In this document: piece by piece, positions 1 to 64,000 of the stretch
How the letters are laid out: every line of letters begins with the position of its first letter
How positions within the stretch are numbered: the stretch's first letter is position 1
Assembly: GCF_004684205.1 (NCBI RefSeq)
Contig: NZ_SRIO01000001.1
Location: forward strand, 186,001 to 250,000
Length of the DNA: 64,000 bases
Origin: Candidatus Macondimonas diazotrophica
GTDB lineage: Bacteria > Pseudomonadota > Gammaproteobacteria > UBA5335
Reading direction: 5' to 3'
Position numbers and translations under genes: made by a program
Notes under the pieces: model-generated
Database searches by the model: none
What the model saw: the letters and a program-made list of their open reading frames with translations, nothing else
What the model was told of the DNA's origin: nothing

Positions 1-1595
1 GGGCGCAGTTTGGAATCGATGTCGACCTGCCGGATCTGCTCGTCGCCTGTATCGCCCGCCCACCGGTCTTCGGCGCCCGCCTGCAACACTTCGATGCCAC
101 TGCTGCGCAGGCCGTGCCCGGTGTTCGGGAAGTGTTCACCATTCCCGCGGGAGTCGCCGTGCTGGCCGAGGGCTACTGGGCCGCGCGCACGGGTCGCGAC
201 GCATTGAGGATCACCTGGGAACCGCCGGCCGCCGCGGCCGCCGACAGCCCCGAGGTCAGTACCGCACTGCGCGCACTCGTCGCCGAATCCGGCCTGCGCG
301 TCCGCCAGGATGGCAATCCGCTGGAGGTGCTGGCGCAGGCGCCGCAAACGCTCGAGGCGCACTACGAAGTGCCGCTGCTGGCGCATGCCACCATGGAGCC
401 GATGAACGCCACGGCCTGGGTGCATGACGGCCGCTGCGAGGTGTGGGCGCCGACGCAGAACCAAGGCGGCGCGCGCGACACCGCCGCAGCACTGACCGGT
501 CTTGCCGTGGCCGATGTCACCGTGCACACCACGCATCTCGGCGGCGGATTCGGTCGCCGGGTGGCGAACGACTTCATCGCCGAAGCCGTGGCCTGCGCAC
601 TCAAGACCCCGCACCCCGTCAAAGTGATCTGGACGCGCGAAGACGACACCGCACACGATTACTACCGTCCGCCGGTCATCCATCACTTCACCGCCGGATT
701 GGATGGAGAGGGCGAGCCCCTCGCCTGGCGGCACCGCGTGGCCGGGCCCTCGATCATCGCCCAGGCCGTGCCTGATCTGGCGCCGGCGGCGCTGCCGAAT
801 CGGGCGCCGCGCCTGATCAAGAATGTCGTCGCCCGCAGCATGGCGCTGGCCACAGGAATGATTCCCGATTTCGTCGGCTTTGAAGGCGCGCGCGAGAACC
901 CCTATGCCATCCCCAATCTGCGCGTCGAGTTCGCGACCCTGCGGCCCTACACGGTGCCGCTCGGCTTCTGGCGCTCGGTGGGCCATTCCCACAGCGCGTT
1001 TGCGGTGGAAAGCTTCATCGACGAGCTGGCTGCGCAGCGCGGAGCGGACCCGGTCACGTTCCGGCGACGGCTGCTGCGCGATCACCCCCGGCACCGGGCC
1101 GTGCTGGAACAGCTGGCCACGGCCAGCAACTGGGAAGCGTCACTTCCGCCGGGACAGGGACGGGGAATCGCGCTGCACGAGTCGTTCGGCAGCATCGTCG
1201 GTGAGGTTGCCGAGGTCGTGGTCGCGCCGGATGGTGCGGTGCGCGTCCAGCGCGTGGTGATCGCCGTCGACTGTGGCCAGGTCGTCAATCCGCTCACGGT
1301 GCGCGCGCAGATGGAAGGCGGCATGGCCTATGGCCTCAGCGCTGCACTGTTCGGTGCCATTACCATCCGGGACGGCGCCGTGGTCGAAGGCAATTTCGAC
1401 CGCTACCGAGTGTTGCGCATGAACGAGATGCCGCAGGTGGAGGTCCACATCGTGGACAGCGGCGCGGCGCCGGGCGGTGTGGGTGAACCGGCAACACCAC
1501 CGATTGCGCCCGCCGTCTGCAACGCGATCTTCGCCGCCACCGGCGTGCGCATCCGCCGTCTGCCCATTGATCCTGCCCTGCTCAAATCAGCCTGA
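1..1595 (+). CDS. IorB-like molybdopterin-binding oxidoreductase large subunit, 5' truncated by the window edge
   Basis: Xanthine dehydrogenase/aldehyde oxidase family, closest to isoquinoline 1-oxidoreductase beta subunits, which bind the Mo-pterin cofactor and hydroxylate N-heterocycles or aldehydes. The frame is open from base 3, and the first codons read as the conserved FGIDV...[10 protein letters not shown] segment, so the annotatable Met at 114 is not the true start. A GGGFGRR cofactor loop lies near visible residue 180 and GVGEPATPP, carrying the usual catalytic Glu, near residue 492. About 530 residues are visible of a roughly 700-750 residue family. The 2Fe-2S partner subunit would lie upstream, outside the window. 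Substrate cannot be told from sequence. Confidence 0.85.
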
Positions 1596-1620
1596 GCCCG
1601 TTCCCTGCCGGAGGCGCGCC

Positions 1621-2586
1621 ATGCAAGCCATTCGCATGCACCAGACCGGGGGCCCGGAAGTCTTTGCCCTCGAAACGCTGCCCGATCCTGCCCCTGTGCC
1701 AGGGGAGGTGCTCATTGACGTCGAGGCCGTCGGCGTCAATTTCATCGACTGTTATCACCGGAGCGGCCTGTATCCCCAGCCACTGCCGTTCACGCCCGGC
1801 GTGGAAGGGGCGGGGACCGTGTGCGCCCTCGGCACCGGCGTCACTGATTGGCAGATCGGGGATCGCGTGGCCTGGGCAGGCGTGCCGGGCAGCTACGCCG
1901 AACGGATCGTCGTGCCCACCGATCGGTTGGTGCCGATCCCGGCCACGCTGACCGCCGAGCAGGCAGCTGCCGCGCTGCTGCAGGGCCTCACTGCGCGCGT
2001 CCTGACCACCGAAACCTGCCCGCTCGCACCCGGCGACTCCGTGCTGATTCATGCCGGCGCGGGCGGGATGGGGCGACTGCTGATCCAGTTGGCACGGGCG
2101 CGCGGCGCACGGGTCATCACCACCGTCGGGCATGCCGACAAGATCCCGCTGGCTCGCGCGGCCGGCGCCGAGCGGGTGATCGATCGCCGCCATGAGGATG
2201 TGCTGACCGCCTGCCGGGACTGGACGGCGGGGAAAGGCGTGCGGGCCGTGTTCGACGGCATCGGCGAGGCGACTTTCGACACCTCGCTGGCTGCCCTGGC
2301 CCGGCGCGGCATGCTGGTGCTGTTCGGTCAGGCCAGCGGCCCGGTACCGCCCGTCGACCCTGCCCGCCTGGCAGCCGGATCGCTGTTCCTCACCCGTCCC
2401 AGCCTGTTCCATTACATCGCCGAGCCCACCGCACTGCGCGCGCATGCAACAGCCGTTTTCGCCGCGCTTGCCGCCGGCGAGCTGCAGCTCCTGATCCACC
2501 AGACACTGACCCTCAGTGACGCGGCGGCCGCCCATCGGGCGCTGGAAAGCGGCCAAACCGTCGGCAAGCTCCTGCTCATCCCGTAG
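1621..2586 (+). CDS. qor: NADPH:quinone oxidoreductase (zeta-crystallin type)
   Basis: A 321-residue medium-chain dehydrogenase/reductase without zinc ligands, the usual size for Qor (about 325). It probably reduces quinones with NADPH in one-electron steps. The N-terminal GroES-like half has the family pattern [12 protein letters not shown] near residue 40. The Rossmann half has AGAGGMG near 144-150. Start is the ATG at 1621, preceded by a GGAGG-like site. It follows the molybdoenzyme gene by 25 bp, so the two may be cotranscribed. Related family members act as enoyl reductases or alkenal reductases, so the substrate is uncertain. Confidence 0.88.
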
Positions 2587-2663
2587 CCGTGCACGCATGC
2601 GAGCGTCGATCAGACGCAATCGCCCGGCGCCCCCTCGACCATATGCGCAAGTCCAACAGCCCG

Positions 2664-3128
2664 CTAAAACGCCTGTGCGCTCGCGGGGGCCTGCATGGGC
2701 ATGAACGCAATGCCGTCCACCTCTTGGCGAGGCCCAACGACCACAAACCCGAACCGCTGGTATACCGCTACGGCGTTGGGGCTGGCGTTGACCGTCAGGG
2801 ACATCGCATCGGGTGCTGCAGCCGCCCGGATGGCGCTCCAGAGGGACCGGGCAATACCCCGACGTTGATGAGATGGCGCGACGAAAAGATGGAAAAGATG
2901 GCAACCATCCCGGAGCGCCGCTGCTGCCAGAAGCGCTGCACCCTGATCAGCCACCAAATAGTGAAAGCGCGGATGGCTGATATAGGTCCGAATCGCTTGC
3001 GGCGTCACGCCTGTAAAAAAGCGCTCCGCCCCCTTTCCACTCGGTTCCAACAGAAAATGTTGCGCCAAGCCCATGATGAGGGCACTGATGGCTTCCGCAT
3101 CCTCGGGAACGGCACGGCGGATATTCAT
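2664..3128 (-). CDS. GNAT family N-acetyltransferase
   Basis: A 154-residue protein with a complete GNAT fold signature: the acetyl-CoA pyrophosphate loop QRRGIA at residues 88-93 after the LFVAP strand, and a C-terminal NASPNAV-YQRFGF motif (114-128) typical of small-substrate or protein acetyltransferases. The cognate substrate cannot be inferred. It is convergent with the quinone oxidoreductase gene, with 77 bp between stops, and lies upstream of a decayed membrane-protein gene. Start is the ATG at 3128, giving the common opening MNIRRAVPEDAEAI. Confidence 0.85.
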   Translation of the reverse strand: MNIRRAVPEDAEAISALIMGLAQHFLLEPSGKGAERFFTGVTPQAIRTYISHPRFHYLVADQGAALLAAAALRDGCHLFHLFVAPSHQRRGIARSLWSAIRAAAAPDAMSLTVNASPNAVAVYQRFGFVVVGPRQEVDGIAFMPMQAPASAQAF

Positions 3129-3210
3129 GGCACTTCATCAAACCTCTGACTGCGATCTCATGCGGGCGGATGGACAGTGACCGCTTCCATTTTAGAGCCA
3201 GGCCATTTCT

Positions 3211-3895
3211 TCAATGCGATCGCGTGGCGGCGCGCTGCCTGAACAGGCACATACTGATCAGGGTGAACGCCATCAGTGCTGCCGAGGCGAAATAGCGGCT
3301 CAGCGCCAGACCGCCATCGCTCAGCGGCTTGTCCAGAAGGTCCCCCACCACCGTGCCCAGCGGACGTGTCAGGATGAACGCGGCCCAGAACAGCAGCGTG
3401 TGCGACCGGCGGGGTCCGCAGTCCAGTCGCCCAAGGCCGTGCCCAGGGTCTGCGAGAACATGATCGTTGTCCAGTAAAACGCTTCGGCTTTCGGAGCACT
3501 GACGGCGACGCTACCCAGGGTGCGCGGTGCCACCCCCACAGCGAACCGAGCAGCAGGGCCAGTAGCATGCTCGATCCGCCCACATAGCCCATACCCAGGG
3601 ATCGGTCGGCAAAATCGGCCATGTGGGTACCGACTGTCGTCGCGGCGATGATCGTGGCCCGGTACAGAAAGGGATGGAACGCTCATGCCCGGATCTGAGC
3701 CATGACCGCCGCCCGAAAAATTCCGGCCAATACGGCCGTACCGATGAGATAACCGAGGTTCATGGGCATCGACATCGCATCACCCGCGGTTTCGCCGAGG
3801 GTGGTGGCGGCGATCTTGATGACCCAGAAGCCCAAAGTGGTTTCGGGAACCTTGCTGAGCGCACGGGGCGACTCTGCAGAGCGCGAGTTGGTCAT
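3211..3895 (-). pseudogene. Decayed COG4705-type multipass membrane protein gene
   Basis: The pieces together spell a COG4705 membrane-anchored protein. An N-terminal segment starts at 3895 (MTNSRSAESPRALSKVPE) and runs to QIRA, then hits an in-frame TGA at 3683-3685. The same frame resumes at once with AFHPFLYRATII and ADFADRSLGMGYVGGSS. A frameshift near 3535-3520 moves into RTLGSVAVSAPKAEAFYW through GDWTADPAG. There about 25-30 residues are missing and the frame changes again to LLFWAAFILTRPLG ending in RQRAATRSH and a TGA at 3211. Three independent lesions make this a pseudogene rather than one sequencing error. No intact copy is seen in the window. Confidence 0.85.
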
Positions 3896-4006
3896 TGATC
3901 TCGTCATCCGCGGCGCAACGGAAAGGCTGCTTGGCCACAAAGCCGCTCTTAAAGGCGAGAGGTGCCGGAGAGGGTCGCAGCATGGGAAGCGAATCGCGGC
4001 GACGAG

Positions 4007-4873
4007 TCACCGTGCCGGCGGGATGGTGCGCGCCTGATCCAGCGCGGCGCAAACCGCGCGAGCCCCATCCAGCAGGCGGGGACCGGCTCGCTGCAGCCAG
4101 TCCGGATTGATGACATGGAGATTGCCCGAACGAACCGCGGGCAACTGCGGCCAGTTGCGCCACTGCGCCAGCCAGGCCGGTTTCACATCGCCCATCCCAC
4201 CAGTCAGGATGACTTCAGGCGCCGTTGCCAGCACTGCTTCGAGCGACACGGTCGGCGTGGGCGCCTTCAACGCTGCGAAAACATTGGTCCCGCCGCACAG
4301 GTCGATGATCTGGCTGATCCAGTGATCACCGCCGACCGTCATGATCGGCGCGTCCCAGACCTGGTAGAAAACGCTGACCCGGCGCGCATTCCGGTGGCTT
4401 TCAGCCAGCGCCGCCAGCCCCACCTCGAAGGTGCGCGCAGCAGCTTCGGCGGAATCACGGGTACCGGCCAGCCGGCCCAATTGCCGAATCGCGCGCGGGA
4501 TATCGGCCAGGGTGCGCGGATCGGTACGATAGACGGCGACACCCAGTCCGGCAAGCAAGTCCAGTTCGGCTGGCTGGTTACCGCCCTGCCAGCCGACCAC
4601 CAAATTCGGGCGCAAGGCTAGAATGGCTTCGGTATCGACCCCGGTATAGCTGCCCACCGACGGCAAGCGGCGGGCGGCGGGCGGATGGTTGCTGTAGGCC
4701 ACCACCCCCACTACGCGGTCACCGGCGCCGGCGGCGAACAGCAGCTCGGTGATGTGCGGCGCCAGGCTGACAATGCGGCGCGCAGGCTCGGCCAGTTCGA
4801 TCGGGAGACTGGTGTCGTCGACGACGCGCACCTGAGCGTGCACGGGCGCGCCAAGCAGCAGGGCCCACCACAT
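4007..4873 (-). CDS. btuF: Cobalamin-binding periplasmic protein, BtuF-like
   Basis: Class III periplasmic substrate-binding protein of the BtuF/FepB type, expected to hand vitamin B12 to a BtuCD ABC transporter. From the ATG at 4873 it is 288 residues with a short signal peptide ending near VHAQ (11-14). Mature sequence shows RRIVSLAPHITELLFAAGAG (32-51), then VGSYTGVD and LRPNLVVGW, the usual B12-protein pattern. The frame stays open far upstream, so an upstream start (for example a GTG five codons earlier, lengthening the signal peptide) is possible. No BtuC or BtuD lies alongside, and I found no cobalamin riboswitch upstream. It could carry another corrinoid or a haem-like ligand, but BtuF is the best fit. 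Confidence 0.8.
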   Translation of the reverse strand: MWWALLLGAPVHAQVRVVDDTSLPIELAEPARRIVSLAPHITELLFAAGAGDRVVGVVAYSNHPPAARRLPSVGSYTGVDTEAILALRPNLVVGWQGGNQPAELDLLAGLGVAVYRTDPRTLADIPRAIRQLGRLAGTRDSAEAAARTFEVGLAALAESHRNARRVSVFYQVWDAPIMTVGGDHWISQIIDLCGGTNVFAALKAPTPTVSLEAVLATAPEVILTGGMGDVKPAWLAQWRNWPQLPAVRSGNLHVINPDWLQRAGPRLLDGARAVCAALDQARTIPPAR

Positions 4874-5141
4874 CACCTGCGCCACGTGCCACCAGCGCCG
4901 AGCCGGAGTCCGGCCCGCCGCTTTGGCCGGTTCAAGCCCTCCGGTACCGATCGTGCGATCCGGGCCGCTTTGCGGAACAGCGCTCTGCCCGAGCCCGAGC
5001 GCCCGGCGCCTCGACCCGACCGCAGCAGTTGCCGGCAGAGCCCCGCCAAGCGAATTGCCCACATGCACGACGTGCATTAGGATGAAACCCCTTTTCCTCC
5101 GAGGCTGGGCGCCGACACACGGCGATGTGCAGCCCCACATA

Positions 5142-6479
5142 ATGGACTTATTGCTGCTCCCTGTTCTGATCTTGCTCAATGCCCTGTTCGCCCTGTCGGA
5201 AATGGCGGTCGTATCGTCTAGGCATGCCCGGCTCCAACATCTTGCCGAGCGGGAGAAACCGGGAGCGGGCAGGGCGCTGGCACTACATGAGTCGCCTTCC
5301 AATTTCCTCTCGACCATCCAGGTCGGCATCACCACCGTCGGCATCCTGAGCGGCGCCGTCGGTGAACGGACACTGGCCGACCCCCTCGCTGTCTGGCTGA
5401 ATGGCTTTCCCGCGCTGGCGCCCCATGCCCACGCGCTCTCCCTCGGCACCGTCGTTATCGTCCTCACCTTCCTGTCCGTGGTGGTCGGCGAGTTGGTTCC
5501 GAAACGACTGGCGCTTCTGGCCCCCGAAAGCGTGGCGTCCAGAATCGCCCCACCCATGCATGCAATATCGCGCATTGCGCGGCCGTTGGTGGTCATTCTG
5601 GCGACCGCAAGCGATGGGATCCTGCGCGTGCTGGGCGCCCGGCAACATGCCGCACCTTCGGTCAGCGAGGAAGAGATCCGGATGCTCATGCGTCAAGGCG
5701 CAGAAGCCGGGATCTTCCATGAGAGCGAACAGACACTGGTTGCGAACGTCATGCGGATGGATGCCCAGCCGATCCAGGCCATCATGACGCCCCGCCATGA
5801 AATCCGCACGCTCGACCTGAACGCATCGGTCGAAACACTGCGCCAGGAATTGCTCGCCAGTGATTATACGCGGCTGGTGGTCTGCCGCGGCGAGCTGGAC
5901 CAGATCGTGGGAATTCTGCCCGCAGGCGACCTGATGCGGCGCATGTTGGCGGGAGCGCCCTTCTCACCGGAGGAAGTGCAGCGAGCGGTTCATCCGCCGC
6001 TCTACCTGCCAGAGACCATGACCACCGCGCGGCTGTTGGAAAAATTTCGTCAGGCACGGCAGGAAATCGCACTGATCGTGGATGAATATGGCGACCTGCA
6101 AGGGCTGGTGACGCTAACGGATGTGCTCAAGGCCATCATTGGCGAACTGCATCTGCCGCAGACCCCTGAAGAAGCCAGCATCATGGAACGCGAGGACGGA
6201 TCCTGGCTGGTCGACGGCAGTGTCTCCCTGGAAAACTTCCAGCATGCGTTTGATCTTCCGCACGATTGGATTGGCGAGACGCCGAGTGAATTTCACACTC
6301 TGGGCGGCTTCGTGATGAACAGTCTGGGTCGGGTCCCGCAGGCCACCGATTCCTTTATCCACGGCGCGCTGCGCTTCGAAGTGGTCGACATGGATGGCTA
6401 TCGCGTGGACAAGGTATTGATCTCACGCATCAGCGTTCACTCGGACCCGCCCGCAGGAGACGCGCCGCCGCTGGAATGA
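5142..6479 (+). CDS. CorC/HlyC (CNNM-CBS) family membrane protein
   Basis: 445 residues in the order CNNM/DUF21 membrane domain (about 1-185, three or four hydrophobic segments starting MDLLLLPVLILLNALFALSE), paired CBS domains (about 200-330, with MTPRHEI and LIVDEYGDLQGLVT) and a C-terminal CorC_HlyC domain (about 345-435). Family members are linked to Mg2+/Co2+ export or envelope ion homeostasis; the older haemolysin label is historical. I prefer the ATG at 5142 because the first membrane segment begins there. An in-frame ATG at 5082 would add 20 residues. Divergent from the btuF-like gene. Confidence 0.88.
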   Translation: MDLLLLPVLILLNALFALSEMAVVSSRHARLQHLAEREKPGAGRALALHESPSNFLSTIQVGITTVGILSGAVGERTLADPLAVWLNGFPALAPHAHALSLGTVVIVLTFLSVVVGELVPKRLALLAPESVASRIAPPMHAISRIARPLVVILATASDGILRVLGARQHAAPSVSEEEIRMLMRQGAEAGIFHESEQTLVANVMRMDAQPIQAIMTPRHEIRTLDLNASVETLRQELLASDYTRLVVCRGELDQIVGILPAGDLMRRMLAGAPFSPEEVQRAVHPPLYLPETMTTARLLEKFRQARQEIALIVDEYGDLQGLVTLTDVLKAIIGELHLPQTPEEASIMEREDGSWLVDGSVSLENFQHAFDLPHDWIGETPSEFHTLGGFVMNSLGRVPQATDSFIHGALRFEVVDMDGYRVDKVLISRISVHSDPPAGDAPPLE

Positions 6480-6501
6480 CGGGTGGCGGACGCGTCGGTT
6501 G

Positions 6502-7779
6502 TCAGATCCGGCCCAGCGCGCGGTAGCCGATATCCGTTCGGTGATGCATGCCGGGCCAGTGAATGACCTTCGCACCCCGGTAAGCCAGCGCCTGGGCTTG
6601 AGCCAGATCATCTCCCAGCGCACAGACGCACAGCACGCGACCGCCGTCGGTCATCAGGCGATCACCCTCGCTGCGGGTGGCGGCATGGAATACCTTTGCG
6701 CCGAGGCTCTCGGCAGCCGGCACGCCTTCGATCACATCGCCGCGCCGCACTTCACCCGGATAGCCCTGCGCCGCCATCACCACTCCGAGGGCCGGACGCG
6801 GATCCCATTGGGCGGCAATCTGATCCAGTCGTCCCTCGATGGCGGCAAGGCACAGCGCCACCAGATCCGAGCGCAACCGCATCATCACCGGCTGAGCCTC
6901 CGGATCTCCGAAACGGCAGTTGTATTCCAGGACCCGAGGAGTTCCGTCTGGCGCGATCATGAGGCCGGCGTAAAGGAAACCCGTATAGGCAATGCCATCG
7001 GCGGCCAGGCCCGCCACCGTCGGTCGGATGATGGTTTCCATCACGCGCTCGTGCAGCGCGGGAGTCACCACGGGCGCTGGGGAATAAGCCCCCATGCCGC
7101 CCGTGTTGGGACCCCGGTCGCCATCATCGCGGGTCTTGTGGTCTTGCGAGGTGGCCATCGGCAGGATCTCGCCACCACCGACCATGACGATGAAGCTGGC
7201 TTCCTCGCCGGCCAGAAAATCCTCGATCACCACCCGGGCGCCGGCGCTGCCGAACTGTCCACCGAGCATGTCCGAAACGGCCTGGTGCGCCTCGGGGAGA
7301 TCCTGGGCCACGACGACGCCTTTACCCGCCGCCAAGCCATCCGCCTTGACCACGACCGGCGCGCCCACCTCGTCAAGGTAGGCGTGGGCCGCCGCTGCGT
7401 CCTCGAAACTGCGATGACGGGCGGTCGGAATGCCATGGCGCGCCATGAAGTCCTTGCTGAACGCCTTGGAACCTTCGAGCTGGGCAGCCGCCTGCGACGG
7501 TCCGAAACAGGCCAGACCGGCGGCCTGGAACCGATCAACCACGCCGGCGACGAGCGGTTGCTCGGGTCCGACCAAGGTCAAGGCGATGCCCTCGCGCTGC
7601 GCGAACGCCACGAGGCCGTCCAGCTCGGTTGCGGCCAGCGGCACATTCTCGAGTTTGGGCTCCAGCGCCGTTCCGCCATTGCCGGGGGCGACATAGACGC
7701 GCTCCACCAGCGCCGACTGGGCGCACTTCCAAGCCAGGGCATGTTCGCGGCCACCGCCGCCGATGACGAGCACTTTCAT
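6502..7779 (-). CDS. purD: Phosphoribosylamine-glycine ligase
   Basis: GAR synthetase, second step of de novo purine synthesis, joining glycine to phosphoribosylamine with ATP. The 425-residue ATP-grasp enzyme begins MKVLVIGGGGREHALAWK at the ATG at 7779; an in-frame start four codons upstream is less typical. Visible family motifs are APGNGG near residue 33, SKAFSKDFMARHGIPTA near 105-125, KADGLAAGKGVVVA near 142-157 and RFGDPEAQPVM near 275-290. It lies 74 bp downstream of purH on the same strand, the usual purHD arrangement, and is convergent with the CorC-like gene. Confidence 0.96.
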   Translation of the reverse strand: MKVLVIGGGGREHALAWKCAQSALVERVYVAPGNGGTALEPKLENVPLAATELDGLVAFAQREGIALTLVGPEQPLVAGVVDRFQAAGLACFGPSQAAAQLEGSKAFSKDFMARHGIPTARHRSFEDAAAAHAYLDEVGAPVVVKADGLAAGKGVVVAQDLPEAHQAVSDMLGGQFGSAGARVVIEDFLAGEEASFIVMVGGGEILPMATSQDHKTRDDGDRGPNTGGMGAYSPAPVVTPALHERVMETIIRPTVAGLAADGIAYTGFLYAGLMIAPDGTPRVLEYNCRFGDPEAQPVMMRLRSDLVALCLAAIEGRLDQIAAQWDPRPALGVVMAAQGYPGEVRRGDVIEGVPAAESLGAKVFHAATRSEGDRLMTDGGRVLCVCALGDDLAQAQALAYRGAKVIHWPGMHHRTDIGYRALGRI

Positions 7780-7853
7780 CCGAATTGCCATTCAACGATG
7801 GGCGAGCGAGCGCCCGGGAGGGGGGCACAGCATATCACAGCGGGCATGCGCGC

Positions 7854-9419
7854 TCAGTGGCGGAAGTGACGGACGCTGGTGAATACCATGGCCATGCCAT
7901 GTTCATCGGCCGCAGCGATGACCTCTGCATCGCGCATCGAGCCACCCGGCTGGATCACGGCCGTGATGCCGACGTCGGCAGCCGCGTCAATGCCGTCGCG
8001 GAACGGAAAAAAGGCATCCGAGGCCAGCACCGATCCGGCAACCGCAAGCCCTTCGTCGACCGCCTTGATGGCGGCGATACGGGCGCTGTAGACCCGGCTC
8101 ATCTGACCGGCGCCAACGCCGATGGTGCGTCCCTCGCGGGCATAGATGATGGCATTGGACTTGACGAACTTGGCAACGCGCCAGGCAAACAGCAGGTCGG
8201 CGATCTCCGTTGATGTCGGGGCGCGACGGGTGACGCATTTGAGCTGCTCGGCCGACAGGGTCGCCAGATCGCGATCCTGCACCAGCATGCCGCCGGCGAC
8301 GCTGCGCCATTCCAAGGCTGGGACCGGAACCGGAGGCAGCGGGCCACAGTTCAGGAGGCGCACATTGGGCTTGGTCGACAACACCTGGAGCGCGCCAGCG
8401 CTGATCTCCGGGGCGACGATGACTTCGACGAACTGACGCGCAATGATCGCCTGGGCGGTCGCCTCGTCGAGCGGACGATTGAAGGCGATGATACCGCCGA
8501 AGGCGGAAGTGGGATCCGTCGCATAGGCTCGCTCGTAGGCGACCAGAGCGCTTTCGGCCACCGCCACGCCGCAGGGATTGGCATGCTTGACGATCACGCA
8601 GGCCGGTTCATCGAAGGTCTTGACGCACTCCAGAGCCGTATCGGTGTCGGCAATGTTGTTATAGGAGAGCGCTTTGCCCTGAGCCTGGGCAGCGCCGGCG
8701 ATTTCGGCCTGCCCCGGATGTGCCGCGCGGTAGAAGGCGGCGCGTTGATGGGGATTTTCCCCATAGCGCAGATCCTGGATCTTGTGCCATTGGCCACCCA
8801 AGGTCACCGGAAACGCCGCACGCTGGCCGGAGTCGTCGATGGCGCTCAGATAGCCGGCAATGGCGCTGTCGTAGCGCGCCGTATGCGCAAAAGCCTTGGC
8901 CGCAAGCTGGAATCGGCGCTGGGCCGTGATCGCGCCCCCCTGCTCCAGTTCCTGCGCAAATCCGGTGTAGTCGGACGGATCGACCAGCACAGTCACCCGA
9001 TCGTGGTTCTTGGCGCCCGCCCGAATCATGGCCGGCCCGCCGATATCGATGTTTTCGATGGCGTCGTGCAGCGAGCAGCCCGGCTGGGCAATGGTGCGTT
9101 CAAAGGGATAGAGGTTGACCACCAGAAAATCGATGGCGGCAATCCCATGCAGCGCCATCAGGTCGGCATCCCGATCCAGCCGCCCGAGCAGGCCGCCGTG
9201 GATGCGCGGATGCAGCGTCTTGACGCGGCCATCCATGATCTCGGGAAATCCGGTATGCCGGGAGACCTCGATCACCGGCACCCCTTCGCGGCTCAGCAGC
9301 TGCGCCGTGCCGCCGGTCGAGAGGATATGGATGCCTTGGGCAGCCAAGCGCCGCGCCAGCTCGGCAACGCCGGTCTTGTCGGAAACACTGATGAGAGCAT
9401 AACGGTCACTACTGGCCAT
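7854..9419 (-). CDS. purH: Bifunctional AICAR transformylase / IMP cyclohydrolase
   Basis: Catalyses the last two steps to IMP: formyl transfer from 10-formyl-THF to AICAR, then ring closure. The 521 residues match the family length. The N-terminal cyclohydrolase (MGS-like) domain has SDKTGV (14-19), STGGTA and [15 protein letters not shown]. The C-terminal transformylase domain contains KHANPCGVA near residue 270 and the terminal [10 protein letters not shown]. Start is the ATG at 9419. It precedes purD and follows fis on the same strand, an arrangement common in gammaproteobacteria. Confidence 0.97.
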
Positions 9420-9472
9420 AAGGCAAGCTCCGGCACGGATATGGAACAGGTGGCTGGATGCGGATCCGCGCT

Positions 9473-9751
9473 TCAGCCGGTGATTTGATAATGTCGCAGC
9501 TTCTTGCGCAGCGTCGCGCGATTGATGCCCAGAATCTCAGCGGCCTGGGTTTGATTGCCGGCCACGTGGGCCATCACCTGTTCGAGCAGCGGACGCTCAA
9601 CCTCTTCAATCACGAGCCGGTGCATATCCCCGGTGTAGAATCCCCCCAGCTCATGCAGATAGCGGCTCACCGCGCGCTCGACACAGATCCGGAGGGGAAG
9701 CTCTTCATAAACCGGCTCGACCGATGCGGCCGCTTGTTGCGCTGAATCCAT
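9473..9751 (-). CDS. fis: Fis family nucleoid-associated DNA-binding protein
   Basis: A small DNA-bending regulator of rRNA promoters, supercoiling and recombination. From the ATG at 9751 it has 92 residues, close to the 98 of E. coli Fis. The C-terminal helix-turn-helix reads [20 protein letters not shown] (about 68-87), nearly the family consensus, and the middle contains the dimer helices around [15 protein letters not shown]. An upstream in-frame ATG at 9817 would add a basic, unconserved extension and is not preferred. Usually dusB lies directly upstream of fis; here a DUF3426 gene and a 183-bp gap take its place. Confidence 0.93.
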
Positions 9752-9934
9752 AGACCGCTCGATCCCTTCGACGTCTGTGGTCACCGACTCCCGGCAGGGC
9801 ACCCGCATGGGGCACACGCCCCACCCCAGAAACCACCCCGGAAATCCCCCAAGAAGCCACCAAAGCCGATTCTCAATCCGCTCATCTTAAGCAGACTGAC
9901 TTGATCGCTCAAGACCGGATCCGACCGGCGCCAC
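9752..9934 (-). other. Gap between the DUF3426 gene and fis, with a possible Gly/Phe-rich mini-ORF
   Basis: This 183-bp stretch should hold the fis promoter. On the minus strand, 9885 to 9781 reads as a 34-codon frame starting ATG, rich in Gly and Phe in its first half and with two Cys near the end. The start has no clear ribosome-binding site, so I do not call it a gene. The same bases form a degenerate G-rich repeat (GGTGG-TTC-TGGGG units), which may be structural. No terminator with a T-run is visible. Confidence 0.35.
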
Positions 9935-10732
9935 TCACTCAGGTTCGACCAGTTCAAAACGATATCCCGCCGCTTCCCGCCCCGGATCAAGGAGTTCGAG
10001 ACGAATTGGCACGCGCTCCCCGGGCACCAGCACCGCACCACGTGCCGCGAATTCGGGCACATAGGTTTCCGGACCGAAGGTTCCGATGGCCATGGCGCCC
10101 CCCCAGGGATCCTCGACGCTCAAACGGAGCCGTGGGTACCCCTGAGCGTAGGACGCATGGTTGACTAATTCCGCCTCGAACAACAACCCGCCATTGCGCT
10201 GGGGATGGGTGGTGAACCGGTGCGCATCGACCGTCAATTGGCGCAGATCGATCAAGGGCGGCAGCCTGCAGTTCACCCCGATCGCCTGCAACCGGGCGCA
10301 ATTCCAATCGAGAAATGGCCGCCAATCCGGATCGGCCAGCCAGCGTGGTCCGAACACCATCAGCACCTGAAGCCCAAGCAATCCACCAGCCAACACGCCC
10401 ATCGTCAGCCAGCGCCAGTCTGCCGGATCGATCCGCCGTCTCACCGGCGCATCCGGTCTCGTCGGTTCCACGACCTCTACCGTGGGCCACTCCATCGTGT
10501 CGGCCTGCGGATCGGGCGCCTGATCGAACCCAACCGGATTGACTTTCGTATCGCCTGCATCGATCGACTCCACCGGCAGCGGCGAACGGGGGAGCGGATC
10601 GTCGTCATGCAGACCTTCCAATGCGTCGAAATGATGCTTGCAGATGCTGCAGCAGACCATGCCGCGCGCCGCGCGAAGATGGGAAGCTCGGACTTCGAGA
10701 CGGGTTTGACATGCCGGGCAATCGACATACAT
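9935..10732 (-). CDS. Zinc-ribbon and DUF3426 domain membrane protein
   Basis: 265 residues. An N-terminal zinc ribbon of the MJ0042 type has CPAC at 5-8 and CCSIC at 27-31. An acidic, Pro-rich linker follows, then one transmembrane helix at about 107-127 and a C-terminal DUF3426 beta domain outside the membrane (about 130-265). Function is unknown for the family. It is regularly found between prmA and dusB-fis in beta- and gammaproteobacteria, and here it is 15 bp downstream of prmA, so it is cotranscribed with it. Position of the zinc ribbon suggests a cytoplasmic sensing or RNA/protein-binding head. Confidence 0.88.
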   Translation of the reverse strand: MYVDCPACQTRLEVRASHLRAARGMVCCSICKHHFDALEGLHDDDPLPRSPLPVESIDAGDTKVNPVGFDQAPDPQADTMEWPTVEVVEPTRPDAPVRRRIDPADWRWLTMGVLAGGLLGLQVLMVFGPRWLADPDWRPFLDWNCARLQAIGVNCRLPPLIDLRQLTVDAHRFTTHPQRNGGLLFEAELVNHASYAQGYPRLRLSVEDPWGGAMAIGTFGPETYVPEFAARGAVLVPGERVPIRLELLDPGREAAGYRFELVEPE

Positions 10733-10747
10733 GCCCTATCCCTCCCC

Positions 10748-11629
10748 TCAGCCCGCGACGCGCTGCCCAGCCAAGCAGACCCAGCCTTCCCGTTCCGCAA
10801 CCGGATGCAGGTCGATCCAGTCCGCATAGGCCGCCTGCAAGGGCGCCACATGACGGGACAGCAGTCCGGCCATCACCAACCACCCGCCGGGCACAAGCAG
10901 GCTGCGAAAGCGCGGCGCCAGCACCTCCAGAGGACCAGCCAGAATGTTGGCGAGGAGCAGCTCGGCGGGCTCGCTCAAATCCTCGGGAGATCCGCTCCGA
11001 ATGCGACCGGCAAGATCGTTGCGGCGGGCATTATCCTGCGCTGCGGTCAATGCCTGCGGATCGATGTCCACCGCAGCCACCTGCGCCGCGCCCAGGAGCG
11101 CCGCCGCGATTCCCAGAATCCCCGAACCGCAGCCATAGTCGATGACGCGCTGACCGGTCACATCCGCTCGGGCAAGCCACTCCAGACACAGCGCCGTGGT
11201 GGGATGGGTCCCGGTCCCGAATGCCAGTCCCGGATCGAGGCGCAAGTTGACGGCGCCCGGATCGGGCGGAGTGTGCACGCTTGGCACGACCCACAAGCGC
11301 TCGCCAAATCGCAGTGGCTGAAAATCTTTCAACCACGCGCGCTCCCAGACTTCATCGGCAAGATACACGACGCGATGCGGTGGCAAGGGTGACGGATGAC
11401 ACTGAGCCGCCAGTTCCAGCAGCAGCTTCACGGGATCGGCGTCCTGCGGCAGCAGGGCCGTCAGCCGTATCCGATCCCACAGCGGCGTTGCGCCGGGCGG
11501 CGGCTCGAAGAGCGGCTGATCGGCCCGGTCCTCCAGTGAGATCGCCAACGCGCCTGCAGCCAGCAGGCAATCCTCGAACGACTCGCTTTGATCAGGACCG
11601 ATCTCCAAGACCAGTTGCTGCCACGGCAC
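10748..11629 (-). CDS. prmA: Ribosomal protein L11 methyltransferase
   Basis: SAM-dependent enzyme that trimethylates lysines and the N-terminus of L11. The 293 residues match E. coli PrmA. N-terminal substrate-recognition region (1-90) opens MPWQQLVLEI. The catalytic Rossmann domain has GTGTHPTTALCLEWL near 138-152, DYGCGSGILGIAA near 164-176 and the NILAGPL motif near 228-234. Located 20 bp after accC, a conserved gene order. Start is the ATG at 11629. Confidence 0.96.
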   Translation of the reverse strand: MPWQQLVLEIGPDQSESFEDCLLAAGALAISLEDRADQPLFEPPPGATPLWDRIRLTALLPQDADPVKLLLELAAQCHPSPLPPHRVVYLADEVWERAWLKDFQPLRFGERLWVVPSVHTPPDPGAVNLRLDPGLAFGTGTHPTTALCLEWLARADVTGQRVIDYGCGSGILGIAAALLGAAQVAAVDIDPQALTAAQDNARRNDLAGRIRSGSPEDLSEPAELLLANILAGPLEVLAPRFRSLLVPGGWLVMAGLLSRHVAPLQAAYADWIDLHPVAEREGWVCLAGQRVAG

Positions 11630-11649
11630 CGCTTTCCTCCGGCAAGGGG

Positions 11650-12990
11650 CTAGCCCTGCAGTTTCTTCTCCAGATAATGGATGCTGACCCCGCCGCCCTG
11701 GAATCCAGCATCCTGGACGAGCTCCTTGTGGAGCGGTGCATTGGTCTGGATGCCTTCCACCACCAGTTCGTCCAGCGCGGTGTGCATGCGCGCCAGGGCC
11801 TTGTCCCGAGTGTCGGCATGCGCGATCAGCTTGCCGATCAGCGAATCATAGTGGGGCGGCACCTGATACCCACTATAGAGATGGGAATCCATACGGATGC
11901 CCGGACCGCCCGGCGCGTGATAGTGCGTGACCGGTCCGGGTGACGGCACGAACGTCCGCGGATGCTCGGCGTTGATGCGACATTCGACGGCGTGGCCGCG
12001 CAGCTGAATGTCCTCCTGACGCAAGGCCAGCGGGACGCCGCTGGCAATCAGGATCTGCTGGACCACGATGTCCACACCCGTCACCATCTCGGTCACCGGA
12101 TGTTCCACCTGGACGCGCGTATTCATTTCGATGAAGTAGAACTCGCCGTCCTGATACAGGAACTCGAAGGTGCCGGCGCCCCGATAACCGATGCGCAGGC
12201 AGGCATCGACGCACACCTGTCCGATGCGATTGCGCTCCTCGACCGTGATACCCGGCGCCGGCGCCTCCTCGATCACCTTCTGATGGCGGCGCTGAATGGA
12301 GCAATCGCGTTCACCCAGGTGAATCGCGTGACCTTGACCATCCGCCAGTACCTGGATTTCGATGTGACGGGGTCGCTCCAGGTATTTCTCCATGTAGACC
12401 GTGCCATCCCCGAAAGCGGCTTGCGCCTCGGTGCGCGTCAGCACGATGGCGGCGGCCAGATGCGCTTCCCCATGCACGACCCGCATACCGCGCCCGCCAC
12501 CGCCGGCTGCAGCCTTGATCAATACCGGGTAACCGATGCGACGCGCAATGGCGGCGTTTTCAGCTGCGTCCTCGGACAGCGACCCGCCCGAGCCCGGCAC
12601 GCAGGGCACGCCCGCCTCCTTCATGGCGCGGATGGCCGAGACCTTGTCGCCCATCAGACGAATGGTTTCCGGTCGCGGCCCGATGAAGACAAACCCGCTG
12701 CGCTCCACCCGTTCGGCGAAATCCGCGTTCTCGGAAAGAAACCCATAGCCCGGATGAATGGCTTCGGCATCCGCCACCTCGGCCGCGGCGATCAATGCCG
12801 GCATGTTCAGGTAACTCTGCGCCGAAGGCGCCGGCCCGATGCAGACGGTTTCATCGGCCAGCAACACGTGCTGAAGTTGGCGATCGGCGGTGGAATGCAC
12901 GGCAACGGTCTTGATGCCCAGTTCCCGGCAGGCCCGTAAAATCCGCAGCGCGATCTCGCCGCGATTGGCAATGACGATCTTGTCGAACAT
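11650..12990 (-). CDS. accC: Acetyl-CoA carboxylase, biotin carboxylase subunit
   Basis: Carboxylates the biotin on AccB with bicarbonate and ATP, first half-reaction of malonyl-CoA formation. 446 residues, the normal length. It opens [20 protein letters not shown] and carries the ATP-grasp glycine loop [13 protein letters not shown] (about 160-172), [10 protein letters not shown], and the active-site strand [15 protein letters not shown] (about 288-302). Start is the ATG at 12990, 13 bp downstream of the accB stop, so the two subunits are made from one message as in E. coli. Confidence 0.98.
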
Positions 12991-13003
12991 GGCGCGCCCG
13001 GAC

Positions 13004-13462
13004 TTACTGGATCACGAACAAGGGTTGCCCGTATTCCACCGGCTCCCCGTTGTTGATCAAAATCGCCGCGACGGTGCCGTCGAGGTCCGATTCGATGGGA
13101 TTCATCATCTTCATCGCTTCGATGATGCACAGGGTATCGCCCTTCTTGACCGTCTGACCGACCTCGGCAAACGGCTGCGCACCGGGCGCAGAGGCACGAT
13201 AGAACGTGCCGACCATCGGCGCCACCACGGTCTGGCCCGCCGGCAAGGACGGCACGGTGCTGGCTTCGGGGGCCATTTCGGCGGTGACCGTCGAAACCGG
13301 CTGAACCGGTTGCGCAACCGAAGGCGCGGGCAGCGCGGGCGCCATCGACACCGCCGTATTCCGGCTCAGCCGGATGCTTTCCTCGCCCTCTTTGATCTCG
13401 ATCTCACTGAGACCGGAGTCCTCCAGCAGCTCAATCAGTTTCTTGATTTTGCGGATATCCAT
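13004..13462 (-). CDS. accB: Biotin carboxyl carrier protein of acetyl-CoA carboxylase
   Basis: 152 residues from the ATG at 13462 ([17 protein letters not shown], the standard N-terminus; an ATG three codons upstream is in frame). Order: N-terminal helical region 1-35, Ala/Pro-rich flexible linker about 38-75, then the biotinyl domain 78-152 with the biotin-attachment motif EAMKM, where Lys118 is the predicted modified residue. It precedes accC and follows aroQ, the classic aroQ-accB-accC cluster. In E. coli AccB represses its own operon, but nothing here shows that directly. Confidence 0.98.
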
Positions 13463-13520
13463 GTCACCCACGTTTCCTGGTCAGGTGCGCGTCGCAGCGA
13501 TCTGCAAAGCGCGGTTTGTT

Positions 13521-13961
13521 TCACGAAGAGAGGCTGCGCAAGGCGGCCTCCAAAGCCAGATCGTAGCCCACATCACCCAAGCCACAGATCACCCCCACTG
13601 CCACATCGGACAGGTAGGAATGCCGACGAAAAGGCTCGCGCGCATGAATATTGGTCAAATGAATCTCGATGAACGGTCGATCAACGGCAAGCAGCGCATC
13701 ACGCAGACCGATGCTGGTATGTGTCAGCGCACCGGGATTGATGAGAATGAAATCGGTACCATCGCCCAATGTCTGCTGCACCCGATCGATCATCTCGCCC
13801 TCGGCGTTGCTCTGGAATGCCTCCAGAACATGTCCGGCATGCTGGGCGCGCTCCGTCAGCCGACTCACGATCTGATCCAGGCTGACCCGGCCGTAACGCG
13901 CCGGCTCCCGCCGTCCCAGTAGATTGAGATTCGGGCCGTTGAGCAGCAGCAACTGGGCCAT
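13521..13961 (-). CDS. aroQ: Type II 3-dehydroquinate dehydratase
   Basis: Third step of the shikimate pathway, dehydrating 3-dehydroquinate. The 146-residue length and motifs are diagnostic of the dodecameric type II enzyme: [13 protein letters not shown] (8-20) followed by the catalytic Tyr region (RYG near 22-24), [16 protein letters not shown] near 75-90, and [14 protein letters not shown] near 98-111 with the catalytic His. Located immediately upstream of accB. A 72-bp gap separates it from the thioredoxin gene upstream, probably containing the operon promoter. Confidence 0.97.
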
Positions 13962-14033
13962 GGCGAGCGATATACTCCAGAGAAATACGCACTAAGGGCA
14001 GCGAACTGCGCCGATCATCCTGCTATTTCGGGG

Positions 14034-14594
14034 TCATTCTGCCCGTGGGGATGCCTCTGACGCAACCGGCTCGGCAAGAAGCGGGGGAACCCATTGAGCC
14101 AACTGCTCGGGGCTGACAATGCCGAGGTGCTGATGTCGAACACGGCCATTGCGGTCCAGGACCACGCTGTAGGGAATCGATAATGTCTCATTGCCGAATG
14201 ACTGAGAGAGGTCGAAGCCATCCATTCCCGCCAGCAAAACCGGATAGTTGATCGTCAGGCGCTCGGCAAACGCGCGCACGGGTTCGCCTTGATCCAGCGC
14301 GATACCCAGAACCTGGAGTCCTCGGTCGCCCCACTGTCGCTGAGCGTCGATCAGTGTGGGAACTTCCTTCACGCATGGCGCGCACCAGGAGGCCCAGAAA
14401 TTGATCAGCACGACGCGCCCCTGCCATGTGTCGCTCGGCCAAACTCGCCCATCCAGATCCGGAAACGCAAAGCTTGGAGCAGACTCGGCAACCACCGGTG
14501 TTTGCCGGGCATGCCAGACTTCGACACCGATCATGGCTGCACCCACGCCCAACAGCGCCAGCATCACCCAGCGTGCGATTCGCTTGTTGATCAT
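14034..14594 (-). CDS. TlpA/ResA-like membrane-anchored thioredoxin
   Basis: 186 residues. An N-terminal signal anchor (about 7-26) is followed by a periplasmic thioredoxin fold with the active site WASWCAPC (Cys71 and Cys74) and a downstream cis-Pro region around IPYSVVLD. Such proteins reduce disulfides in the periplasm, for instance on apocytochromes c or metal-binding proteins. The ATG at 14594 overlaps the dsbD stop as ATGA, so it is translationally coupled to DsbD, which is the likely source of its electrons. An in-frame start seven codons upstream is less likely. Confidence 0.88.
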   Translation of the reverse strand: MINKRIARWVMLALLGVGAAMIGVEVWHARQTPVVAESAPSFAFPDLDGRVWPSDTWQGRVVLINFWASWCAPCVKEVPTLIDAQRQWGDRGLQVLGIALDQGEPVRAFAERLTINYPVLLAGMDGFDLSQSFGNETLSIPYSVVLDRNGRVRHQHLGIVSPEQLAQWVPPLLAEPVASEASPRAE

Positions 14595-16447
14595 TGCGTC
14601 TCCGACTCCACCCAAGCCTCCTCCAGATGCCTCAGAAAGGGATCGGCCTGCAACAACCCCACGACCCGGTAGTTGCGCCGCTCCTCGCCGGAGGCATCGA
14701 AAAACAACAGTGTAGGCGGACCGATGACTTCCAGATGCGCCATCAAGGCCCGATCCTCATCGTCATTGGCAGTGACATCGGCCTGCAGCGTCAGCACAGG
14801 CTGCAAGGCTTGCACCACACGCGGATCGGTGAACGTCGTCCGTTCCATGATGACGCAGTCGACACACCAATCCGCATAAAAGTCGAGCATCACGGCTTGG
14901 CCTCGTTGCCGCGCGCCGTCCAGCTCCTCACGCAGGTCGGCCACCGTCTTGATGGGCTTGAACGGCACCTGCACGCTGGCCCCTGCATGGCCACGCAGAT
15001 GGCTGAGCGGCATCCAGAACCGATCGCCGCCGGAGACGCCACCTGCCATCACGAACGCCCCATAGACGACGATGCCCAGCGCCAACCCCTGGCCGATCCG
15101 GCGAGCGGGAGTCTTGGCCGGATTGAGCGCACCGAGCCAGACGCCGATAACGATCAGCCACACCCCCCAAAGGATCAAACTGTATGACGGTGCAAGCACA
15201 CGATTGAGGATCCAGAGTGAAACGGCCAGTAGCATCAAACCGAACAGATGCTGCACGTAGACCATCCATGGCCCGGCCCGTGGCACCAGTACACCCGCCG
15301 AGGTGCCCACCAGCAACAAGGGCGTCCCCATCCCCAGACTCAGCGAGAACAGCGTAGCGCCACCGAGCCAGACATCGCCGGACTGGCCAATGTAGATCAA
15401 GGCACCCGCCAACGGCGCAGCCACACACGGCCCGATGATGAGCGCAGACAGGAGCCCCATGGCCATCGTCCCCGCCAGCGTCCCGCCACGCACCCGCCTC
15501 ACCCAAGAATCGATCCGGCTCTGAATGAAACTCGGCATCTGAACTTCATAGAGCCCGAACATCGCCAGCGCCAGCAGCGCGAACAGACCGGCGAAGCCCC
15601 AGAGCACCCATGGATTCTGGAAGCTGGCCTGGACATTGGCACCCAGGAGAGCGGTCAGCATCCCGGCCGCGGCATAGGCCACCGAAACCGAGAGCACATA
15701 GGCCAGCGACAGCATGAAGGCCCGCGACGCGGACCGCTTCCCGGGCGTCCCCGCCACCAATGCGGAAATGATCGGAATCATTGGCAGATTGCAGGGGGTG
15801 AAGGCGAGTAGGAGGCCGAGCCCATAGAAGATCAACAGGTTGGTCTGCCAGCCGCCGATTTCGAGCAAGTGCGCCAACCGAGCCGGATCGTCGCGCCACT
15901 TGGTCCACCCATCACGTACCTTGTTCGAGGCATCGAGGTCGATCGATGACGCCTCGATCACGGGCAACGTTTCGAGATCGAAAGTCTGGATCATCGGCGG
16001 ATAACACACGCCACCATCCGCACATCCCTGATAGCCCAGAACCAGTCGAGCCCCTTCCAAGGGCGGGCGCAAGCGCACGATCAACTCGTCATGAAATACC
16101 TGGGTCTGCCCGAACTCGGGATCGTTCTTGAGCTCGCCCGGGGGGATAAGCGCCTGATCCGCGGCGACCAGATCCCGGCCATCGAGACTGGCTTCGATTT
16201 GATCTCGATACAGATAGTATCCCGGCGCGATCGTCCACTGCGCCTGGACACCGCCATCACTCAGGCGCTGCACTGAAACGGTAAAGGCCTCATCAGCACG
16301 AAGGAAAGGTGCTTCGACCGGCGCAAGCCCCAAGAGCTCTCGCAATCCGCGACCCTCGGCCTGGACGCACAACGGCGAGGCCAGGATGAGCAGGAACATG
16401 AATCGTGGCAGCAACCGCGTCGCCAGCCACCTTGATCGTGAGGTCAC
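14591..16447 (-). CDS. dsbD: Thiol:disulfide interchange protein DsbD
   Basis: Passes electrons from cytoplasmic thioredoxin across the inner membrane to periplasmic thiol proteins. 618 residues: signal peptide ending about residue 30, N-terminal immunoglobulin-like domain with the CADGVCYP disulfide segment (about 141-148), eight hydrophobic segments between about 190 and 460, then a C-terminal thioredoxin domain with Cys528-Val-Asp-Cys531. Starts with GTG at 16447, overlapping the cutA stop (GTGA), and overlaps the TlpA-like gene downstream. The cutA-dsbD order is conserved in proteobacteria. Confidence 0.96.
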   Translation of the reverse strand: MTSRSRWLATRLLPRFMFLLILASPLCVQAEGRGLRELLGLAPVEAPFLRADEAFTVSVQRLSDGGVQAQWTIAPGYYLYRDQIEASLDGRDLVAADQALIPPGELKNDPEFGQTQVFHDELIVRLRPPLEGARLVLGYQGCADGGVCYPPMIQTFDLETLPVIEASSIDLDASNKVRDGWTKWRDDPARLAHLLEIGGWQTNLLIFYGLGLLLAFTPCNLPMIPIISALVAGTPGKRSASRAFMLSLAYVLSVSVAYAAAGMLTALLGANVQASFQNPWVLWGFAGLFALLALAMFGLYEVQMPSFIQSRIDSWVRRVRGGTLAGTMAMGLLSALIIGPCVAAPLAGALIYIGQSGDVWLGGATLFSLSLGMGTPLLLVGTSAGVLVPRAGPWMVYVQHLFGLMLLAVSLWILNRVLAPSYSLILWGVWLIVIGVWLGALNPAKTPARRIGQGLALGIVVYGAFVMAGGVSGGDRFWMPLSHLRGHAGASVQVPFKPIKTVADLREELDGARQRGQAVMLDFYADWCVDCVIMERTTFTDPRVVQALQPVLTLQADVTANDDEDRALMAHLEVIGPPTLLFFDASGEERRNYRVVGLLQADPFLRHLEEAWVESETQ

Positions 16448-16779
16448 GCGAGCGCACCCCCGTCGGTCTCGCTCCTTACCCAGTCAAGATAAGCGCTTGA
16501 GCCCCGCTCAATTGGCCAAGCGATGATCTCCGGCACTTCATGGGGATGTTCGCGCACCAAAAATGACTCCAATTCAGGATAGCGGGCCGCCGTCGTCTTG
16601 AATAATAACGTGAATTCCTCCGCCTGCTCGATCGCACCCTGCCACCGGTACACCGAACCCACCCCGGACAGGCGATTGACGCAGGCTGCCAGACGACCTT
16701 TGACGGCCAGTTCTGCCAGACGACCCGCGGTCTGGCGGTCGGGGCAGTTGCACAGTACGACCCACACAGCCTCGCTCAT
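16444..16779 (-). CDS. cutA: CutA divalent-cation tolerance protein
   Basis: Small trimeric cytoplasmic protein (111 residues from the ATG at 16779; an ATG four codons upstream gives 115). Motifs fit the family: VLCNCPD near 9-15, LAACVNRLSGVGSVYRWQG near 31-49 and the conserved HPHEVPEIIAWPI segment near 77-89. Linked genetically to copper and other metal tolerance in E. coli, with a molecular role still unclear. It is the first gene of a cutA-dsbD-tlpA unit joined by two start/stop overlaps. Confidence 0.94.
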   Translation of the reverse strand: MSEAVWVVLCNCPDRQTAGRLAELAVKGRLAACVNRLSGVGSVYRWQGAIEQAEEFTLLFKTTAARYPELESFLVREHPHEVPEIIAWPIERGSSAYLDWVRSETDGGALA

Positions 16780-16935
16780 CGACCCTCCCATCCCGTAAAA
16801 ACAGCCGCCATTTTAGGCGCCGGCGAACCCCTAGGCCAATTTGCTGTCTTGATCAGTCTTCACTTCAATCTGATTGCGTCACCGTGCCATGATGGCGTGG
16901 ATGAGACAAACAAACGAGAGACGGAGCACATCACC

Positions 16936-17940
16936 ATGACACCCGATCCAGCCTCGAACCTTCCCTCACCGACTCCGCGCCACCGGCTCGCCGTCCGCTT
17001 CGCCGGCGTGCTGGTCGTGCTGCTGGTCGCGCTCTGGATTCTGGGCTGGTTCTGGTCACGGGAACCCAAGGTCCCAGCCACAGCACCGGCTGCCCCACAG
17101 GCGATCATCGGCGATACCACAACCACGGCCTTGATCGATGTCGCCAGCACACTGCTCGACAAGCCAGGCGGCTATCTGAGCAATGACATCCTGCCGCCGG
17201 GCATCTGGCTCGACAACATTCCCAACTGGGAATACGGCGTTCTCGTTCAGATTCGTGATCTGGCGCGCGTTCTGCGCAATGATTTCAGCCGGTCGCAATC
17301 CCATTCGCTCGAGGATCCCGACCTGGCCATCGCGGAACCCCAATTCAATTTCGACAGCGAAAGCTGGTTGTTCCCGCCTTCGGAAGGCGAGTACCGCCAA
17401 GGCATCCGGGCACTGGAGCGTTACCGCACCCGCCTTGTCGATTCCGAACAGCCCGACGCCCAGTTCTATGCGCGTACCGACAACCTGCGAAATTACCTGG
17501 CCATCGTCGAAAAGCGGCTCGGCGACCTCTCCGAACGGCTGTCCGCCAGCTCCGGCGTGGTCCGGGTGAACACCGATCTGGCCGGTGACAGCGAGGCGCG
17601 CCGCTCCACCGACCGGCCCGCCGAACAATTCATCCAGACGCCGTGGATGCAGATCGACGATGTGTTCTACGAAGCGCGTGGCGCGAGCTGGGCACTGTTG
17701 CAGTTTCTGCGCGCTGCAGAAACCGACTTTGCCGCGGTGCTCGCCCGAAAGAACGCCCAACAGAGCATGCGCCAGATCATTCGCGAACTGGAAGAAGCGC
17801 TCCAGCCACTCGAGAGTCCCATGGTGCTGAACGGCAGCGGATATGGGCTGCTCGCCAACCATTCCCTGGTGATGTCCTCCTACCTGTCCCGGGCGCATGG
17901 CGGAATCATCGACCTGCGCGAACTGCTGGCCCAGGGCTGA
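16936..17940 (+). CDS. DUF2333 family membrane-anchored protein
   Basis: 334 residues from the ATG at 16936, which has a GGAG site nine bases upstream; a longer frame back to 16849 lacks one. One N-terminal transmembrane helix at about 22-41 precedes a soluble periplasmic region. The segment NWEYGVLVQIRDLARVLRNDFSRSQS (family hallmark, near residues 95-120) identifies DUF2333. No biochemical function is established for the family. It is transcribed divergently from cutA and stands 99 bp before exbD. Confidence 0.85.
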   Translation: MTPDPASNLPSPTPRHRLAVRFAGVLVVLLVALWILGWFWSREPKVPATAPAAPQAIIGDTTTTALIDVASTLLDKPGGYLSNDILPPGIWLDNIPNWEYGVLVQIRDLARVLRNDFSRSQSHSLEDPDLAIAEPQFNFDSESWLFPPSEGEYRQGIRALERYRTRLVDSEQPDAQFYARTDNLRNYLAIVEKRLGDLSERLSASSGVVRVNTDLAGDSEARRSTDRPAEQFIQTPWMQIDDVFYEARGASWALLQFLRAAETDFAAVLARKNAQQSMRQIIRELEEALQPLESPMVLNGSGYGLLANHSLVMSSYLSRAHGGIIDLRELLAQG

Positions 17941-17973
17941 TGTGGCAAGATGACGCGTCGATCCCGAAAATCC

Positions 17974-18003
17974 GGGCGCGCAGCCGCGACGAGGCGCGCG
18001 CCC
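17974..18003 (+). other. GC-rich hairpin in front of exbD
   Basis: The sequence GGGCGCGC at 17974-17981 is the exact reverse complement of GCGCGCCC at 17996-18003, giving an 8-bp stem with a 14-base loop between the DUF2333 stop and the exbD start. No T-run follows. It may attenuate read-through or protect mRNA ends, or be chance in GC-rich DNA. Confidence 0.35.
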
Positions 18004-18039
18004 ATTAACCCCTGTCTTGCCTGAACCGGAGCACTGCCC

Positions 18040-18462
18040 ATGGCTGGTCGAGCCCTGTCCGACACCGACACCCCGATGGCTGAAATCAACGTCACGCCGC
18101 TGGTGGACGTGATGCTGGTTCTGCTGGTGATCTTCATTGTGATGGCCCCCCTGTTCGCCCAGGCGCTCCGCGTCGATCTGCCCCAGACCGAAGCCCAACC
18201 GCTGGTCGAGCCCAAGGTGCTCGATGTCGAGATCCTGCGGAGCGGCGAAGTCCACGTCGATCATCGCGCCATCGCCGCGGCAGACCTGCCCGAACAGATT
18301 CGCGAGGCTCTGCTGGAAACGCCCGAGCTCGTGATCCGGCTCGGGGCCGATCAAGCCGTTCCCTATGGACGCGTGGCAACGGTCATCGCAGACCTGCAAC
18401 AGGCCGGCGCCGAGAAACTGGCGTTTGCCACTCAACCGGGACCGAACGCCAGCGCAGAATAA
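18040..18462 (+). CDS. exbD: ExbD/TolR family biopolymer transport protein
   Basis: 140 residues with one transmembrane helix (about 21-41) containing the conserved pore aspartate, Asp23, in INVTPLVDVMLVLL, then a periplasmic ExbD domain. ExbD with ExbB uses the proton gradient to energise TonB. A GGAG ribosome site lies eight bases before the ATG. No ExbB or TolQ gene is next to it, which is unusual, and the only TonB in the window lies 23 kb away. ExbB must be elsewhere, or this subunit serves another motor. Confidence 0.92.
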   Translation: MAGRALSDTDTPMAEINVTPLVDVMLVLLVIFIVMAPLFAQALRVDLPQTEAQPLVEPKVLDVEILRSGEVHVDHRAIAAADLPEQIREALLETPELVIRLGADQAVPYGRVATVIADLQQAGAEKLAFATQPGPNASAE

Positions 18463-18469
18463 GCGACGA

Positions 18470-18488
18470 CCGCCCGCTGGCCGGGCGG
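18470..18488. terminator. Hairpin between convergent exbD and the glycine-zipper gene
   Basis: A 7-bp perfect inverted repeat, CCGCCCG at 18470-18476 and CGGGCGG at 18482-18488 with a 5-base loop, sits in the 60-bp gap between two convergent genes. There is no T-run on either strand, so termination is inferred from position only. Confidence 0.4.
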
Positions 18489-18522
18489 GCGGAATCGGTG
18501 GACCGGAGCCGGAGCCCCCGTG

Positions 18523-19191
18523 TCACTCGGGGAAAACGGTCCCCGCCGTCACACGCACCCGCTGGCCGGGTGATACCGACGGGGGAATATCCTGCGTAAA
18601 GGTCTGCAAGCGGCCATCTTCGAACCGCACGCCAATAGCATAGGTTACCGGCCGCGCGCGGCGTGATTGCTCGATCTTTCGGCCGGCCAGTGCGCCGCCG
18701 ACAGCGCCGGCCGCTGTCGCCAGTTTCTTGCCGTCGCCGGATCCCACCTGATTGCCCAATACACCACCGACCACACCGCCCACGACAGTGCCGATCATGC
18801 CTTCACCAGCGCTTGCCGGCTGCTCGTGGGTCTGAACGAATTCCACCACGCCGCAATTACTGCAAACAGGCGGTGCCGGGGGAGTCACGGGCACCGCTTC
18901 TGCAACGGGCACAGTCTTGGGCACTGGAGCAGGCGCAGCCGGACGCGACTCAGCGGTCTTGCGCGGTTTGGCAGGTGCCTCGGCCCGGACTGCAGGCTTG
19001 GCGGGCTCCGGCTCGGCAGTGGGAGCCGGCGACGCGATCTCTGCAACCGGCACATCAGGCGTGTCCGGTGACGCCGAATCGGATCGCGGGAGCCATCCCA
19101 TGAACACAGCGATGCCCACAAGGGACAGAAGGATGACCGATCCGGCTGCGGCGGCCACCAGTGGATGCAATCGATTCGGTTTGGATTCCAT
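18523..19191 (-). CDS. Membrane-anchored glycine-zipper (2TM) protein
   Basis: 222 residues from the ATG at 19191. Order: one transmembrane helix (about 11-31); a Pro/Ala/Glu-rich spacer (40-108); a CSNC pair (Cys110, Cys113) followed by GVVEFVQTHEQ; a glycine-zipper hairpin (131-170) rich in GxxxG spacing; and a short C-terminal beta segment with VRFEDGRLQTFTQDIPPSVSPG. Related proteins such as SlyB/PcP are outer-membrane lipoproteins, but this one has an inner-membrane-type anchor and no lipobox. It may report on envelope stress or stabilise the membrane. Function unknown. Confidence 0.75.
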   Translation of the reverse strand: MESKPNRLHPLVAAAAGSVILLSLVGIAVFMGWLPRSDSASPDTPDVPVAEIASPAPTAEPEPAKPAVRAEAPAKPRKTAESRPAAPAPVPKTVPVAEAVPVTPPAPPVCSNCGVVEFVQTHEQPASAGEGMIGTVVGGVVGGVLGNQVGSGDGKKLATAAGAVGGALAGRKIEQSRRARPVTYAIGVRFEDGRLQTFTQDIPPSVSPGQRVRVTAGTVFPE

Positions 19192-19473
19192 GAGGTGCCC
19201 TCGATATCGGAAAAGCAGGCGGGAGATCGGAACTCGGTACGGTCCTTCTGGGACCGGTACAACCTGGCCGTCTTCGCCGCGATGATCAACAAGCGAACGA
19301 ACATCGAGGCTCGCCGCCATTTCGCCGCCCCTCCAGCCCGATCGGCCTGGCGCGAGGTCGGCATCTCCTTATTTAGACGTTAGACCGACACACGGGCCAT
19401 CTGTTGCCATACGGAAACAGCAGGCGTGTGCAGGCGATACGCATTGCCGCAGCGCTTGCCCCTCGAGACGCCA
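19192..19473. other. Gap upstream of the glycine-zipper gene
   Basis: 282 bp between the start of the glycine-zipper gene and the 3' end of the decayed DUF1345 gene. I see no convincing coding frame, RNA or repeat in it. It should contain the promoter of the glycine-zipper gene. Confidence 0.4.
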
Positions 19474-20120
19474 TCATGCGGCCATGTTGGCGGAAAGCGC
19501 CACGATGACGGCTTGAACAGCAACGCCGCCGGACCCTGGATCAGGACATGACGCCGCATGCTGGACCGCGTCACCGCAACGTCGGACACTTGGAACGTCA
19601 TTCCGACCACAAAGGCGAAGCAGGCGAAATCTCGCGCATCGGGCGCGTGATCCTCCGGAAGGCTCCGCCCGCCATCACGGTAGTACAGATGCGCATCATG
19701 CAAGGCAAAGCGTACATTGAAGACGACCCAGGCCATAGCCAAGGTGATGACCACCAAGCCGATGGCAGCCGCCGAGGCGCCTTCCCGGCCTTTGAGCTCA
19801 ACCACCAAAGCCATGATCACCCCAGAAATCGTGATCGGACCGACGCTCAACACCGCCCACGGACGACGCCACCTGTCGATCGTGCCGGTTCTCGCGCGCA
19901 GGACCGGCGTCAAGCGTCAATGCGCTCCAGCCGGTCAGCGCCTGATAGGTCCCGCTCCCCAAATCGAACTCAACCAACAACGCATCACCCGGGGCGAGCC
20001 ACCCGCCTGAAGCGGCAGCGGCACCGATCAGGCCACCCAGCAGCAAGGCCGCCAAAAGCCAATCACGTGCAGATGGCCAAGCCAAAACGCGGTTCGTCGT
20101 CGAAACCTTTCCAGAGCATT
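19474..20120 (-). pseudogene. Decayed DUF1345 family membrane protein gene
   Basis: Fragments in different frames reconstruct a DUF1345 integral membrane protein. The N-terminal part (RDWLLAALLLGGLIGA, then TYQALTGWSAL) is in one frame. The core (VIMALVVELKGREGASAAAI, FALHDAHLYYRDGG and ACFAFVVGMTFQVSDVAVT, the family signature) is in a second, with a stretch near 19880 readable only in the third. The end needs another shift at about 19510 to read AVIVALSANMAA before the stop at 19474. Multiple frame changes with good residual similarity indicate recent decay. The 5' boundary is approximate. Confidence 0.82.
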
Positions 20121-20212
20121 GAAATGCTCTTATGCTGACGCCATCTTTGATAGAAGTATGGCTTCGGTCACGCGACGATGCACCGAACGCTTCCCTGTGA
20201 GGTCTCCATTCC

Positions 20213-20644
20213 ATGTCCCGTCTGCCTGTATGGCCGTTGCTGGCGCTGATTCCACTGGCTGAGATTTTTCTGCTCGGCCGGGTCGGGGTCCGTCTGGGGG
20301 CGACGCCTCTTCTAATTCTGATCGTGGTAACGGGATTGCTGGGGCTGTGGTTGCTACGCCGCGCCGGCCGGCCGGCGTTGCGGGCAATACGGCGCCTGGA
20401 TGCCACGATGGATCAGGCTCAGATCACCGAGAGCTGGGAAAAGGCGCTGCTTTTCATTGCCGGCGTGCTGCTCGTTCTGCCCGGCCCGTTGAGCGATCTG
20501 GCGGGACTCACGCTGGTCTGGCCGGACTCGCGCAAACAGCTTGCCGGCTGGATCGCACGACGCATTGTCCGCTTCATGCCGGCCCGATCCTCGGGTCGTG
20601 TCGTCGAAGGTGAAGTTCTGCGCAAATCGAGTCGGCGGCCGTGA
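20213..20644 (+). CDS. fxsA: FxsA family membrane protein
   Basis: 143 residues with the typical opening LPLAEIFLLGRVG-like segment (here ALIPLAEIFLLGRVGVRLGA, 11-30), two or three transmembrane helices between 5 and 100, and a polar basic C-terminus. E. coli FxsA overexpression relieves phage T7 exclusion by the F plasmid; the normal role is unknown. The central pattern ATPLLILIVVTGLLG and LLVLPGPLSD agree with the family. Upstream lies the decayed DUF1345 gene on the other strand; purE follows 48 bp downstream. Confidence 0.88.
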   Translation: MSRLPVWPLLALIPLAEIFLLGRVGVRLGATPLLILIVVTGLLGLWLLRRAGRPALRAIRRLDATMDQAQITESWEKALLFIAGVLLVLPGPLSDLAGLTLVWPDSRKQLAGWIARRIVRFMPARSSGRVVEGEVLRKSSRRP

Positions 20645-20692
20645 GCGCCGTAAATTCGGTCTCTTGTCCCTGATCAGGTAGAATGCGCGGCC

Positions 20693-21187
20693 ATGAATCC
20701 GCTGATCGGTCTTGTCATGGGCAGTCATTCGGACTGGGAAACGCTCAAGGAAGCCTCCCAGACGTTGGACACGCTGCAAATCCCCCACGAAACCCGTGTC
20801 GTTTCCGCGCACCGTACGCCGGATCTGCTGTTCGACTATGCACAAAGCGCACGCAGCCGCGGACTTCAAGTCATCATTGCCGGTGCCGGCGGTGCAGCCC
20901 ATCTACCGGGCATGCTGGCTGCCAAAACTACGCTGCCCGTCCTCGGGGTGCCCATCCAGTCGCGGGCCCTGAACGGCTTGGATTCCCTCCTGTCCATCGT
21001 TCAGATGCCGGCCGGTATTCCGGTGGGTACGCTGGCCATCGGTACGGCCGGGGCCATCAATGCGGCACTGCTGGCGGCGGCCATCCTTGGCCTGCATACG
21101 CCCGAAATCGGCGTGGCGATCGAGCGCTTTCGCGCCACGCAGCGGGAGCGGGTGCTGGCACAGCCCGATCCGCGACAGGCACCATGA
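20693..21187 (+). CDS. purE: N5-carboxyaminoimidazole ribonucleotide mutase
   Basis: Class I PurE, moving the carboxyl group of N5-CAIR to give CAIR in purine synthesis. The 164 residues show [10 protein letters not shown] (5-14), SAHRTPD (about 41-47) and [13 protein letters not shown] (about 64-76), all substrate-site segments. A TAGAAT -10-like hexamer lies at 20679-20684. Its TGA overlaps the purK ATG (ATGA), so the mutase and the synthetase that feeds it are coupled. Confidence 0.97.
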
Positions 21188-22272
21188 ACATTGCCATCCT
21201 GGGAGCCGGTCAACTCGGCCAGATGCTTGCCCTCGCCGGCATTCCACTCGGCATCCGCGCCCGCTTTCTGGATCCTCAGCCGGAGGCGCCCGGCAGCATG
21301 GTGGGGCCGCAGCGGGTAGCCGACTACAGCGATCACGCGGCACTCGACCAATTGGCCCAGGAATGCAGCCTGGCGACGTTCGACTTCGAGAACGTCCCGG
21401 TCGATGCAGCGAGCTATCTGGAGCAAAAGATCCCGGTCTATCCGTCTCCTCAGGCCTTGGCCCACTCGCAAGATCGACTGCGGGAAAAAACCCTGTTTCG
21501 CACCTTGGGTATCCCTACGGCGCCATTCCAGCCCGTGGATAGCCTGGCCGAACTCAAGGCAGCGGTGAGCCGCATCGGGCTGCCGGCCATTCTCAAGACG
21601 CGCCGCTTCGGCTATGACGGGAAAGGACAGGTTTGGCTGCGCAAGGCGGCCGATTGCGGCGCGGCCTGGCATGAGCTCGGTGGACAGGATCTGATTCTCG
21701 AAGGCGTGGTGACTTTTCGCCGCGAACTTTCGCTGATCGCCGTCCGGGGCCGCAATGGCGATCAATCTTTTTATCCGTTGGCGGAAAATCAGCATCATGC
21801 GGGCATTCTGCGCCTCAGCCGCCCAGCCGACTCTCATCCCGCCTTGCAGACACAGGCCGAGCGCTATGGCCGGTTGCTGCTGGATCGGCTGGACTATGTC
21901 GGCGTTCTGGCCTTGGAACTCTTCGATTGCGAGGATGGGCTAGTGGCCAACGAATTCGCGCCCCGCGTCCACAACTCCGGGCACTGGACGATCGAAGGCG
22001 CCGTGACCAGCCAGTTTGAAAACCACCTGCGCGCGATCGCCGACCTGCCGCTCGGGGACACCCACCTGAGGGAACAATGCGCCATGCGCAACTGCATCGG
22101 CACGCTCCCGGATCGTGACGCCGTCCTCGCCATCCCCGGGGCCCATTTCCATGATTATGGGAAATCGCCGCGCCCAGGACGCAAGCTGGGCCATGTCACG
22201 CTGACGGCGCCGGACGCCTCCAGCCTGGCGGCGCGGCTTGAAATGCTCGATCAATTGCTGGTCGATTCTTGA
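21184..22272 (+). CDS. purK: N5-carboxyaminoimidazole ribonucleotide synthase
   Basis: ATP-grasp enzyme making N5-CAIR from AIR, bicarbonate and ATP, the substrate for PurE. 362 residues from the ATG at 21184, opening [19 protein letters not shown]. Further motifs are [13 protein letters not shown] (about 137-149) and [14 protein letters not shown] (about 256-269). The open frame extends some 500 bp upstream but that part is a shadow of purE. It is the last gene of the purEK pair; a 177-bp regulatory gap separates it from pntA1. Confidence 0.97.
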
Positions 22273-22449
22273 CCCTCAATAGCTTATCTGTCTCGACATT
22301 TACGGTTGCCTACCACCCCAAAGGGGTGATGTAATCCCCCGTCGTCTCAAAATTTGAGATTGTTTCCCCGTCTCCCGCAAGCGACCCGCCTGGCGATGGT
22401 CCGCGTGCGCAGGGGGCGATCAAAACGAATTCCGGCCGTGGAGAGACCC
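22273..22449 (+). promoter_or_regulatory. Leader upstream of the transhydrogenase operon with two palindromes
   Basis: The gap contains two perfect inverted repeats. CACCCC-AAA-GGGGTG lies at 22314-22328. TCTCAAAATTTGAGA lies at 22345-22359, with 7-bp arms around one base. Just after the first, GTGATGTAATC gives an extended -10-like TGATGTAAT (about 22327-22335). The second palindrome lies about 10 bp downstream of that, where a repressor would block initiation. No coding frame is seen. Confidence 0.5.
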
Positions 22450-23583
22450 ATGCCCATTATCCTTGCCGTGCCAAAGGAAATCCGATCCGGTGAACAGCGC
22501 GTCGCGCTGGTGCCCGCCGTGGCCGCCAAGCTTGCTGATCAAGGCGCCACGGTGCGCATCGAGCAAGGCGCCGGCGCCGGTATCCGAACCCCCGACAGCG
22601 CCTACAAGGGAACCGAACAGGTGGCAGGCAGCCAAGCTCTGTTCGATAGCGCCAATGTGATCCTCAAGGTGCAACCGCCTACTCTGGATGAAATCGACCT
22701 GATCCCCGAGGGATCCGTATTGATCGGTTTTCTGGCACCCCATAACCATCCCGAGGAAATCAAGCGGCTACAGTCCCGCAACGTCACGGCCTTCGCGGTC
22801 GAGCTGATTCCGCGGATCTCGCGCGCCCAATCGATGGATGCCCTGTCTTCCCAGGCCGCGGTAGCAGGCTACAAGTCGGTGCTGATGGGCGCCAATCTGC
22901 TGGGCCGCTTTTTCCCCATGCTGACCACGGCAGCGGGTACCATCCGCCCCGCCAAGGTTTTGGTCATCGGGGCCGGGGTGGCTGGATTGCAGGCCATCGC
23001 CACCGCCAAACGGCTGGGCGCTCAGGTGGAAGGTTACGATGTGCGCAGCGCCGCCAAGGAACAGGTTGAATCCCTGGGCGCCAAATTCGTGGCATTGGAT
23101 GTCAAGGCTGACGCCGCCGGCGGCTATGCACGCGAGCTGACCGACGACGAGAAACAGAAGCAGCAGGCCTTGCTTGCCGAACACATCGCTCGCGCCGATG
23201 TCGTGATCTGCACCGCAGCGATCCCGGGCCGGGCTGCACCGCGCATCGTGACCGAGGACATGGTCAAGGGCATGAAGAGCGGCGCAGTCGTCGTCGATCT
23301 TGCCGCCGAAACCGGTGGCAATTGCGCACTGACCCAACCCGGCGAAACGATCACCGTGGGCGATGTCGTGGTTCACGGCCCGCTGAACGTGCCCAGCTCG
23401 ATGGCCGAGCATGCCAGCGAGATGTACGCCAAGAACCTGCAGAACTTTTTGGGCCTGATTCTCAAGGACGGCGCCATCACGCTGGATTGGAATGATGAGA
23501 TCCTGAGCGGCAGCGTCGTCACCCATGGCGGTGAAATCAAGCACGAACCGACGCGCCAGATGATCGAAGGAGACAAGCCATGA
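22450..23583 (+). CDS. pntA: Proton-translocating NAD(P)+ transhydrogenase, NAD(H)-binding alpha-1 subunit
   Basis: 377 residues from the ATG at 22450 (MPIILAVPKEIRSGEQRVALVPA). This is the soluble dI component, which binds NAD(H). The nucleotide-binding Rossmann motif VIGAGVAGLQAIATAKRLGA is at about 171-190, and the RSAAKEQVESLGA loop and AIPGRAAPRIV segment are present. The three-gene split (alpha-1, alpha-2, beta) is as in Rhodospirillum and many proteobacteria, not the two-gene E. coli form. It ends by overlapping the next start (ATGA). The complex makes NADPH using the proton gradient. Confidence 0.96.
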   Translation: MPIILAVPKEIRSGEQRVALVPAVAAKLADQGATVRIEQGAGAGIRTPDSAYKGTEQVAGSQALFDSANVILKVQPPTLDEIDLIPEGSVLIGFLAPHNHPEEIKRLQSRNVTAFAVELIPRISRAQSMDALSSQAAVAGYKSVLMGANLLGRFFPMLTTAAGTIRPAKVLVIGAGVAGLQAIATAKRLGAQVEGYDVRSAAKEQVESLGAKFVALDVKADAAGGYARELTDDEKQKQQALLAEHIARADVVICTAAIPGRAAPRIVTEDMVKGMKSGAVVVDLAAETGGNCALTQPGETITVGDVVVHGPLNVPSSMAEHASEMYAKNLQNFLGLILKDGAITLDWNDEILSGSVVTHGGEIKHEPTRQMIEGDKP

Positions 23584-23870
23584 TCGAAGGATTTACCGCG
23601 CTCTACATTTTCATGCTGGCGGCATTCACCGGGTATGAAATCATCGGCCGCGTACCGGCAATCCTGCATACCCCGCTGATGTCGGGCTCGAACTTCGTCC
23701 ACGGCATCGTGCTGGTCGGTGCCATGGTGGCCTTTGGCCAGGCTGAAGGCTTTTTCACACAACTGGTGGCTTTTCTGGGCGTCATCCTGGCCGCCGGCAA
23801 CGCAGCGGGCGGTTATGTCGTAACCGAGCGCATGCTGGATATGTTCAAGAGCAGCAAAGGGGAAAAATAA
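23580..23870 (+). CDS. pntA2: NAD(P)+ transhydrogenase membrane alpha-2 subunit
   Basis: 96 residues forming the first part of the membrane dII domain, with three hydrophobic helices (about 5-20, 37-55, 58-80). Family motifs are ALYIFMLAAFTGYEIIGRVPAILHTPLMSG-type sequence: FTGYEII and HTPLMSGSNFVHGIV are visible. Start ATG at 23580 overlaps the alpha-1 stop, and the beta gene begins three bases after its stop, so the stoichiometry of the three parts is probably kept by coupled translation. Confidence 0.96.
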   Translation: MIEGFTALYIFMLAAFTGYEIIGRVPAILHTPLMSGSNFVHGIVLVGAMVAFGQAEGFFTQLVAFLGVILAAGNAAGGYVVTERMLDMFKSSKGEK

Positions 23871-23873
23871 GCC

Positions 23874-25271
23874 ATGAATAGTCCCGGCGCTTTCATCAAC
23901 CTCGCCTATTTCGCCACAGCGGTGTTGTTCATCGTTGGCCTGAAGCGGATGGCCTCACCGAAGACCGCCAAGAGCGGAATCCTGTGGGCCGGAATCGGCA
24001 TGGTGGTCGCCACCGTCGTGACCCTGGGTCACCCGCATCTGGGCGAGATGGGCTTTTTCAAGTATTTCTTCCTGCTGCTGGCCATCGCCATTGGGGGAGG
24101 CGCTGCCTGGATTTCGGGCAAGCGCGTCGCCATGACCGATATGCCGCAGATGATCGCGCTCTACAACGGCATGGGCGGCGGTGCAGCCGGCGCCATTGCC
24201 GCTGTCGAGCTGGCCGGTAGCGAACACCACGGGGGCGTGGCGCTTACCCTCGCCGTACTGGGCGCCATCATCGGAAGCGTGTCCTTCAGCGGTAGCCTGA
24301 TCGCCTTCGGAAAGCTGCAGGAACTCATCAAGAAGCCCGTGCGCTTCCCCAACCAGCATCTCCTGAATCTCGGCCTGTTTGCGGTCACTGCACTGCTGGG
24401 CGTCTACATCGTCGCCAGTGGCGGCGAAGCGGGTGGATTCTGCATTGCCGTGTTCTTCTTGCTGGCTCTGGCGCTTGGCGTGAGCATGACCCTACCGATC
24501 GGCGGTGCCGATATGCCGGTGGTGATCTCGCTCTATAACGCCCTGACGGGTCTGGCCGTGGCATTCGAAGGTTATGTGCTCAACAATGCAGCGATGATCA
24601 TCGCCGGTACCGTAGTCGGCGCGGCCGGTACCCTGCTGACCCAGCTCATGGCCAAGGCCATGAATCGGCCGATCACCAACGTGCTGTTCAGTAATTTCGG
24701 AGCAACCGGCGAGGCGGCCAGCGTCGGAGAAAGCGGCGGCACGCTCAAACCGATCGAACCGTCCGATGCCGGTGTCTTGATGGCCTATGCCAACAAGGTC
24801 ATCATCGTGCCCGGGTACGGCATGGCCGTGGCCCAAGCCCAGCACAAGGTCTGGGAGCTGTGCCAGCTGCTGATCGATCGCGGTGTGAGCGTGAAATTCG
24901 CCATCCATCCGGTCGCGGGACGCATGCCAGGACATATGAACGTGCTGCTGGCCGAAGCGGGGGTGCCCTACGACATCATCTACGACCTCGAGGAAATCAA
25001 TTCGGAGTTCCCGACGGCGGATGTCGCCTTGGTCATCGGCGCGAACGATGTGGTCAACCCGATGGCGCGGACCAACCCGGAAAGCCCGATCTACGGCATG
25101 CCGATCCTGAACGTCGATCAGGCCAAGAACGTGCTGGTCATCAAGCGCGGCAAGGGCACAGGCTTTTCGGGCATCGAAAACGCGCTGTTCACGCTCGACA
25201 ATACACGGATGCTCTACGGCGACGGGCAGGAGATGGCCTCCCAGCTGATCGCCACCATCAAAGAGGTCTAG
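23874..25271 (+). CDS. pntB: NAD(P)+ transhydrogenase beta subunit
   Basis: 465 residues: eight or nine transmembrane helices (about 5-260) forming the proton channel, then the soluble NADP(H)-binding dIII domain (about 290-465). dIII shows VIIVPGYGMAVAQAQHKVWE (about 303-322), HPVAGRMPGHMNVLLAEA and GANDVVNPMA. Length equals the family norm. Last gene of pntA1-A2-B, followed by a strong intrinsic terminator. Confidence 0.97.
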   Translation: MNSPGAFINLAYFATAVLFIVGLKRMASPKTAKSGILWAGIGMVVATVVTLGHPHLGEMGFFKYFFLLLAIAIGGGAAWISGKRVAMTDMPQMIALYNGMGGGAAGAIAAVELAGSEHHGGVALTLAVLGAIIGSVSFSGSLIAFGKLQELIKKPVRFPNQHLLNLGLFAVTALLGVYIVASGGEAGGFCIAVFFLLALALGVSMTLPIGGADMPVVISLYNALTGLAVAFEGYVLNNAAMIIAGTVVGAAGTLLTQLMAKAMNRPITNVLFSNFGATGEAASVGESGGTLKPIEPSDAGVLMAYANKVIIVPGYGMAVAQAQHKVWELCQLLIDRGVSVKFAIHPVAGRMPGHMNVLLAEAGVPYDIIYDLEEINSEFPTADVALVIGANDVVNPMARTNPESPIYGMPILNVDQAKNVLVIKRGKGTGFSGIENALFTLDNTRMLYGDGQEMASQLIATIKEV

Positions 25272-25290
25272 CCGAGGCTTGCCCCGTCAA

Positions 25291-25316
25291 AAGGCCGGGA
25301 CCGCCCGGCCTTTTTT
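25291..25316 (+). terminator. Intrinsic terminator of the pnt operon
   Basis: A perfect 7-bp GC stem, GGCCGGG at 25293-25299 and CCCGGCC at 25304-25310 with a 4-base loop, extended by A/T pairs and followed by six T residues at 25311-25316, 20 bp after the pntB stop. Confidence 0.92.
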
Positions 25317-25587
25317 GTGCCGAAGTTGCGCCGGAGCATTTGACTTATGCACATCGATGGTCTCTTGCATATGGATCCTGCAGCTAGGACGAGCTATTCA
25401 TTGACGCATTGGAATTTCATGCTAACACATTGATTTTTATGTGTTCACAAATCGGTCACTTTGTCACCACTTCGTCGCAATCGTTGGTAGAACAGCAAGT
25501 TGACTCCATTCATCACGCCTTTCCCACAGGTTTATCCACAGATCGTGTGGATAATTGAGTTTCGTCAAGACCTTGACGCATAGCCAG
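25317..25587 (+). promoter_or_regulatory. AT-rich priA upstream region with three consensus DnaA boxes
   Basis: This 271-bp region is clearly AT-richer than its neighbours. It has TTATGCACA at 25345-25353, TTATCCACA at 25532-25540 and TGTGGATAA at 25546-25554. The last two face each other across five bases (GATCG), forming a 23-bp perfect dyad, and all three match TTATNCACA exactly. The dyad ends 33 bp before the priA ATG, and GATAAT (25550-25555) inside it could be a -10. GATC sites lie at about 25374 and at 25541. No gene is visible in the region. Confidence 0.7.
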
Positions 25588-27798
25588 ATGCCCGTGACTT
25601 CGACATCGGTATGGAAAATCGCCTTGCTGTCCGGAATCAGCCGGTCCTTGGACTACTTGCCGGCGGCGGGCTGGCGCGGTCCCGTTCCGCTTCATCACCG
25701 CGTCGTGGTTCCACTGGGAAAGCGGGCGGTCATCGGGTGGGTCATCGGCGAACGCGACCACTCGAGCCTCGACCCTGATCAGTTGCGGCCTTGTGAACGT
25801 GTGCTCGACCCAGAGCCGTTGCTCGATTCCGAAACCGTGTCATTGATTCAATGGACCGCACATTACTACCACCATCCACTGGGTCGAGTGCTAGCGACCG
25901 CGATCCCTGCCCCGCTGCGGCGTGGCGGACATGCCGATGTTCCGCATATGCCCCATTGGCAATTGACCAGGGCAGGCCAGGCTCAGGATCATGCCGGTGT
26001 GCGGGGTACGCGCCTGCAGGCGCTGCTTGCCCTGTTACGAGCGCACCCGACAGGTATGTCCTCGGGCCAGCTGGCGACGGCGCTACCGAATTATCGCGAG
26101 CCATTGCGCCGCGCCGTCGACCGCGGCTGGGTCGAGGATGCGCCCGCACCACCCCGCCCCGTGATCGATCCGGTCTTCGCCCAATCGCCACATACGCTGA
26201 ACCCGGATCAGCAACACGCGGTAGACACCTTACAGACGACGCGCGGTTTCGCTCCGGTCGTTCTGGAAGGGGTTACCGGAAGTGGCAAGACTGAGGTCTA
26301 TCTGCATGCTCTCGAAAGCGCGCTGCAGGCCGGGCGGCAGGCGCTCGTCCTCACCCCTGAAATCGGCTTGATTCCTCAGCTGTATCGCCGCTTGCAGGCG
26401 CGCTTTGGTATCCCGATTGCGTCATTGCACTCCGGCGCAACCGAGCGCCAGCGACTCCATGGCTGGCTGGCCGCCCGCGACCGGCATGCCCGCATCGTTC
26501 TGGGAACGCGTTCAGCAGTATTCACACCCTTACCGGAACTCGGGCTGATCGTCGTGGATGAAGAACATGATGTGGCCTACAAGCAGGAAGAAGGTCTGCG
26601 CTATTCTGCGCGCGATCTCGCGTTATGGCGTGCTCGCCACAATGCCGTGCCGATCATCCTGGGTTCAGCAACGCCTTCGCTGGAATCATTCCATCGTGCC
26701 GACCGCGGGGATTACCGCCTCCTGCGGCTGCCCCTGCGGACCGGCGAGGCCCAGGCTCCGGCAATTCACCTCATCGACATGCGGCCCTATCCGGCCGCGG
26801 ATGGCCTTTCTCCGCCATTGCTGCATGCCATCAAACGCGAGCTGGCCCAAGGCGGCCAGGCCATGCTCTTCCAGAACCGACGCGGCTACGCCCCGATGCT
26901 GCGCTGCCGAGCCTGCGGCTGGATTGCCGGCTGCGCCCATTGCGACGCCCGCATGACACTGCATCGCGAGCCGCGCAGGCAGGATCTGTTGATTTGCCAT
27001 CATTGTGGATTTCGTCGCGCCAGCCCGGCCGCGTGCCCCGAGTGCCACCAGCCGGCCCTGGACATCCTCGGAATGGGCACTGCACGCATCGAGGAAGCGT
27101 TGCGGCACCATTTCCCCAATGCCTGTCTGGCACGCATCGATCGGGACAGTACGCGGCGGTCTGGAAGCCTGGAACGCCTGCTGGACGCCGCTGTCCGTGG
27201 AGAGGCAAATCTGCTGATTGGCACCCAGATGCTGGCCAAAGGCCATCACCTGCCTCATCTCGGTCTGGTGGCCATCCTCGATGTCGATCAAGGTCTCTAT
27301 AGCCCGGACTTTCGGGCCAGTGAACGCATGGGGCAGCTGGTTATCCAGGTTGCCGGCCGAGCAGGCCGCGAATCACGCCGCGGGACGACCTGGATTCAGA
27401 CGCACCGACCCGATCATGCCTGGCTGCGCCAGTTGCTCGACGAGGGCTATGCCGCATTCGCACGCTCCCTGCTCGACGAACGTCGTCAGGCCAACTGGCC
27501 ACCATTCAGCCGCCTTGCGCTGCTGCGCGCACAAGCATCGAGCGTGGAGCGCGCCCTTGCGTTTCTGGCCCAGATTCCGAACTACGGCTCACCCCCGCCC
27601 GATGTGCATCTCCTGGGTCCGGTCCCAGCGCCCATGACGCGCCGAGCCGGGGCGCACCGCGCCCAACTGTTGCTGATGGCAACGTCCCCCGCGCCGTTGC
27701 ATCACTACCTGGATCGGCTGATCCCCCAGCTCTCCACATTACCGCAGCGGTCGGGCGTTCGATGGTCGCTCGATGTCGATCCGCAGGATCTTTTCTAG
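25588..27798 (+). CDS. priA: Primosomal protein N' (replication restart helicase)
   Basis: 3'-to-5' superfamily 2 helicase that reloads the replisome at stalled forks. 736 residues from the ATG at 25588; a TTG at 25555 would add 11 residues. N-terminal 3'-OH-binding domain has SRSLDYLPA. Helicase motif I GVTGSGKTEVY is near 231-241, and motif II DEEHD near 322-326. The zinc-binding insert carries paired Cys motifs CRAC, CAHC, CHHC and CPEC (about 441-480). The later motifs LIGTQMLAKGHHLP and QVAGRAGRESRRG are intact. Its promoter overlaps inverted DnaA boxes. Confidence 0.96.
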   Translation: MPVTSTSVWKIALLSGISRSLDYLPAAGWRGPVPLHHRVVVPLGKRAVIGWVIGERDHSSLDPDQLRPCERVLDPEPLLDSETVSLIQWTAHYYHHPLGRVLATAIPAPLRRGGHADVPHMPHWQLTRAGQAQDHAGVRGTRLQALLALLRAHPTGMSSGQLATALPNYREPLRRAVDRGWVEDAPAPPRPVIDPVFAQSPHTLNPDQQHAVDTLQTTRGFAPVVLEGVTGSGKTEVYLHALESALQAGRQALVLTPEIGLIPQLYRRLQARFGIPIASLHSGATERQRLHGWLAARDRHARIVLGTRSAVFTPLPELGLIVVDEEHDVAYKQEEGLRYSARDLALWRARHNAVPIILGSATPSLESFHRADRGDYRLLRLPLRTGEAQAPAIHLIDMRPYPAADGLSPPLLHAIKRELAQGGQAMLFQNRRGYAPMLRCRACGWIAGCAHCDARMTLHREPRRQDLLICHHCGFRRASPAACPECHQPALDILGMGTARIEEALRHHFPNACLARIDRDSTRRSGSLERLLDAAVRGEANLLIGTQMLAKGHHLPHLGLVAILDVDQGLYSPDFRASERMGQLVIQVAGRAGRESRRGTTWIQTHRPDHAWLRQLLDEGYAAFARSLLDERRQANWPPFSRLALLRAQASSVERALAFLAQIPNYGSPPPDVHLLGPVPAPMTRRAGAHRAQLLLMATSPAPLHHYLDRLIPQLSTLPQRSGVRWSLDVDPQDLF

Positions 27799-27909
27799 CC
27801 ATTGCTTCCCCGATTCAAGCCTTCCCGGCGTAAGGCCGACTAATACGTCAGAACCCTGCCGCCTGGCTGGGGCACTGGACAGATCCGCCAACACCAAGGG
27901 GAACAACAC

Positions 27910-28626
27910 ATGCGCGACCATTTACACCGAATCCGTCCACGGGACGGGCTTCGATCCCAATCATTGCAACGAACCGATCTCGACCGATGGATGCTGCTGG
28001 GCGGTATCGGCATGAGCCTGGCCGCTCTGGCGCTATCGCCTCTGGCGCGCGCCCAAGACCTGCTCGACATCAACGGGCAACCGCGCTGGATGGCCACGCT
28101 CGAGATCCCATTCGATGGGCCCGCCGGCGTCGATACCCCGCGACTCCATGTTGCCCTGGAGAATCATCGCGGCCTGGAAAATGGCCGCCACATCGCCAGT
28201 GTCGGCTACCAATGGGTGTTGGGCGATCGGGTACAGGATCGGCGCCAGACGGGCTTTTACAGCGGGAATGAGTTCGCCTATATCCAGACCGACACCAGGC
28301 TCGAGACCGATCCATCGTTGTTCTACCGTGGCGAAAAGCTCGTCTTCAACGAGCTGACCTATGCGCAATACAGTCAGCTTTCCAATGGCGCAAAGGGGGC
28401 ATTGGCACTCGGCGCACTGGTGGGCATTGTGCTGGCCGTGTCCAACGGTACCAGCAGCGATGGCCCCTCGTCACCGGAACCGGATCCTGAACCCCAGCCC
28501 GAGCCAGAACCCACCCCCGCATCCGCGGCGGCAGGCGTAATCGGAGAGGCGCTGTCGCCGAGCAGTATCGCCGGCTTCTTCAATACCGTGCTGGGCAACA
28601 GCGCGGGTAGCGGCACGACGCCCTGA
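27910..28626 (+). CDS. Unknown exported protein with membrane segment and Pro/Glu-rich tail
   Basis: I do not recognise a family. 238 residues from an ATG with a good AAGGGGAA ribosome site. A basic N-terminal stretch (1-27) leads to a hydrophobic signal (28-46) ending SPLARAQ, so the protein is probably exported, possibly by cleavage near 49. The middle (50-155) looks beta-rich with WMATLEIPFDG and SVGYQWVLGDR. A second hydrophobic helix spans 163-178. Then comes an acidic PEPDPEPQPEPEP tract (190-203) and a small-residue tail. It lies 111 bp after priA and is convergent with prpD. Confidence 0.7.
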   Translation: MRDHLHRIRPRDGLRSQSLQRTDLDRWMLLGGIGMSLAALALSPLARAQDLLDINGQPRWMATLEIPFDGPAGVDTPRLHVALENHRGLENGRHIASVGYQWVLGDRVQDRRQTGFYSGNEFAYIQTDTRLETDPSLFYRGEKLVFNELTYAQYSQLSNGAKGALALGALVGIVLAVSNGTSSDGPSSPEPDPEPQPEPEPTPASAAAGVIGEALSPSSIAGFFNTVLGNSAGSGTTP

Positions 28627-28650
28627 CCGGAGGCGATTCAAGACGCAGGC

Positions 28651-28676
28651 GAAGCGGGAACCGAGCTTCCCGCTTC
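28651..28676. terminator. Bidirectional hairpin between convergent genes
   Basis: GAAGCGGGAA at 28651-28660 and TTCCCGCTTC at 28667-28676 form a perfect 10-bp stem with a 6-base loop, in the 60-bp gap between the exported-protein gene and prpD. No long T-run, so it may act as a barrier or stabiliser for both messages. Confidence 0.6.
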
Positions 28677-28686
28677 GGATGGACGC

Positions 28687-30135
28687 TTAGACGACGAACA
28701 GGTCCACGAACTCCGGAACCGGCGTCGCTTCGAGTTGCTTCTGATTGGCGCAGATGTCCTGGATACGCTGGCAGCGTTTCGCGGAAAGTCGAGTCGCCAG
28801 ATTGCGTTCGAATTTTTCCACCAGCAGGGGAATGCCTTCCTTGCGTCGACGCCGATGGCCGACCGGATACTCGACCACCATGTTGTCGGTCTTGGTGCCA
28901 TCGTTGAAGAAGACCTGCACCGCATTGCCGATCGAGCGTTTCTCGGGGTCGAGATAGTCCTTGCTGAACTGGGTGTTTTCCACCACGTCCATTTTCTTGC
29001 GCAAGGCATCGATGCGCGGATCGCGCGCCACTGCATCCTCATAGTCCTCGGCAGTGAGGCGTCCGAAGATCAGCGGCACGGCCACCATGTACTGGATGCA
29101 GTGGTCACGGTCGGCGGGATTGTCCAAAGGACCGGTCTTGTCGATGATGCGTACCCCGGCCTCCTGGGTCTGGATCACGATGCGCTCGATGCGCTCCAGC
29201 TTGTCGCGGACCTGGGGATGCAGCTGAATCGCTGCTTCGACGGCGGTCTGCGCGTGGAATTCCGCGGGGAAAGAGATTTTGAACAGTACATTCTCCATCA
29301 CGTAGCTGCCGAAAGGCTGCTTGTAACTCAGGGATTTCCCCTTGAACAGCACATCCTGAAAGCCCCACGTCTTGGCCGTGAGCGCGGAGGGATAACCCAT
29401 CTCGCCAGTCGCCGCCATCAGTGCCAGCCGCACACCGCGCGAGGTTGCATCACCCGCCGCCCAGCTCTTGCGCGACCCCGTATTGGGCGCGTGCCGGTAG
29501 GTCCGCAGCGCCGAACCGTCGATCCAGGCGTGGGAGATGGCGTTGATGACCTCATCGCGTTCCAGTCCAAGCATCGCCGCACAAGCTGCGGTCGTGGCGA
29601 TACGCACCAGCATTACGTGGTCCAGGCCGACACGGTTGAAGCTGTTCTCGATCGCGGTCACGCCCTGGATCTCGTGTGCCTTGATCATTGCCTTCAGCAC
29701 ATCCCGCATTAGCAGCGGCTCGCCGCCCTGGGCGATGGCGCGCCGGCTCAGGTAATCAGCCAGTGCCAGGATACCGCCCAGATTGTCCGAGGGGTGGCCC
29801 CACTCGGCCGCGAGCCAGGTGTCGTTGTAGTCCAGCCACCGAATCATGCAGCCGATATTGAACGCGGCCTGCACCGGATCAAGTTCATAGGCGGTTCCGG
29901 GCACCCGCGCGCCACCCGGCATGACGGCACCCGGAACGACCGGGCCCATGAGCTTGGTGCATGCCGGAAACGAGAGCGCCAACAAACCGCACCCCAAGGT
30001 ATCCATGAGGCAGTAGCGCGCCGTCTGCATCGCCTCCTTGCTCTTCTCGACCTTGGCGTCGAGCACATAGTTGGCCATGTCGACCAGAATCTTGTCGGGT
30101 TTGGGGCGCTTGGCGGAGCGAATGTCATGGGCCAT
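28687..30135 (-). CDS. prpD: 2-methylcitrate dehydratase (MmgE/PrpD family)
   Basis: Dehydrates 2-methylcitrate in the methylcitrate cycle that turns propionyl-CoA into pyruvate and succinate. 482 residues from the ATG at 30135 ([20 protein letters not shown] nine bases upstream). Motifs [11 protein letters not shown] (about 43-53), [19 protein letters not shown] (about 99-117, active-site region), [20 protein letters not shown] and [13 protein letters not shown] are as in E. coli PrpD (483 residues). Last of the prpB-prpC-prpD run; no acnD or prpF is present, consistent with a PrpD-dependent route. Confidence 0.95.
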
Positions 30136-30216
30136 GGAAAAAGTCCTTTTTTCTTGAGCATGTCGAAAGGCCGGACGACCGCACTGGCCGCCGCGACGTC
30201 GGTAAGCCAACAGGTT

Positions 30217-31350
30217 TCAGCTGCGCTCGCTGATCGGCCGGTAAGGACGCAGCGCAGGACCCGCATAGTCGGCACTGGGTCGTATGATGCGGTTGTTCGC
30301 ACGCTGCTCCATCACATGCGCCGCCCAGCCCGTCAGCCGGGACATGACAAAGATCGGCGTGAACAAAGGCGTGGGAATTCCCATGAAATGGTACGCCGAC
30401 GCATGATAGAAATCGGCGTTGGGAAAAAGCTTCTTTTCGCGCCACATCACGGCATCGACGCGCTCGGAAACAGGGTACAGCACCGGATCGCCCACTTCCT
30501 CGGCCAAGCGGCGTGACCACGCCTTGATGACCTCGTTGCGCGGGTCCGACGTGCGGTAGATGGCGTGACCGAAGCCCATGATCTTGTCCTTGCGCGCCAG
30601 CATGTCGAGAATGGCGGCCTCGGCTTCCTCGGGGCTCTGCCAACGCTCCAGCATGGCCATCGCGGCTTCGTTGGCGCCGCCGTGCAGTGGGCCGCGCAGG
30701 GAACCGATGGCGCCGGTGATGCACGAGTGCATATCGGACAAGGTGGATGCGCAGACCCGGGCGGTGAACGTCGAGGCGTTGAACTCGTGCTCGGCGTACA
30801 GGATCAGCGAAACATTCATCACCTGTTCGTGCAGCGCACTGGGCGATCGACCATGGAGCAGTTGCAGGAAATGCCCGCCGATGGAATCGGCATCGGTTTC
30901 GGTATCGATACGCACCCCCTCATGCGCATACCGCCACCAGTAGGTGATGATAGAGGGAAATACCGCCAGAAGACGGTCAGCCACATCGCGCTGCTGGGAA
31001 AAATCGGTCTCCGTTTCCAGATTGCCCAGCATGGAACAACCGGTGCGCATCACATCCATGGGATGGGCACCAGCTGGAATACGCTCGAGCACCTCACGCA
31101 ACGCCACGGGCAGTTGCCGCATTTTCTTGAGCTTGGCCTGATAGGCGGCGAGCTCCGCAGCCGTCGGCAATTCTCCGCCATGAAGCAGCAGGTAGGCGAC
31201 TTCCTCGAAACGGGCGTTCGCGGCCAGATCACGCACATCGTAGCCACAGTACGTGAGCCCCGCCCCTTCTTTGCCGACGGTGCACAAGCGGGTCTCACCG
31301 GCGACTTGGCCGCGGAGACCGGCACCGCTCAGTGGTTTTTTTTCTTCCAT
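30217..31350 (-). CDS. prpC: 2-methylcitrate synthase
   Basis: Condenses propionyl-CoA with oxaloacetate. 377 residues of the short citrate synthase type, with YCGYDVRDLA (about 34-43), the catalytic-His segments LYAEHEFNASTF and GAIGSLRGPLHGGANEAAM (about 190-230), and MGFGHAIYRTSDPR with the second His (about 259-272). The MGIPTPLFTPIFVMSRLTGW segment is typical of PrpC rather than GltA. Start ATG at 31350 has AAGGAG nine bases upstream. Plain citrate synthase activity is usually also present at low level. Confidence 0.94.
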   Translation of the reverse strand: MEEKKPLSGAGLRGQVAGETRLCTVGKEGAGLTYCGYDVRDLAANARFEEVAYLLLHGGELPTAAELAAYQAKLKKMRQLPVALREVLERIPAGAHPMDVMRTGCSMLGNLETETDFSQQRDVADRLLAVFPSIITYWWRYAHEGVRIDTETDADSIGGHFLQLLHGRSPSALHEQVMNVSLILYAEHEFNASTFTARVCASTLSDMHSCITGAIGSLRGPLHGGANEAAMAMLERWQSPEEAEAAILDMLARKDKIMGFGHAIYRTSDPRNEVIKAWSRRLAEEVGDPVLYPVSERVDAVMWREKKLFPNADFYHASAYHFMGIPTPLFTPIFVMSRLTGWAAHVMEQRANNRIIRPSADYAGPALRPYRPISERS

Positions 31351-31437
31351 GAAGCACTCCTTGAAAATATCCCTCGATTCAATTCGTTATAAGCATGGCG
31401 GGCAAAATGAGGCGCCGACATCGATGAAAAGCCGTGT

Positions 31438-32325
31438 CTATACCGATCCTTGTCCAAACAGGTCATCGAGCTTGCGTTCGTACTCGTGATAACCCAGCAC
31501 CTCATAGAGTTCCGCTCGGGTCTGCATCAGCGGCAGCACACCTTCCTGTCCGCCATGTTGGCGGATTGCGGTGTACACCTGCAGCGCAGCCGCGCTCATG
31601 GCCCGGAAAGCCGACAAGGGATACAGCACCAATCCGACGTTCACCCCGCGCAGATCCTCGACCGTGAACAGCGGTGTCTTGCCGAACTCGGTAATGTTGG
31701 CCAGCACCGGGACAGGTACGGCTTGCGTAAATGCGCGATATTCTTCGAGCGTATGCAACGCTTCGGCGAAAATCATGTCCGCCCCGGCCGCGACATACGC
31801 GCGAGCCCGCTCGATGGCCCGCTCCGCTCCTTCCGAGGCATGGGCATCCGTGCGTGCCATGATCACGAAATCCGGATCAGTGCGCCCATCCACCGCAGCC
31901 TTGATGCGATCGATCATCTCGGCAATGGAAACCAGCGCCTTGCCCGGACGATGGCCGCAACGCTTTGCGGCAACCTGGTCCTCCAAGTGCATCCCTCCCG
32001 CACCGGCGCGAATCAGTTCACGGGTGGTGCGCGCGATGGTGAAGGCATGCCCCCAGCCGGTGTCCGCATCGACCAGAAGCGGCAACCGCGTTGCCGCCGT
32101 GATGCGTCGAACTTCCTCGCACACCTCGGTCAAGCTGGTCATGCCCAGATCCGGCAAACCAAATGCGGCGTTGGCCACACCGGCGCCGGAGAGATACAAA
32201 GCCTGAAACCCGGCGCGCTCGGCCAACAGCGCCGCATAGGCATTGATGGTACCGGCCACCTGCAAGGGACGCTCGCGCTCAACGGCGGACCGCAGTCGCG
32301 CACCTGCCGAACTCTGATCTTCCAT
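31438..32325 (-). CDS. prpB: Methylisocitrate lyase
   Basis: Cleaves 2-methylisocitrate to pyruvate and succinate. From the ATG at 32325 it has 295 residues (E. coli PrpB 296), with an AGGA site eight bases upstream. An in-frame ATG at 32343 contains that site and is less likely. It has the (beta/alpha)8 PEP mutase fold with the metal-binding DADTGWG (86-92) and the active-site loop KRCGH (121-125), which marks true lyases. First gene of prpBCD. No prpR-type activator gene adjoins it. Confidence 0.95.
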
Positions 32326-32457
32326 GACATTATTCCTCGACATACCGGACTGCCAATCCGCAGGCAGCTCCTTAGGCGTCGACCATTCTAAGTGGCGAGC
32401 AGAACGGCCGACAATGCTTCAAAGTCTCGACACAGCCCCAATGAAGAAATAGCCGGC

Positions 32458-32484
32458 AAAAAAAACCCCCGCACGAGGCGGGGG
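32458..32484 (-). terminator. Strong intrinsic terminator of the small exported protein gene
   Basis: On the minus strand a perfect 7-bp stem (32484-32478 with 32472-32466; arms CCCCCGC/GCGGGGG) and 5-base loop is followed by eight T residues (32465-32458). It lies 38 bp after the stop of the exported protein gene and also shields prpB from read-through. Confidence 0.93.
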
Positions 32485-32521
32485 TCTTTGGCGATTTTGC
32501 ATTCACCAGTCAGGCGAATCT

Positions 32522-33007
32522 TCAGATCACCTGGACCTGACGGAAGCCAATCACGGGAACCGGCAGGGTCAGACCATTCTCGAGGATGTAGGTCGCGCCG
32601 ACGCCACCCAGGACACCGCCCAGGATACCGGTCTTGAACACGAACTCGGGCAGGCTGATCAGGTCGGGACCGATGCCGGGGATGACATCGAACACACCAA
32701 TGTTCAGCGCACTGAAGGGACCGACGGTGGGGCCGAAGTTGGTCCATTCAAAATCCACCACGGCAACGCCGGTGGAGCCAGGCAGGCCGATCTTGGAAGC
32801 GCCCAAAGTGAACGGCAGGCCGAACAGGGGCGCGCCCAGGGGGCCAAAGTTGACATCGTAGCCGATGGTGGTCAGGTCAATGATGCCCAGCTGACCATTC
32901 ACATCAGCAAGAGCCTGATCCTTCATTTCGGCCATCTGGGCCGAAGCCATGAGGGGCAGAGCAGCCAGGGCCACGCCAGCCAGGGTCTTCTTGAAGCTCG
33001 ATACCAT
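32522..33007 (-). CDS. Small exported protein with ALADVNGQLGI-type motif, strongly expressed by its signals
   Basis: 161 residues from the ATG at 33007, with AGGAG seven bases upstream. Signal peptide 1-23 (ending MASA), then QMAEMKDQALADVNGQLGI, a motif that follows the signal peptide in several families of gammaproteobacterial surface proteins (DUF6160-like). The rest is Gly- and hydrophobic-rich with alternating polarity and almost no Cys or charged runs (VGPFSALNIGVFDVIPGIG, GGVLGGVGATYILENG), suggesting beta structure or self-association. It is monocistronic with a near-consensus promoter and a strong terminator. Function unknown. Confidence 0.8.
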   Translation of the reverse strand: MVSSFKKTLAGVALAALPLMASAQMAEMKDQALADVNGQLGIIDLTTIGYDVNFGPLGAPLFGLPFTLGASKIGLPGSTGVAVVDFEWTNFGPTVGPFSALNIGVFDVIPGIGPDLISLPEFVFKTGILGGVLGGVGATYILENGLTLPVPVIGFRQVQVI

Positions 33008-33152
33008 TGCTGTTCTCCTGCTAGAGATTTTGTGTTTCAGACTCATAATTCCCGCGGCGAGGCTTGGCGCATGGCGGCGCGACCTCTGTATTGGGATTCC
33101 TACCGATTGTCACCGCTTGGCCCACCCGTGGCCATCCATCAGTGCCAATGCA

Positions 33153-33188
33153 GTGCCGATAATAGGCAGCAGGCGAATCCCCTGTCAA
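33153..33188 (-). promoter_or_regulatory. Near-consensus sigma-70 promoter for the small exported protein
   Basis: Read on the minus strand: a perfect TTGACA at 33188-33183, an 18-base spacer, and TATTAT at 33164-33159 (5 of 6). This is the clearest promoter I found in the window. Predicted initiation near 33152 leaves a 5' untranslated region of about 145 nt before the ATG at 33007. Confidence 0.75.
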
Positions 33189-33302
33189 TAAGAGTTGCTC
33201 AGGAATCTTGATAAAATGCATCAATATCTATTCAGAATAAAATCGACTTTCCGATACACCAAGATTCGTTCTTTTCGTGATGAAGCCGTAAATACCGGGA
33301 GG

Positions 33303-34226
33303 CTAGCCGGACAACAAACACGACAGATGTTCGGCAACCCCGTTCGCCAAGGCCGTCAGATGATATCCGCCTTCGAGTGATGACACGATCCGGCCCTGGC
33401 AATGGTTTCGGGCAAAACGAACGATCTCTTCGCTGATCCATGCGTAGTCACGTTCGTTCAACATGAGATCCGCCATTGGATCGTCATGATGCGCATCGAA
33501 TCCGGCCGATACGAAAAGCATCTCGGGCGCAAACCGTTCCAGCGCCGAGAACCAGGCGCTGCCCACCGCATCGCGAAATTCCATGCCGCGAGTCCCTGCG
33601 GGAAGCGGCACGCTGATGATGGTGGAATGACCATGGTCGATTGGCGTATTGGGATAAAAGGGATGTTGAAAACTCGAACAGAACAGGACCCGCGGATCGT
33701 CGCGAAAAATATCCTCGGTGCCGTTCCCGTGATGGACGTCGAAGTCGAGGATGGCCACCCGCTTCATGTCATGAACCGCCAGCGCGTGCGCCGCAGCACA
33801 GGCAATGTTGTTGTAGAAACAGAATCCCATCGCAGCCGCGGCCTCTGCGTGATGTCCAGGTGGCCGCACACAGCAAAACGCGTTGTCCACCTTCCGGCGA
33901 AGCACCAGATCGGTCGCCAGGATCGCCGCGCCTGCCGCCCGCTCGGCGGCTTCGAGCGTATGGACGTTCATGGCGGTGTCCGGATCGATGAAGGCGTAGC
34001 CTTCGCGGGGTGAGACGGCCGCCAACTGGTCCAGATATTCGGGCCGATGGACCCGCAACAGGGCGGCTCGTTCGATACGGGGTGCTTCGTATGGCCGGAC
34101 CTGACTCAACAGCCCGCGGGCGGCCAATACCTGGTGAATCGCCTCCAGCCGCGCGGGACGCTCGGGATGGTGACTGCCCATATCATGCTGAAGGAAGACG
34201 GGATGCGTGAGCAATGCAGTACTCAT
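33303..34226 (-). CDS. Histone deacetylase-like amidohydrolase
   Basis: 307 residues of the arginase/deacetylase fold, zinc-dependent. Visible active-site segments are RPPGHHAE with the His dyad at 125-126, ILDFDVHHGNGT with Asp161, Asp163 and His165-166 (zinc ligands), and SAGFDAHHDDPM with the third ligand. Bacterial members act on acetylpolyamines, acetoin-related or other small N-acyl compounds; the sequence does not say which. Start ATG at 34226. It is 33 bp downstream of the fused isomerase gene and 51 bp after it ends the three-gene unit that begins with the M3 peptidase. Confidence 0.88.
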   Translation of the reverse strand: MSTALLTHPVFLQHDMGSHHPERPARLEAIHQVLAARGLLSQVRPYEAPRIERAALLRVHRPEYLDQLAAVSPREGYAFIDPDTAMNVHTLEAAERAAGAAILATDLVLRRKVDNAFCCVRPPGHHAEAAAAMGFCFYNNIACAAAHALAVHDMKRVAILDFDVHHGNGTEDIFRDDPRVLFCSSFQHPFYPNTPIDHGHSTIISVPLPAGTRGMEFRDAVGSAWFSALERFAPEMLFVSAGFDAHHDDPMADLMLNERDYAWISEEIVRFARNHCQGRIVSSLEGGYHLTALANGVAEHLSCLLSG

Positions 34227-34259
34227 TGCGCACCCCCCGGAGCGCGGCAACAATCCGCG

Positions 34260-35480
34260 TCAGATTCGAGGCGTGGCATCGACAGCGGGCACCCAGCCCT
34301 CGAGGACGCGATGCATCGTGTCAAATCGATCCTGTCCCCAGATCACGACCCGATCATTGACACGGAACGTGGGCACGCCGCATGCACCGATTGCTTCGGC
34401 CATCTCGGTATTCGCCCGCAAGGCATTCTTGAAATCATCCGCCCCCGCCCGCGCCAGTACCTCCGTCGGGTCCATTCCAGCCTCCCGAACGATCTGCGCA
34501 ATGACATCCGGATTGCTGATATCGCGATTATCAGCCCACGCTGCACGGTAAAGCGGCAGCGTCAGCTGCGGCGCCGCCAGCGCAATACGCAAAGCCTGCA
34601 GCGTATTGAGCGGAAATTCGCTGTTGAACTGAAACGGAACATTCCAGGCTTCGGCCCAATCCATCAAATCGCGCGCCATATATTCCCGCCGCGGTCGCGA
34701 CATCACGCTCAGCGGAACCAAGGGGGTATGGATACGCTTGAACAGCCCCCCCAACAGAATGGGTCGCCAGATCAGGGTTGCACCGTGATGCTTGGCAAAC
34801 GCCTCGATCTGCGTTGCGGCGAGATAGGAAAAAGGGCTGGCAAAATCGTGAAAAAACTCGATCTGGCCACCTGATTGGCGAACAACCGCACCCTCTGAAG
34901 CAGCGCCCACGGCATGCTCCACGAAGTTCATGCGATCGAATCCCCACCAGAGGCGATCATTCACACGGAACGTGGGGACCCCGAATACACCACTATTGGC
35001 CGCTGCGTCCGTCGCCAAATCCAGCGCCTTGCGAACCTCGGGACGATCGATCAAGCCCGGATCAACCTCACTGACCTCGGCGATCCACTCGAGCACGCCG
35101 CGATTTCCGACATCCTCACCATCCACCCAGACGACCTGGAACAAGTTGCGCATCAGGGCCGCGCGCTGCTCCAGGGATGCCCCGATGATGAGCCGCATGG
35201 CGTCCAGCGTATCCGGCGGATTCTGAATCATTTCTTCCTTCAGATAGAGATCCGCCGATTCGGCCTGACGCAGCAAATCGCGCTGATCCATCCGGCGCCG
35301 CGCCGCGCTCAACCGGGCGCGCGGCGCTTCCTCGTGCCCAGTCCAGATCCGATACAGACTGGGCAGCGACACGGGTTTGTACAGCACTCGAGTACCCGCA
35401 TTCTTTTCCAGGTTTTCCAGTCGGTTGAATGCCAGATAGGCTTCAGGGCAGGCAATATCGAAATAAAACTCAACGTCCAT
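34260..35480 (-). CDS. Tandem HCCA-isomerase/DsbA-fold protein (two fused domains)
   Basis: 406 residues made of two copies of the 2-hydroxychromene-2-carboxylate isomerase (GST kappa/DsbA) fold; a normal enzyme has one copy of about 200. Domain 1 (1-190) opens EFYFDIACPEAYLAF and ends FGVPTFRVNDRLWWG. Domain 2 (about 206-400) opens IEFFHDFASPFSYLA, includes WRPILLGGLFK and ends CGVPTFRVNDRVVIWG. Domain 2 keeps the catalytic Ser (215) of the SP-SYL motif; domain 1 has Cys11 there. The family uses glutathione in naphthalene-type catabolism, but no such genes adjoin. Start is the ATG at 35480. Confidence 0.85.
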   Translation of the reverse strand: MDVEFYFDIACPEAYLAFNRLENLEKNAGTRVLYKPVSLPSLYRIWTGHEEAPRARLSAARRRMDQRDLLRQAESADLYLKEEMIQNPPDTLDAMRLIIGASLEQRAALMRNLFQVVWVDGEDVGNRGVLEWIAEVSEVDPGLIDRPEVRKALDLATDAAANSGVFGVPTFRVNDRLWWGFDRMNFVEHAVGAASEGAVVRQSGGQIEFFHDFASPFSYLAATQIEAFAKHHGATLIWRPILLGGLFKRIHTPLVPLSVMSRPRREYMARDLMDWAEAWNVPFQFNSEFPLNTLQALRIALAAPQLTLPLYRAAWADNRDISNPDVIAQIVREAGMDPTEVLARAGADDFKNALRANTEMAEAIGACGVPTFRVNDRVVIWGQDRFDTMHRVLEGWVPAVDATPRI

Positions 35481-35497
35481 GAATCTCTCGCCTCGCT

Positions 35498-37429
35498 TCA
35501 CAGGCCGCGCCGTGCCACGATTGCTTCCATTTCATCCAGCAAACGGTCCATGCGCCGGATCAGTGACCGGTAGGGTGCGGGGGTTGCGAGATCGACACCT
35601 GCGTCCTTGAGCAAGCGATAGGGATTGTCCGCTCCGCCTGCGCGGAGCAAAGCCAGATAGCGCTGTTGCGCCGCGCGTTCCCCGGTATTCACCTGATCAG
35701 CCAGGAGATTGGCCGCTGCGATTGATGTGGCATATTGGTAGACATAGAAATTGTAATAAAAATGCGGGATGTATGCCCACTCGATTCCGTAGGCGGGGGC
35801 AATATCCACCACGCCCTCATCGTGCCCCAGATAACGCCGAACCAGCGCCAGGTACAAGCGACTGAAATCGGCACCGGTCAGCGCTTCCCCATTCGCCAGC
35901 CGTCCGTGGACATCCCGCTCGAACGCCGCGAACATGGCCTGCCGAAAAAATGTGCCGCGCAAACTCTCGAGCGCTTCATTCAGAATAAACAGGCGCTCAT
36001 CGTCCGATCCTGCTTGCTCGAGCAGATGATCGATCAACAAGCGTTCATTGACCGTCGAAGCCACCTCGGCGAGGAAGATGGCGTACTGGGCATTGAGGAA
36101 ATTCTGATGACGATTGGCCAGATGCGAATGCATGGCATGGCCCCATTCATGCGCCAGCGTGGACATTGAATCGAAATCGCCGTTGAAATGCATCATGACA
36201 TAAGGATGCACGCCGTAGATCGAGCCCATCATATAAGCGCCCGATCGTTTGCCGGGGCGTGACTCCGAATCCATCCAGCTCATGTTCAAGCCATGGGTCA
36301 GCGCCTGCACGTAGTCCGCGCCCAGCGGCGCCGTCGCCGCCACAACAGCCTGCTCGGCCTCACCAAGCGTGAACTGGGGACTCGCTTGGGTGACTGGCGC
36401 ATACAGATCATACGCCTTCAGTTGTTCCACACCCATCAGCCGCGCACGCAGACGCAGATAGCGGTGCAAGGTCGGGAGCCCTTTCTCGGCTTCCTCGATC
36501 AGAGTCTCGTAAACCGCCAGGGGAATGCCGTCGCGATCCAGGCTGGCCGCCAGGCTGCTGTCGTAGCGCCGCGCCCGCGCAAGCATTCGATCTCGTTGAA
36601 GTTGCCCGTAAAGCGCGACCCCCAAGGTTTGCTCATAACCGGAAAATGCGTTCCAGAACGCTTGAAACACGCGTTCGCGATCCCCCCGGTCGGCAAACTG
36701 CCGCCCGCGCTGATAGCCCGTCTGGTCCAGACGCAAGGTGCGGCCGTCGTGCAGCGTGATCGTGGGCCACGGCATATCGGCATTGGTCAGGGCAACATAG
36801 ATATTGGCCGGTGTCTCACCCAACGCGGCTGTCATGGCCAGCAAACGCTCTTCGGCCGCCGGCAGGGTATGGGCGGCAAGGCGGAGCCGTTCGTCCAAAA
36901 AACGGCGATACGCTCCGCTCAAGATGTCATTGCTGCGCATCATACTGCGGATACGGTCCACACCCAGATCGAGGATCTCCGGTTCGAGAAAACTGGTTGT
37001 CTCCTCGACCGCCGCCTGCAAAGCCTCGGCCTGTTGCTTGCGGGCAAGTGCCTCGGTGTTGGTGGTATCCTCGTCGTAACGCAGCTGGGCATAGCCCGCC
37101 AGGCGGGAGACCCGCTCCATCAATCCCGCGTACTGCGCCAGACAATCGGCTAGACGGCGGGCCTGGGTCATCTGACCGGCACACGAATCGGCAAAGCGGG
37201 TTTGATCTTCCGCGAGACGGCGCGCATCCGCCTCATAAGCCGCCTCATCGGCATAAATGGCGGTCAAATCCCAACGCCCCGGCGCCCGATCGGCCGGAAT
37301 CCCAGCGACTGGCTCGGGGTCGGGAGAGCAGGCCGCCAAGGTCATCAGCAACGCGCCAAATGCCCAGATGCGCCAATAGCCACGCGCACGAACCAGCCCA
37401 AGGGAATACACACTGTGCATCAGTTGCAT
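35498..37429 (-). CDS. M3 family oligoendopeptidase, predicted lipoprotein
   Basis: 643 residues from the ATG at 37429 with a GGAAG site. It belongs to the PepF/oligoendopeptidase F branch of thimet metallopeptidases. Catalytic zinc site HEWGH is at 427-431, with the downstream Glu in the FLAEVASTVNE segment. The C-terminal substrate region has YYNFYVYQYATS. Unusually for this mostly cytoplasmic family, the N-terminus is a lipoprotein signal: hydrophobic FGALLMTLAAC with a lipobox Cys, then Ser-Pro-Asp, so it should sit in the periplasm. First gene of the peptidase-isomerase-HDAC unit, 17 bp before the next. Confidence 0.88.
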   Translation of the reverse strand: MQLMHSVYSLGLVRARGYWRIWAFGALLMTLAACSPDPEPVAGIPADRAPGRWDLTAIYADEAAYEADARRLAEDQTRFADSCAGQMTQARRLADCLAQYAGLMERVSRLAGYAQLRYDEDTTNTEALARKQQAEALQAAVEETTSFLEPEILDLGVDRIRSMMRSNDILSGAYRRFLDERLRLAAHTLPAAEERLLAMTAALGETPANIYVALTNADMPWPTITLHDGRTLRLDQTGYQRGRQFADRGDRERVFQAFWNAFSGYEQTLGVALYGQLQRDRMLARARRYDSSLAASLDRDGIPLAVYETLIEEAEKGLPTLHRYLRLRARLMGVEQLKAYDLYAPVTQASPQFTLGEAEQAVVAATAPLGADYVQALTHGLNMSWMDSESRPGKRSGAYMMGSIYGVHPYVMMHFNGDFDSMSTLAHEWGHAMHSHLANRHQNFLNAQYAIFLAEVASTVNERLLIDHLLEQAGSDDERLFILNEALESLRGTFFRQAMFAAFERDVHGRLANGEALTGADFSRLYLALVRRYLGHDEGVVDIAPAYGIEWAYIPHFYYNFYVYQYATSIAAANLLADQVNTGERAAQQRYLALLRAGGADNPYRLLKDAGVDLATPAPYRSLIRRMDRLLDEMEAIVARRGL

Positions 37430-37459
37430 GACGCTTCCATCCGCTCCGGCAGCTCGTTG

Positions 37460-38326
37460 ATGTCCATCCATTCTGGCGGAACGCCGAAGGTCGCGGCAAG
37501 CAACCTCCGGGCGCGAGTACGCATCGCCGTGGCCGCGGTGCTTCTGGGACTCGCCGGCGGCGTGGCCGCAGCCGAGCCGGTTCCGTCCGTTCTGGCGCGC
37601 CTGCTGGAGATGGGCCTGCAGGTCGAAGGCCGCTTTGAGGCGCCCGCCCAGATGACCGGCTATGTCCTGCGTGCGCGGGAGAGCGGACGCGCCGATGTAG
37701 TCTATGTCTCGGCCGATGGCCGCCATCTCTTTATTGGCAATATCCTCGACGAGACTGGACAGGATCTGACCCAGTTGCATGTCGAAGACCACGTTCTGGG
37801 CCCCGAACTGGATGCCCTGTGGAAAGAGATCGAATCGGCGCGGTGGGTCGCCGAAGGTGCCGCCAAGCCCACTCGAGTGATCTACAGCTTTACCGACCCG
37901 AACTGTGGCTATTGCCATCTGCTGTGGCGGGTCACGCGGCGCTACCACGATGCAGGGCTGCAGGTCCGTCACCTGATGGTGGATGTCATCAAGGCCAGCA
38001 GCACTGGCAAGGCAGCAGCCATTCTGCAGTCAAAGGATCCGGCCCAATCCCTGGCCGAAAACGAGCGCCGCTTCCGTGAAGGCGGCATTGCCGTGGCAGC
38101 CACCATCCAGGACGACACCCGCAAGGCGCTGAGCCGCCACCGCAAGATGATGGATCGGCTGGGCGTGAGCGGCACGCCGGCCATCCTGTATCGGGACGCC
38201 AATGGGAAGGTCCGCCTGCAACGCGGCATGACCGATCTCGATACCTTGGCGCGCATCATCGGGCTGCCGGCCCAGGCCATCGACGATCCGGATCTGGCGC
38301 GATTCAGAGTCACACCCAAAGGCTAG
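37460..38326 (+). CDS. dsbG: DsbC/DsbG-type thiol:disulfide isomerase or chaperone
   Basis: 288 residues: signal peptide to about residue 35 (VAAVLLGLAGGVAAAEP), an N-terminal dimerisation domain (36-115), then a thioredoxin domain with Cys149-Gly-Tyr-Cys152 in DPNCGYCHLLW and a cis-Pro loop VSGTPAILY. The long linker and TPAI loop fit DsbG better than DsbC. Kept reduced by DsbD, which is encoded elsewhere in this window. Start ATG at 37460 lacks a good ribosome site and lies only 30 bp from the start of the divergent peptidase gene. Confidence 0.85.
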   Translation: MSIHSGGTPKVAASNLRARVRIAVAAVLLGLAGGVAAAEPVPSVLARLLEMGLQVEGRFEAPAQMTGYVLRARESGRADVVYVSADGRHLFIGNILDETGQDLTQLHVEDHVLGPELDALWKEIESARWVAEGAAKPTRVIYSFTDPNCGYCHLLWRVTRRYHDAGLQVRHLMVDVIKASSTGKAAAILQSKDPAQSLAENERRFREGGIAVAATIQDDTRKALSRHRKMMDRLGVSGTPAILYRDANGKVRLQRGMTDLDTLARIIGLPAQAIDDPDLARFRVTPKG

Positions 38327-38332
38327 CCTGGC

Positions 38333-39388
38333 ATGCAGACCACCAAGGCGGGGGCCCGGCCAAATCGGACACGACGCATGCGGGTATCGGCCGCGATCCT
38401 GCTCGGCTTGTCCGCTGTTGCGATGCCATGCGTCGCCTGGATCGGCGGCAGGGCACCCGAGCAGCCTCAACCGGTTCAGCTCTCCCCGCTGCATCCCACC
38501 GGCAGTACTTATCAGCAGGTTCGCCTGGGCGGCACCTTGTGGCTGCCGGATGAAATGCCCGACGGCACGCCCTTGCGCGGCCTGTCCGATCTGACTTGGT
38601 CACCCGCCGAGGGCATACTCTACGCCGTATCGGATTTCGGCTGGCTGTTGCGCATGCGGCCGGTGTTCACTGATGGCCGGCTGTCGGATGTCGAACTGCT
38701 GGATGGTCACCCCCTCACCGGCGCCAACGGCCGGCCGCTGAAAGGCAAATGGGGCGACGCCGAGGGCCTGACCTGGGCACCTGGCCCCGATGGCGCACCG
38801 GCGCTCTTCGTGTCCTTCGAGCGTATCCCGCGCATTACCCGGATCGACCGGCGCGGCCGCTGGCTTGCCGATCTCCCCCTGCCCAGGCCGTTCGCCGATG
38901 CTGCGGCCTATGCCGAGCCCAATGCCGCGCTGGAGGCGCTGACCTGGCATTCCCGTCTGGGCCTGCTGAGCGCACCGGAATTGCCACCGCCGGCGTTCCG
39001 CCCAGCCCACCATACGCCAGTGTTCAACCGTGATGGACGTCAATTCCCTTATCTCCTGCGCACCGGCCCCCGTTGCGCTCTGGTCGCATTGAATGCCTGG
39101 GAGAACGACGAAATCCTGTCGCTGGAACGCTGCTATGAGGATGGACGGCTCGAAATCGCGCTGCGCCGCAGTACGTTGCCGCCCACCGCCGGGCTGGCAC
39201 TGCGCCCCGAATCGCTGGCCGTGTTTCGGCTTCAGGACGGATGGCTGATGGACAATTTTGAAGGGATGACCCGCATCGGTCCGCGCGGCGTACTGCTGGT
39301 CAGCGATGACAACGGCTCGACCCGTCAGCGCACCTTGCTGATGTATCTGGAAAGGCTTGACATCCCCCCGCACTCCACCACCGATTGA
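38333..39388 (+). CDS. Exported esterase-like/phytase-like beta-propeller protein
   Basis: 351 residues. A signal segment (about 15-36) is followed by a predicted beta-propeller with the family pattern LRGLSDLTW (about 83-91), GDAEGLTW (about 140-147), FVSFERIPRITRID and the C-terminal NFEGMTRIG and LLVSDDNG. These identify the esterase-like phytase family (Pfam Phytase-like). Substrate unknown; true phytase activity has not been shown for most members. It follows the dsbG-like gene by six bases and is probably cotranscribed with it. Confidence 0.82.
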   Translation: MQTTKAGARPNRTRRMRVSAAILLGLSAVAMPCVAWIGGRAPEQPQPVQLSPLHPTGSTYQQVRLGGTLWLPDEMPDGTPLRGLSDLTWSPAEGILYAVSDFGWLLRMRPVFTDGRLSDVELLDGHPLTGANGRPLKGKWGDAEGLTWAPGPDGAPALFVSFERIPRITRIDRRGRWLADLPLPRPFADAAAYAEPNAALEALTWHSRLGLLSAPELPPPAFRPAHHTPVFNRDGRQFPYLLRTGPRCALVALNAWENDEILSLERCYEDGRLEIALRRSTLPPTAGLALRPESLAVFRLQDGWLMDNFEGMTRIGPRGVLLVSDDNGSTRQRTLLMYLERLDIPPHSTTD

Positions 39389-39428
39389 CACCCTCCGGCT
39401 CGCCCCTTAGGCTGAGCGCACCTGAATT

Positions 39429-39627
39429 CCCACAGGTGTCCGCGCAGCCCTATTGCCGCGCGGGTGAAACGGGAAGTCGGTGCGGTTTCTTCAACCTATT
39501 CCGACGCTGCCCCCGCAACGGTGTTTGAGTCGCAAAGCCCCCATGCCACTGTGCGCTGCATGGGAAGGCGGGCTTCGCGAGCCGGCCCTGTCCGGCAACT
39601 CATCAGCCCGGAGACCGGCCTGTGTGG
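39429..39627 (+). ncRNA. Cobalamin (adenosylcobalamin) riboswitch
   Basis: Elements occur in the right order: P1 arm CACAGG at 39431-39436 pairing with CCTGTG at 39619-39624; the GGGAA-tC-GGTGC receptor strand at 39471-39484; CGCTGCCCCCGCAACGG at 39505-39521; a GCCACTG...GGGAAGGC core at 39545-39569; and the B12 box AGCCCGGAGACCGGCC at 39605-39620. Located 148 bp before btuB. Expected to switch off the receptor, TonB and adenosyltransferase genes when cobalamin is plentiful. Confidence 0.95.
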
Positions 39628-39642
39628 ACAAGGTCCAGATGC

Positions 39643-39661
39643 GTGTTGCGGCGGGCAACAC
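39643..39661 (+). promoter_or_regulatory. Candidate expression-platform hairpin of the cobalamin riboswitch
   Basis: GTGTTGC at 39643-39649 and GCAACAC at 39655-39661 form a perfect 7-bp stem with a 5-base loop immediately after the aptamer. No T-run follows, so control is more likely at Rho or translation level than intrinsic termination. The remaining leader to 39775 has no gene. Confidence 0.5.
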
Positions 39662-39775
39662 AGCCGGACAATGGCGACAGACCATTCTTCCTGTGCCGCC
39701 TGCGTTGGGTGTGATGACCGCCGGACTGCTCTGGATTCACCAGACCGACCATCACCTCAGGCAGGAACAAATCAC

Positions 39776-41614
39776 ATGGATCATCCCTTTTTTCGCCACC
39801 CCTCGCTGCTGGCCTGCGGGCTGCTGCTGCCGCTTTGCAGCGCCCAAGCCCAAACCGACGAAGAGACCGGGACGATCGTCGTAACCGCCACACGAACGGC
39901 CCAGACCGTCGACGACACACTCGCCCCCGTGACCGTGCTGACCCGCAGCGACATCGAACGGCTGCGGCCCACCAGCGTGCCGGATCTGCTGGCCGGTCAA
40001 CCGGGCATCGATGTCTCAAGCAACGGCGCATTCGGGAAAAATACCAGCATCAGCCTGCGCGGCACCAGCGCCGGCCAGACCCTGGTGTTGATCGACGGCA
40101 TCCGGGCCGGCTCGGCCACCTCCGGGACCACCGCGCTGGAATACCTGCCGGTGGATCAGATTGAGCGCATCGAGATCGTGCGCGGTCCGCGGGCGAGCCT
40201 GTATGGCGCCGATGCGCTGGGCGGTGTCATCCAGATCTTCACCCGTCCCGGCACGGGCAGTGGCTGGCAGGCCAGCGTGACCGGCGGCAGCTTCGGCACC
40301 TGGAGTGGCCGCGCGGCGACCCGCGGCGAGATCGGGAACACCCGCTACCACCTGACTGTGTCCGGCCTCGCCAGCGACGGCTACGACATTCAGGAGAACG
40401 GCGCTCCCACCAGCTTCGGCGCCACCACCGTGGAGCCGGACGATGACCGGTACCGCAACACCGCGCTGAATTTCGGCGTCAGTCACCACCTGGACAATGG
40501 CGTGGAATTTGGGGCGCAAGCCCTGCGTGCCGAAGGACGCACCGACTACGACGGATTTCCCAACCGGACCGATTTCGTCGAGCAGGTGATCAGCGCCCAT
40601 GTCGGCGGCGAATTGACCGAAACATGGTACAGCCGGCTGACGGTGGGGGAGAGCCGCGACGAAACCGACAACCTCGCCAATGGCAGCGATTTCTCAACCT
40701 TCGACACGCGACGCCAGAGCGCCAGTTGGCAGAACGACCTCAGCTTGCCGGGCGAACAACTGCTTACCGTCGGACTCGACGGTTGGCGCGACCGGGTCGA
40801 CAGCACAACGGATTTCTCCGAAGACCGCCGCGACAACTGGGCCGTCTTTGCCCAGGACCAGATCGATCTCGGCCGGCATCAGCTCATCCTGGGCCTGCGC
40901 CGCGACGATAATGAAGCCTTCGGAACCCACACCACCGGAAATGCCACCTGGGGCGTGGCCCTGCGCGAGAATCTGCGCGCCACCGCCAGTTACGGCACCG
41001 CATTCAAGGCGCCGACGTTCAACGATCTGTACTACCCCGACGAAGGCTTCTACGCGGGAAATCCCGATCTGGATCCCGAAACAGCGCAGAACATGGAAGT
41101 CGGCCTGCAGTACGATTTGGCGCAGTTCACCCTCAACGTGAATGTGTTCCGCAATGACATCGATGACCTGATCGTATTCGACGCGGCGAAAAGCACGGTC
41201 AGCAACATCGACCAGGCCCGGATCGACGGTGTGGAAAGCGGCCTGACCTACCGGTCGGAAGAATGGCGTGCCCATGCGGCGCTCACCGCGCTCGATACCG
41301 AAAACCGCACCACCGGTGCCGAACTGCCGCGACGGGCCGAACTGACCGGGCGGATCGAGCTGGACCGCATCATGGGCGCTTATCGCCTGGGGACCACTCT
41401 TCTCGCGCAGGATGGCCGTTACGACGATGCCGCCAACACCGTGTCCCTGGCGGGCTACGGACGCCTCGACCTACGCGCCGAATGGCTATTGATGCCGCAA
41501 TGGGCCTTGCAGGTGCGCATCGAAAACGTCCTCGACAAGGACTACCAGACGGCGGCGACCTATGAGCAGCCCGGTCGTGCGGGCTATCTCACGCTATCCT
41601 ATCGGACGCCGTGA
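39776..41614 (+). CDS. btuB: TonB-dependent vitamin B12 receptor
   Basis: Outer-membrane cobalamin transporter of 612 residues from the ATG at 39776 with AGGA upstream. Signal peptide to about residue 26 (CSAQAQ), TonB box TIVVTATR at 33-40, plug domain (about 45-150) with QTLVLIDGIRAGSA and EIVRGPRASLYGADALGGVI, then a 22-strand barrel ending in NVLDKDYQTAATYEQPGRAGYL and a terminal aromatic region. Plug motifs and length match BtuB (594 in E. coli). The riboswitch upstream supports the substrate. Its stop overlaps the tonB start. Confidence 0.94.
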   Translation: MDHPFFRHPSLLACGLLLPLCSAQAQTDEETGTIVVTATRTAQTVDDTLAPVTVLTRSDIERLRPTSVPDLLAGQPGIDVSSNGAFGKNTSISLRGTSAGQTLVLIDGIRAGSATSGTTALEYLPVDQIERIEIVRGPRASLYGADALGGVIQIFTRPGTGSGWQASVTGGSFGTWSGRAATRGEIGNTRYHLTVSGLASDGYDIQENGAPTSFGATTVEPDDDRYRNTALNFGVSHHLDNGVEFGAQALRAEGRTDYDGFPNRTDFVEQVISAHVGGELTETWYSRLTVGESRDETDNLANGSDFSTFDTRRQSASWQNDLSLPGEQLLTVGLDGWRDRVDSTTDFSEDRRDNWAVFAQDQIDLGRHQLILGLRRDDNEAFGTHTTGNATWGVALRENLRATASYGTAFKAPTFNDLYYPDEGFYAGNPDLDPETAQNMEVGLQYDLAQFTLNVNVFRNDIDDLIVFDAAKSTVSNIDQARIDGVESGLTYRSEEWRAHAALTALDTENRTTGAELPRRAELTGRIELDRIMGAYRLGTTLLAQDGRYDDAANTVSLAGYGRLDLRAEWLLMPQWALQVRIENVLDKDYQTAATYEQPGRAGYLTLSYRTP

Positions 41615-42342
41615 CCGGCGCGATCCGCCCGCCGTTCAACGGTCTCGCCGCGAGCGCGCTGCTCGCGGCGCTGGCCGGTCATCTGGTGTTGCTTGGCGCG
41701 CTGGCTTTGCGGTCACCGATCGTGCATCCCCTATCGCCGCTCGAAAGCCGAACGCTGACTATGGTTCGCTTGCCGGCGCCCGCCGAACCACCCCCGCCCA
41801 GTGCCGCGAGCGCGCCGCCCCGAGAAACCCGGTCCCAGAAACAGGGACCGCCCAAGCCAACCACGGGGCAGCCAGCGCCCGCACCCGCCCGCGTGGCGTC
41901 GGCTCGCAGCGTGCCCACACCCCCGCTCACGGAACCGCAACCGGCCCAGGCCACAACGCCGCCGCCGGCACCAGCCCGGTCCACGGCCGGCGCGGAAGAA
42001 CCGTCAGCCACTCCCCGCATCGCTGCGCCCGATCCGGACGCGGCCGATCATGCGGTGCGAGAAACCGTGCAGCGCCGCGTTCTTCATGATTTCAGTCGGC
42101 ATTTCCGATACCCTGCCCTCGCGCGCCGACGCGGCTGGGAAGGCGCGGTTCGGCTGCGCTACGATGTGACCGAGGAGGGTCGCGTGGTGAATGTCCGGCT
42201 GCTGGCCAGTTCGGGCCACCCCGTTCTGGATCGCGATGCCGAAGCCACGCTGAACCGCATTCCGCCACTGGAGCCGACCGGCTGGTCACAGCCGGTGCAG
42301 GCGCTGGAACTGGCGATTCACTATCGACTGACGGAGGGATGA
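41611..42342 (+). CDS. tonB: TonB energy-transducing protein
   Basis: 243 residues starting with GTG at 41611, which overlaps the btuB stop (GTGA). One N-terminal transmembrane helix (about 13-34), a long Pro/Ala-rich periplasmic spacer (45-145), and a C-terminal TonB domain (about 155-243) with YPALARRRGWEGAVRLRYDV and LLASSGHPVLDRDAEATL. Coupled to btuB, so probably dedicated to B12 uptake and under the same riboswitch. Its ExbB/ExbD partners are not adjacent; an exbD is at 18 kb. Confidence 0.94.
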   Translation: MTGAIRPPFNGLAASALLAALAGHLVLLGALALRSPIVHPLSPLESRTLTMVRLPAPAEPPPPSAASAPPRETRSQKQGPPKPTTGQPAPAPARVASARSVPTPPLTEPQPAQATTPPPAPARSTAGAEEPSATPRIAAPDPDAADHAVRETVQRRVLHDFSRHFRYPALARRRGWEGAVRLRYDVTEEGRVVNVRLLASSGHPVLDRDAEATLNRIPPLEPTGWSQPVQALELAIHYRLTEG

Positions 42343-42343
42343 G

Positions 42344-42913
42344 GTGGGACACCGCCTGTCGAAAATCTATACCCGCACCGGCGATGCCGGCACCACCGGC
42401 CTGGGCGATGGCCAGCGCGTCTCCAAGGATCACGCGCGCGTCGAAGCCTTCGGGACGGTCGATGAACTCAACGCCCTGATCGGCTTGCTGCGCACCGCTG
42501 GCCTACCGGATGCCTGGGACAGCCGGCTCGATGAAATCCAGCATGCCTTGTTCGACGTCGGCGGCGAGCTGTGCATCCCGGGAAGGCAAAGTATCCGCGC
42601 CGAGCAGGTCGCCGCCCTGGAAAGCTGGCTGGATCAGCTCAACGAGCCACTCGCCCCGCTCAAGGAATTCATCCTTCCCGGCGGCACGGCCGGCGCCAGC
42701 TGGGCGCATCTGGCCCGCACCGTGTGCCGGCGTGCGGAGCGGCGCGCCTGCACGCTGTCCCGCACCGAACCGGTCAACCCCGAAACACTGCGCTATCTGA
42801 ACCGGCTGTCGGATCTGCTGTTCGTGCTGGCGCGCGCCGCCAATCGGCAGGCCGGAGCGGATGACGTGCTGTGGCGGCCCGACCGCCACGCCGCAACGGA
42901 GGCCGGCGCATGA
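42344..42913 (+). CDS. PduO-type cob(I)alamin adenosyltransferase
   Basis: 189 residues, GTG start at 42344, one base after the tonB stop. The N-terminal ATP-binding motif YTRTGDAGTTGLGDGQRV (9-26) and VDELNALIG (39-47) and the basic helix RTVCRRAERRA (near 126-136) identify the PduO/MMAB family. It converts imported corrinoid to the coenzyme form adenosylcobalamin. Placement after btuB-tonB joins uptake to activation under one riboswitch. The product is also the ligand sensed by that riboswitch, closing a feedback loop. Confidence 0.93.
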   Translation: MGHRLSKIYTRTGDAGTTGLGDGQRVSKDHARVEAFGTVDELNALIGLLRTAGLPDAWDSRLDEIQHALFDVGGELCIPGRQSIRAEQVAALESWLDQLNEPLAPLKEFILPGGTAGASWAHLARTVCRRAERRACTLSRTEPVNPETLRYLNRLSDLLFVLARAANRQAGADDVLWRPDRHAATEAGA

Positions 42914-43230
42914 ACCGCTGGCACGACTTCGCGGCGGCAGGCGAGCTGGCCGAAGGCGGCTGTCTGCGCAAGGACCTGGACGGCATCACGATCGCCGTAT
43001 TCCGGGTGGACGGCGCACTGCATGCCATCGAGGATGCCTGCACCCACGACGGCGGCCGCCTCACCGGCGGGACGCGTGACGGCTGCCGAATCGTCTGTCC
43101 CCGCCATGGCGCCGCCTTCGACCTGCGCACCGGCACCGTCCTCGCCCCGCCCGCCTACGGTCCGCTCACGACCTTTGCCGCGCGCACCGTGGATGACCGC
43201 ATCGAAATCGCGATCCCCGACGACTTCTAA
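42910..43230 (+). CDS. Rieske [2Fe-2S] ferredoxin-like protein
   Basis: 106 residues from the ATG at 42910, overlapping the adenosyltransferase stop (ATGA). The full Rieske ligand set is present: Cys44-x-His46 in ACTHDGG and Cys63-x-x-His66 in VCPRHGAAFD. It resembles the ferredoxin of dioxygenase systems or NirD-like proteins. No partner oxygenase or reductase adjoins. Its place at the end of a B12 operon suggests it could supply electrons for reducing cob(II)alamin to cob(I)alamin before adenosylation, but that is inference from position only. Confidence 0.88.
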   Translation: MNRWHDFAAAGELAEGGCLRKDLDGITIAVFRVDGALHAIEDACTHDGGRLTGGTRDGCRIVCPRHGAAFDLRTGTVLAPPAYGPLTTFAARTVDDRIEIAIPDDF

Positions 43231-43362
43231 AGCGCCCCGGTCGTAGAGCCGATATAAGACAGGCACGAGCAGCACAGATCACGCTGCTTGTTTCACCCCA
43301 TCCTCGCGAGTCGTGCGTCCCGCTTGGGGGTGGGCTGCACGCCTGCCTGTTCGGTGTATGCG

Positions 43363-44127
43363 ATGAAATCTCCCTTGAAAGCCCCGCCTCTGCGAAACCC
43401 AGGAGAATCCGGACAACAGCGATTACAGGCCTTGTTCGACGACCAGGTCATGCCCTACTTGATCGCGGCCGCGCTCTTTACCATGGTAGCGTTTATGGAT
43501 TGGGTCCGTTGGCTGAACGACTCACCGCCATCCCCAATTCTTTTCTCCGCCACCGCGGTGCTGGCTATAGCCATATGCGCGGTGAAGTTGCACGCCGGTA
43601 TCCGCGAAGCGAAAGCCATCAAGCTCGGCCGGGATGGCGAGAAGGTCGTCGGTCAGTTTCTGGAGCGCCTGCGCGAACAGGGTGCACAGGTATTCCACGA
43701 CATTCCCGGAGACCGCTTCAACCTCGATCATGTGGTGATCCATCCAAGCGGTATCTATGTCATCGAGACCAAAACCTTGTCGAAACCCGATCATGGCGAA
43801 TGCCGGCTGGTCTATGACGGCCAATCTGTGCGGCGCAACGGCAAGGCATTCGATCGCAACGCGATCAATCAGGTCTGTGCAGCAAGTCGGTGGCTCCGCG
43901 TCTTGTTGATCGAGTCCACAGGCAAAACACCACCGATTCGGCCGGTCGTGGCCTATCCCGGTTGGTTCATCGAAAGAACCGCAGAGGCCAAAGCCAGTGC
44001 GGTATGGGTGCTCGAACCCAAGGCCTTGCCCGAATTCATCGCGCAGAGCGCAATCCAGATGAAATCCGAAGACGTGAGACTTTTTGCTTTTCATCTGAGC
44101 CGCTATATCCGCGGGGCACAGAAATGA
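43363..44127 (+). CDS. NERD domain membrane protein
   Basis: 254 residues. Two transmembrane helices (about 31-49 and 59-77) form an N-terminal hairpin, followed by a NERD (nuclease-related) domain from about 88: GEKVVGQFLERL, FNLDHVVIHPSGIYVIETKT with Asp122, Glu135 and Lys137 in the arrangement of restriction-endonuclease-like catalytic residues. Role unknown; members are often linked to DNA processing or stress. Start ATG at 43363 is chosen over 43288 because homology and hydrophobic topology begin later. It stands alone, 132 bp after the Rieske gene. Confidence 0.82.
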   Translation: MKSPLKAPPLRNPGESGQQRLQALFDDQVMPYLIAAALFTMVAFMDWVRWLNDSPPSPILFSATAVLAIAICAVKLHAGIREAKAIKLGRDGEKVVGQFLERLREQGAQVFHDIPGDRFNLDHVVIHPSGIYVIETKTLSKPDHGECRLVYDGQSVRRNGKAFDRNAINQVCAASRWLRVLLIESTGKTPPIRPVVAYPGWFIERTAEAKASAVWVLEPKALPEFIAQSAIQMKSEDVRLFAFHLSRYIRGAQK

Positions 44128-44226
44128 TCCGGGTGGCGCCCGATTTCAAATTCCCAATCCGCATTCATCGATGATGTGGAACGGTGTCGGCGCTCATCGC
44201 ACCTGAGCTGTCACCGAATTGGTCGA

Positions 44227-44664
44227 TCAGGCAGCACTTTCCGTCATGACGAGCACGTTGCATTGCAGCCGGTCGAGGAGTCGGGCGTCGCGCGCGCTCT
44301 GCAACCAGCGGGTCGTGACCGTGGGATGGCCGTGGGCGACTACTACCAGATCCGCATCCAGTTCATGGGCATGGATCGCGATTTGCTCGACCGGTGCGCC
44401 ACGGCGGATAACGGCCGATGCGTCCACCCCCTGCGCCCGAAGCGCCATGACGATGGGATCGATCGCCCGCCTCAGATCGTCCTTCTCCCAGCTCCAGACA
44501 TTCGGCGGCCCGACGGCTTCGGCGATCGCCATGGCGCCGGTGGTGACCACGACCCCCAGGATGTGCAGTTGCGCATTGCAACGCTGCGCCAGCTCTGCAC
44601 AGCGGTGCACGAGAGCGGGCCTGAATGTCGAACAATCGTAGGCCAGCAGGATCCTTCGATACAC
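44227..44664 (-). CDS. Universal stress protein, UspA family
   Basis: 145 residues with the UspA fold: opening RILLAYDCSTF (strand 1 and the ATP-site Asp), a middle variable region, LDADLVVVAHGH near 104-115, then TTRWLQSARDARLLDRLQCNVLVM at the C-terminus. The ATP-binding G-2x-G-9x-G(S/T) motif is degenerate here (GHPT-T), so nucleotide binding is doubtful. Convergent with the NERD gene and 132 bp downstream of opgH on the same strand. Confidence 0.85.
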   Translation of the reverse strand: MYRRILLAYDCSTFRPALVHRCAELAQRCNAQLHILGVVVTTGAMAIAEAVGPPNVWSWEKDDLRRAIDPIVMALRAQGVDASAVIRRGAPVEQIAIHAHELDADLVVVAHGHPTVTTRWLQSARDARLLDRLQCNVLVMTESAA

Positions 44665-44796
44665 GTCCCGCCTCCCTGTCGTTGCAACCGCGACCGTCGC
44701 GCCGTCAGCGGCCCATACCGCATCGAACCCGGTGCCACAGCCCAGAGTACCTGAAGATGCCGGCCGCCTGCATGCGGGAGGACGGCCGCCTCGTGG

Positions 44797-46878
44797 TCAG
44801 GCAACCGCTAGCGGCGCCACGCCCCAGGCCGCGGCCCGCTCGGGGTCGAGACCGGACCAGATCCGGCCATGCAGCCAGCTCAGGCTGGCGCTGTCGCCCA
44901 GCAACAGGCGGCGCTCATTGGCGTTCAACGCCGATGGCCCCTGCTCCCAGGCCCGATCCCGCAACTCGGGCCAGCGCGCACGGCGACGGCCGCGGGGATC
45001 GCGCAGCAGATTCAAATGAAGATAGTGGACCTGCGGATCGGCCAACGCCGCCAGAAACCCGGCGCCGACCGCCAATTCGACCTGCGGCTCCTGCCGGCTG
45101 GCACGCACCACGGCCGGCGGCTCGATTTCACCCGGGACCTGAAACAAGCCACGCCGCCGCAATCGATCGCCCAGGCTGACCCGACTGGAGTAAACCGAGA
45201 TGGGAATGGAAAACACCAATCCCGCCATGACCGGAGAAAGCCACAGGAAGAACACCGGTTCCACCGCCCAGGCGACCGCGGCCCAGGTCAAGCCCAGCAG
45301 CGTGCCGAACCCATGGTGACGCAGCGCCATCCCCCATGAGGTTCCTTCGTCGCCACGATTCTGGCCCGCCCAGCGTACGCTCTGGCCAAGCAGCGTATAG
45401 AGCACGAAACGGGTATGGAACACCATGCGAATGGGCGCCATGAGCACCGATCCGGCCAGTTCGGCGAACAGGCCGGCAAACACACGCCGGACGCCGCCGA
45501 AGGCCTGCCGGGTCGAGCGCCGGGTGATGACGAGAATCGCGCCCAGCGTCTTGGGCAGAAACAGCATCACCAGGGTCGCGATCATGAGCGTGATGGCCTC
45601 TGAGGTTCGCGCGACCTGCCAGACCGGGAAAAGCCCCCCTTCCGGCGTGAAATACTGATGACCCGTAAATGCGGCCACCGCGGTGAGTACAGTGCCCAGA
45701 AACAGGAACGCGAACCAGAACAGGGCCGAGACATAGCCCATGGCGCCGTGAAAGAACATCGCGCGATGCAAGGGATGAAATCCCCCGGCGCGCAGCAAGC
45801 GCAGGTGCTGTAGGTTACCCTGGCACCAGCGCCGATCGCGCTGAAGCTCATCGAGCAGGGTTGGCGGCGTTTCCTCATAGCTGCCCTGCAGGTCGTACGC
45901 CAGCCATACCTCCCAGCCGCCGCGCACCATACACGCCGCCTCGACGAAATCATGGCTGAGGATATCGCCGCCTAACGGCGCCGGACCTGATAACCGGGGA
46001 AGACCACAGTGGGCCATGAACGGGGCGACCCGAATGATGGCATTGTGTCCCCAATAGGTCGCATGTCCCATCATCCAGAAATTGAGCCCGGCCGTGAACA
46101 TCGGCCCACACAGGCGCTGCACGAACTGCTGCATTCGGGCCAGCGGGGTGCGGGCGTTGACGATGAGCGGAATCGCCTGAAGGATGCCGACACGCGGATG
46201 GGCTTCCATCCGCCGCACGAGCTGGATCACGGTGTCGCCGTCCATCAGGCTGTCGGCGTCGAGCACGATCATATAGCGGAACTGCCGGCCCCAGCGGCGA
46301 CAGAAATCAGCCACGTTGCCGCTCTTGCGCTTGAGATTGACCCGCCTGCGGCGGTAATGGATGCGCCCTTCCGCGCCGAGTTCGCGCACCGTCTGTGCCC
46401 AGGCGCGCTCCTCCTCGACCAGCACGTCCGGCTCACGGGTGTCGCTGAGTATGAAAAACGCGAACCGGTCCCCTTGGCCAGTGGCCTGCAACGACAGCCA
46501 GGTCGCGCGCAACCGCGCGAATACCCGTTGCGGATCTTCATTGCAGACCGGCATCAGGAGCGCCGTGCGCGCCTCTCGCGGCAGCGGGCGAGACGGATCG
46601 GCCCGCACCAGAAAGCGGTCGCGGCCGGTCAACAGCGCGATGAAGCCGAAGATCGCCGTCCAGAATCCCATCGCGATCCATGCGAACAGGATCATGAAGA
46701 TCGCCAGCAGCGACAGGCGCAGGAAGAATTCCTGCGGGCCCGGCAAAACCCGAGCCATCACATAAGCAGCCGGGAAAGTGGGCGCCGCAACCAGAAGCGC
46801 CAAAAAAAACCGGCGCCACTTTGCAATGCGGCGCCAATCGCCCAGCGTCGCGTCCGCGGACCGGCGCCCGCTAATCAT
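44797..46878 (-). CDS. opgH: Glucan biosynthesis glucosyltransferase H, lacking the usual N-terminal cytoplasmic domain
   Basis: Inner-membrane family 2 glycosyltransferase polymerising UDP-glucose into osmoregulated periplasmic glucan. 693 residues; E. coli OpgH has about 847. Membrane segments start at once (about 25-45 and 55-80). The GT domain shows LMPVCNEDPQRVFARLRATW, LDADSLMDGDT (about 204-214), GHNAIIRVAPF, SHDFVEAA and the product-site RDRRWCQGNLQHLRL, all intact. The missing N-terminal part appears to be the separate ORF just upstream, whose stop it overlaps by eight bases (ATGATTAG). Confidence 0.92.
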   Translation of the reverse strand: MISGRRSADATLGDWRRIAKWRRFFLALLVAAPTFPAAYVMARVLPGPQEFFLRLSLLAIFMILFAWIAMGFWTAIFGFIALLTGRDRFLVRADPSRPLPREARTALLMPVCNEDPQRVFARLRATWLSLQATGQGDRFAFFILSDTREPDVLVEEERAWAQTVRELGAEGRIHYRRRRVNLKRKSGNVADFCRRWGRQFRYMIVLDADSLMDGDTVIQLVRRMEAHPRVGILQAIPLIVNARTPLARMQQFVQRLCGPMFTAGLNFWMMGHATYWGHNAIIRVAPFMAHCGLPRLSGPAPLGGDILSHDFVEAACMVRGGWEVWLAYDLQGSYEETPPTLLDELQRDRRWCQGNLQHLRLLRAGGFHPLHRAMFFHGAMGYVSALFWFAFLFLGTVLTAVAAFTGHQYFTPEGGLFPVWQVARTSEAITLMIATLVMLFLPKTLGAILVITRRSTRQAFGGVRRVFAGLFAELAGSVLMAPIRMVFHTRFVLYTLLGQSVRWAGQNRGDEGTSWGMALRHHGFGTLLGLTWAAVAWAVEPVFFLWLSPVMAGLVFSIPISVYSSRVSLGDRLRRRGLFQVPGEIEPPAVVRASRQEPQVELAVGAGFLAALADPQVHYLHLNLLRDPRGRRRARWPELRDRAWEQGPSALNANERRLLLGDSASLSWLHGRIWSGLDPERAAAWGVAPLAVA

Positions 46879-47239
46879 GCGTGTTCCCGGTCGCGGCCGG
46901 GATTGCCGACGGCATGTCCTCGGGATGGGTCGCTGGGCGATGGGTCCACAGGACTTTCCACGTCTGCGGCTTCAGGGATGGAGAGCGCATCGGACCCCGA
47001 TGAATCGGCGGCATCGCGGCCGGGATGCGGTGATGCGCGTCCAACCAGTTCTTCACACCGTCGATCAAGACCGCCAGCGCCTGCTCCGGATCCGGCGACG
47101 CTGCGCGGGGGAAAGCCAAGGCCACGCCGAGCAGCAAGCCGGCATGCTCGCTTGCCGGAACCGGCGTTGCACAAAGATAGCGCCGCAACAAGGCTTCGAG
47201 ATTCGGGGACCAGCGTTCCACCGGTGCGGGCTCACTCAC
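46871..47239 (-). CDS. Separate ORF corresponding to the N-terminal domain of OpgH
   Basis: 122 residues, GTG start at 47239 just after the opgG stop (47241-47243), ending inside the opgH start. The segment YLCATPVPASEHAGL (21-35) resembles the start of E. coli OpgH (YIDAMPIAASEKAAL as I recall it), and AMPPIHRGPM (about 75-84) matches the later conserved basic MP-x-x-RSSM segment. This supports an opgH split in two or frameshifted. The last 35 residues are not recognisable. In E. coli this region is the UDP-glucose-dependent FtsZ inhibitor part. Alternatively it is a small unrelated gene. Confidence 0.65.
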   Translation of the reverse strand: MSEPAPVERWSPNLEALLRRYLCATPVPASEHAGLLLGVALAFPRAASPDPEQALAVLIDGVKNWLDAHHRIPAAMPPIHRGPMRSPSLKPQTWKVLWTHRPATHPEDMPSAIPAATGNTHD

Positions 47240-47240
47240 A

Positions 47241-48797
47241 TCAAGGCTCCAGCAGGTAGCTCCATGTCTCGGTCAGGAAGTCGTTGCCATTCTTGATATA
47301 AGCGCGCAGCTCCAGCGGCGCGTTCCCGCCCGAGGGCACTGTGAATTCAACCCAATAGCCCCGATCGTACGGATTGCGCCGAATCTGGAGATCCGAGACG
47401 CCGCGCCCATCCCCGACGGTGACAAAGGCTTCCGGACGCACATTGGCATCGAGCGCCGCCAGCGACGGTCCGGTGAATGAGACCACGAACCGGCGGCCAC
47501 CGTTCGACAGTGTGCGGATCCAGGTGGAACTCGCACCGCCGGCCGCTCGAAAAGCGGAAGGGTCGGCGTACCAGTGCTGACGGTAGCGCATCCGCACCTG
47601 ATCGCCCGCCTTCGGGGCACGTTCCGGCACCCAATAGGCGACGATGTTGTCATTCTGATCCGAATCGGTCGGAATCTGAACCAGTTCCACCCGGCCCGTG
47701 CCCCAGTCATCCAATGGTTCGATCCACAGGCTGGGGCGGCGCTCGTACTCGTGCTTCAGGTCGCGGTAGTGGTCGAAATCCCGATCGCGCTGCACCAGAC
47801 CGAACCCACGCGGCGACTGGGTCGCGAATGAACTGACGACCAAGCGCTGCGGATTGGTCAACGGGCGATAGATCCACTCGCCCCCGGCGGTCAGCACCGA
47901 CAGCCCATCGGAATCATGCACCTCGGGATGAAACGCCGCCACGCCCGGCAAGCGGTCCTTGGCCGTGTTCTCACCGAAAAAGAACATGCTGGTCAGCGGC
48001 GCAATCCCCAATTTGTTCACGCTGCCGCGGAAAAACAGGGCGACCTCGCAATCGACCTGGGTCGTGTCACCGGGGCGCACGGTAAAGCGGTGCGCCCCAA
48101 CCAGGCGCCGGCTTTCGGAGAGGGCGAACAGTTCCACGGTCTGCGCGCCCGGTGCGGGCTTCACCAGCCAGAATTCCGTGAAATGGGGAAATTCCTCACC
48201 GCCGGGTTCCGCCGTGTCAAGCGCGACACCCCGCGCCGAAAGACCGTAATGCTGGCCCTTGCCCAGCGCCCGGAAATAGGTCCCACCCAGAAAGGCGATC
48301 AAGTCGTCGAAACGGCCCGCCACGTTCAGCGGACTGTGGATCCGCACGCCGGCATAACCGAAAGCCGGTGGCACCGCCTCGCGCAGGACGGGATCCAGAT
48401 ACTGGAACACCTCTCGATCGAAGGGCACCTGACGCACGCCCTGCTCATCGATCACATTGATTTTCACCATGCGGGTGAAGTAGTGACCGGGATGAAACAT
48501 CTGGACCTGGAACGGGAGATCGGTGCCCGCCCACAACGCTTTGTCCGGCCGGTAGTGAATGCGCCCGTAATAATTCTGAAAATCCAGATCGGCCAGGGAG
48601 CGGGGCACGCTGCTGGGAATTTCGGCATAGGGCTGTGCAACTTTGCGGCGCGCAATTTCGACCGCATGTTCGAAACCGAAAAACTGGCCGGCCGATACCA
48701 GGCTGGGCGCCAGCAGTACACCCAGGGTCAGCGCAAAAGCCATTCCGCGCAGGCAAAAAGCGGATGGATTTCGTTTTGTGACGTTGGAATTGTCCAT
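47241..48797 (-). CDS. opgG: Periplasmic glucan biosynthesis protein G
   Basis: Periplasmic partner of OpgH, needed to shape and branch the glucan backbone. 518 residues from the ATG at 48797: signal peptide to about residue 36 (APSLVSAG), then the large beta-sandwich OpgG domain with DFQNYYGRIHYRPDKALW (about 73-90), MFHPGHYF, YFRALGKGQHYGLSARGVAL and FFFGENT, and a C-terminal Ig-like domain. Length equals E. coli OpgG (511). Followed with no spacing by the N-domain ORF and opgH, making an opgG-N-opgH operon. Confidence 0.95.
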   Translation of the reverse strand: MDNSNVTKRNPSAFCLRGMAFALTLGVLLAPSLVSAGQFFGFEHAVEIARRKVAQPYAEIPSSVPRSLADLDFQNYYGRIHYRPDKALWAGTDLPFQVQMFHPGHYFTRMVKINVIDEQGVRQVPFDREVFQYLDPVLREAVPPAFGYAGVRIHSPLNVAGRFDDLIAFLGGTYFRALGKGQHYGLSARGVALDTAEPGGEEFPHFTEFWLVKPAPGAQTVELFALSESRRLVGAHRFTVRPGDTTQVDCEVALFFRGSVNKLGIAPLTSMFFFGENTAKDRLPGVAAFHPEVHDSDGLSVLTAGGEWIYRPLTNPQRLVVSSFATQSPRGFGLVQRDRDFDHYRDLKHEYERRPSLWIEPLDDWGTGRVELVQIPTDSDQNDNIVAYWVPERAPKAGDQVRMRYRQHWYADPSAFRAAGGASSTWIRTLSNGGRRFVVSFTGPSLAALDANVRPEAFVTVGDGRGVSDLQIRRNPYDRGYWVEFTVPSGGNAPLELRAYIKNGNDFLTETWSYLLEP

Positions 48798-49114
48798 GAA
48801 TCGTTTCCGCAGGCTGATCAAAGAAGCAGGCAATGACCAAATTTTGAACATGGCCGTAGAGTGACCGGGGTCAGCCCCAGTGAGTTCCATGATCGAAGGA
48901 ATTGGCAAGACGAGGTCGTTGGTATCATTGGCTCGGGGCTAATCATGCATGGGCACGGCAATTTTTTCCATGCCCGGATCGCGGGCGTCTCCAATACTCG
49001 GTCACGAATAGCCGCCGAAGCCGCAAGACCCGTGATGACACCTCCGCCGACCTGCCAAGCGCACGAGATACGCTAAGATATCCGCTCGTTTCAGCTTCGA
49101 GCCCGGACCCACCG
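48798..49114. other. Divergent intergenic region between opgG and the LEA/Att locus
   Basis: 317 bp with no convincing gene. It must carry promoters for both directions. The best rightward candidate is TTGGCA at 48902-48907 and TATCAT at 48923-48928, but the 15-bp spacing is short. No terminator or strong palindrome is visible. Confidence 0.4.
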
Positions 49115-49600
49115 ATGACCCCGAAAATTGCATTGCACATCAAGGCGTTCATGATCCTTGCATTGCTGCTCTCCGCAGCAGGCTGTCGCACGGTGGTGGA
49201 ACAAGCGCTGGAAAAGCCCACCCTGAGCCTGCGCGAGGTCCGGCTGTTGGAAATGGGACTGCTCAGCCAGCGAACCCAGTTGGTACTCAATGTCGCCAAC
49301 CCCAACCCGGTTCCGCTGCCGGTTCGCGCAATCCGCTACAAGGTCGCACTGGCCGGCATGCAGATCGCCGATGGCGAAGCCGATGACGGCTTCGTGGTGC
49401 CGGCCAGGGGTGAGACCGACATCAAGCTTCAGGTGCGCACCAACATGCTGGAACTGGCCGGGCAGGCCGCCAACATGCTGACCAATTTCAATGGCCGCGT
49501 GGACTATGAAATCAGCGGCGAAGTGGAACCGGACCTGCCGATGGCAGGCGTTTTTCCTTTCTCCCGCAAGGGAGAAGTGGCCTTGAACCGCGCGCGCTAA
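49115..49600 (+). CDS. LEA type 2 (WHy domain) lipoprotein
   Basis: 161 residues from the ATG at 49115. The N-terminus is a lipoprotein signal (ILALLLSAAGC, Cys at about 24), so it should be membrane-attached in the periplasm. The rest is one LEA-2/WHy beta-sandwich domain: VRLLEMGLLSQRTQLVLNVANPNPVPLPVRAIRYKV-type core, with NPNPVPLPVR (about 68-77) the hallmark. Bacterial LEA-2 proteins are poorly studied; plant ones protect from dehydration. It heads a run of five same-strand genes ending with an AttH-like protein. Confidence 0.85.
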   Translation: MTPKIALHIKAFMILALLLSAAGCRTVVEQALEKPTLSLREVRLLEMGLLSQRTQLVLNVANPNPVPLPVRAIRYKVALAGMQIADGEADDGFVVPARGETDIKLQVRTNMLELAGQAANMLTNFNGRVDYEISGEVEPDLPMAGVFPFSRKGEVALNRAR

Positions 49601-49645
49601 GCCCCCATTGATCGCGATTCCCATCTTTTCCAGGAGGTATTCCAG

Positions 49646-50149
49646 ATGGATCTGGACCACGCTGACCCGTCGTCGTCGCAACCCCCGGTACGCCCAAGGC
49701 TGCGCGATCGATTGCGCGACCGCGGAATCGGCCTCGTCCGCCGCTTCATCAAGACGCCCGACATTTCGATCACCGACCTGAAGCTGCGGCAGATGAGCCT
49801 GATGGAGCAGCGGGGCGCGCTGTCGATCCGCCTACACAACCCCAACCGGATCGCCCTGGGCGTCCGAGCGTTCCGCTACCGGGTGGAAATGTCCGGTCAG
49901 CGCTTCGCCAAAGGGCAGGCTGAGGAGCCATTCCGCATTCCGGCCCGCGATGCCACCACTTTCGACGTCGACGTGCGTCTGTCCATGCTCAAGCTGGCCG
50001 GCTCGTTGGTCTCGGCGCTGCTGGCCCCACGCCCGACGCTGCAATACCGCATCACCGGCGAGATCGAACTGGCGCTGCCCTGGCTGCCGCCCATCCCCTT
50101 CAGCCACACCGGCCAAGTCGATTTGGAGCGCCTGGGTGAACGGCGCTGA
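49646..50149 (+). CDS. Second LEA type 2 (WHy) protein, no signal peptide
   Basis: 167 residues with a strong AGGAGG ribosome site, so the start is firm. A basic, Arg/Asp-rich N-terminus (RLRDRLRDRGIG, about 18-29) is followed by the WHy domain: DISITDLKLRQMSLMEQ, then RLHNPNRIALGVRAFRYRVEM, parallel to the first protein. No signal sequence or transmembrane helix is seen, unlike its neighbour, although the N-terminal amphipathic basic stretch could bind membrane. The paralogue pair may work on opposite faces of the inner membrane. The ABC ATPase gene begins four bases after its stop. Confidence 0.82.
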   Translation: MDLDHADPSSSQPPVRPRLRDRLRDRGIGLVRRFIKTPDISITDLKLRQMSLMEQRGALSIRLHNPNRIALGVRAFRYRVEMSGQRFAKGQAEEPFRIPARDATTFDVDVRLSMLKLAGSLVSALLAPRPTLQYRITGEIELALPWLPPIPFSHTGQVDLERLGERR

Positions 50150-50153
50150 GGCC

Positions 50154-50837
50154 ATGCTGTGCCTCAAGGGCGTCCGTCACGGTTATCCGGAACCGGGCGG
50201 CTGGCACGTTGTGCTGGACGATGCGGCGCTCAGCATTTCCGCCGGCGAGACGGTTGCGCTGGTAGGCCGCAGCGGCTCGGGCAAATCCACCTTGCTCAAT
50301 CTCATCAGCGGCATCGACCGCCCCCAGGCCGGCATCGTCAGCGTGGGCGGCGTCGACATCACCGCCTTAAGCGAACACAAGCGCACCCTGCTGCGCCGCC
50401 GGCGCATCGGCTTCGTGTTCCAGTTCTTCAATCTGCTGCCCACGCTGACGGTGGCCGAGAACCTGCGCCTGCCGCTGCAATTACTCGGGCGCAGCGGGGC
50501 GGCGGCCGAGCGGGCGGTGGCCGAGCTGCTGGAGGCGGTCGATCTCACCGGCTACGGCCCGCGCTTTCCGGACACGCTCTCGGGCGGCGAACAGCAGCGC
50601 GTGGCCGTCGCACGCGCCCTGATCCATGAGCCGGACCTGATCCTGGCCGATGAGCCGACCGGCAATCTGGACCCGGCGACCGGCAACCGGGTGGTCGAGA
50701 TGCTCGACCGTCTGGTACGGCAACGGGGCAAGACGCTGATCCTCGTCACGCATAGCCCCGATCTGGCACGCCACGCCGACCGTATCCTGCGCCTGCAGGA
50801 TGGCCGGCTGGTGACTGAAGCGCCAGCCGCCGCATGA
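50154..50837 (+). CDS. ABC transporter ATP-binding protein, LolD/AttE-like
   Basis: 227 residues from the ATG at 50154, a complete ABC ATPase of the MacB/LolD class: Walker [10 protein letters not shown] (about 38-46), Q-loop region [16 protein letters not shown], signature [15 protein letters not shown] (about 141-155), Walker [14 protein letters not shown] and switch His in LVTHS. Such ATPases work with FtsX-type permeases to pull molecules from the membrane rather than pump across it. Its stop overlaps the permease start (ATGA). Confidence 0.93.
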
Positions 50838-53413
50838 TTCCACTGCACGTCCGAGCCGGCTGGCGCCATCTGATCCGGCACCGCTGGCTCACGCTCCTGT
50901 CCGTCGTCGGCATCGCGCTCGGCGTGGGGGTCGTCATCGCCGTGGATCTGGCCAGCACCAGCGCCCGGCTGGCGTTGAAAACCTCCATGGCGGCCGTGGT
51001 CGGCGAGGCGACTCACCAGATTCTGGCCGGCCCCGAGGGCTTGCCCGAAACGGTTTATCGCGATCTGCGGCTCGGCGGCGTGGCGATGCCGCTGGCGCCG
51101 ATCATTGAGGCCACCGTCAGCGTGGCCGACCGGCCGGGTCAGAGCTTCCGGTTGCTTGGGGTCGATGGCACCGCCGAATTCGCCTTCGGTCGCGGCCGGA
51201 TGGGCCGCGTGGACGGCAACCCGGGCGAGGAGAGCGGCGGCCTGCTCGGCGCCATCCGCGGCGTGACGCAGCCGGGTCAGGTCTGGATTTCCGCGCAGGC
51301 CGCCGCGGCGCTCGGCGTGACATCCGGCGACCGGCTGGCGCTGCGCCTGCCGCTGGGCCAGGGCACGGTCACCGTGGCGGGCATCCTTCCGGACAGCGGC
51401 GCGGACCGCGACCTGTCCGGATTGATGCTGATGGACATTGCCGCCGCGCAGGAACTGCTGGCCATGCAGGGGCGCATCAGCCGCATCGACGCGCGCCTGC
51501 CCGAAGGCGCCACCGGCGAGGCAGCGCTGGCGGCCCTGCAGGCGCGCCTGCTGCCCGGCTTGCGCGTGGAAACCACCGGTAGCCGCGTGCGGGCGATGGA
51601 GGGCATGACCCGCGCCTTCGAGTTCAACCTGATGGCGATGAGCCTGCTGGCGCTGGTGGTCGGTCTCTATCTCATCTACAACACACTGAGCTTTGCCGTG
51701 GTGCAACGGCGGCCACTGTTGGGCGTGCTGCGCACCGTCGGCGTCACCCGCGCGCAGGTGTTTCGCGCCATCCTCATCGAAGCCCTGCTGCTGGGCGCGG
51801 CGGGCACGCTGCTGGGCCTGGTGCTCGGCACCGCGCTGGCCCAGTTCCTGGTGGGACTGGTCGGCCGGACCATCAACGACATCTATTACACCTTGCAGAT
51901 TTCACAACTGGCCCTGAGCCCGTGGGGATTGACCAAGGGCGTGCTGCTGGGGCTGAGCGGCAGCGTCCTCACTGCCCTGCCGGCCGCCTGGGAGGCCGCC
52001 CGCACGCCGCCGCGCCGGGTGCTCAACCGCTCGGATCTGGAGGCGCGCACGCGCCGTCTGGTGCCGCGTCTCGCCGCCTTGGGGTTGCTGCTGGCCGCGG
52101 TCGTCCTGCCGGCGCTGCTGGTATGGCCGAGCCGCTCGCTGCTGCCGGTCTATGCGGGCTTGGTGGCGCTGGTGCTGGCCGCAAGTCTCGTCGTCCCTGC
52201 CCTCACCGTGGGCCTGATGGGCTTGCTGATGCGCGTGCTGCCGGCGGGGCGGGCGCTGCTGCTGCGTATGGCGGCGCGCGGCGTGGTGCGTTCCCTGAGC
52301 CGCACGGGACTGGCCATCGCGGCACTCACCGTGGCCTTGTCCACCGCGGTTGGAGTCGGCACCATGATCCACAGCTTCCGCGACAGTGTGAGCACTTGGC
52401 TGGAACGCACGCTGAGCGCGCAGATCTACGTCTCGCCCGGCGGCGGCGCCCCGCGTGGCGCGCGCCTGCCCGACAGCCTGTTGCCGACGCTGGCAGCCCT
52501 GCCGGGCATGGCTGACGTCGTCGGCATCCGCGCCGCGCCCATCGACACGCCCGACGGCCCCATCGGCGTCTCAGCCGCCACCTTCCGGCCGTTGCTGCGC
52601 GGCGCGCTGCAACTGCTCGACGGCGATCCGACGCGCGCCTTTGCCGCGCTCGCCGACGAAGCGCGCGAGGTCCCCGCCGTCCTCGCCAGCGAGCCCCTGG
52701 CCTGGCATCGTCAGCTGAAAGTGGGGGACCGGCTGCAACTGGCCACGGATCGCGGCTGGCGCAGCTTTGAAGTGGTCGGGATCTATCAGGATTTCGGCTC
52801 CGATCAGGGCCATCTGCTGATGGACGAGCGCGTATTCCTGCAGCATTGGCGGCGTCCGGGCGTCACCGGCATCGGGCTCTATCTCGCGCCGGGGGCGGAT
52901 GAAGCGGCGCTGGTGTCGCAGATCCAGGCGCTGGCCACGTCCGACATGCCGCTCTCGGTGATGCGCACCGCCGGCATCCTCGCGTTTTCGCTGCAGATCT
53001 TCGACCGCACCTTCGCCGTGACCGGCGTGTTGCGCCTGCTCACCCTGATCGTGAGCCTGGTCGGGGTCACCAGCGCGCTGATGGCCCTGCAACTGGAACG
53101 CACGCGCGAATGCGCCGTGCTGCGCGCGCTGGGGATGACGCCCGGGCAAGTGCGGCGTTGGGTGACCTTGCAGACGGCGCTGATGGGGACGGTGGCCGGC
53201 CTGCTCGCCGTGCCGGTCGGCCTGGCACTGGCCGCGGTACTGACCGGCGCGGTCAACCAGCGCGCCTTCGGCTGGACCATCGCCTTCAAGGTGGCGCCGG
53301 AGCTGTTGCTGCAAGCGCTGATTCTGGCTGTTCTGGCGGCGCTCATCGCCGGCGCCTACCCGGCCTGGCGCATGGGGCGCACACCGCCAGCGCTGGCCTT
53401 GCGGGAGAACTGA
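50834..53413 (+). CDS. FtsX-like ABC permease with two FtsX domains
   Basis: 859 residues. First helix at about 15-37, then a periplasmic MacB-like core domain, an FtsX domain of three helices (about 263-395), further helices around 405-450, then a second extracytoplasmic domain (about 510-720) and a second FtsX domain (about 725-855) with [20 protein letters not shown]. About ten helices in total. AttF and AttG of Agrobacterium-type systems are separate; here they are one long protein. The partner ATPase precedes it and an AttH-like protein follows with one base between. Confidence 0.9.
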
Positions 53414-53414
53414 G

Positions 53415-54578
53415 ATGCGCCGCGCGCGTGCCGGTCTGGTGCTGCTTCTGCTGGGACTCATCCTCGCCGCGATGTGGCATCGCCCCTCGCCGCCGGCCGC
53501 GCCGGGCGGTCAGATCGACCTCAATCGCGCTTTCGTGCAGGCGACCACCGGCTTCGAGCGGGCCGAGGCGCCGCGCACCTTCCGCTTTCCGGAGGATCAC
53601 GGCCCGCATCCGGACACCGCCAGCGAATGGTGGTACGTCACCGGCCACCTGCGCACGGCGCAAGGCCGGCGTTTCGGCTATGAACTGACTTTTTTTCGCG
53701 TGGCGCTCGCCCCCGGGATGCCCACGCGCTCATCGGCTTGGGCCACGCGGCAGATCTACATGGCGCATCTCGCCGTCACCGACCCCGAAGGCCAGCGCTT
53801 TCATGCCTTCGAGCGCTTCAACCGCGCGGCGCTGGACATGGCCGGCGCCACCGCCGCGCCGCTGCGCATCTGGTTGGATGACTGGACGCTCGCCGCAAGG
53901 CCCGGCGCCGATCCAGCGCGTGCGACCCCGCCGCTGCTGCTGCGCGCTGCAGAGGGACCGGTGGCGCTCGCCCTCGAACTGGACGCGCGCAAGCCGCCCG
54001 TCCTGCAGGGCGAGGCCGGCCTCAGCCGCAAGGGCCCGGCGCCCGGCGATGCATCCTATTACTACAGCCTGACCCGGCTCGCCACACACGGGACGCTCGA
54101 GCTGAACGGCGAGCGCTTCGCGGTCGAGGGTGAATCGTGGATGGACCGGGAATGGGGCACCTCCGCGCTGGGACCGGAACGCAGCGGCTGGGACTGGTTC
54201 GGCCTGCAGCTCGATGATGGCAGCGAACTCATGTTCTGCCGCATCCGGCGCCGCGACGGCGCGCCGAATCCCTTCGATTACGGCCTCTGGGTCGATCCGA
54301 ATGGGAAGAGCCAACTGCTCGCCGCGAGCGACGTCCGGCTCCGCGAGACGAGCCACTGGCGCAGCCCGCACACTGGCATCCGCTACCCGGCCGGCTGGGC
54401 GCTGTCGCTGCCGGCACGAAACCTGCGCCTCGAGCTGCGCCCGATCCTGGCCGATCAGGAACTGAACCTCGCCGTGCGCTACTGGGAAGGTGCCGTCAGC
54501 GCCCGCGGCGAGCAGAACGGCCGCCCCATCACCGGGCAGGGTTACGTCGAACTGACGGGCTATGGCAGCGCGCCATGA
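53415..54578 (+). CDS. AttH-like lipocalin/CrtC-fold secreted protein
   Basis: 387 residues: an uncleaved or cleaved signal segment (about 6-23), then a double lipocalin-like (AttH/CrtC) domain. Family motifs are SEWWYVTGHL (about 74-83), YELTFFRVAL, and WMDREWG (about 242-248), followed by SGWDWFGLQLDDGSELM. AttH is the periplasmic component of AttEFGH systems. The fold suggests a hydrophobic ligand, while CrtC relatives hydrate carotenoids; no carotenoid genes adjoin. Together with the upstream ATPase and permease it forms an att-like export system of unknown cargo. Confidence 0.88.
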   Translation: MRRARAGLVLLLLGLILAAMWHRPSPPAAPGGQIDLNRAFVQATTGFERAEAPRTFRFPEDHGPHPDTASEWWYVTGHLRTAQGRRFGYELTFFRVALAPGMPTRSSAWATRQIYMAHLAVTDPEGQRFHAFERFNRAALDMAGATAAPLRIWLDDWTLAARPGADPARATPPLLLRAAEGPVALALELDARKPPVLQGEAGLSRKGPAPGDASYYYSLTRLATHGTLELNGERFAVEGESWMDREWGTSALGPERSGWDWFGLQLDDGSELMFCRIRRRDGAPNPFDYGLWVDPNGKSQLLAASDVRLRETSHWRSPHTGIRYPAGWALSLPARNLRLELRPILADQELNLAVRYWEGAVSARGEQNGRPITGQGYVELTGYGSAP

Positions 54579-54636
54579 AAACGCCGCCGGACGCTATCGC
54601 AACGGCGTCGATTCCGCTATATTAGGCCGTTCATTC

Positions 54637-54712
<76 letters not shown>

Positions 54713-54718
54713 AATCGA

Positions 54719-54749
54719 AAGGCTCGGATCATCTCCGGGCCTTTTTTCT
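54719..54749 (+). terminator. Intrinsic terminator after tRNA-Ala
   Basis: AAGGCTCGGA at 54719-54728 pairs with TCCGGGCCTT at 54734-54743 (ten pairs, one G-T, five-base loop) and runs into a T-rich tract to 54749, six bases after the tRNA. Confidence 0.9.
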
Positions 54750-54967
54750 TGCGCGGTTCCCGTGCACCAAGCACCCGGCACGGGCTGCATTGGCTCGGCG
54801 TCGACACTTGATGCGACCGATCCGGGCGGAAGCGTCTTCAGAGGCCTCCGCCGGTGCGGGAGACTTGGGTCCAGCCACGACATTGCCCGCCGTCGGTTCC
54901 CACCCGCCTCGCCGCCCCGACATTCACCGGCCGGCGGTCCGTGCGCAGCGCGTCACCGGACGGCTGG

Positions 54968-56725
54968 TCAGCCATGGATCTCGGCCCGGGGCGCCCGCGT
55001 GGTGGAAGGCGGGACGATCGCGCCCGCGGCGTCGCTGCCCTCGAAGTCCATGCCGCGGAACACGGCGCAGCGCCGGAACACCTCGGCCGTAGGCGCTACC
55101 GCTTTGTGCCGGCAGTACTTGGCCACGAGCTTGGTCAGGCCCTTGATGTCGCGGCCCGACGCGCCCGGGAAGATGTCCGTCAGCGCGTCGAGCAGCGGCG
55201 CGGGAACGGCCAGTTCGAACTGTTCGGTCATCACGCCCCAGATGCGGCGGCGGTCCGCGCGCTCCGGCATGCTGTATTTGATGAGCGCGATGCAGCGCGA
55301 AACGATGGCCTCGTCGATGTCGTCGATGCGGTTGGTGGTCAGGAACAGCAGGCCGTTGAAATACTCGAGCACGCGCAGGAACACGCCGACCACAGCGTTC
55401 ATGGCCATGTTGTCGTCGCGCCGCTTGATGTAGACGTCGGCCTCGTCGATCAGCATCACCGCGCCCCAGCGCTGGGCACGCGTGAGCACGTCTTTCAGCA
55501 CCTGTTCCATCTGCGCCACGTTGAGGCCGAGCTGACCCGAGTGCACGCGATAGAGCGGTCGCCGGATGATCTCGGCGTAGACCTCGGCCGTCAGCGTCTT
55601 GCCGACGCCGGGCGGACCGGCGCACAGCACCGTGGTGCCGCCGCTCTTGCCGGCCACGATGTCGTCCATCAGCACGTCCATCTCGGCGGTCAGGATGTCG
55701 ATCAGGTCGGTCTGCTCGGGCGGCAGGATGAGCTTGGTCTTGAGATCGGGCTGGTAGGGATAAGGCGCGAGGTCATCGACGTGCACCCAGACGTAATGGT
55801 GCAGGTCGAGGTGGAACATCAGGATGAAGGGATGCACTGGCATGCGGGTGAACAAGCCGTGGGGCAGGCTTTCTTGCAGGGCCTTGACCGCGTCCTCTGC
55901 GTCATAGCGGTTGCTCTTGGCGGCCTTGCCGAGATAAGGCGCCAGAATCTCGCCGGGTGCATCGAGGACGAGCGAACGCGCGGTCAGGATGCCTTCGTCG
56001 TTCACCAGCCGCGCGCTGCCGCCGCTCGAGGACAGCACCACCACGTCCTTGCGCGACCAATCGGTGTCGCGGTGCGAGGCGTTCGGATCTTCGGCGTAGA
56101 ACCCTGTGCCCGTGCCGAGGAACTGCGCGCCATAGCTGCCGCGCCAGGCGAGATAGTTCTGCCTGGCGCGTTCGTAGGCGGCGATCAGTGCAGGGGTTTC
56201 CTTCATCAGACCCTTGGCGGCGAAGATCTCGCCGAGCGTCTTGCCATCGATGTCGGTCGCCGTCAGGCGCAGGGTCTGCGTGGTCAGGCTGCCCTTGGCA
56301 TTGGCCTTGAATTCGATGAAGAGCTTGCCGGTTTCGTCGTTCGACGGCGGCGTGAAATCCAGGCGCGTGACGACGTAAGGCAGCGGCCGACCGGTGATCT
56401 GCGCGGTGAATATCCAGCCGTGGATCGCCTCGTCGGCGAGGTAGCGGACGATGGCAGGCAGCATGTGTTCGAGATCATCTCCCGCAAACCGCGGCCCGGC
56501 GTCGTGCAGCGCCGCGGTCAGTGTCGCCAGCTGGGCAGCGCGCGCCTGCAAGGCCGGCCCACCCTCGCGATAGAGATCGCTCAGAAGCGACAGTTCGGCA
56601 GCGGACAGCTGATGCAGCGCGACTTCCACCTCATTACCGAAGTGGAGCTGTTCCTGGAGCCGGGCCAGGCCCGGAAATGCCTGAGCCAGACGCTCGATGT
56701 GCGGACGGTCGATGCGCAGTTTCAT
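54968..56725 (-). CDS. AAA family ATPase with a long unassigned N-terminal region
   Basis: 585 residues from the ATG at 56725. The C-terminal third is a classic AAA module: Walker A GPPGVGKT (about 368-375), Walker B VMLIDEAD (about 421-428), sensor 1 FLTTNRIDDIDEAI and an arginine-finger SRC. Residues 1-360 hold no domain I can name, with FLGTGTGFYAEDP and MFHLDLHHYVWVHVDDLAPYPY as notable stretches. AAA modules of this kind remodel or unfold proteins. It stands alone between tRNA-Ala and hxlR. The target and process are unknown. Confidence 0.8.
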   Translation of the reverse strand: MKLRIDRPHIERLAQAFPGLARLQEQLHFGNEVEVALHQLSAAELSLLSDLYREGGPALQARAAQLATLTAALHDAGPRFAGDDLEHMLPAIVRYLADEAIHGWIFTAQITGRPLPYVVTRLDFTPPSNDETGKLFIEFKANAKGSLTTQTLRLTATDIDGKTLGEIFAAKGLMKETPALIAAYERARQNYLAWRGSYGAQFLGTGTGFYAEDPNASHRDTDWSRKDVVVLSSSGGSARLVNDEGILTARSLVLDAPGEILAPYLGKAAKSNRYDAEDAVKALQESLPHGLFTRMPVHPFILMFHLDLHHYVWVHVDDLAPYPYQPDLKTKLILPPEQTDLIDILTAEMDVLMDDIVAGKSGGTTVLCAGPPGVGKTLTAEVYAEIIRRPLYRVHSGQLGLNVAQMEQVLKDVLTRAQRWGAVMLIDEADVYIKRRDDNMAMNAVVGVFLRVLEYFNGLLFLTTNRIDDIDEAIVSRCIALIKYSMPERADRRRIWGVMTEQFELAVPAPLLDALTDIFPGASGRDIKGLTKLVAKYCRHKAVAPTAEVFRRCAVFRGMDFEGSDAAGAIVPPSTTRAPRAEIHG

Positions 56726-56958
56726 CGCGGCTCCGAAACGACCTTGCGGCCATACCCCGGATTTTTCGCAAGCACGCTTGATGCCACGCGGCAACGTCTT
56801 GTTTGGCCAACGGATCCAGTCCGGTTTCACGTCGGATGGGCTGCGCGGTGCGACAAACCCGACACCCGGCGCGTGCGAGATCGGACATTTGCGCGATCAC
56901 CCGGGTTTCGCGACGCACCCTGTAACACGCCGGCGCCGGAATGCGGCGCGGCGCCCTC

Positions 56959-57375
56959 TCACGGCTTGCGAGCACCCGCGTCGAACCGGACGCGCGCTTC
57001 GGCAATGGCCGGTTGGTGGCGATCCGCCCAGTGGATCAGGGTCGCCAAGACCGGCATCAGCGAAAGGCCCAAGGGAGTCAACCCATAGCTCACCGCCGGC
57101 GGCGTCGACGGCGCGACCTCGCGCCAGATGAGGCCGTCACGTTCCAGCTGGCGAAGAGTTTCGGCCAGCATGCGGCGCGAAATATCGGGCACGGAGCGGG
57201 TAAGCGCGTTGAACCGCTGTGCGCCATGCGACAGCGTTACAAGCAACAGGGTCGACCATTTGTCACCGAGCCGGTCGAGCACGTCGCGAACCGGACAGGT
57301 CCCCTGCTTGGTCGGCGGCAGGCTCGGCAAGGGATCGGGCACCGGCATTCTCGCACGGCCATCGTTGATCGTCAT
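56959..57375 (-). CDS. HxlR family transcriptional regulator
   Basis: 138 residues from the ATG at 57375 with an AAGGAA site. Winged helix-turn-helix of the HxlR/YodB type: [19 protein letters not shown] (27-45), [28 protein letters not shown] (recognition helix and wing) and VSYGLTPLG. Cys27 sits where redox-sensing members such as YodB and HypR carry their reactive Cys. Divergent from a glutathione transferase and alkene reductase pair, which it probably represses. A large dyad lies in the shared promoter region. Confidence 0.9.
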
Positions 57376-57390
57376 GGCAGTTCCTTTCAC

Positions 57391-57440
57391 GTAACCATGA
57401 GCCAGAAAGGTGCCTACTTGTGGCACACCGCTCAGGTTAC
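57391..57440. promoter_or_regulatory. Nested dyad and promoter between hxlR and the GST gene
   Basis: Outer arms GTAACC-A-TGAGC (57391-57402) and GCTCA-GGTTAC (57430-57440) mirror each other with one extra base. Inner arms GTGCC (57410-57414) and GGCAC (57422-57426) are perfect. A rightward promoter, TTGTGG at 57418-57423 with 17 bp to GACAAT at 57441-57446, overlaps the dyad. This is the expected place for an HxlR dimer to control both directions. Confidence 0.6.
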
Positions 57441-57578
57441 GACAATAGACCAGGTCGTGAAACAGGACTTGCATTCCCCGTCGCACCCGCGGCCGGTTCA
57501 ATCCCGAGGCGCTCCCCCCGCGCGCCAGATCGCGTCACGCAATGGCCGCGCACCAACCCCATCAGCCAGGAGGTTTTC

Positions 57579-58190
57579 ATGAAGCTGTACTACGCGCCGG
57601 GCGCCTGCTCTCTGTCCCCTCATATCGTGCTGCGCGAGGGCGGCTACGACTTCACGCTGGAACGCGTCGATCTGGCCACCGGGAAGACCGAAACCGGCGC
57701 CGACTACAAATCCGTCAATCCCAACGGCTTTGTTCCGGCCTTGATGCTCGATGAGGGCGTGGTGCTGACCGAGGGCCCAGCCATCGTCCAGTATCTGGCC
57801 GATCACGCCGCGGACCGAAATCTGGCGCCAGCGGCCGGGACATTGGACCGCTATCGCCTGATGCAATGGCTGAATTTCATTTCGACTGAGCTGCACAAGA
57901 TCTGCGGCATCCTGTTCGACCCGGAGCTCCCCGACGGGGTCCGCCAAAAACTCACCGGCCGCCTGTCTCAGCGCTTTGCCTCTGTGAGCGATGCACTTGC
58001 GGGCCGGACGTTCATCCTGGGGGATCAGTTTACCGTCGCCGATGCCTACCTGTTCACCGTGCTGAGCTGGGCTCCCTATCTCAAGCTCGATCTCTCGCCA
58101 TGGCCGGCGCTGGGCGCCTACGTCGGCCGGATCGGCAGCCGGCCCGCCGTCCAGCAGGCCCTGGCTGCCGAAGGTCTGTTACCCGGCTGA
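57579..58190 (+). CDS. gstA: Glutathione S-transferase, beta-class-like
   Basis: 203 residues from an ATG with a strong AGGAGG site. N-terminal thioredoxin-like domain begins MKLYYAPGACSLSPHIVLRE, where Cys10 is the position of the beta-class catalytic Cys. NPNGFVPALMLDEGVVLTEG (about 47-66) is the glutathione site. The all-helical C-terminal domain has FILGDQFTVADAYLFTVLSW. It conjugates glutathione to electrophiles. Followed after 29 bp by an alkene reductase, both probably under the divergent HxlR regulator. Confidence 0.92.
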   Translation: MKLYYAPGACSLSPHIVLREGGYDFTLERVDLATGKTETGADYKSVNPNGFVPALMLDEGVVLTEGPAIVQYLADHAADRNLAPAAGTLDRYRLMQWLNFISTELHKICGILFDPELPDGVRQKLTGRLSQRFASVSDALAGRTFILGDQFTVADAYLFTVLSWAPYLKLDLSPWPALGAYVGRIGSRPAVQQALAAEGLLPG

Positions 58191-58219
58191 GCACTCGTCA
58201 CACGGAGGAGTTCCCGAAA

Positions 58220-59290
58220 ATGACCGACACTGTTTTGTTCAGGCCGATGACCTTGGGCGAGCTGACGCTCAGGAATCGCATCGTCATGGCGCCCATGACC
58301 CGCTCGCGGGCGGACGGCAATGTGCCCAACGCGCTGATGGCGCAATACTACGGTCTACGCGCCGAGGCCGGCCTGATCATCACCGAAGGAACTGCGCCGT
58401 CACCCAATGGCCTCGGGTATGCGCGCATCCCAGGGCTCTTTTCCGAAGCACAGATCGCGGGCTGGCGTCAGATCACCCATGCCGTACATGAGGCGGGAGG
58501 GCGGATCTATGCGCAGCTGATGCATACCGGTCGTGTTGGCCATCCCGCCAACCTGCCCGCAGGCGCGCGGATCGTGGCGCCATCGGCAACGGCGGCGCCC
58601 GGCGAGATGTGGACCGATCTCCAGGGCTTGCAAGCCCACCCGGTTCCCGAAGCCATGAGCGAGGCCGACATCGCGACTGCTATCGACGAATTCGCCCAGG
58701 CTTGCCGGAACGCCATCACGGCAGACTTCGATGGCGTGGAACTGCACGGCGCCAACGGCTATCTCATCGATCAGTTCCTTAACCTTGCCTCCAACCAGCG
58801 GGCCGACCGATGGGGCGGCCCCATCGAGAACCGGATCCGTTTCGCCGTCGAAGTGGCTCGGGCCGCCGCGGGCGCGATTGGCGCCAACCGGGTCGGCATG
58901 CGCATTTCCCCTTACGGCGTATTCAACGGTATGGTGCCCGATGCCGAAACCGATGCCCTGTACCTGCGCCTCGCCGAGGCGCTGAACGAGGTCGGCTTGG
59001 TCTATATCCATATCGTCGACCATAGTGCGATGGGCACCCCACCCGTCAGCGCCGAGCTCAAGGCCCTGCTGCGTGCCACGTTCAGAGGCCGCTATATTCT
59101 CTCCGGCGGCTACGACGCCCAACGGGCCAATGCCGATCTTGACGCCGGCAAGGGTGACCTGGTCGCCTTTGGCCGGCCTTTCATCGCCAATCCCGATCTG
59201 GTCGGCAAGCTGCGCACCGGCGCGCCCTTTCGGGCCCCGGATCCGGACACGTTCTACACGCCGGGACCCGAAGGCTACGTCGACCTTTGA
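58220..59290 (+). CDS. nemA: Old yellow enzyme family alkene reductase (NemA-like)
   Basis: 356 residues from the ATG at 58220 with a GGAGGAG site. FMN-dependent reductase of activated C=C bonds and nitro compounds. Motifs: NRIVMAPMTRSRA (about 18-30), YAQLMHTGRVGHP (about 96-108), the substrate-binding His-Asn pair in ELHGANGYLIDQFLNLASN (about 174-192), NRADRWGG-type segment and LSGGYDAQRA. Length fits NemA (365). With the adjacent GST and redox-type HxlR regulator it makes a compact electrophile-detoxification module. Confidence 0.92.
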   Translation: MTDTVLFRPMTLGELTLRNRIVMAPMTRSRADGNVPNALMAQYYGLRAEAGLIITEGTAPSPNGLGYARIPGLFSEAQIAGWRQITHAVHEAGGRIYAQLMHTGRVGHPANLPAGARIVAPSATAAPGEMWTDLQGLQAHPVPEAMSEADIATAIDEFAQACRNAITADFDGVELHGANGYLIDQFLNLASNQRADRWGGPIENRIRFAVEVARAAAGAIGANRVGMRISPYGVFNGMVPDAETDALYLRLAEALNEVGLVYIHIVDHSAMGTPPVSAELKALLRATFRGRYILSGGYDAQRANADLDAGKGDLVAFGRPFIANPDLVGKLRTGAPFRAPDPDTFYTPGPEGYVDL

Positions 59291-59414
59291 AGTCCCGGTC
59301 TGCACAGGCGGCCGAGGCGAATCTCAGCCCGATGGCGCGCCTCGGTCGGCATCGCGCATTCCATGACGACCGTCGGCGGAATGCGACACGCATCGGGACT
59401 GGGACGGGCTCGCA

Positions 59415-60167
59415 TCATGCCGCGGGCGTCTCAGTCCCGGACACGCCGATCGGCGCGGCGGGCGAGCCGAACACCTCGCGATAGGCGGCCCAGACCGCCC
59501 CCGCCAGAACCGGCCCCAGCACCAGGAAACCCAACCCCATGGGGATCATGGCCAAGGCGCCGAGAATCGTGGCGATGATGCCGAAGAGCAGCAGCGGCAC
59601 CCAGTTCACCAGACAGGCCTTCAGACTGGTCTGCATGGCCTGCAACGGAGGCTCTTGGTCGTCCATCACCAGTGGGATCGCGAAGAAGAGCGCGGCGGAA
59701 AGCGCCACGTGCAGGACCAGCATCAGCGGAAAGACGAACAAGGCCCCGGCTCCGAGCCCCATCCAGGCGCCTTCTTCTCCGTGCATCATGCCCATGCCCA
59801 GAGCCGATCCACCGACAAAGACCAGGCCGAGTGCCATGATCACCACATTGATGATGAGCGACACTGCGCCCAGCACCAACAGGTTGTTCAATACCGCGCT
59901 CCGCGTGGCGGACTCAAACAGCACCCCCAAGGTGAATTCCTCACCTTGCGTGCTCCGCCGCGCAGCCTCCAGCAGGCCAGCAGCCAGTAAGGGGGTAATC
60001 AAGGCCACGATCAGGGAACCGACCCAGGGCAACAGATTCAGGACCACGACGATGGCCAGCAGCACCACCATCAGCAGAATCCAGATCCCCGGCAAACGCA
60101 CGAAAGCCGCCCATCCGATCTGGATCCATGCAATTCCACGATTCGCCTCGGCACGCTGGATTTCCAT
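59415..60167 (-). CDS. BPSS1780-like multipass membrane protein
   Basis: 250 residues from the ATG at 60167, with AGGAGG five bases upstream (a GTG at 60170 is too close). About six hydrophobic segments between residues 20 and 235. The opening WIQIGWAAFVRLPGIWI and AIPLVMDDQEPPLQAMQTSLKACL in the middle agree with the BPSS1780 family of inner-membrane proteins, whose function is unknown. It is convergent with the alkene reductase gene. The 184-bp gap upstream, before the emrA stop, shows no gene. Confidence 0.8.
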   Translation of the reverse strand: MEIQRAEANRGIAWIQIGWAAFVRLPGIWILLMVVLLAIVVVLNLLPWVGSLIVALITPLLAAGLLEAARRSTQGEEFTLGVLFESATRSAVLNNLLVLGAVSLIINVVIMALGLVFVGGSALGMGMMHGEEGAWMGLGAGALFVFPLMLVLHVALSAALFFAIPLVMDDQEPPLQAMQTSLKACLVNWVPLLLFGIIATILGALAMIPMGLGFLVLGPVLAGAVWAAYREVFGSPAAPIGVSGTETPAA

Positions 60168-60351
60168 CACATCCTCCTCGGAAACAAATGTCCCTGTGGA
60201 TCAGAATCCACCCGCATTATCGCCACGGAGTCTCGCCAAGTGCCACCGTCTCCCACTATGGGAGCGGTGTCATGGAGCAGGGCGAGGGGCGCGATCGAAA
60301 CAGGTGGCCGGAACGCTGCGCGTCCAGGCCACCGCCCGGAATGAAGAGGAA

Positions 60352-61443
60352 TCAGGGCTGGAGCTGAACGGATGAGGACCGCGCGGAATCGCCGTGAGTC
60401 TGCGCAATCTTCGATCTGGCATCACCGTGATCGTCATGCGCGTAGCCGCTCGGTTTTTCACTTTCGCCGGTATCGATGGTGACTTCAGCGCTGGTTTCAA
60501 CCCGCAGTGGTGCGCTGTTGCGTGGATCGGTAATGAGGATGCGTACCGGCACGCGCTGCGTCACCTTCACCCAGTTCCCGGTGGCATTCTGCGGCGGCAG
60601 CATCGAAAACGCCGTTCCGCTGCCCGGACCGATGTTCTGCACCACACCGTGGAAAAGCTCTCCCGGGTACATGTCGACGGTAATTTCGGCGTTCTGTCCC
60701 GGGCGGATCCGGGCCAGCTCGGTTTCCTTGAAGTTGGCGTAGATCCAGTATTCATCGCTGCAAACGATGCTGAACAAGGGGCGGCCGGGCTGGACCAGCT
60801 CACCGGGGCGCAGGCTCAGATTGGCGATGCGGCCATCGCAGGGGGCATCCAAATGCGTATGGCTGAGATCGAGCTGGGCTTTTTCCAGGAACAGCCGCGC
60901 CTCTTTCAAGCGCTCGTTCTGCTCGCCGGGGGAACCGCGCATCACGGTTGCCTGCCGCAGGTTGGCTTCAGCCGCAGCGAGTCCAGCCTGGGCACTGGAC
61001 AGACCCTCCTGAGCCGAATCCGCAGCTGACTTGGGCACCGAATTCTGGGCGCTCAGGTTGAAAATCCGGCGTGCCTGCAGCTGAGCCGTGCGTAGCTGGG
61101 CCTTGCGCAAGGCGATTTGCGCTTCGGCTGCCGCGATCTGAGCATTGGCGGCGTCGATCGATTGCGTCGCCTGGATGACCTTGTTCTCGGCTTGGGCGAG
61201 CTGGATCCGGAATGGCCGCTCGTCGATGCGAATCAGGGTCTGTCCGGCCTTGACCCGTGCATGATCCTCCACCGCCACCTCGATGGCCTCGCCCGGCACC
61301 TGGGCCGCCACACTGATGACGTTGGCCCGCACATAGGCGTCGTTCGTGGTGGGGTAGCGTTCGCGATGCTCACCGTAATAATGGATTCCGACTGCAGCGG
61401 CCGCAATGACGACGACCCCCAAGATTGCCCAGAGAATGCGCAT
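60352..61443 (-). CDS. emrA: EmrA-like membrane fusion protein (HlyD family)
   Basis: 363 residues from the ATG at 61443 (GAGAGG upstream). One N-terminal helix (about 3-22), then DAYVRANVISVAAQVPGEAIEV (lipoyl half, 36-57), a long coiled-coil hairpin (about 80-190, repeated Ala/Gln-rich heptads), the second lipoyl half LDAPCDGRIANLSLRPGE and a beta-barrel end. It bridges an inner-membrane pump to an outer-membrane TolC-type channel, which is not in the window. It lies 92 bp downstream of the matching EmrB-like transporter, the reverse of the E. coli emrAB order. Confidence 0.9.
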   Translation of the reverse strand: MRILWAILGVVVIAAAAVGIHYYGEHRERYPTTNDAYVRANVISVAAQVPGEAIEVAVEDHARVKAGQTLIRIDERPFRIQLAQAENKVIQATQSIDAANAQIAAAEAQIALRKAQLRTAQLQARRIFNLSAQNSVPKSAADSAQEGLSSAQAGLAAAEANLRQATVMRGSPGEQNERLKEARLFLEKAQLDLSHTHLDAPCDGRIANLSLRPGELVQPGRPLFSIVCSDEYWIYANFKETELARIRPGQNAEITVDMYPGELFHGVVQNIGPGSGTAFSMLPPQNATGNWVKVTQRVPVRILITDPRNSAPLRVETSAEVTIDTGESEKPSGYAHDDHGDARSKIAQTHGDSARSSSVQLQP

Positions 61444-61535
61444 GACCCAATCGACCTCTCTTATGAAGACAGTCACGGTCCCTCAAGACCGCCTGAATCC
61501 CGTTTGCAGACAAAACAATGCGTTTCGATCGCCCA

Positions 61536-63068
61536 TCAATGCATCGCGCCAAGATCCAGTCCCTTGCCGCTATCGCGCATCAGCAGGACCAGTGGACACA
61601 GGGCAAGCATGGCCACCGTGATGAACCAGAAATCGTTCACGAACGCCACCATGGTGGACTGCTTGCCCAGTTCGGCGGCCAGCGCATAGGGTGCGAGCGG
61701 GTGATCCATGGTCATGCCCCGACTGGCTAGAAACTCGTGCATCGCCGGGTTGTAGGGATTCAGATGACCGCCCAGCTGGTTCCATTGAATCTGGGTATTG
61801 CGCGACAACAGGGTCATCACCACCGAAATCCCGATCGAGCTGCCGATGGTGCGGGCCAGATTGAAGATCGTCGCCCCCTGATCCGACGTGCCCTCCGGAA
61901 TAGTGTCGAAGGCAATGGTCGCGAGCGGGACGAACACCATGCCCAGCCCGACGCCCTGGACCATCCCCGGCACCACGGCCCACCACGGGCTGATGAACAG
62001 ATTGTAGTGACTCATCATCCAGGACCCGGCGGCCATGATGACGATCCCGAGCGCCACGAGAGTACGCGCGCCGATGCGCTGGATGTTGGGCGCGACGATG
62101 GCCATGGTGACCGCGTTGCACAAGGCCCGCGGCGCCATGACCAGCCCGGTTGTCGAGGCGGGATATCCGAGCAGTTCCTGCAACAGGATGGGCTGCAGCA
62201 CGATGGTGCCGAACAGGCCGAGGCCAAAGCACATCATCAGGAAAGAGCCCGTAGCGAGGTTGCGATCGCGCAACAGATTGAGCTGCAGGACCGAATCAGG
62301 CCGATTCCAGGATCGCAGGGTGAACACGAGCAGCGTGAGCGCGGCCAGCACCGTGCCATAGACGATGACTCGCGACTCGAACCAGTTCTCGTGATTGCCC
62401 TGATCGAGCACGTACTGCAGCGCACCGATCCCGATGACCATGCAGAACGCGCCGAACAGATCGATGCGCTGCTTGCGATGCTCGGTGTCGGGCAGCACCG
62501 CATAGGCCAGCAGGATGTTGACGATGCCGACCGGCAGATTGATGTAGAACACCCAGCGCCAGTCCCAATGCTCGGTGATGTAACCGCCGAGCGTCGGGCC
62601 CAATGCCGGCGCCATGAGCACGCCGATGCCGAAGATGGCCATCGCCTTGCCGCGCTCCTGAGCGGGGAAGGTGTCCAGCAGGGTCGACTGGGAAAGCGGA
62701 ATGACCGGCGCGCCGAAAATGCCCTGGAGGATTCGGAAGATGACCATCTCGGTCAGCGTATCGGCCTGCCCGCAGAGCCCGGAGGCGATCACGAACCCAA
62801 CGATGCTGACGAGGATGACGTTACGGCGACCGAAACGGTTGGCCAGAAAACCGCTGAGTGGAATCATGACCGCTTCGGCCACGATATAGGAAGTCAGGAC
62901 CCAGGTGATCTGCTCGGAAGTCGCGCCGAGCGAGCCCATCATGTGCGGCAGGCTCACGTTCACGATGGTCATGTCGAGAATGACCATCAGGGTGCCCAGC
63001 ATCACGGCAATCGTGACGGGCCAAGGAGAAGCGCCGCCCCGCGTCGGAGCTGCGGTCGTTGCGTCCAT
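61536..63068 (-). CDS. emrB: EmrB/QacA-type drug efflux transporter (MFS DHA2)
   Basis: 510 residues, 14 predicted transmembrane helices. The MFS DHA2 opening TLMVILDMTIVNVSLPHMMG (about 22-41) contains motif D1, followed by LSGFLANRFGRRNV (motif A) near 77-90 and GPTLGGYITEHWDWRWVFYINLPVG (motif C region) near 152-176. It exports hydrophobic toxicants with protons through EmrA and a TolC-like channel. Start is the ATG at 63068; 121 bp separate it from nadC. No regulator adjoins. Confidence 0.93.
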   Translation of the reverse strand: MDATTAAPTRGGASPWPVTIAVMLGTLMVILDMTIVNVSLPHMMGSLGATSEQITWVLTSYIVAEAVMIPLSGFLANRFGRRNVILVSIVGFVIASGLCGQADTLTEMVIFRILQGIFGAPVIPLSQSTLLDTFPAQERGKAMAIFGIGVLMAPALGPTLGGYITEHWDWRWVFYINLPVGIVNILLAYAVLPDTEHRKQRIDLFGAFCMVIGIGALQYVLDQGNHENWFESRVIVYGTVLAALTLLVFTLRSWNRPDSVLQLNLLRDRNLATGSFLMMCFGLGLFGTIVLQPILLQELLGYPASTTGLVMAPRALCNAVTMAIVAPNIQRIGARTLVALGIVIMAAGSWMMSHYNLFISPWWAVVPGMVQGVGLGMVFVPLATIAFDTIPEGTSDQGATIFNLARTIGSSIGISVVMTLLSRNTQIQWNQLGGHLNPYNPAMHEFLASRGMTMDHPLAPYALAAELGKQSTMVAFVNDFWFITVAMLALCPLVLLMRDSGKGLDLGAMH

Positions 63069-63189
63069 TGCAATCAACTCGCTTCAATTCGGTGGGCGGC
63101 CTTAGAACATCCGATACGGAAGTCAAGCCGCAAAGTTGGCGGGCATTGTAGGCGGATTGGCGGGTTACGCCAAGACTCCGTGCGACCGT

Positions 63190-64000
63190 TTATCCGATAA
63201 TGCGCAATGAATAATCCACAGCCTGAACATGTTTGGTGAGTCCGCCGACCGAAATTCGATCCACGCCGGTGGCCGCGATCCGCGCCACCTCGGCCAACCC
63301 GATGCCCCCGGACGCTTCAAGCGCGGCAACGCGGCCCTGGGCGACGCGCACGGCGACAGCACGCTCGAGCTGTTCGAGATCGAAGTTATCCAGCAACACG
63401 GACTCGACACCGAGATCCAGCACTTCGGTGAGTTGCTCGATCGTCTCCACTTCCACCTGCAGCGGCAGATCGGGATGGCGCTGGCGCGCGGCACGCACGG
63501 CGGCCGTTATCCCGCCGGCGGCCGCGATGTGGTTTTCCTTGATGAGCATGGCGTCGAACAGCCCCATACGCTGATTGCAGCCGCCACCGCACCGCACCGC
63601 GTACTTCTGCGCGACGCGCAAGCCCGGCAAGGTCTTTCGGGTATCGAAGATGCGCGCCGCACTGCCTGCCACCGCATCGACATAGCGACGCGTCAGCGTG
63701 GCCGTTCCCGAGAGCGTTTGAAGAAAATTCAGCGCCGTGCGCTCGCCGGTGAGAATGACCGGAGCGGGCCCGGTAATCTCGCAGACCGTCTGGCCCGGCA
63801 ACAATCGGTCGCCATCCTGCGCCTGCCAATGCACGCCCACCGCGCGATCGAGTTCACGATAGACGGCGTCGAACCAAGGCCGCCCGCACAGAATGGCCTC
63901 CTCGCGGCAAATCAGCCGCGCACGCGCCGGCCGGCCAGGCGCCAGCGCGGCAGTGGCATCCCCCGTTCCCACATCCTCTGCCAGTGCCGCGCGGACCACG
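63190..64000 (-). CDS. nadC: Nicotinate-nucleotide pyrophosphorylase (carboxylating), 5' end beyond the window
   Basis: Quinolinate phosphoribosyltransferase of NAD synthesis. About 270 residues are visible of a usual 280-295, and the window cuts the first few. Motifs: ALAEDVGTGDATA (near the N-terminus), TRKTLPGLRVAQKYAVRCGGG (PRPP and quinolinate site), NQRMGLFDAMLIKENHI, QVEVETIEQL and LDNFDLEQL, then EASGGIGLAEVARIAATGVDRISVG at the C-terminus (pieces given, all intact). Transcribed toward emrB on the minus strand. Confidence 0.95.
   Translation of the reverse strand, partial: VVRAALAEDVGTGDATAALAPGRPARARLICREEAILCGRPWFDAVYRELDRAVGVHWQAQDGDRLLPGQTVCEITGPAPVILTGERTALNFLQTLSGTATLTRRYVDAVAGSAARIFDTRKTLPGLRVAQKYAVRCGGGCNQRMGLFDAMLIKENHIAAAGGITAAVRAARQRHPDLPLQVEVETIEQLTEVLDLGVESVLLDNFDLEQLERAVAVRVAQGRVAALEASGGIGLAEVARIAATGVDRISVGGLTKHVQAVDYSLRIIG

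Follow-up and report, generated by a model that had tools for sequence, protein, structure and literature searches.

The 64-kb window analysed here, a stretch of 64,000 nucleotides from Candidatus Macondimonas diazotrophica (C1:186001-250000 of G000, a genome of 2.80 Mb in 94 contigs), contains a non-coding module of 210 bp at 25345-25554, which lies between pntB (23874-25271, plus strand) and priA, the gene for the replication restart helicase (25555-27798, plus strand; TIGR00595, 564.6 bits). A GC-rich hairpin with a T-run (25290-25316, plus strand), recognised by eye and missing from the terminator scan, is a probable terminator after pntB. The module opens with a distal DnaA box, box A (25345-25353, plus strand; TTATGCACA, an exact match to the 9-mer). 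This is followed by an IHF consensus site at -109 from box II (25423-25435, plus strand; TAACACATTGATT, 0 mismatches to TAAnnnnTTGATW) and a Fis consensus site at -78 from box II (25454-25468, unstranded; GGTCACTTTGTCACC, 14 of 15 positions of GnnYAnnnnnTRnnC, one mismatch), both consensus sequences being those printed in the available portions of PMC4245941 and PMC8682772. The module closes with a core of three DnaA boxes: box III (25520-25528, plus strand; TTTCCCACA, one mismatch to TTWTNCACA), box II (25532-25540, plus strand; TTATCCACA), which starts 3 bp past box III, and box I (25546-25554, minus strand; TTATCCACA inverted), which lies 5 bp past box II and faces it head-to-head. Across the module the order is distal box, IHF, Fis and then the core III-3 bp-II-5 bp-I.

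The original prediction had described three 9-mer DnaA boxes at 25345, 25532 and 25546 in an AT-rich region before priA, with the last two forming a perfect dyad 33 bp before the priA ATG, and each of these features is present. The dyad TTATCCACA-N5-TGTGGATAA occurs once in the window, the ATG lies at 25588, and the GC content of 25345-25554 is 43% versus 64% for the window, a value as low as in just 0.05% of 2127 equal-size windows. An in-frame TTG at 25555 abuts the dyad, and box I touches the first possible priA start codon. Box III (TTTCCCACA, 25520), the IHF and Fis consensus sites and a second genomic copy were absent from that description. The density of boxes, also checked, is far above background in window shuffles and in the whole genome. 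The three boxes are the only matches to TTATNCACA in the 64-kb window, where shuffled sequences hold a mean of 0.29 and three or more occur in none of 100 shuffles. Because there are only 18 copies of TTATNCACA in the whole 2.80-Mb genome, compared with 13 of the reversed control, three boxes within 210 bp lie far above background. Together with the zero reversed controls across the class genomes described below, the shuffles and genome counts lead us to reject a chance origin of the box cluster.

The core has the geometry of the E. coli sites DARS1 and DARS2. In NC_000913, the DARS1 core reads, reversed, TAATACACA-TGG-TTATCCACA-GGAAT-AGTGGATAA, and the DARS2 core reads TTCTTCACA-ACT-CTATCCACA-GAAAA-GGTGAATAA, both with the III-3 bp-II-5 bp-I arrangement of the module. 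The accessible text of PMC10380432 describes head-to-head boxes I and II as characteristic of DARSs and essential, and box III as stimulating; here boxes I and II stand head-to-head with box III beside box II, at 25520/25532/25546. A weight matrix whose training modules excluded this priA copy and all E. coli sequence gives E. coli DARS1 (bioD-uvrB), which shares the core spacing and orientation, the top E. coli score of 36.7, followed by DARS2 at 17.5. A half-overlapping register inside DARS1 scores 8.7, and the best values in the E. coli priA and hemW regions are -26.2 and -25.7. In the genome under study, the window copy scores 37.9, a second copy near hemW scores 22.7, and the best score in 400 kb of other G000 sequence is -8.0. 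The matrix is strict because its training set allows no variation at those core positions which the search pattern specifies.

The likeness to DARS2 extends beyond the core. DARS2 requires IHF and Fis according to the available sections of PMC4245941, whereas DARS1, in the part of PMC8682772 available, is not described as dependent on them; the module has both consensus sites. In E. coli, DARS2 lies between rppH/ygdT and mutH, likewise with boxes I and II head-to-head, intergenic or nearly so, and with the IHF and Fis sites on the box III side. Our scan places its core at L158:3136-3170 and finds IHF sites 3 bp apart, in agreement with the accessible portion of PMC4245941. The IHF sites (L158:3229-3257, about -71 to -99 from box II) are nearer the E. 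coli core than the Fis site (L158:3281-3295, about -123 to -137), whereas in the module Fis is at -78 and IHF at -109, so that both sites stand on one side of the core at set distances but in swapped order. The module also differs in its same-strand distal box at -187 and in its genomic place. A further, degenerate core of three boxes, again with gaps of 5 and 3 bp, lies in the right half of E. coli DARS2 (L158:3452-3486; matrix score 16.1); it was rejected as the DARS2 core in favour of the position given above. The module is off-origin and intergenic, as DARSs are, but it lies at priA and hemW, and the enteric places beside uvrB and mutH were not found for it. Since we take synteny to be a feature of close relatives and not of mechanism, we classify the module as DARS2-like and not as DARS1 or DARS2 itself.

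A search for the three-box core pattern with at most 3 mismatches returns exactly two copies in the genome, the one described here and one at C2:10932-10966, downstream of hemW and before kdsD. The hemW copy has a distal TTATGCACA and a total length of 213 bp; its Fis site at -77 fits the consensus perfectly, and its IHF site at -111 has one mismatch. The two modules hold 5 of the 18 TTATNCACA of the genome. A lack of box conservation in relatives, together with a box density at background level, had been set beforehand as refuting the original prediction; the result does not refute it, as the boxes are conserved in the genus, family, order and class. With the core called present at 6 or fewer mismatches of 26 specified positions, it stands before priA in 16 of 29 loci with usable upstream sequence (own genome included; L022, with a truncated priA, dropped), and at hemW in 12 of 30 loci, in G009 1.3 kb beyond the gene. 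No recognisable core was found before priA in the other 13 of 29 (best values 8 to 14 mismatches) or at hemW in 18 of 30 (9 to 13 mismatches). In the 16 priA loci with a core, the distal box is exact at 195-229 bp in 12 and has one mismatch in three; it was not found in the remaining one (G034). Both copies are present in the congeners G001 and G002, for which both loci were available. In L015 (G013), two tandem modules lie upstream of priA; their distal boxes are at -638 and -368, and the second module shows slight decay.

Among sampled genomes of the class, 84 of 276 carry the exact module, and 122 of 281 match a search for the exact II-I dyad by itself; the reversed controls are 0 throughout. 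In a sample of the phylum, the module was found in 5 of 89 genomes of the same class (own included) and in 0 of 160 genomes of other classes. A scan of the named-species genomes, given as 84,980 in number, for the distal box, 168-196 bp and the dyad yielded at least 118 stretches which, by record title, come nearly all from beta- or gammaproteobacteria or unspecified Proteobacteria, including Duganella, Collimonas, Rugamonas, Nitrosomonas, Stutzerimonas, Methylomonas, Sedimenticola and Woeseiaceae. The three non-proteobacterial matches examined, in Lentilactobacillus (L050, L088) and Thermosporothrix (L143), have 3-5 mismatches in box III, are off by 2-3 in the Fis consensus and yielded no IHF consensus (3-4 mismatches); because all three elements are weak, we read these matches as chance or as another type of site. 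One match labelled Deltaproteobacteria (L115) is equally weak. In both Lentilactobacillus loci, the distal box and dyad lie near an htrA-like gene at the same length of 205 bp without box III and an IHF site, which suggests a conserved DnaA-box cluster of a different kind. Modules may also cluster on one contig, with three within 100 kb (G549:C12:152709-251173), two 17 kb apart (G119:C22:97814-115324) and two only 170 bp apart (G215:C209:4937-5527).

Box III and the IHF and Fis sites were absent from the search pattern. Their positions were examined in 107 nonredundant modules (12 of 119 dropped as redundant, and L050 and L088 also dropped), which took in the first 80 of the 118 listed scan loci; the spacing, neighbour and ORF counts used all 118. 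Box III matches TTWTNCACA with at most one mismatch in 82 of 107 and at most two in 103 of 107, compared with at most 7 at control offsets. The Fis consensus is found with at most one mismatch exactly at -78 in 72 of 107 (mean 1.45 per position, shuffle maximum 8), and the IHF consensus with at most two mismatches at -110/-111 in 81 of 107 (mean 1.93, shuffle maximum 8). All three elements, at no more than one (Fis), two (IHF) and two (box III) mismatches, are carried by 81 of the 118 listed loci. The length from the start of the distal box to the end of the core falls, among these 118, into groups of 200-203, 209-217 and 221-224 bp. Three loci fall outside these groups at 205 bp and another at 228 bp, and lengths of 204, 206-208 and 218-220 bp do not occur among the 118. 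The 104 matches from class genomes, whose lengths were entered by hand, share the main peak at 209-217 bp (mode 213) and include single values of 206 and 219; one of 204 bp comes from a later sample. The distances of Fis and IHF from the core stay the same in the groups below and above the main one, where only the distal box shifts. The spacing groups fit a helical-phase constraint without proving it, since the steps between them are about 12 and 9 bp and common descent also affects them. A strict 10.5-bp periodicity is unproven, the Rayleigh strength being broad, with 0.63 at 10.5 and a best value of 0.67 near 11.8. Nine of the 20 loci of 200-202 bp belong to one group beside sbcB and recR.

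The genomic neighbours bear on the suggestion, made in the original prediction, that the boxes form a DnaA-controlled operator or promoter of priA. The module lies directly upstream of priA, in the same orientation, in 31 of the 118 listed loci, its commonest place, and the contact of box I with the first possible start codon in the window speaks for the same role. However, 27 of the 118 listed loci lie downstream of hemW, 9 beside sbcB/recR and 5 at gltA (gltA, sbcB, recR and hemE were named by eye from sequences), and the flanking ORF calls are convergent in 19. Because the module sometimes stands between convergent genes, we regard it as not chiefly a promoter. Its distance to the priA match ranges from 49 to 936 bp in the listed loci, a promoter scan found no sigma-70-like promoter at the locus, and the boxes have neither a fixed place relative to a promoter nor a position that is always upstream. 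A literature search, with most subscription journals outside its reach, found no paper on a DnaA-controlled priA promoter or on such a site at priA or hemW. Control of priA as the main role, the option of the original prediction that finds no support, is thus improbable. The recurrent sbcB/recR site (L062, L085, L106, L118, L120, L125, L130, L136 and L137) is often between convergent genes, and all its modules have 200-202 bp spacing. That the dyad is instead an RNA hairpin or terminator with coincidental DnaA-box letters would agree with the terminator scan, which flags it, but the hairpin would have just 3 G-C pairs, the conservation of its letters is that of DnaA boxes, one pair is broken in the hemW copy (TGTGGAAAA), and there would be no explanation for box III or for the IHF and Fis sites. 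We consider this reading exceedingly improbable. Of the 118 listed modules, 116 have no covering ORF of at least 150 aa.

A main or accessory replication origin, which the original prediction rightly held less likely, would account for AT-rich DNA that carries DnaA boxes together with IHF and Fis sites, a combination that E. coli oriC also has. Yet oriC has head-to-tail arrays and an unwinding element, whereas the module has a head-to-head pair, no change of skew and no origin neighbours. All stretches sampled along C1, which flank the module on both sides over about 300 kb, have negative GC skew; the sign changes on C5 at dnaA, where the genes have the canonical order rnpA-rpmH-dnaA-dnaN-recF-gyrB with DnaA boxes of their own (rnpA and rpmH named by eye). 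It is because the skew changes at dnaA, and not at the module, that we do not take the module for oriC. The dnaA-dnaN gap (L033:4545-4707), at the skew change, holds two exact DnaA boxes and one near match and is likely the oriC of G000. None of dnaA, dnaN, recF, gyrB and yidC is among the two nearest reference hits per side in the 118 listed loci. G027, whose genome is a single contig, has negative skew in the samples up to 1.40 Mb, a value close to zero at dnaA (1.51 Mb) and positive skew from 1.78 Mb on; a module at 1.26 Mb, 249 kb from dnaA, lies between two samples of negative skew. An origin at the module is therefore very unlikely. Titration is the more serious contender, and one the original prediction had named: a DnaA-titrating or datA-like site would lower active DnaA by holding it or by IHF-aided ATP hydrolysis, with no reactivation, and would share many of the sites. 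High-affinity boxes are clustered here, with 5 of the 18 genomic TTATNCACA in the two modules. The IHF consensus is flanked by the distal box and the core; for datA, activity needs boxes 2 and 3 and an IHF site, according to the accessible part of PMC4585315. E. coli datA likewise has DnaA boxes around an IHF site and is off-origin, but it acts in the opposite direction, through ATP hydrolysis. Titration requires neither exact gaps of 3 and 5 bp, nor two boxes that face each other, nor a Fis site at a constant offset; the available text of PMC10380432 describes the head-to-head I/II pair as characteristic of DARSs, and the matrix finds both DARS1 and DARS2. We therefore hold a titrating or datA-like role to be possible but unlikely, and reactivation to be the option of the original prediction that fits best.

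The distance of modules from dnaA, as a fraction of the replichore, is 0.17 and 0.68 in G027, 0.71 and 0.68 in G079, 0.34 in G125, 0.57 in G041 and 0.71 in Nitrosomonas CP091135. As the values in these five genomes vary from 0.17 to 0.71, the module lies away from the origin but at no fixed place. Copies closer to dnaA occur in G115 and G118, whose lengths are rounded values. E. coli DARS2 and DARS1 lie at about 0.41 and 0.66 of the replichore from oriC. Elsewhere on C2, an inverted TTATACACA pair (L035:4749-4784; G000:C2:242748-242783) stands just before an integrase-like gene recognised by eye and is probably a mobile-element operator, not a DnaA site.

Candidate partner proteins are encoded in the same genome. 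Hda is present (TIGR03420, 216.4 bits versus a cut-off of 194.8), as are three IHF/HU-family genes. A fis homologue lies within the window (9473-9817, minus strand; NF001659, E 2.2e-27), its 95.6 bits just below the curated cut-off of 99, beside purH and near prmA in the usual fis neighbourhood (neighbours named by eye). Of the class genomes, 119 of the 251 that have a Fis match carry the exact dyad, versus 3 of the 30 that have none, ten of the latter having been derived by hand from the result lists. The Fisher test (p 5.5e-5) ignores ancestry, and the association is confounded by genome reduction and shared ancestry.

The core geometry, the IHF and Fis consensus sites at fixed offsets, the discrete distal spacing, the conservation, the second copy, the partner genes and an oriC elsewhere argue that the module is probably a DARS2-type DnaA-reactivating site in a variant layout, with the Fis/IHF order swapped and the distal box at discrete spacings. 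Points that weigh against this reading are the reversed Fis/IHF order, the absence from uvrB and mutH, the wide range of distances to dnaA and the relatives in which no core is recognisable at priA or hemW. As its construction resembles that of the E. coli DARS sites, the module probably belongs to the replication timer rather than acting as a priA switch. From this likeness we infer protein binding, looping and nucleotide exchange with ADP release at the module. After initiation, Hda would convert ATP-DnaA to ADP-DnaA, which would bind core boxes I and II, the facing boxes bringing the AAA+ domains head-to-head. Box III would reinforce the DnaA complex on the core, while IHF and Fis at their fixed distances would bend and brace the DNA, and the distal box, on a set helix face, would let further DnaA close a loop. 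ADP would then be released, and apo-DnaA would depart and take up ATP, restoring initiation competence at the predicted oriC by dnaA.

That DARS-like sequences exist in many proteobacteria is already known from reviews: the available text of PMC10380432 reports similar sequences in many proteobacteria, and that of PMC5742627 places DARS-like sequences in beta- or gammaproteobacteria proximal to E. coli. The DARS2 figure in the accessible part of PMC8682772 covers E. coli, Shigella, Erwinia, Yersinia, Photorhabdus, Rahnella, Vibrio and Shewanella. We put the chances at about even that the module represents a second widespread architectural class of DnaA-recharging site in beta- and gammaproteobacteria outside the enteric-Vibrio-Shewanella group. 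Such a class would combine a rigid core-Fis-IHF block of about 130 bp with a distal box set off by roughly whole helical turns (200-203, 209-217 and 221-224 bp in total), implying a closed DnaA-IHF-Fis loop; it would prefer priA and hemW and may predate DARS1 and DARS2. Reading such places gene by gene invites their interpretation as a priA promoter, of which the original prediction is an example. Natural variation in loop length and in the order of IHF and Fis would place constraints on how the DARS2 complex folds. DARS function has been worked out in E. coli, and a common module that shares this core and can be defined with a simple pattern would make the ATP/ADP-DnaA cycle testable in many bacteria.
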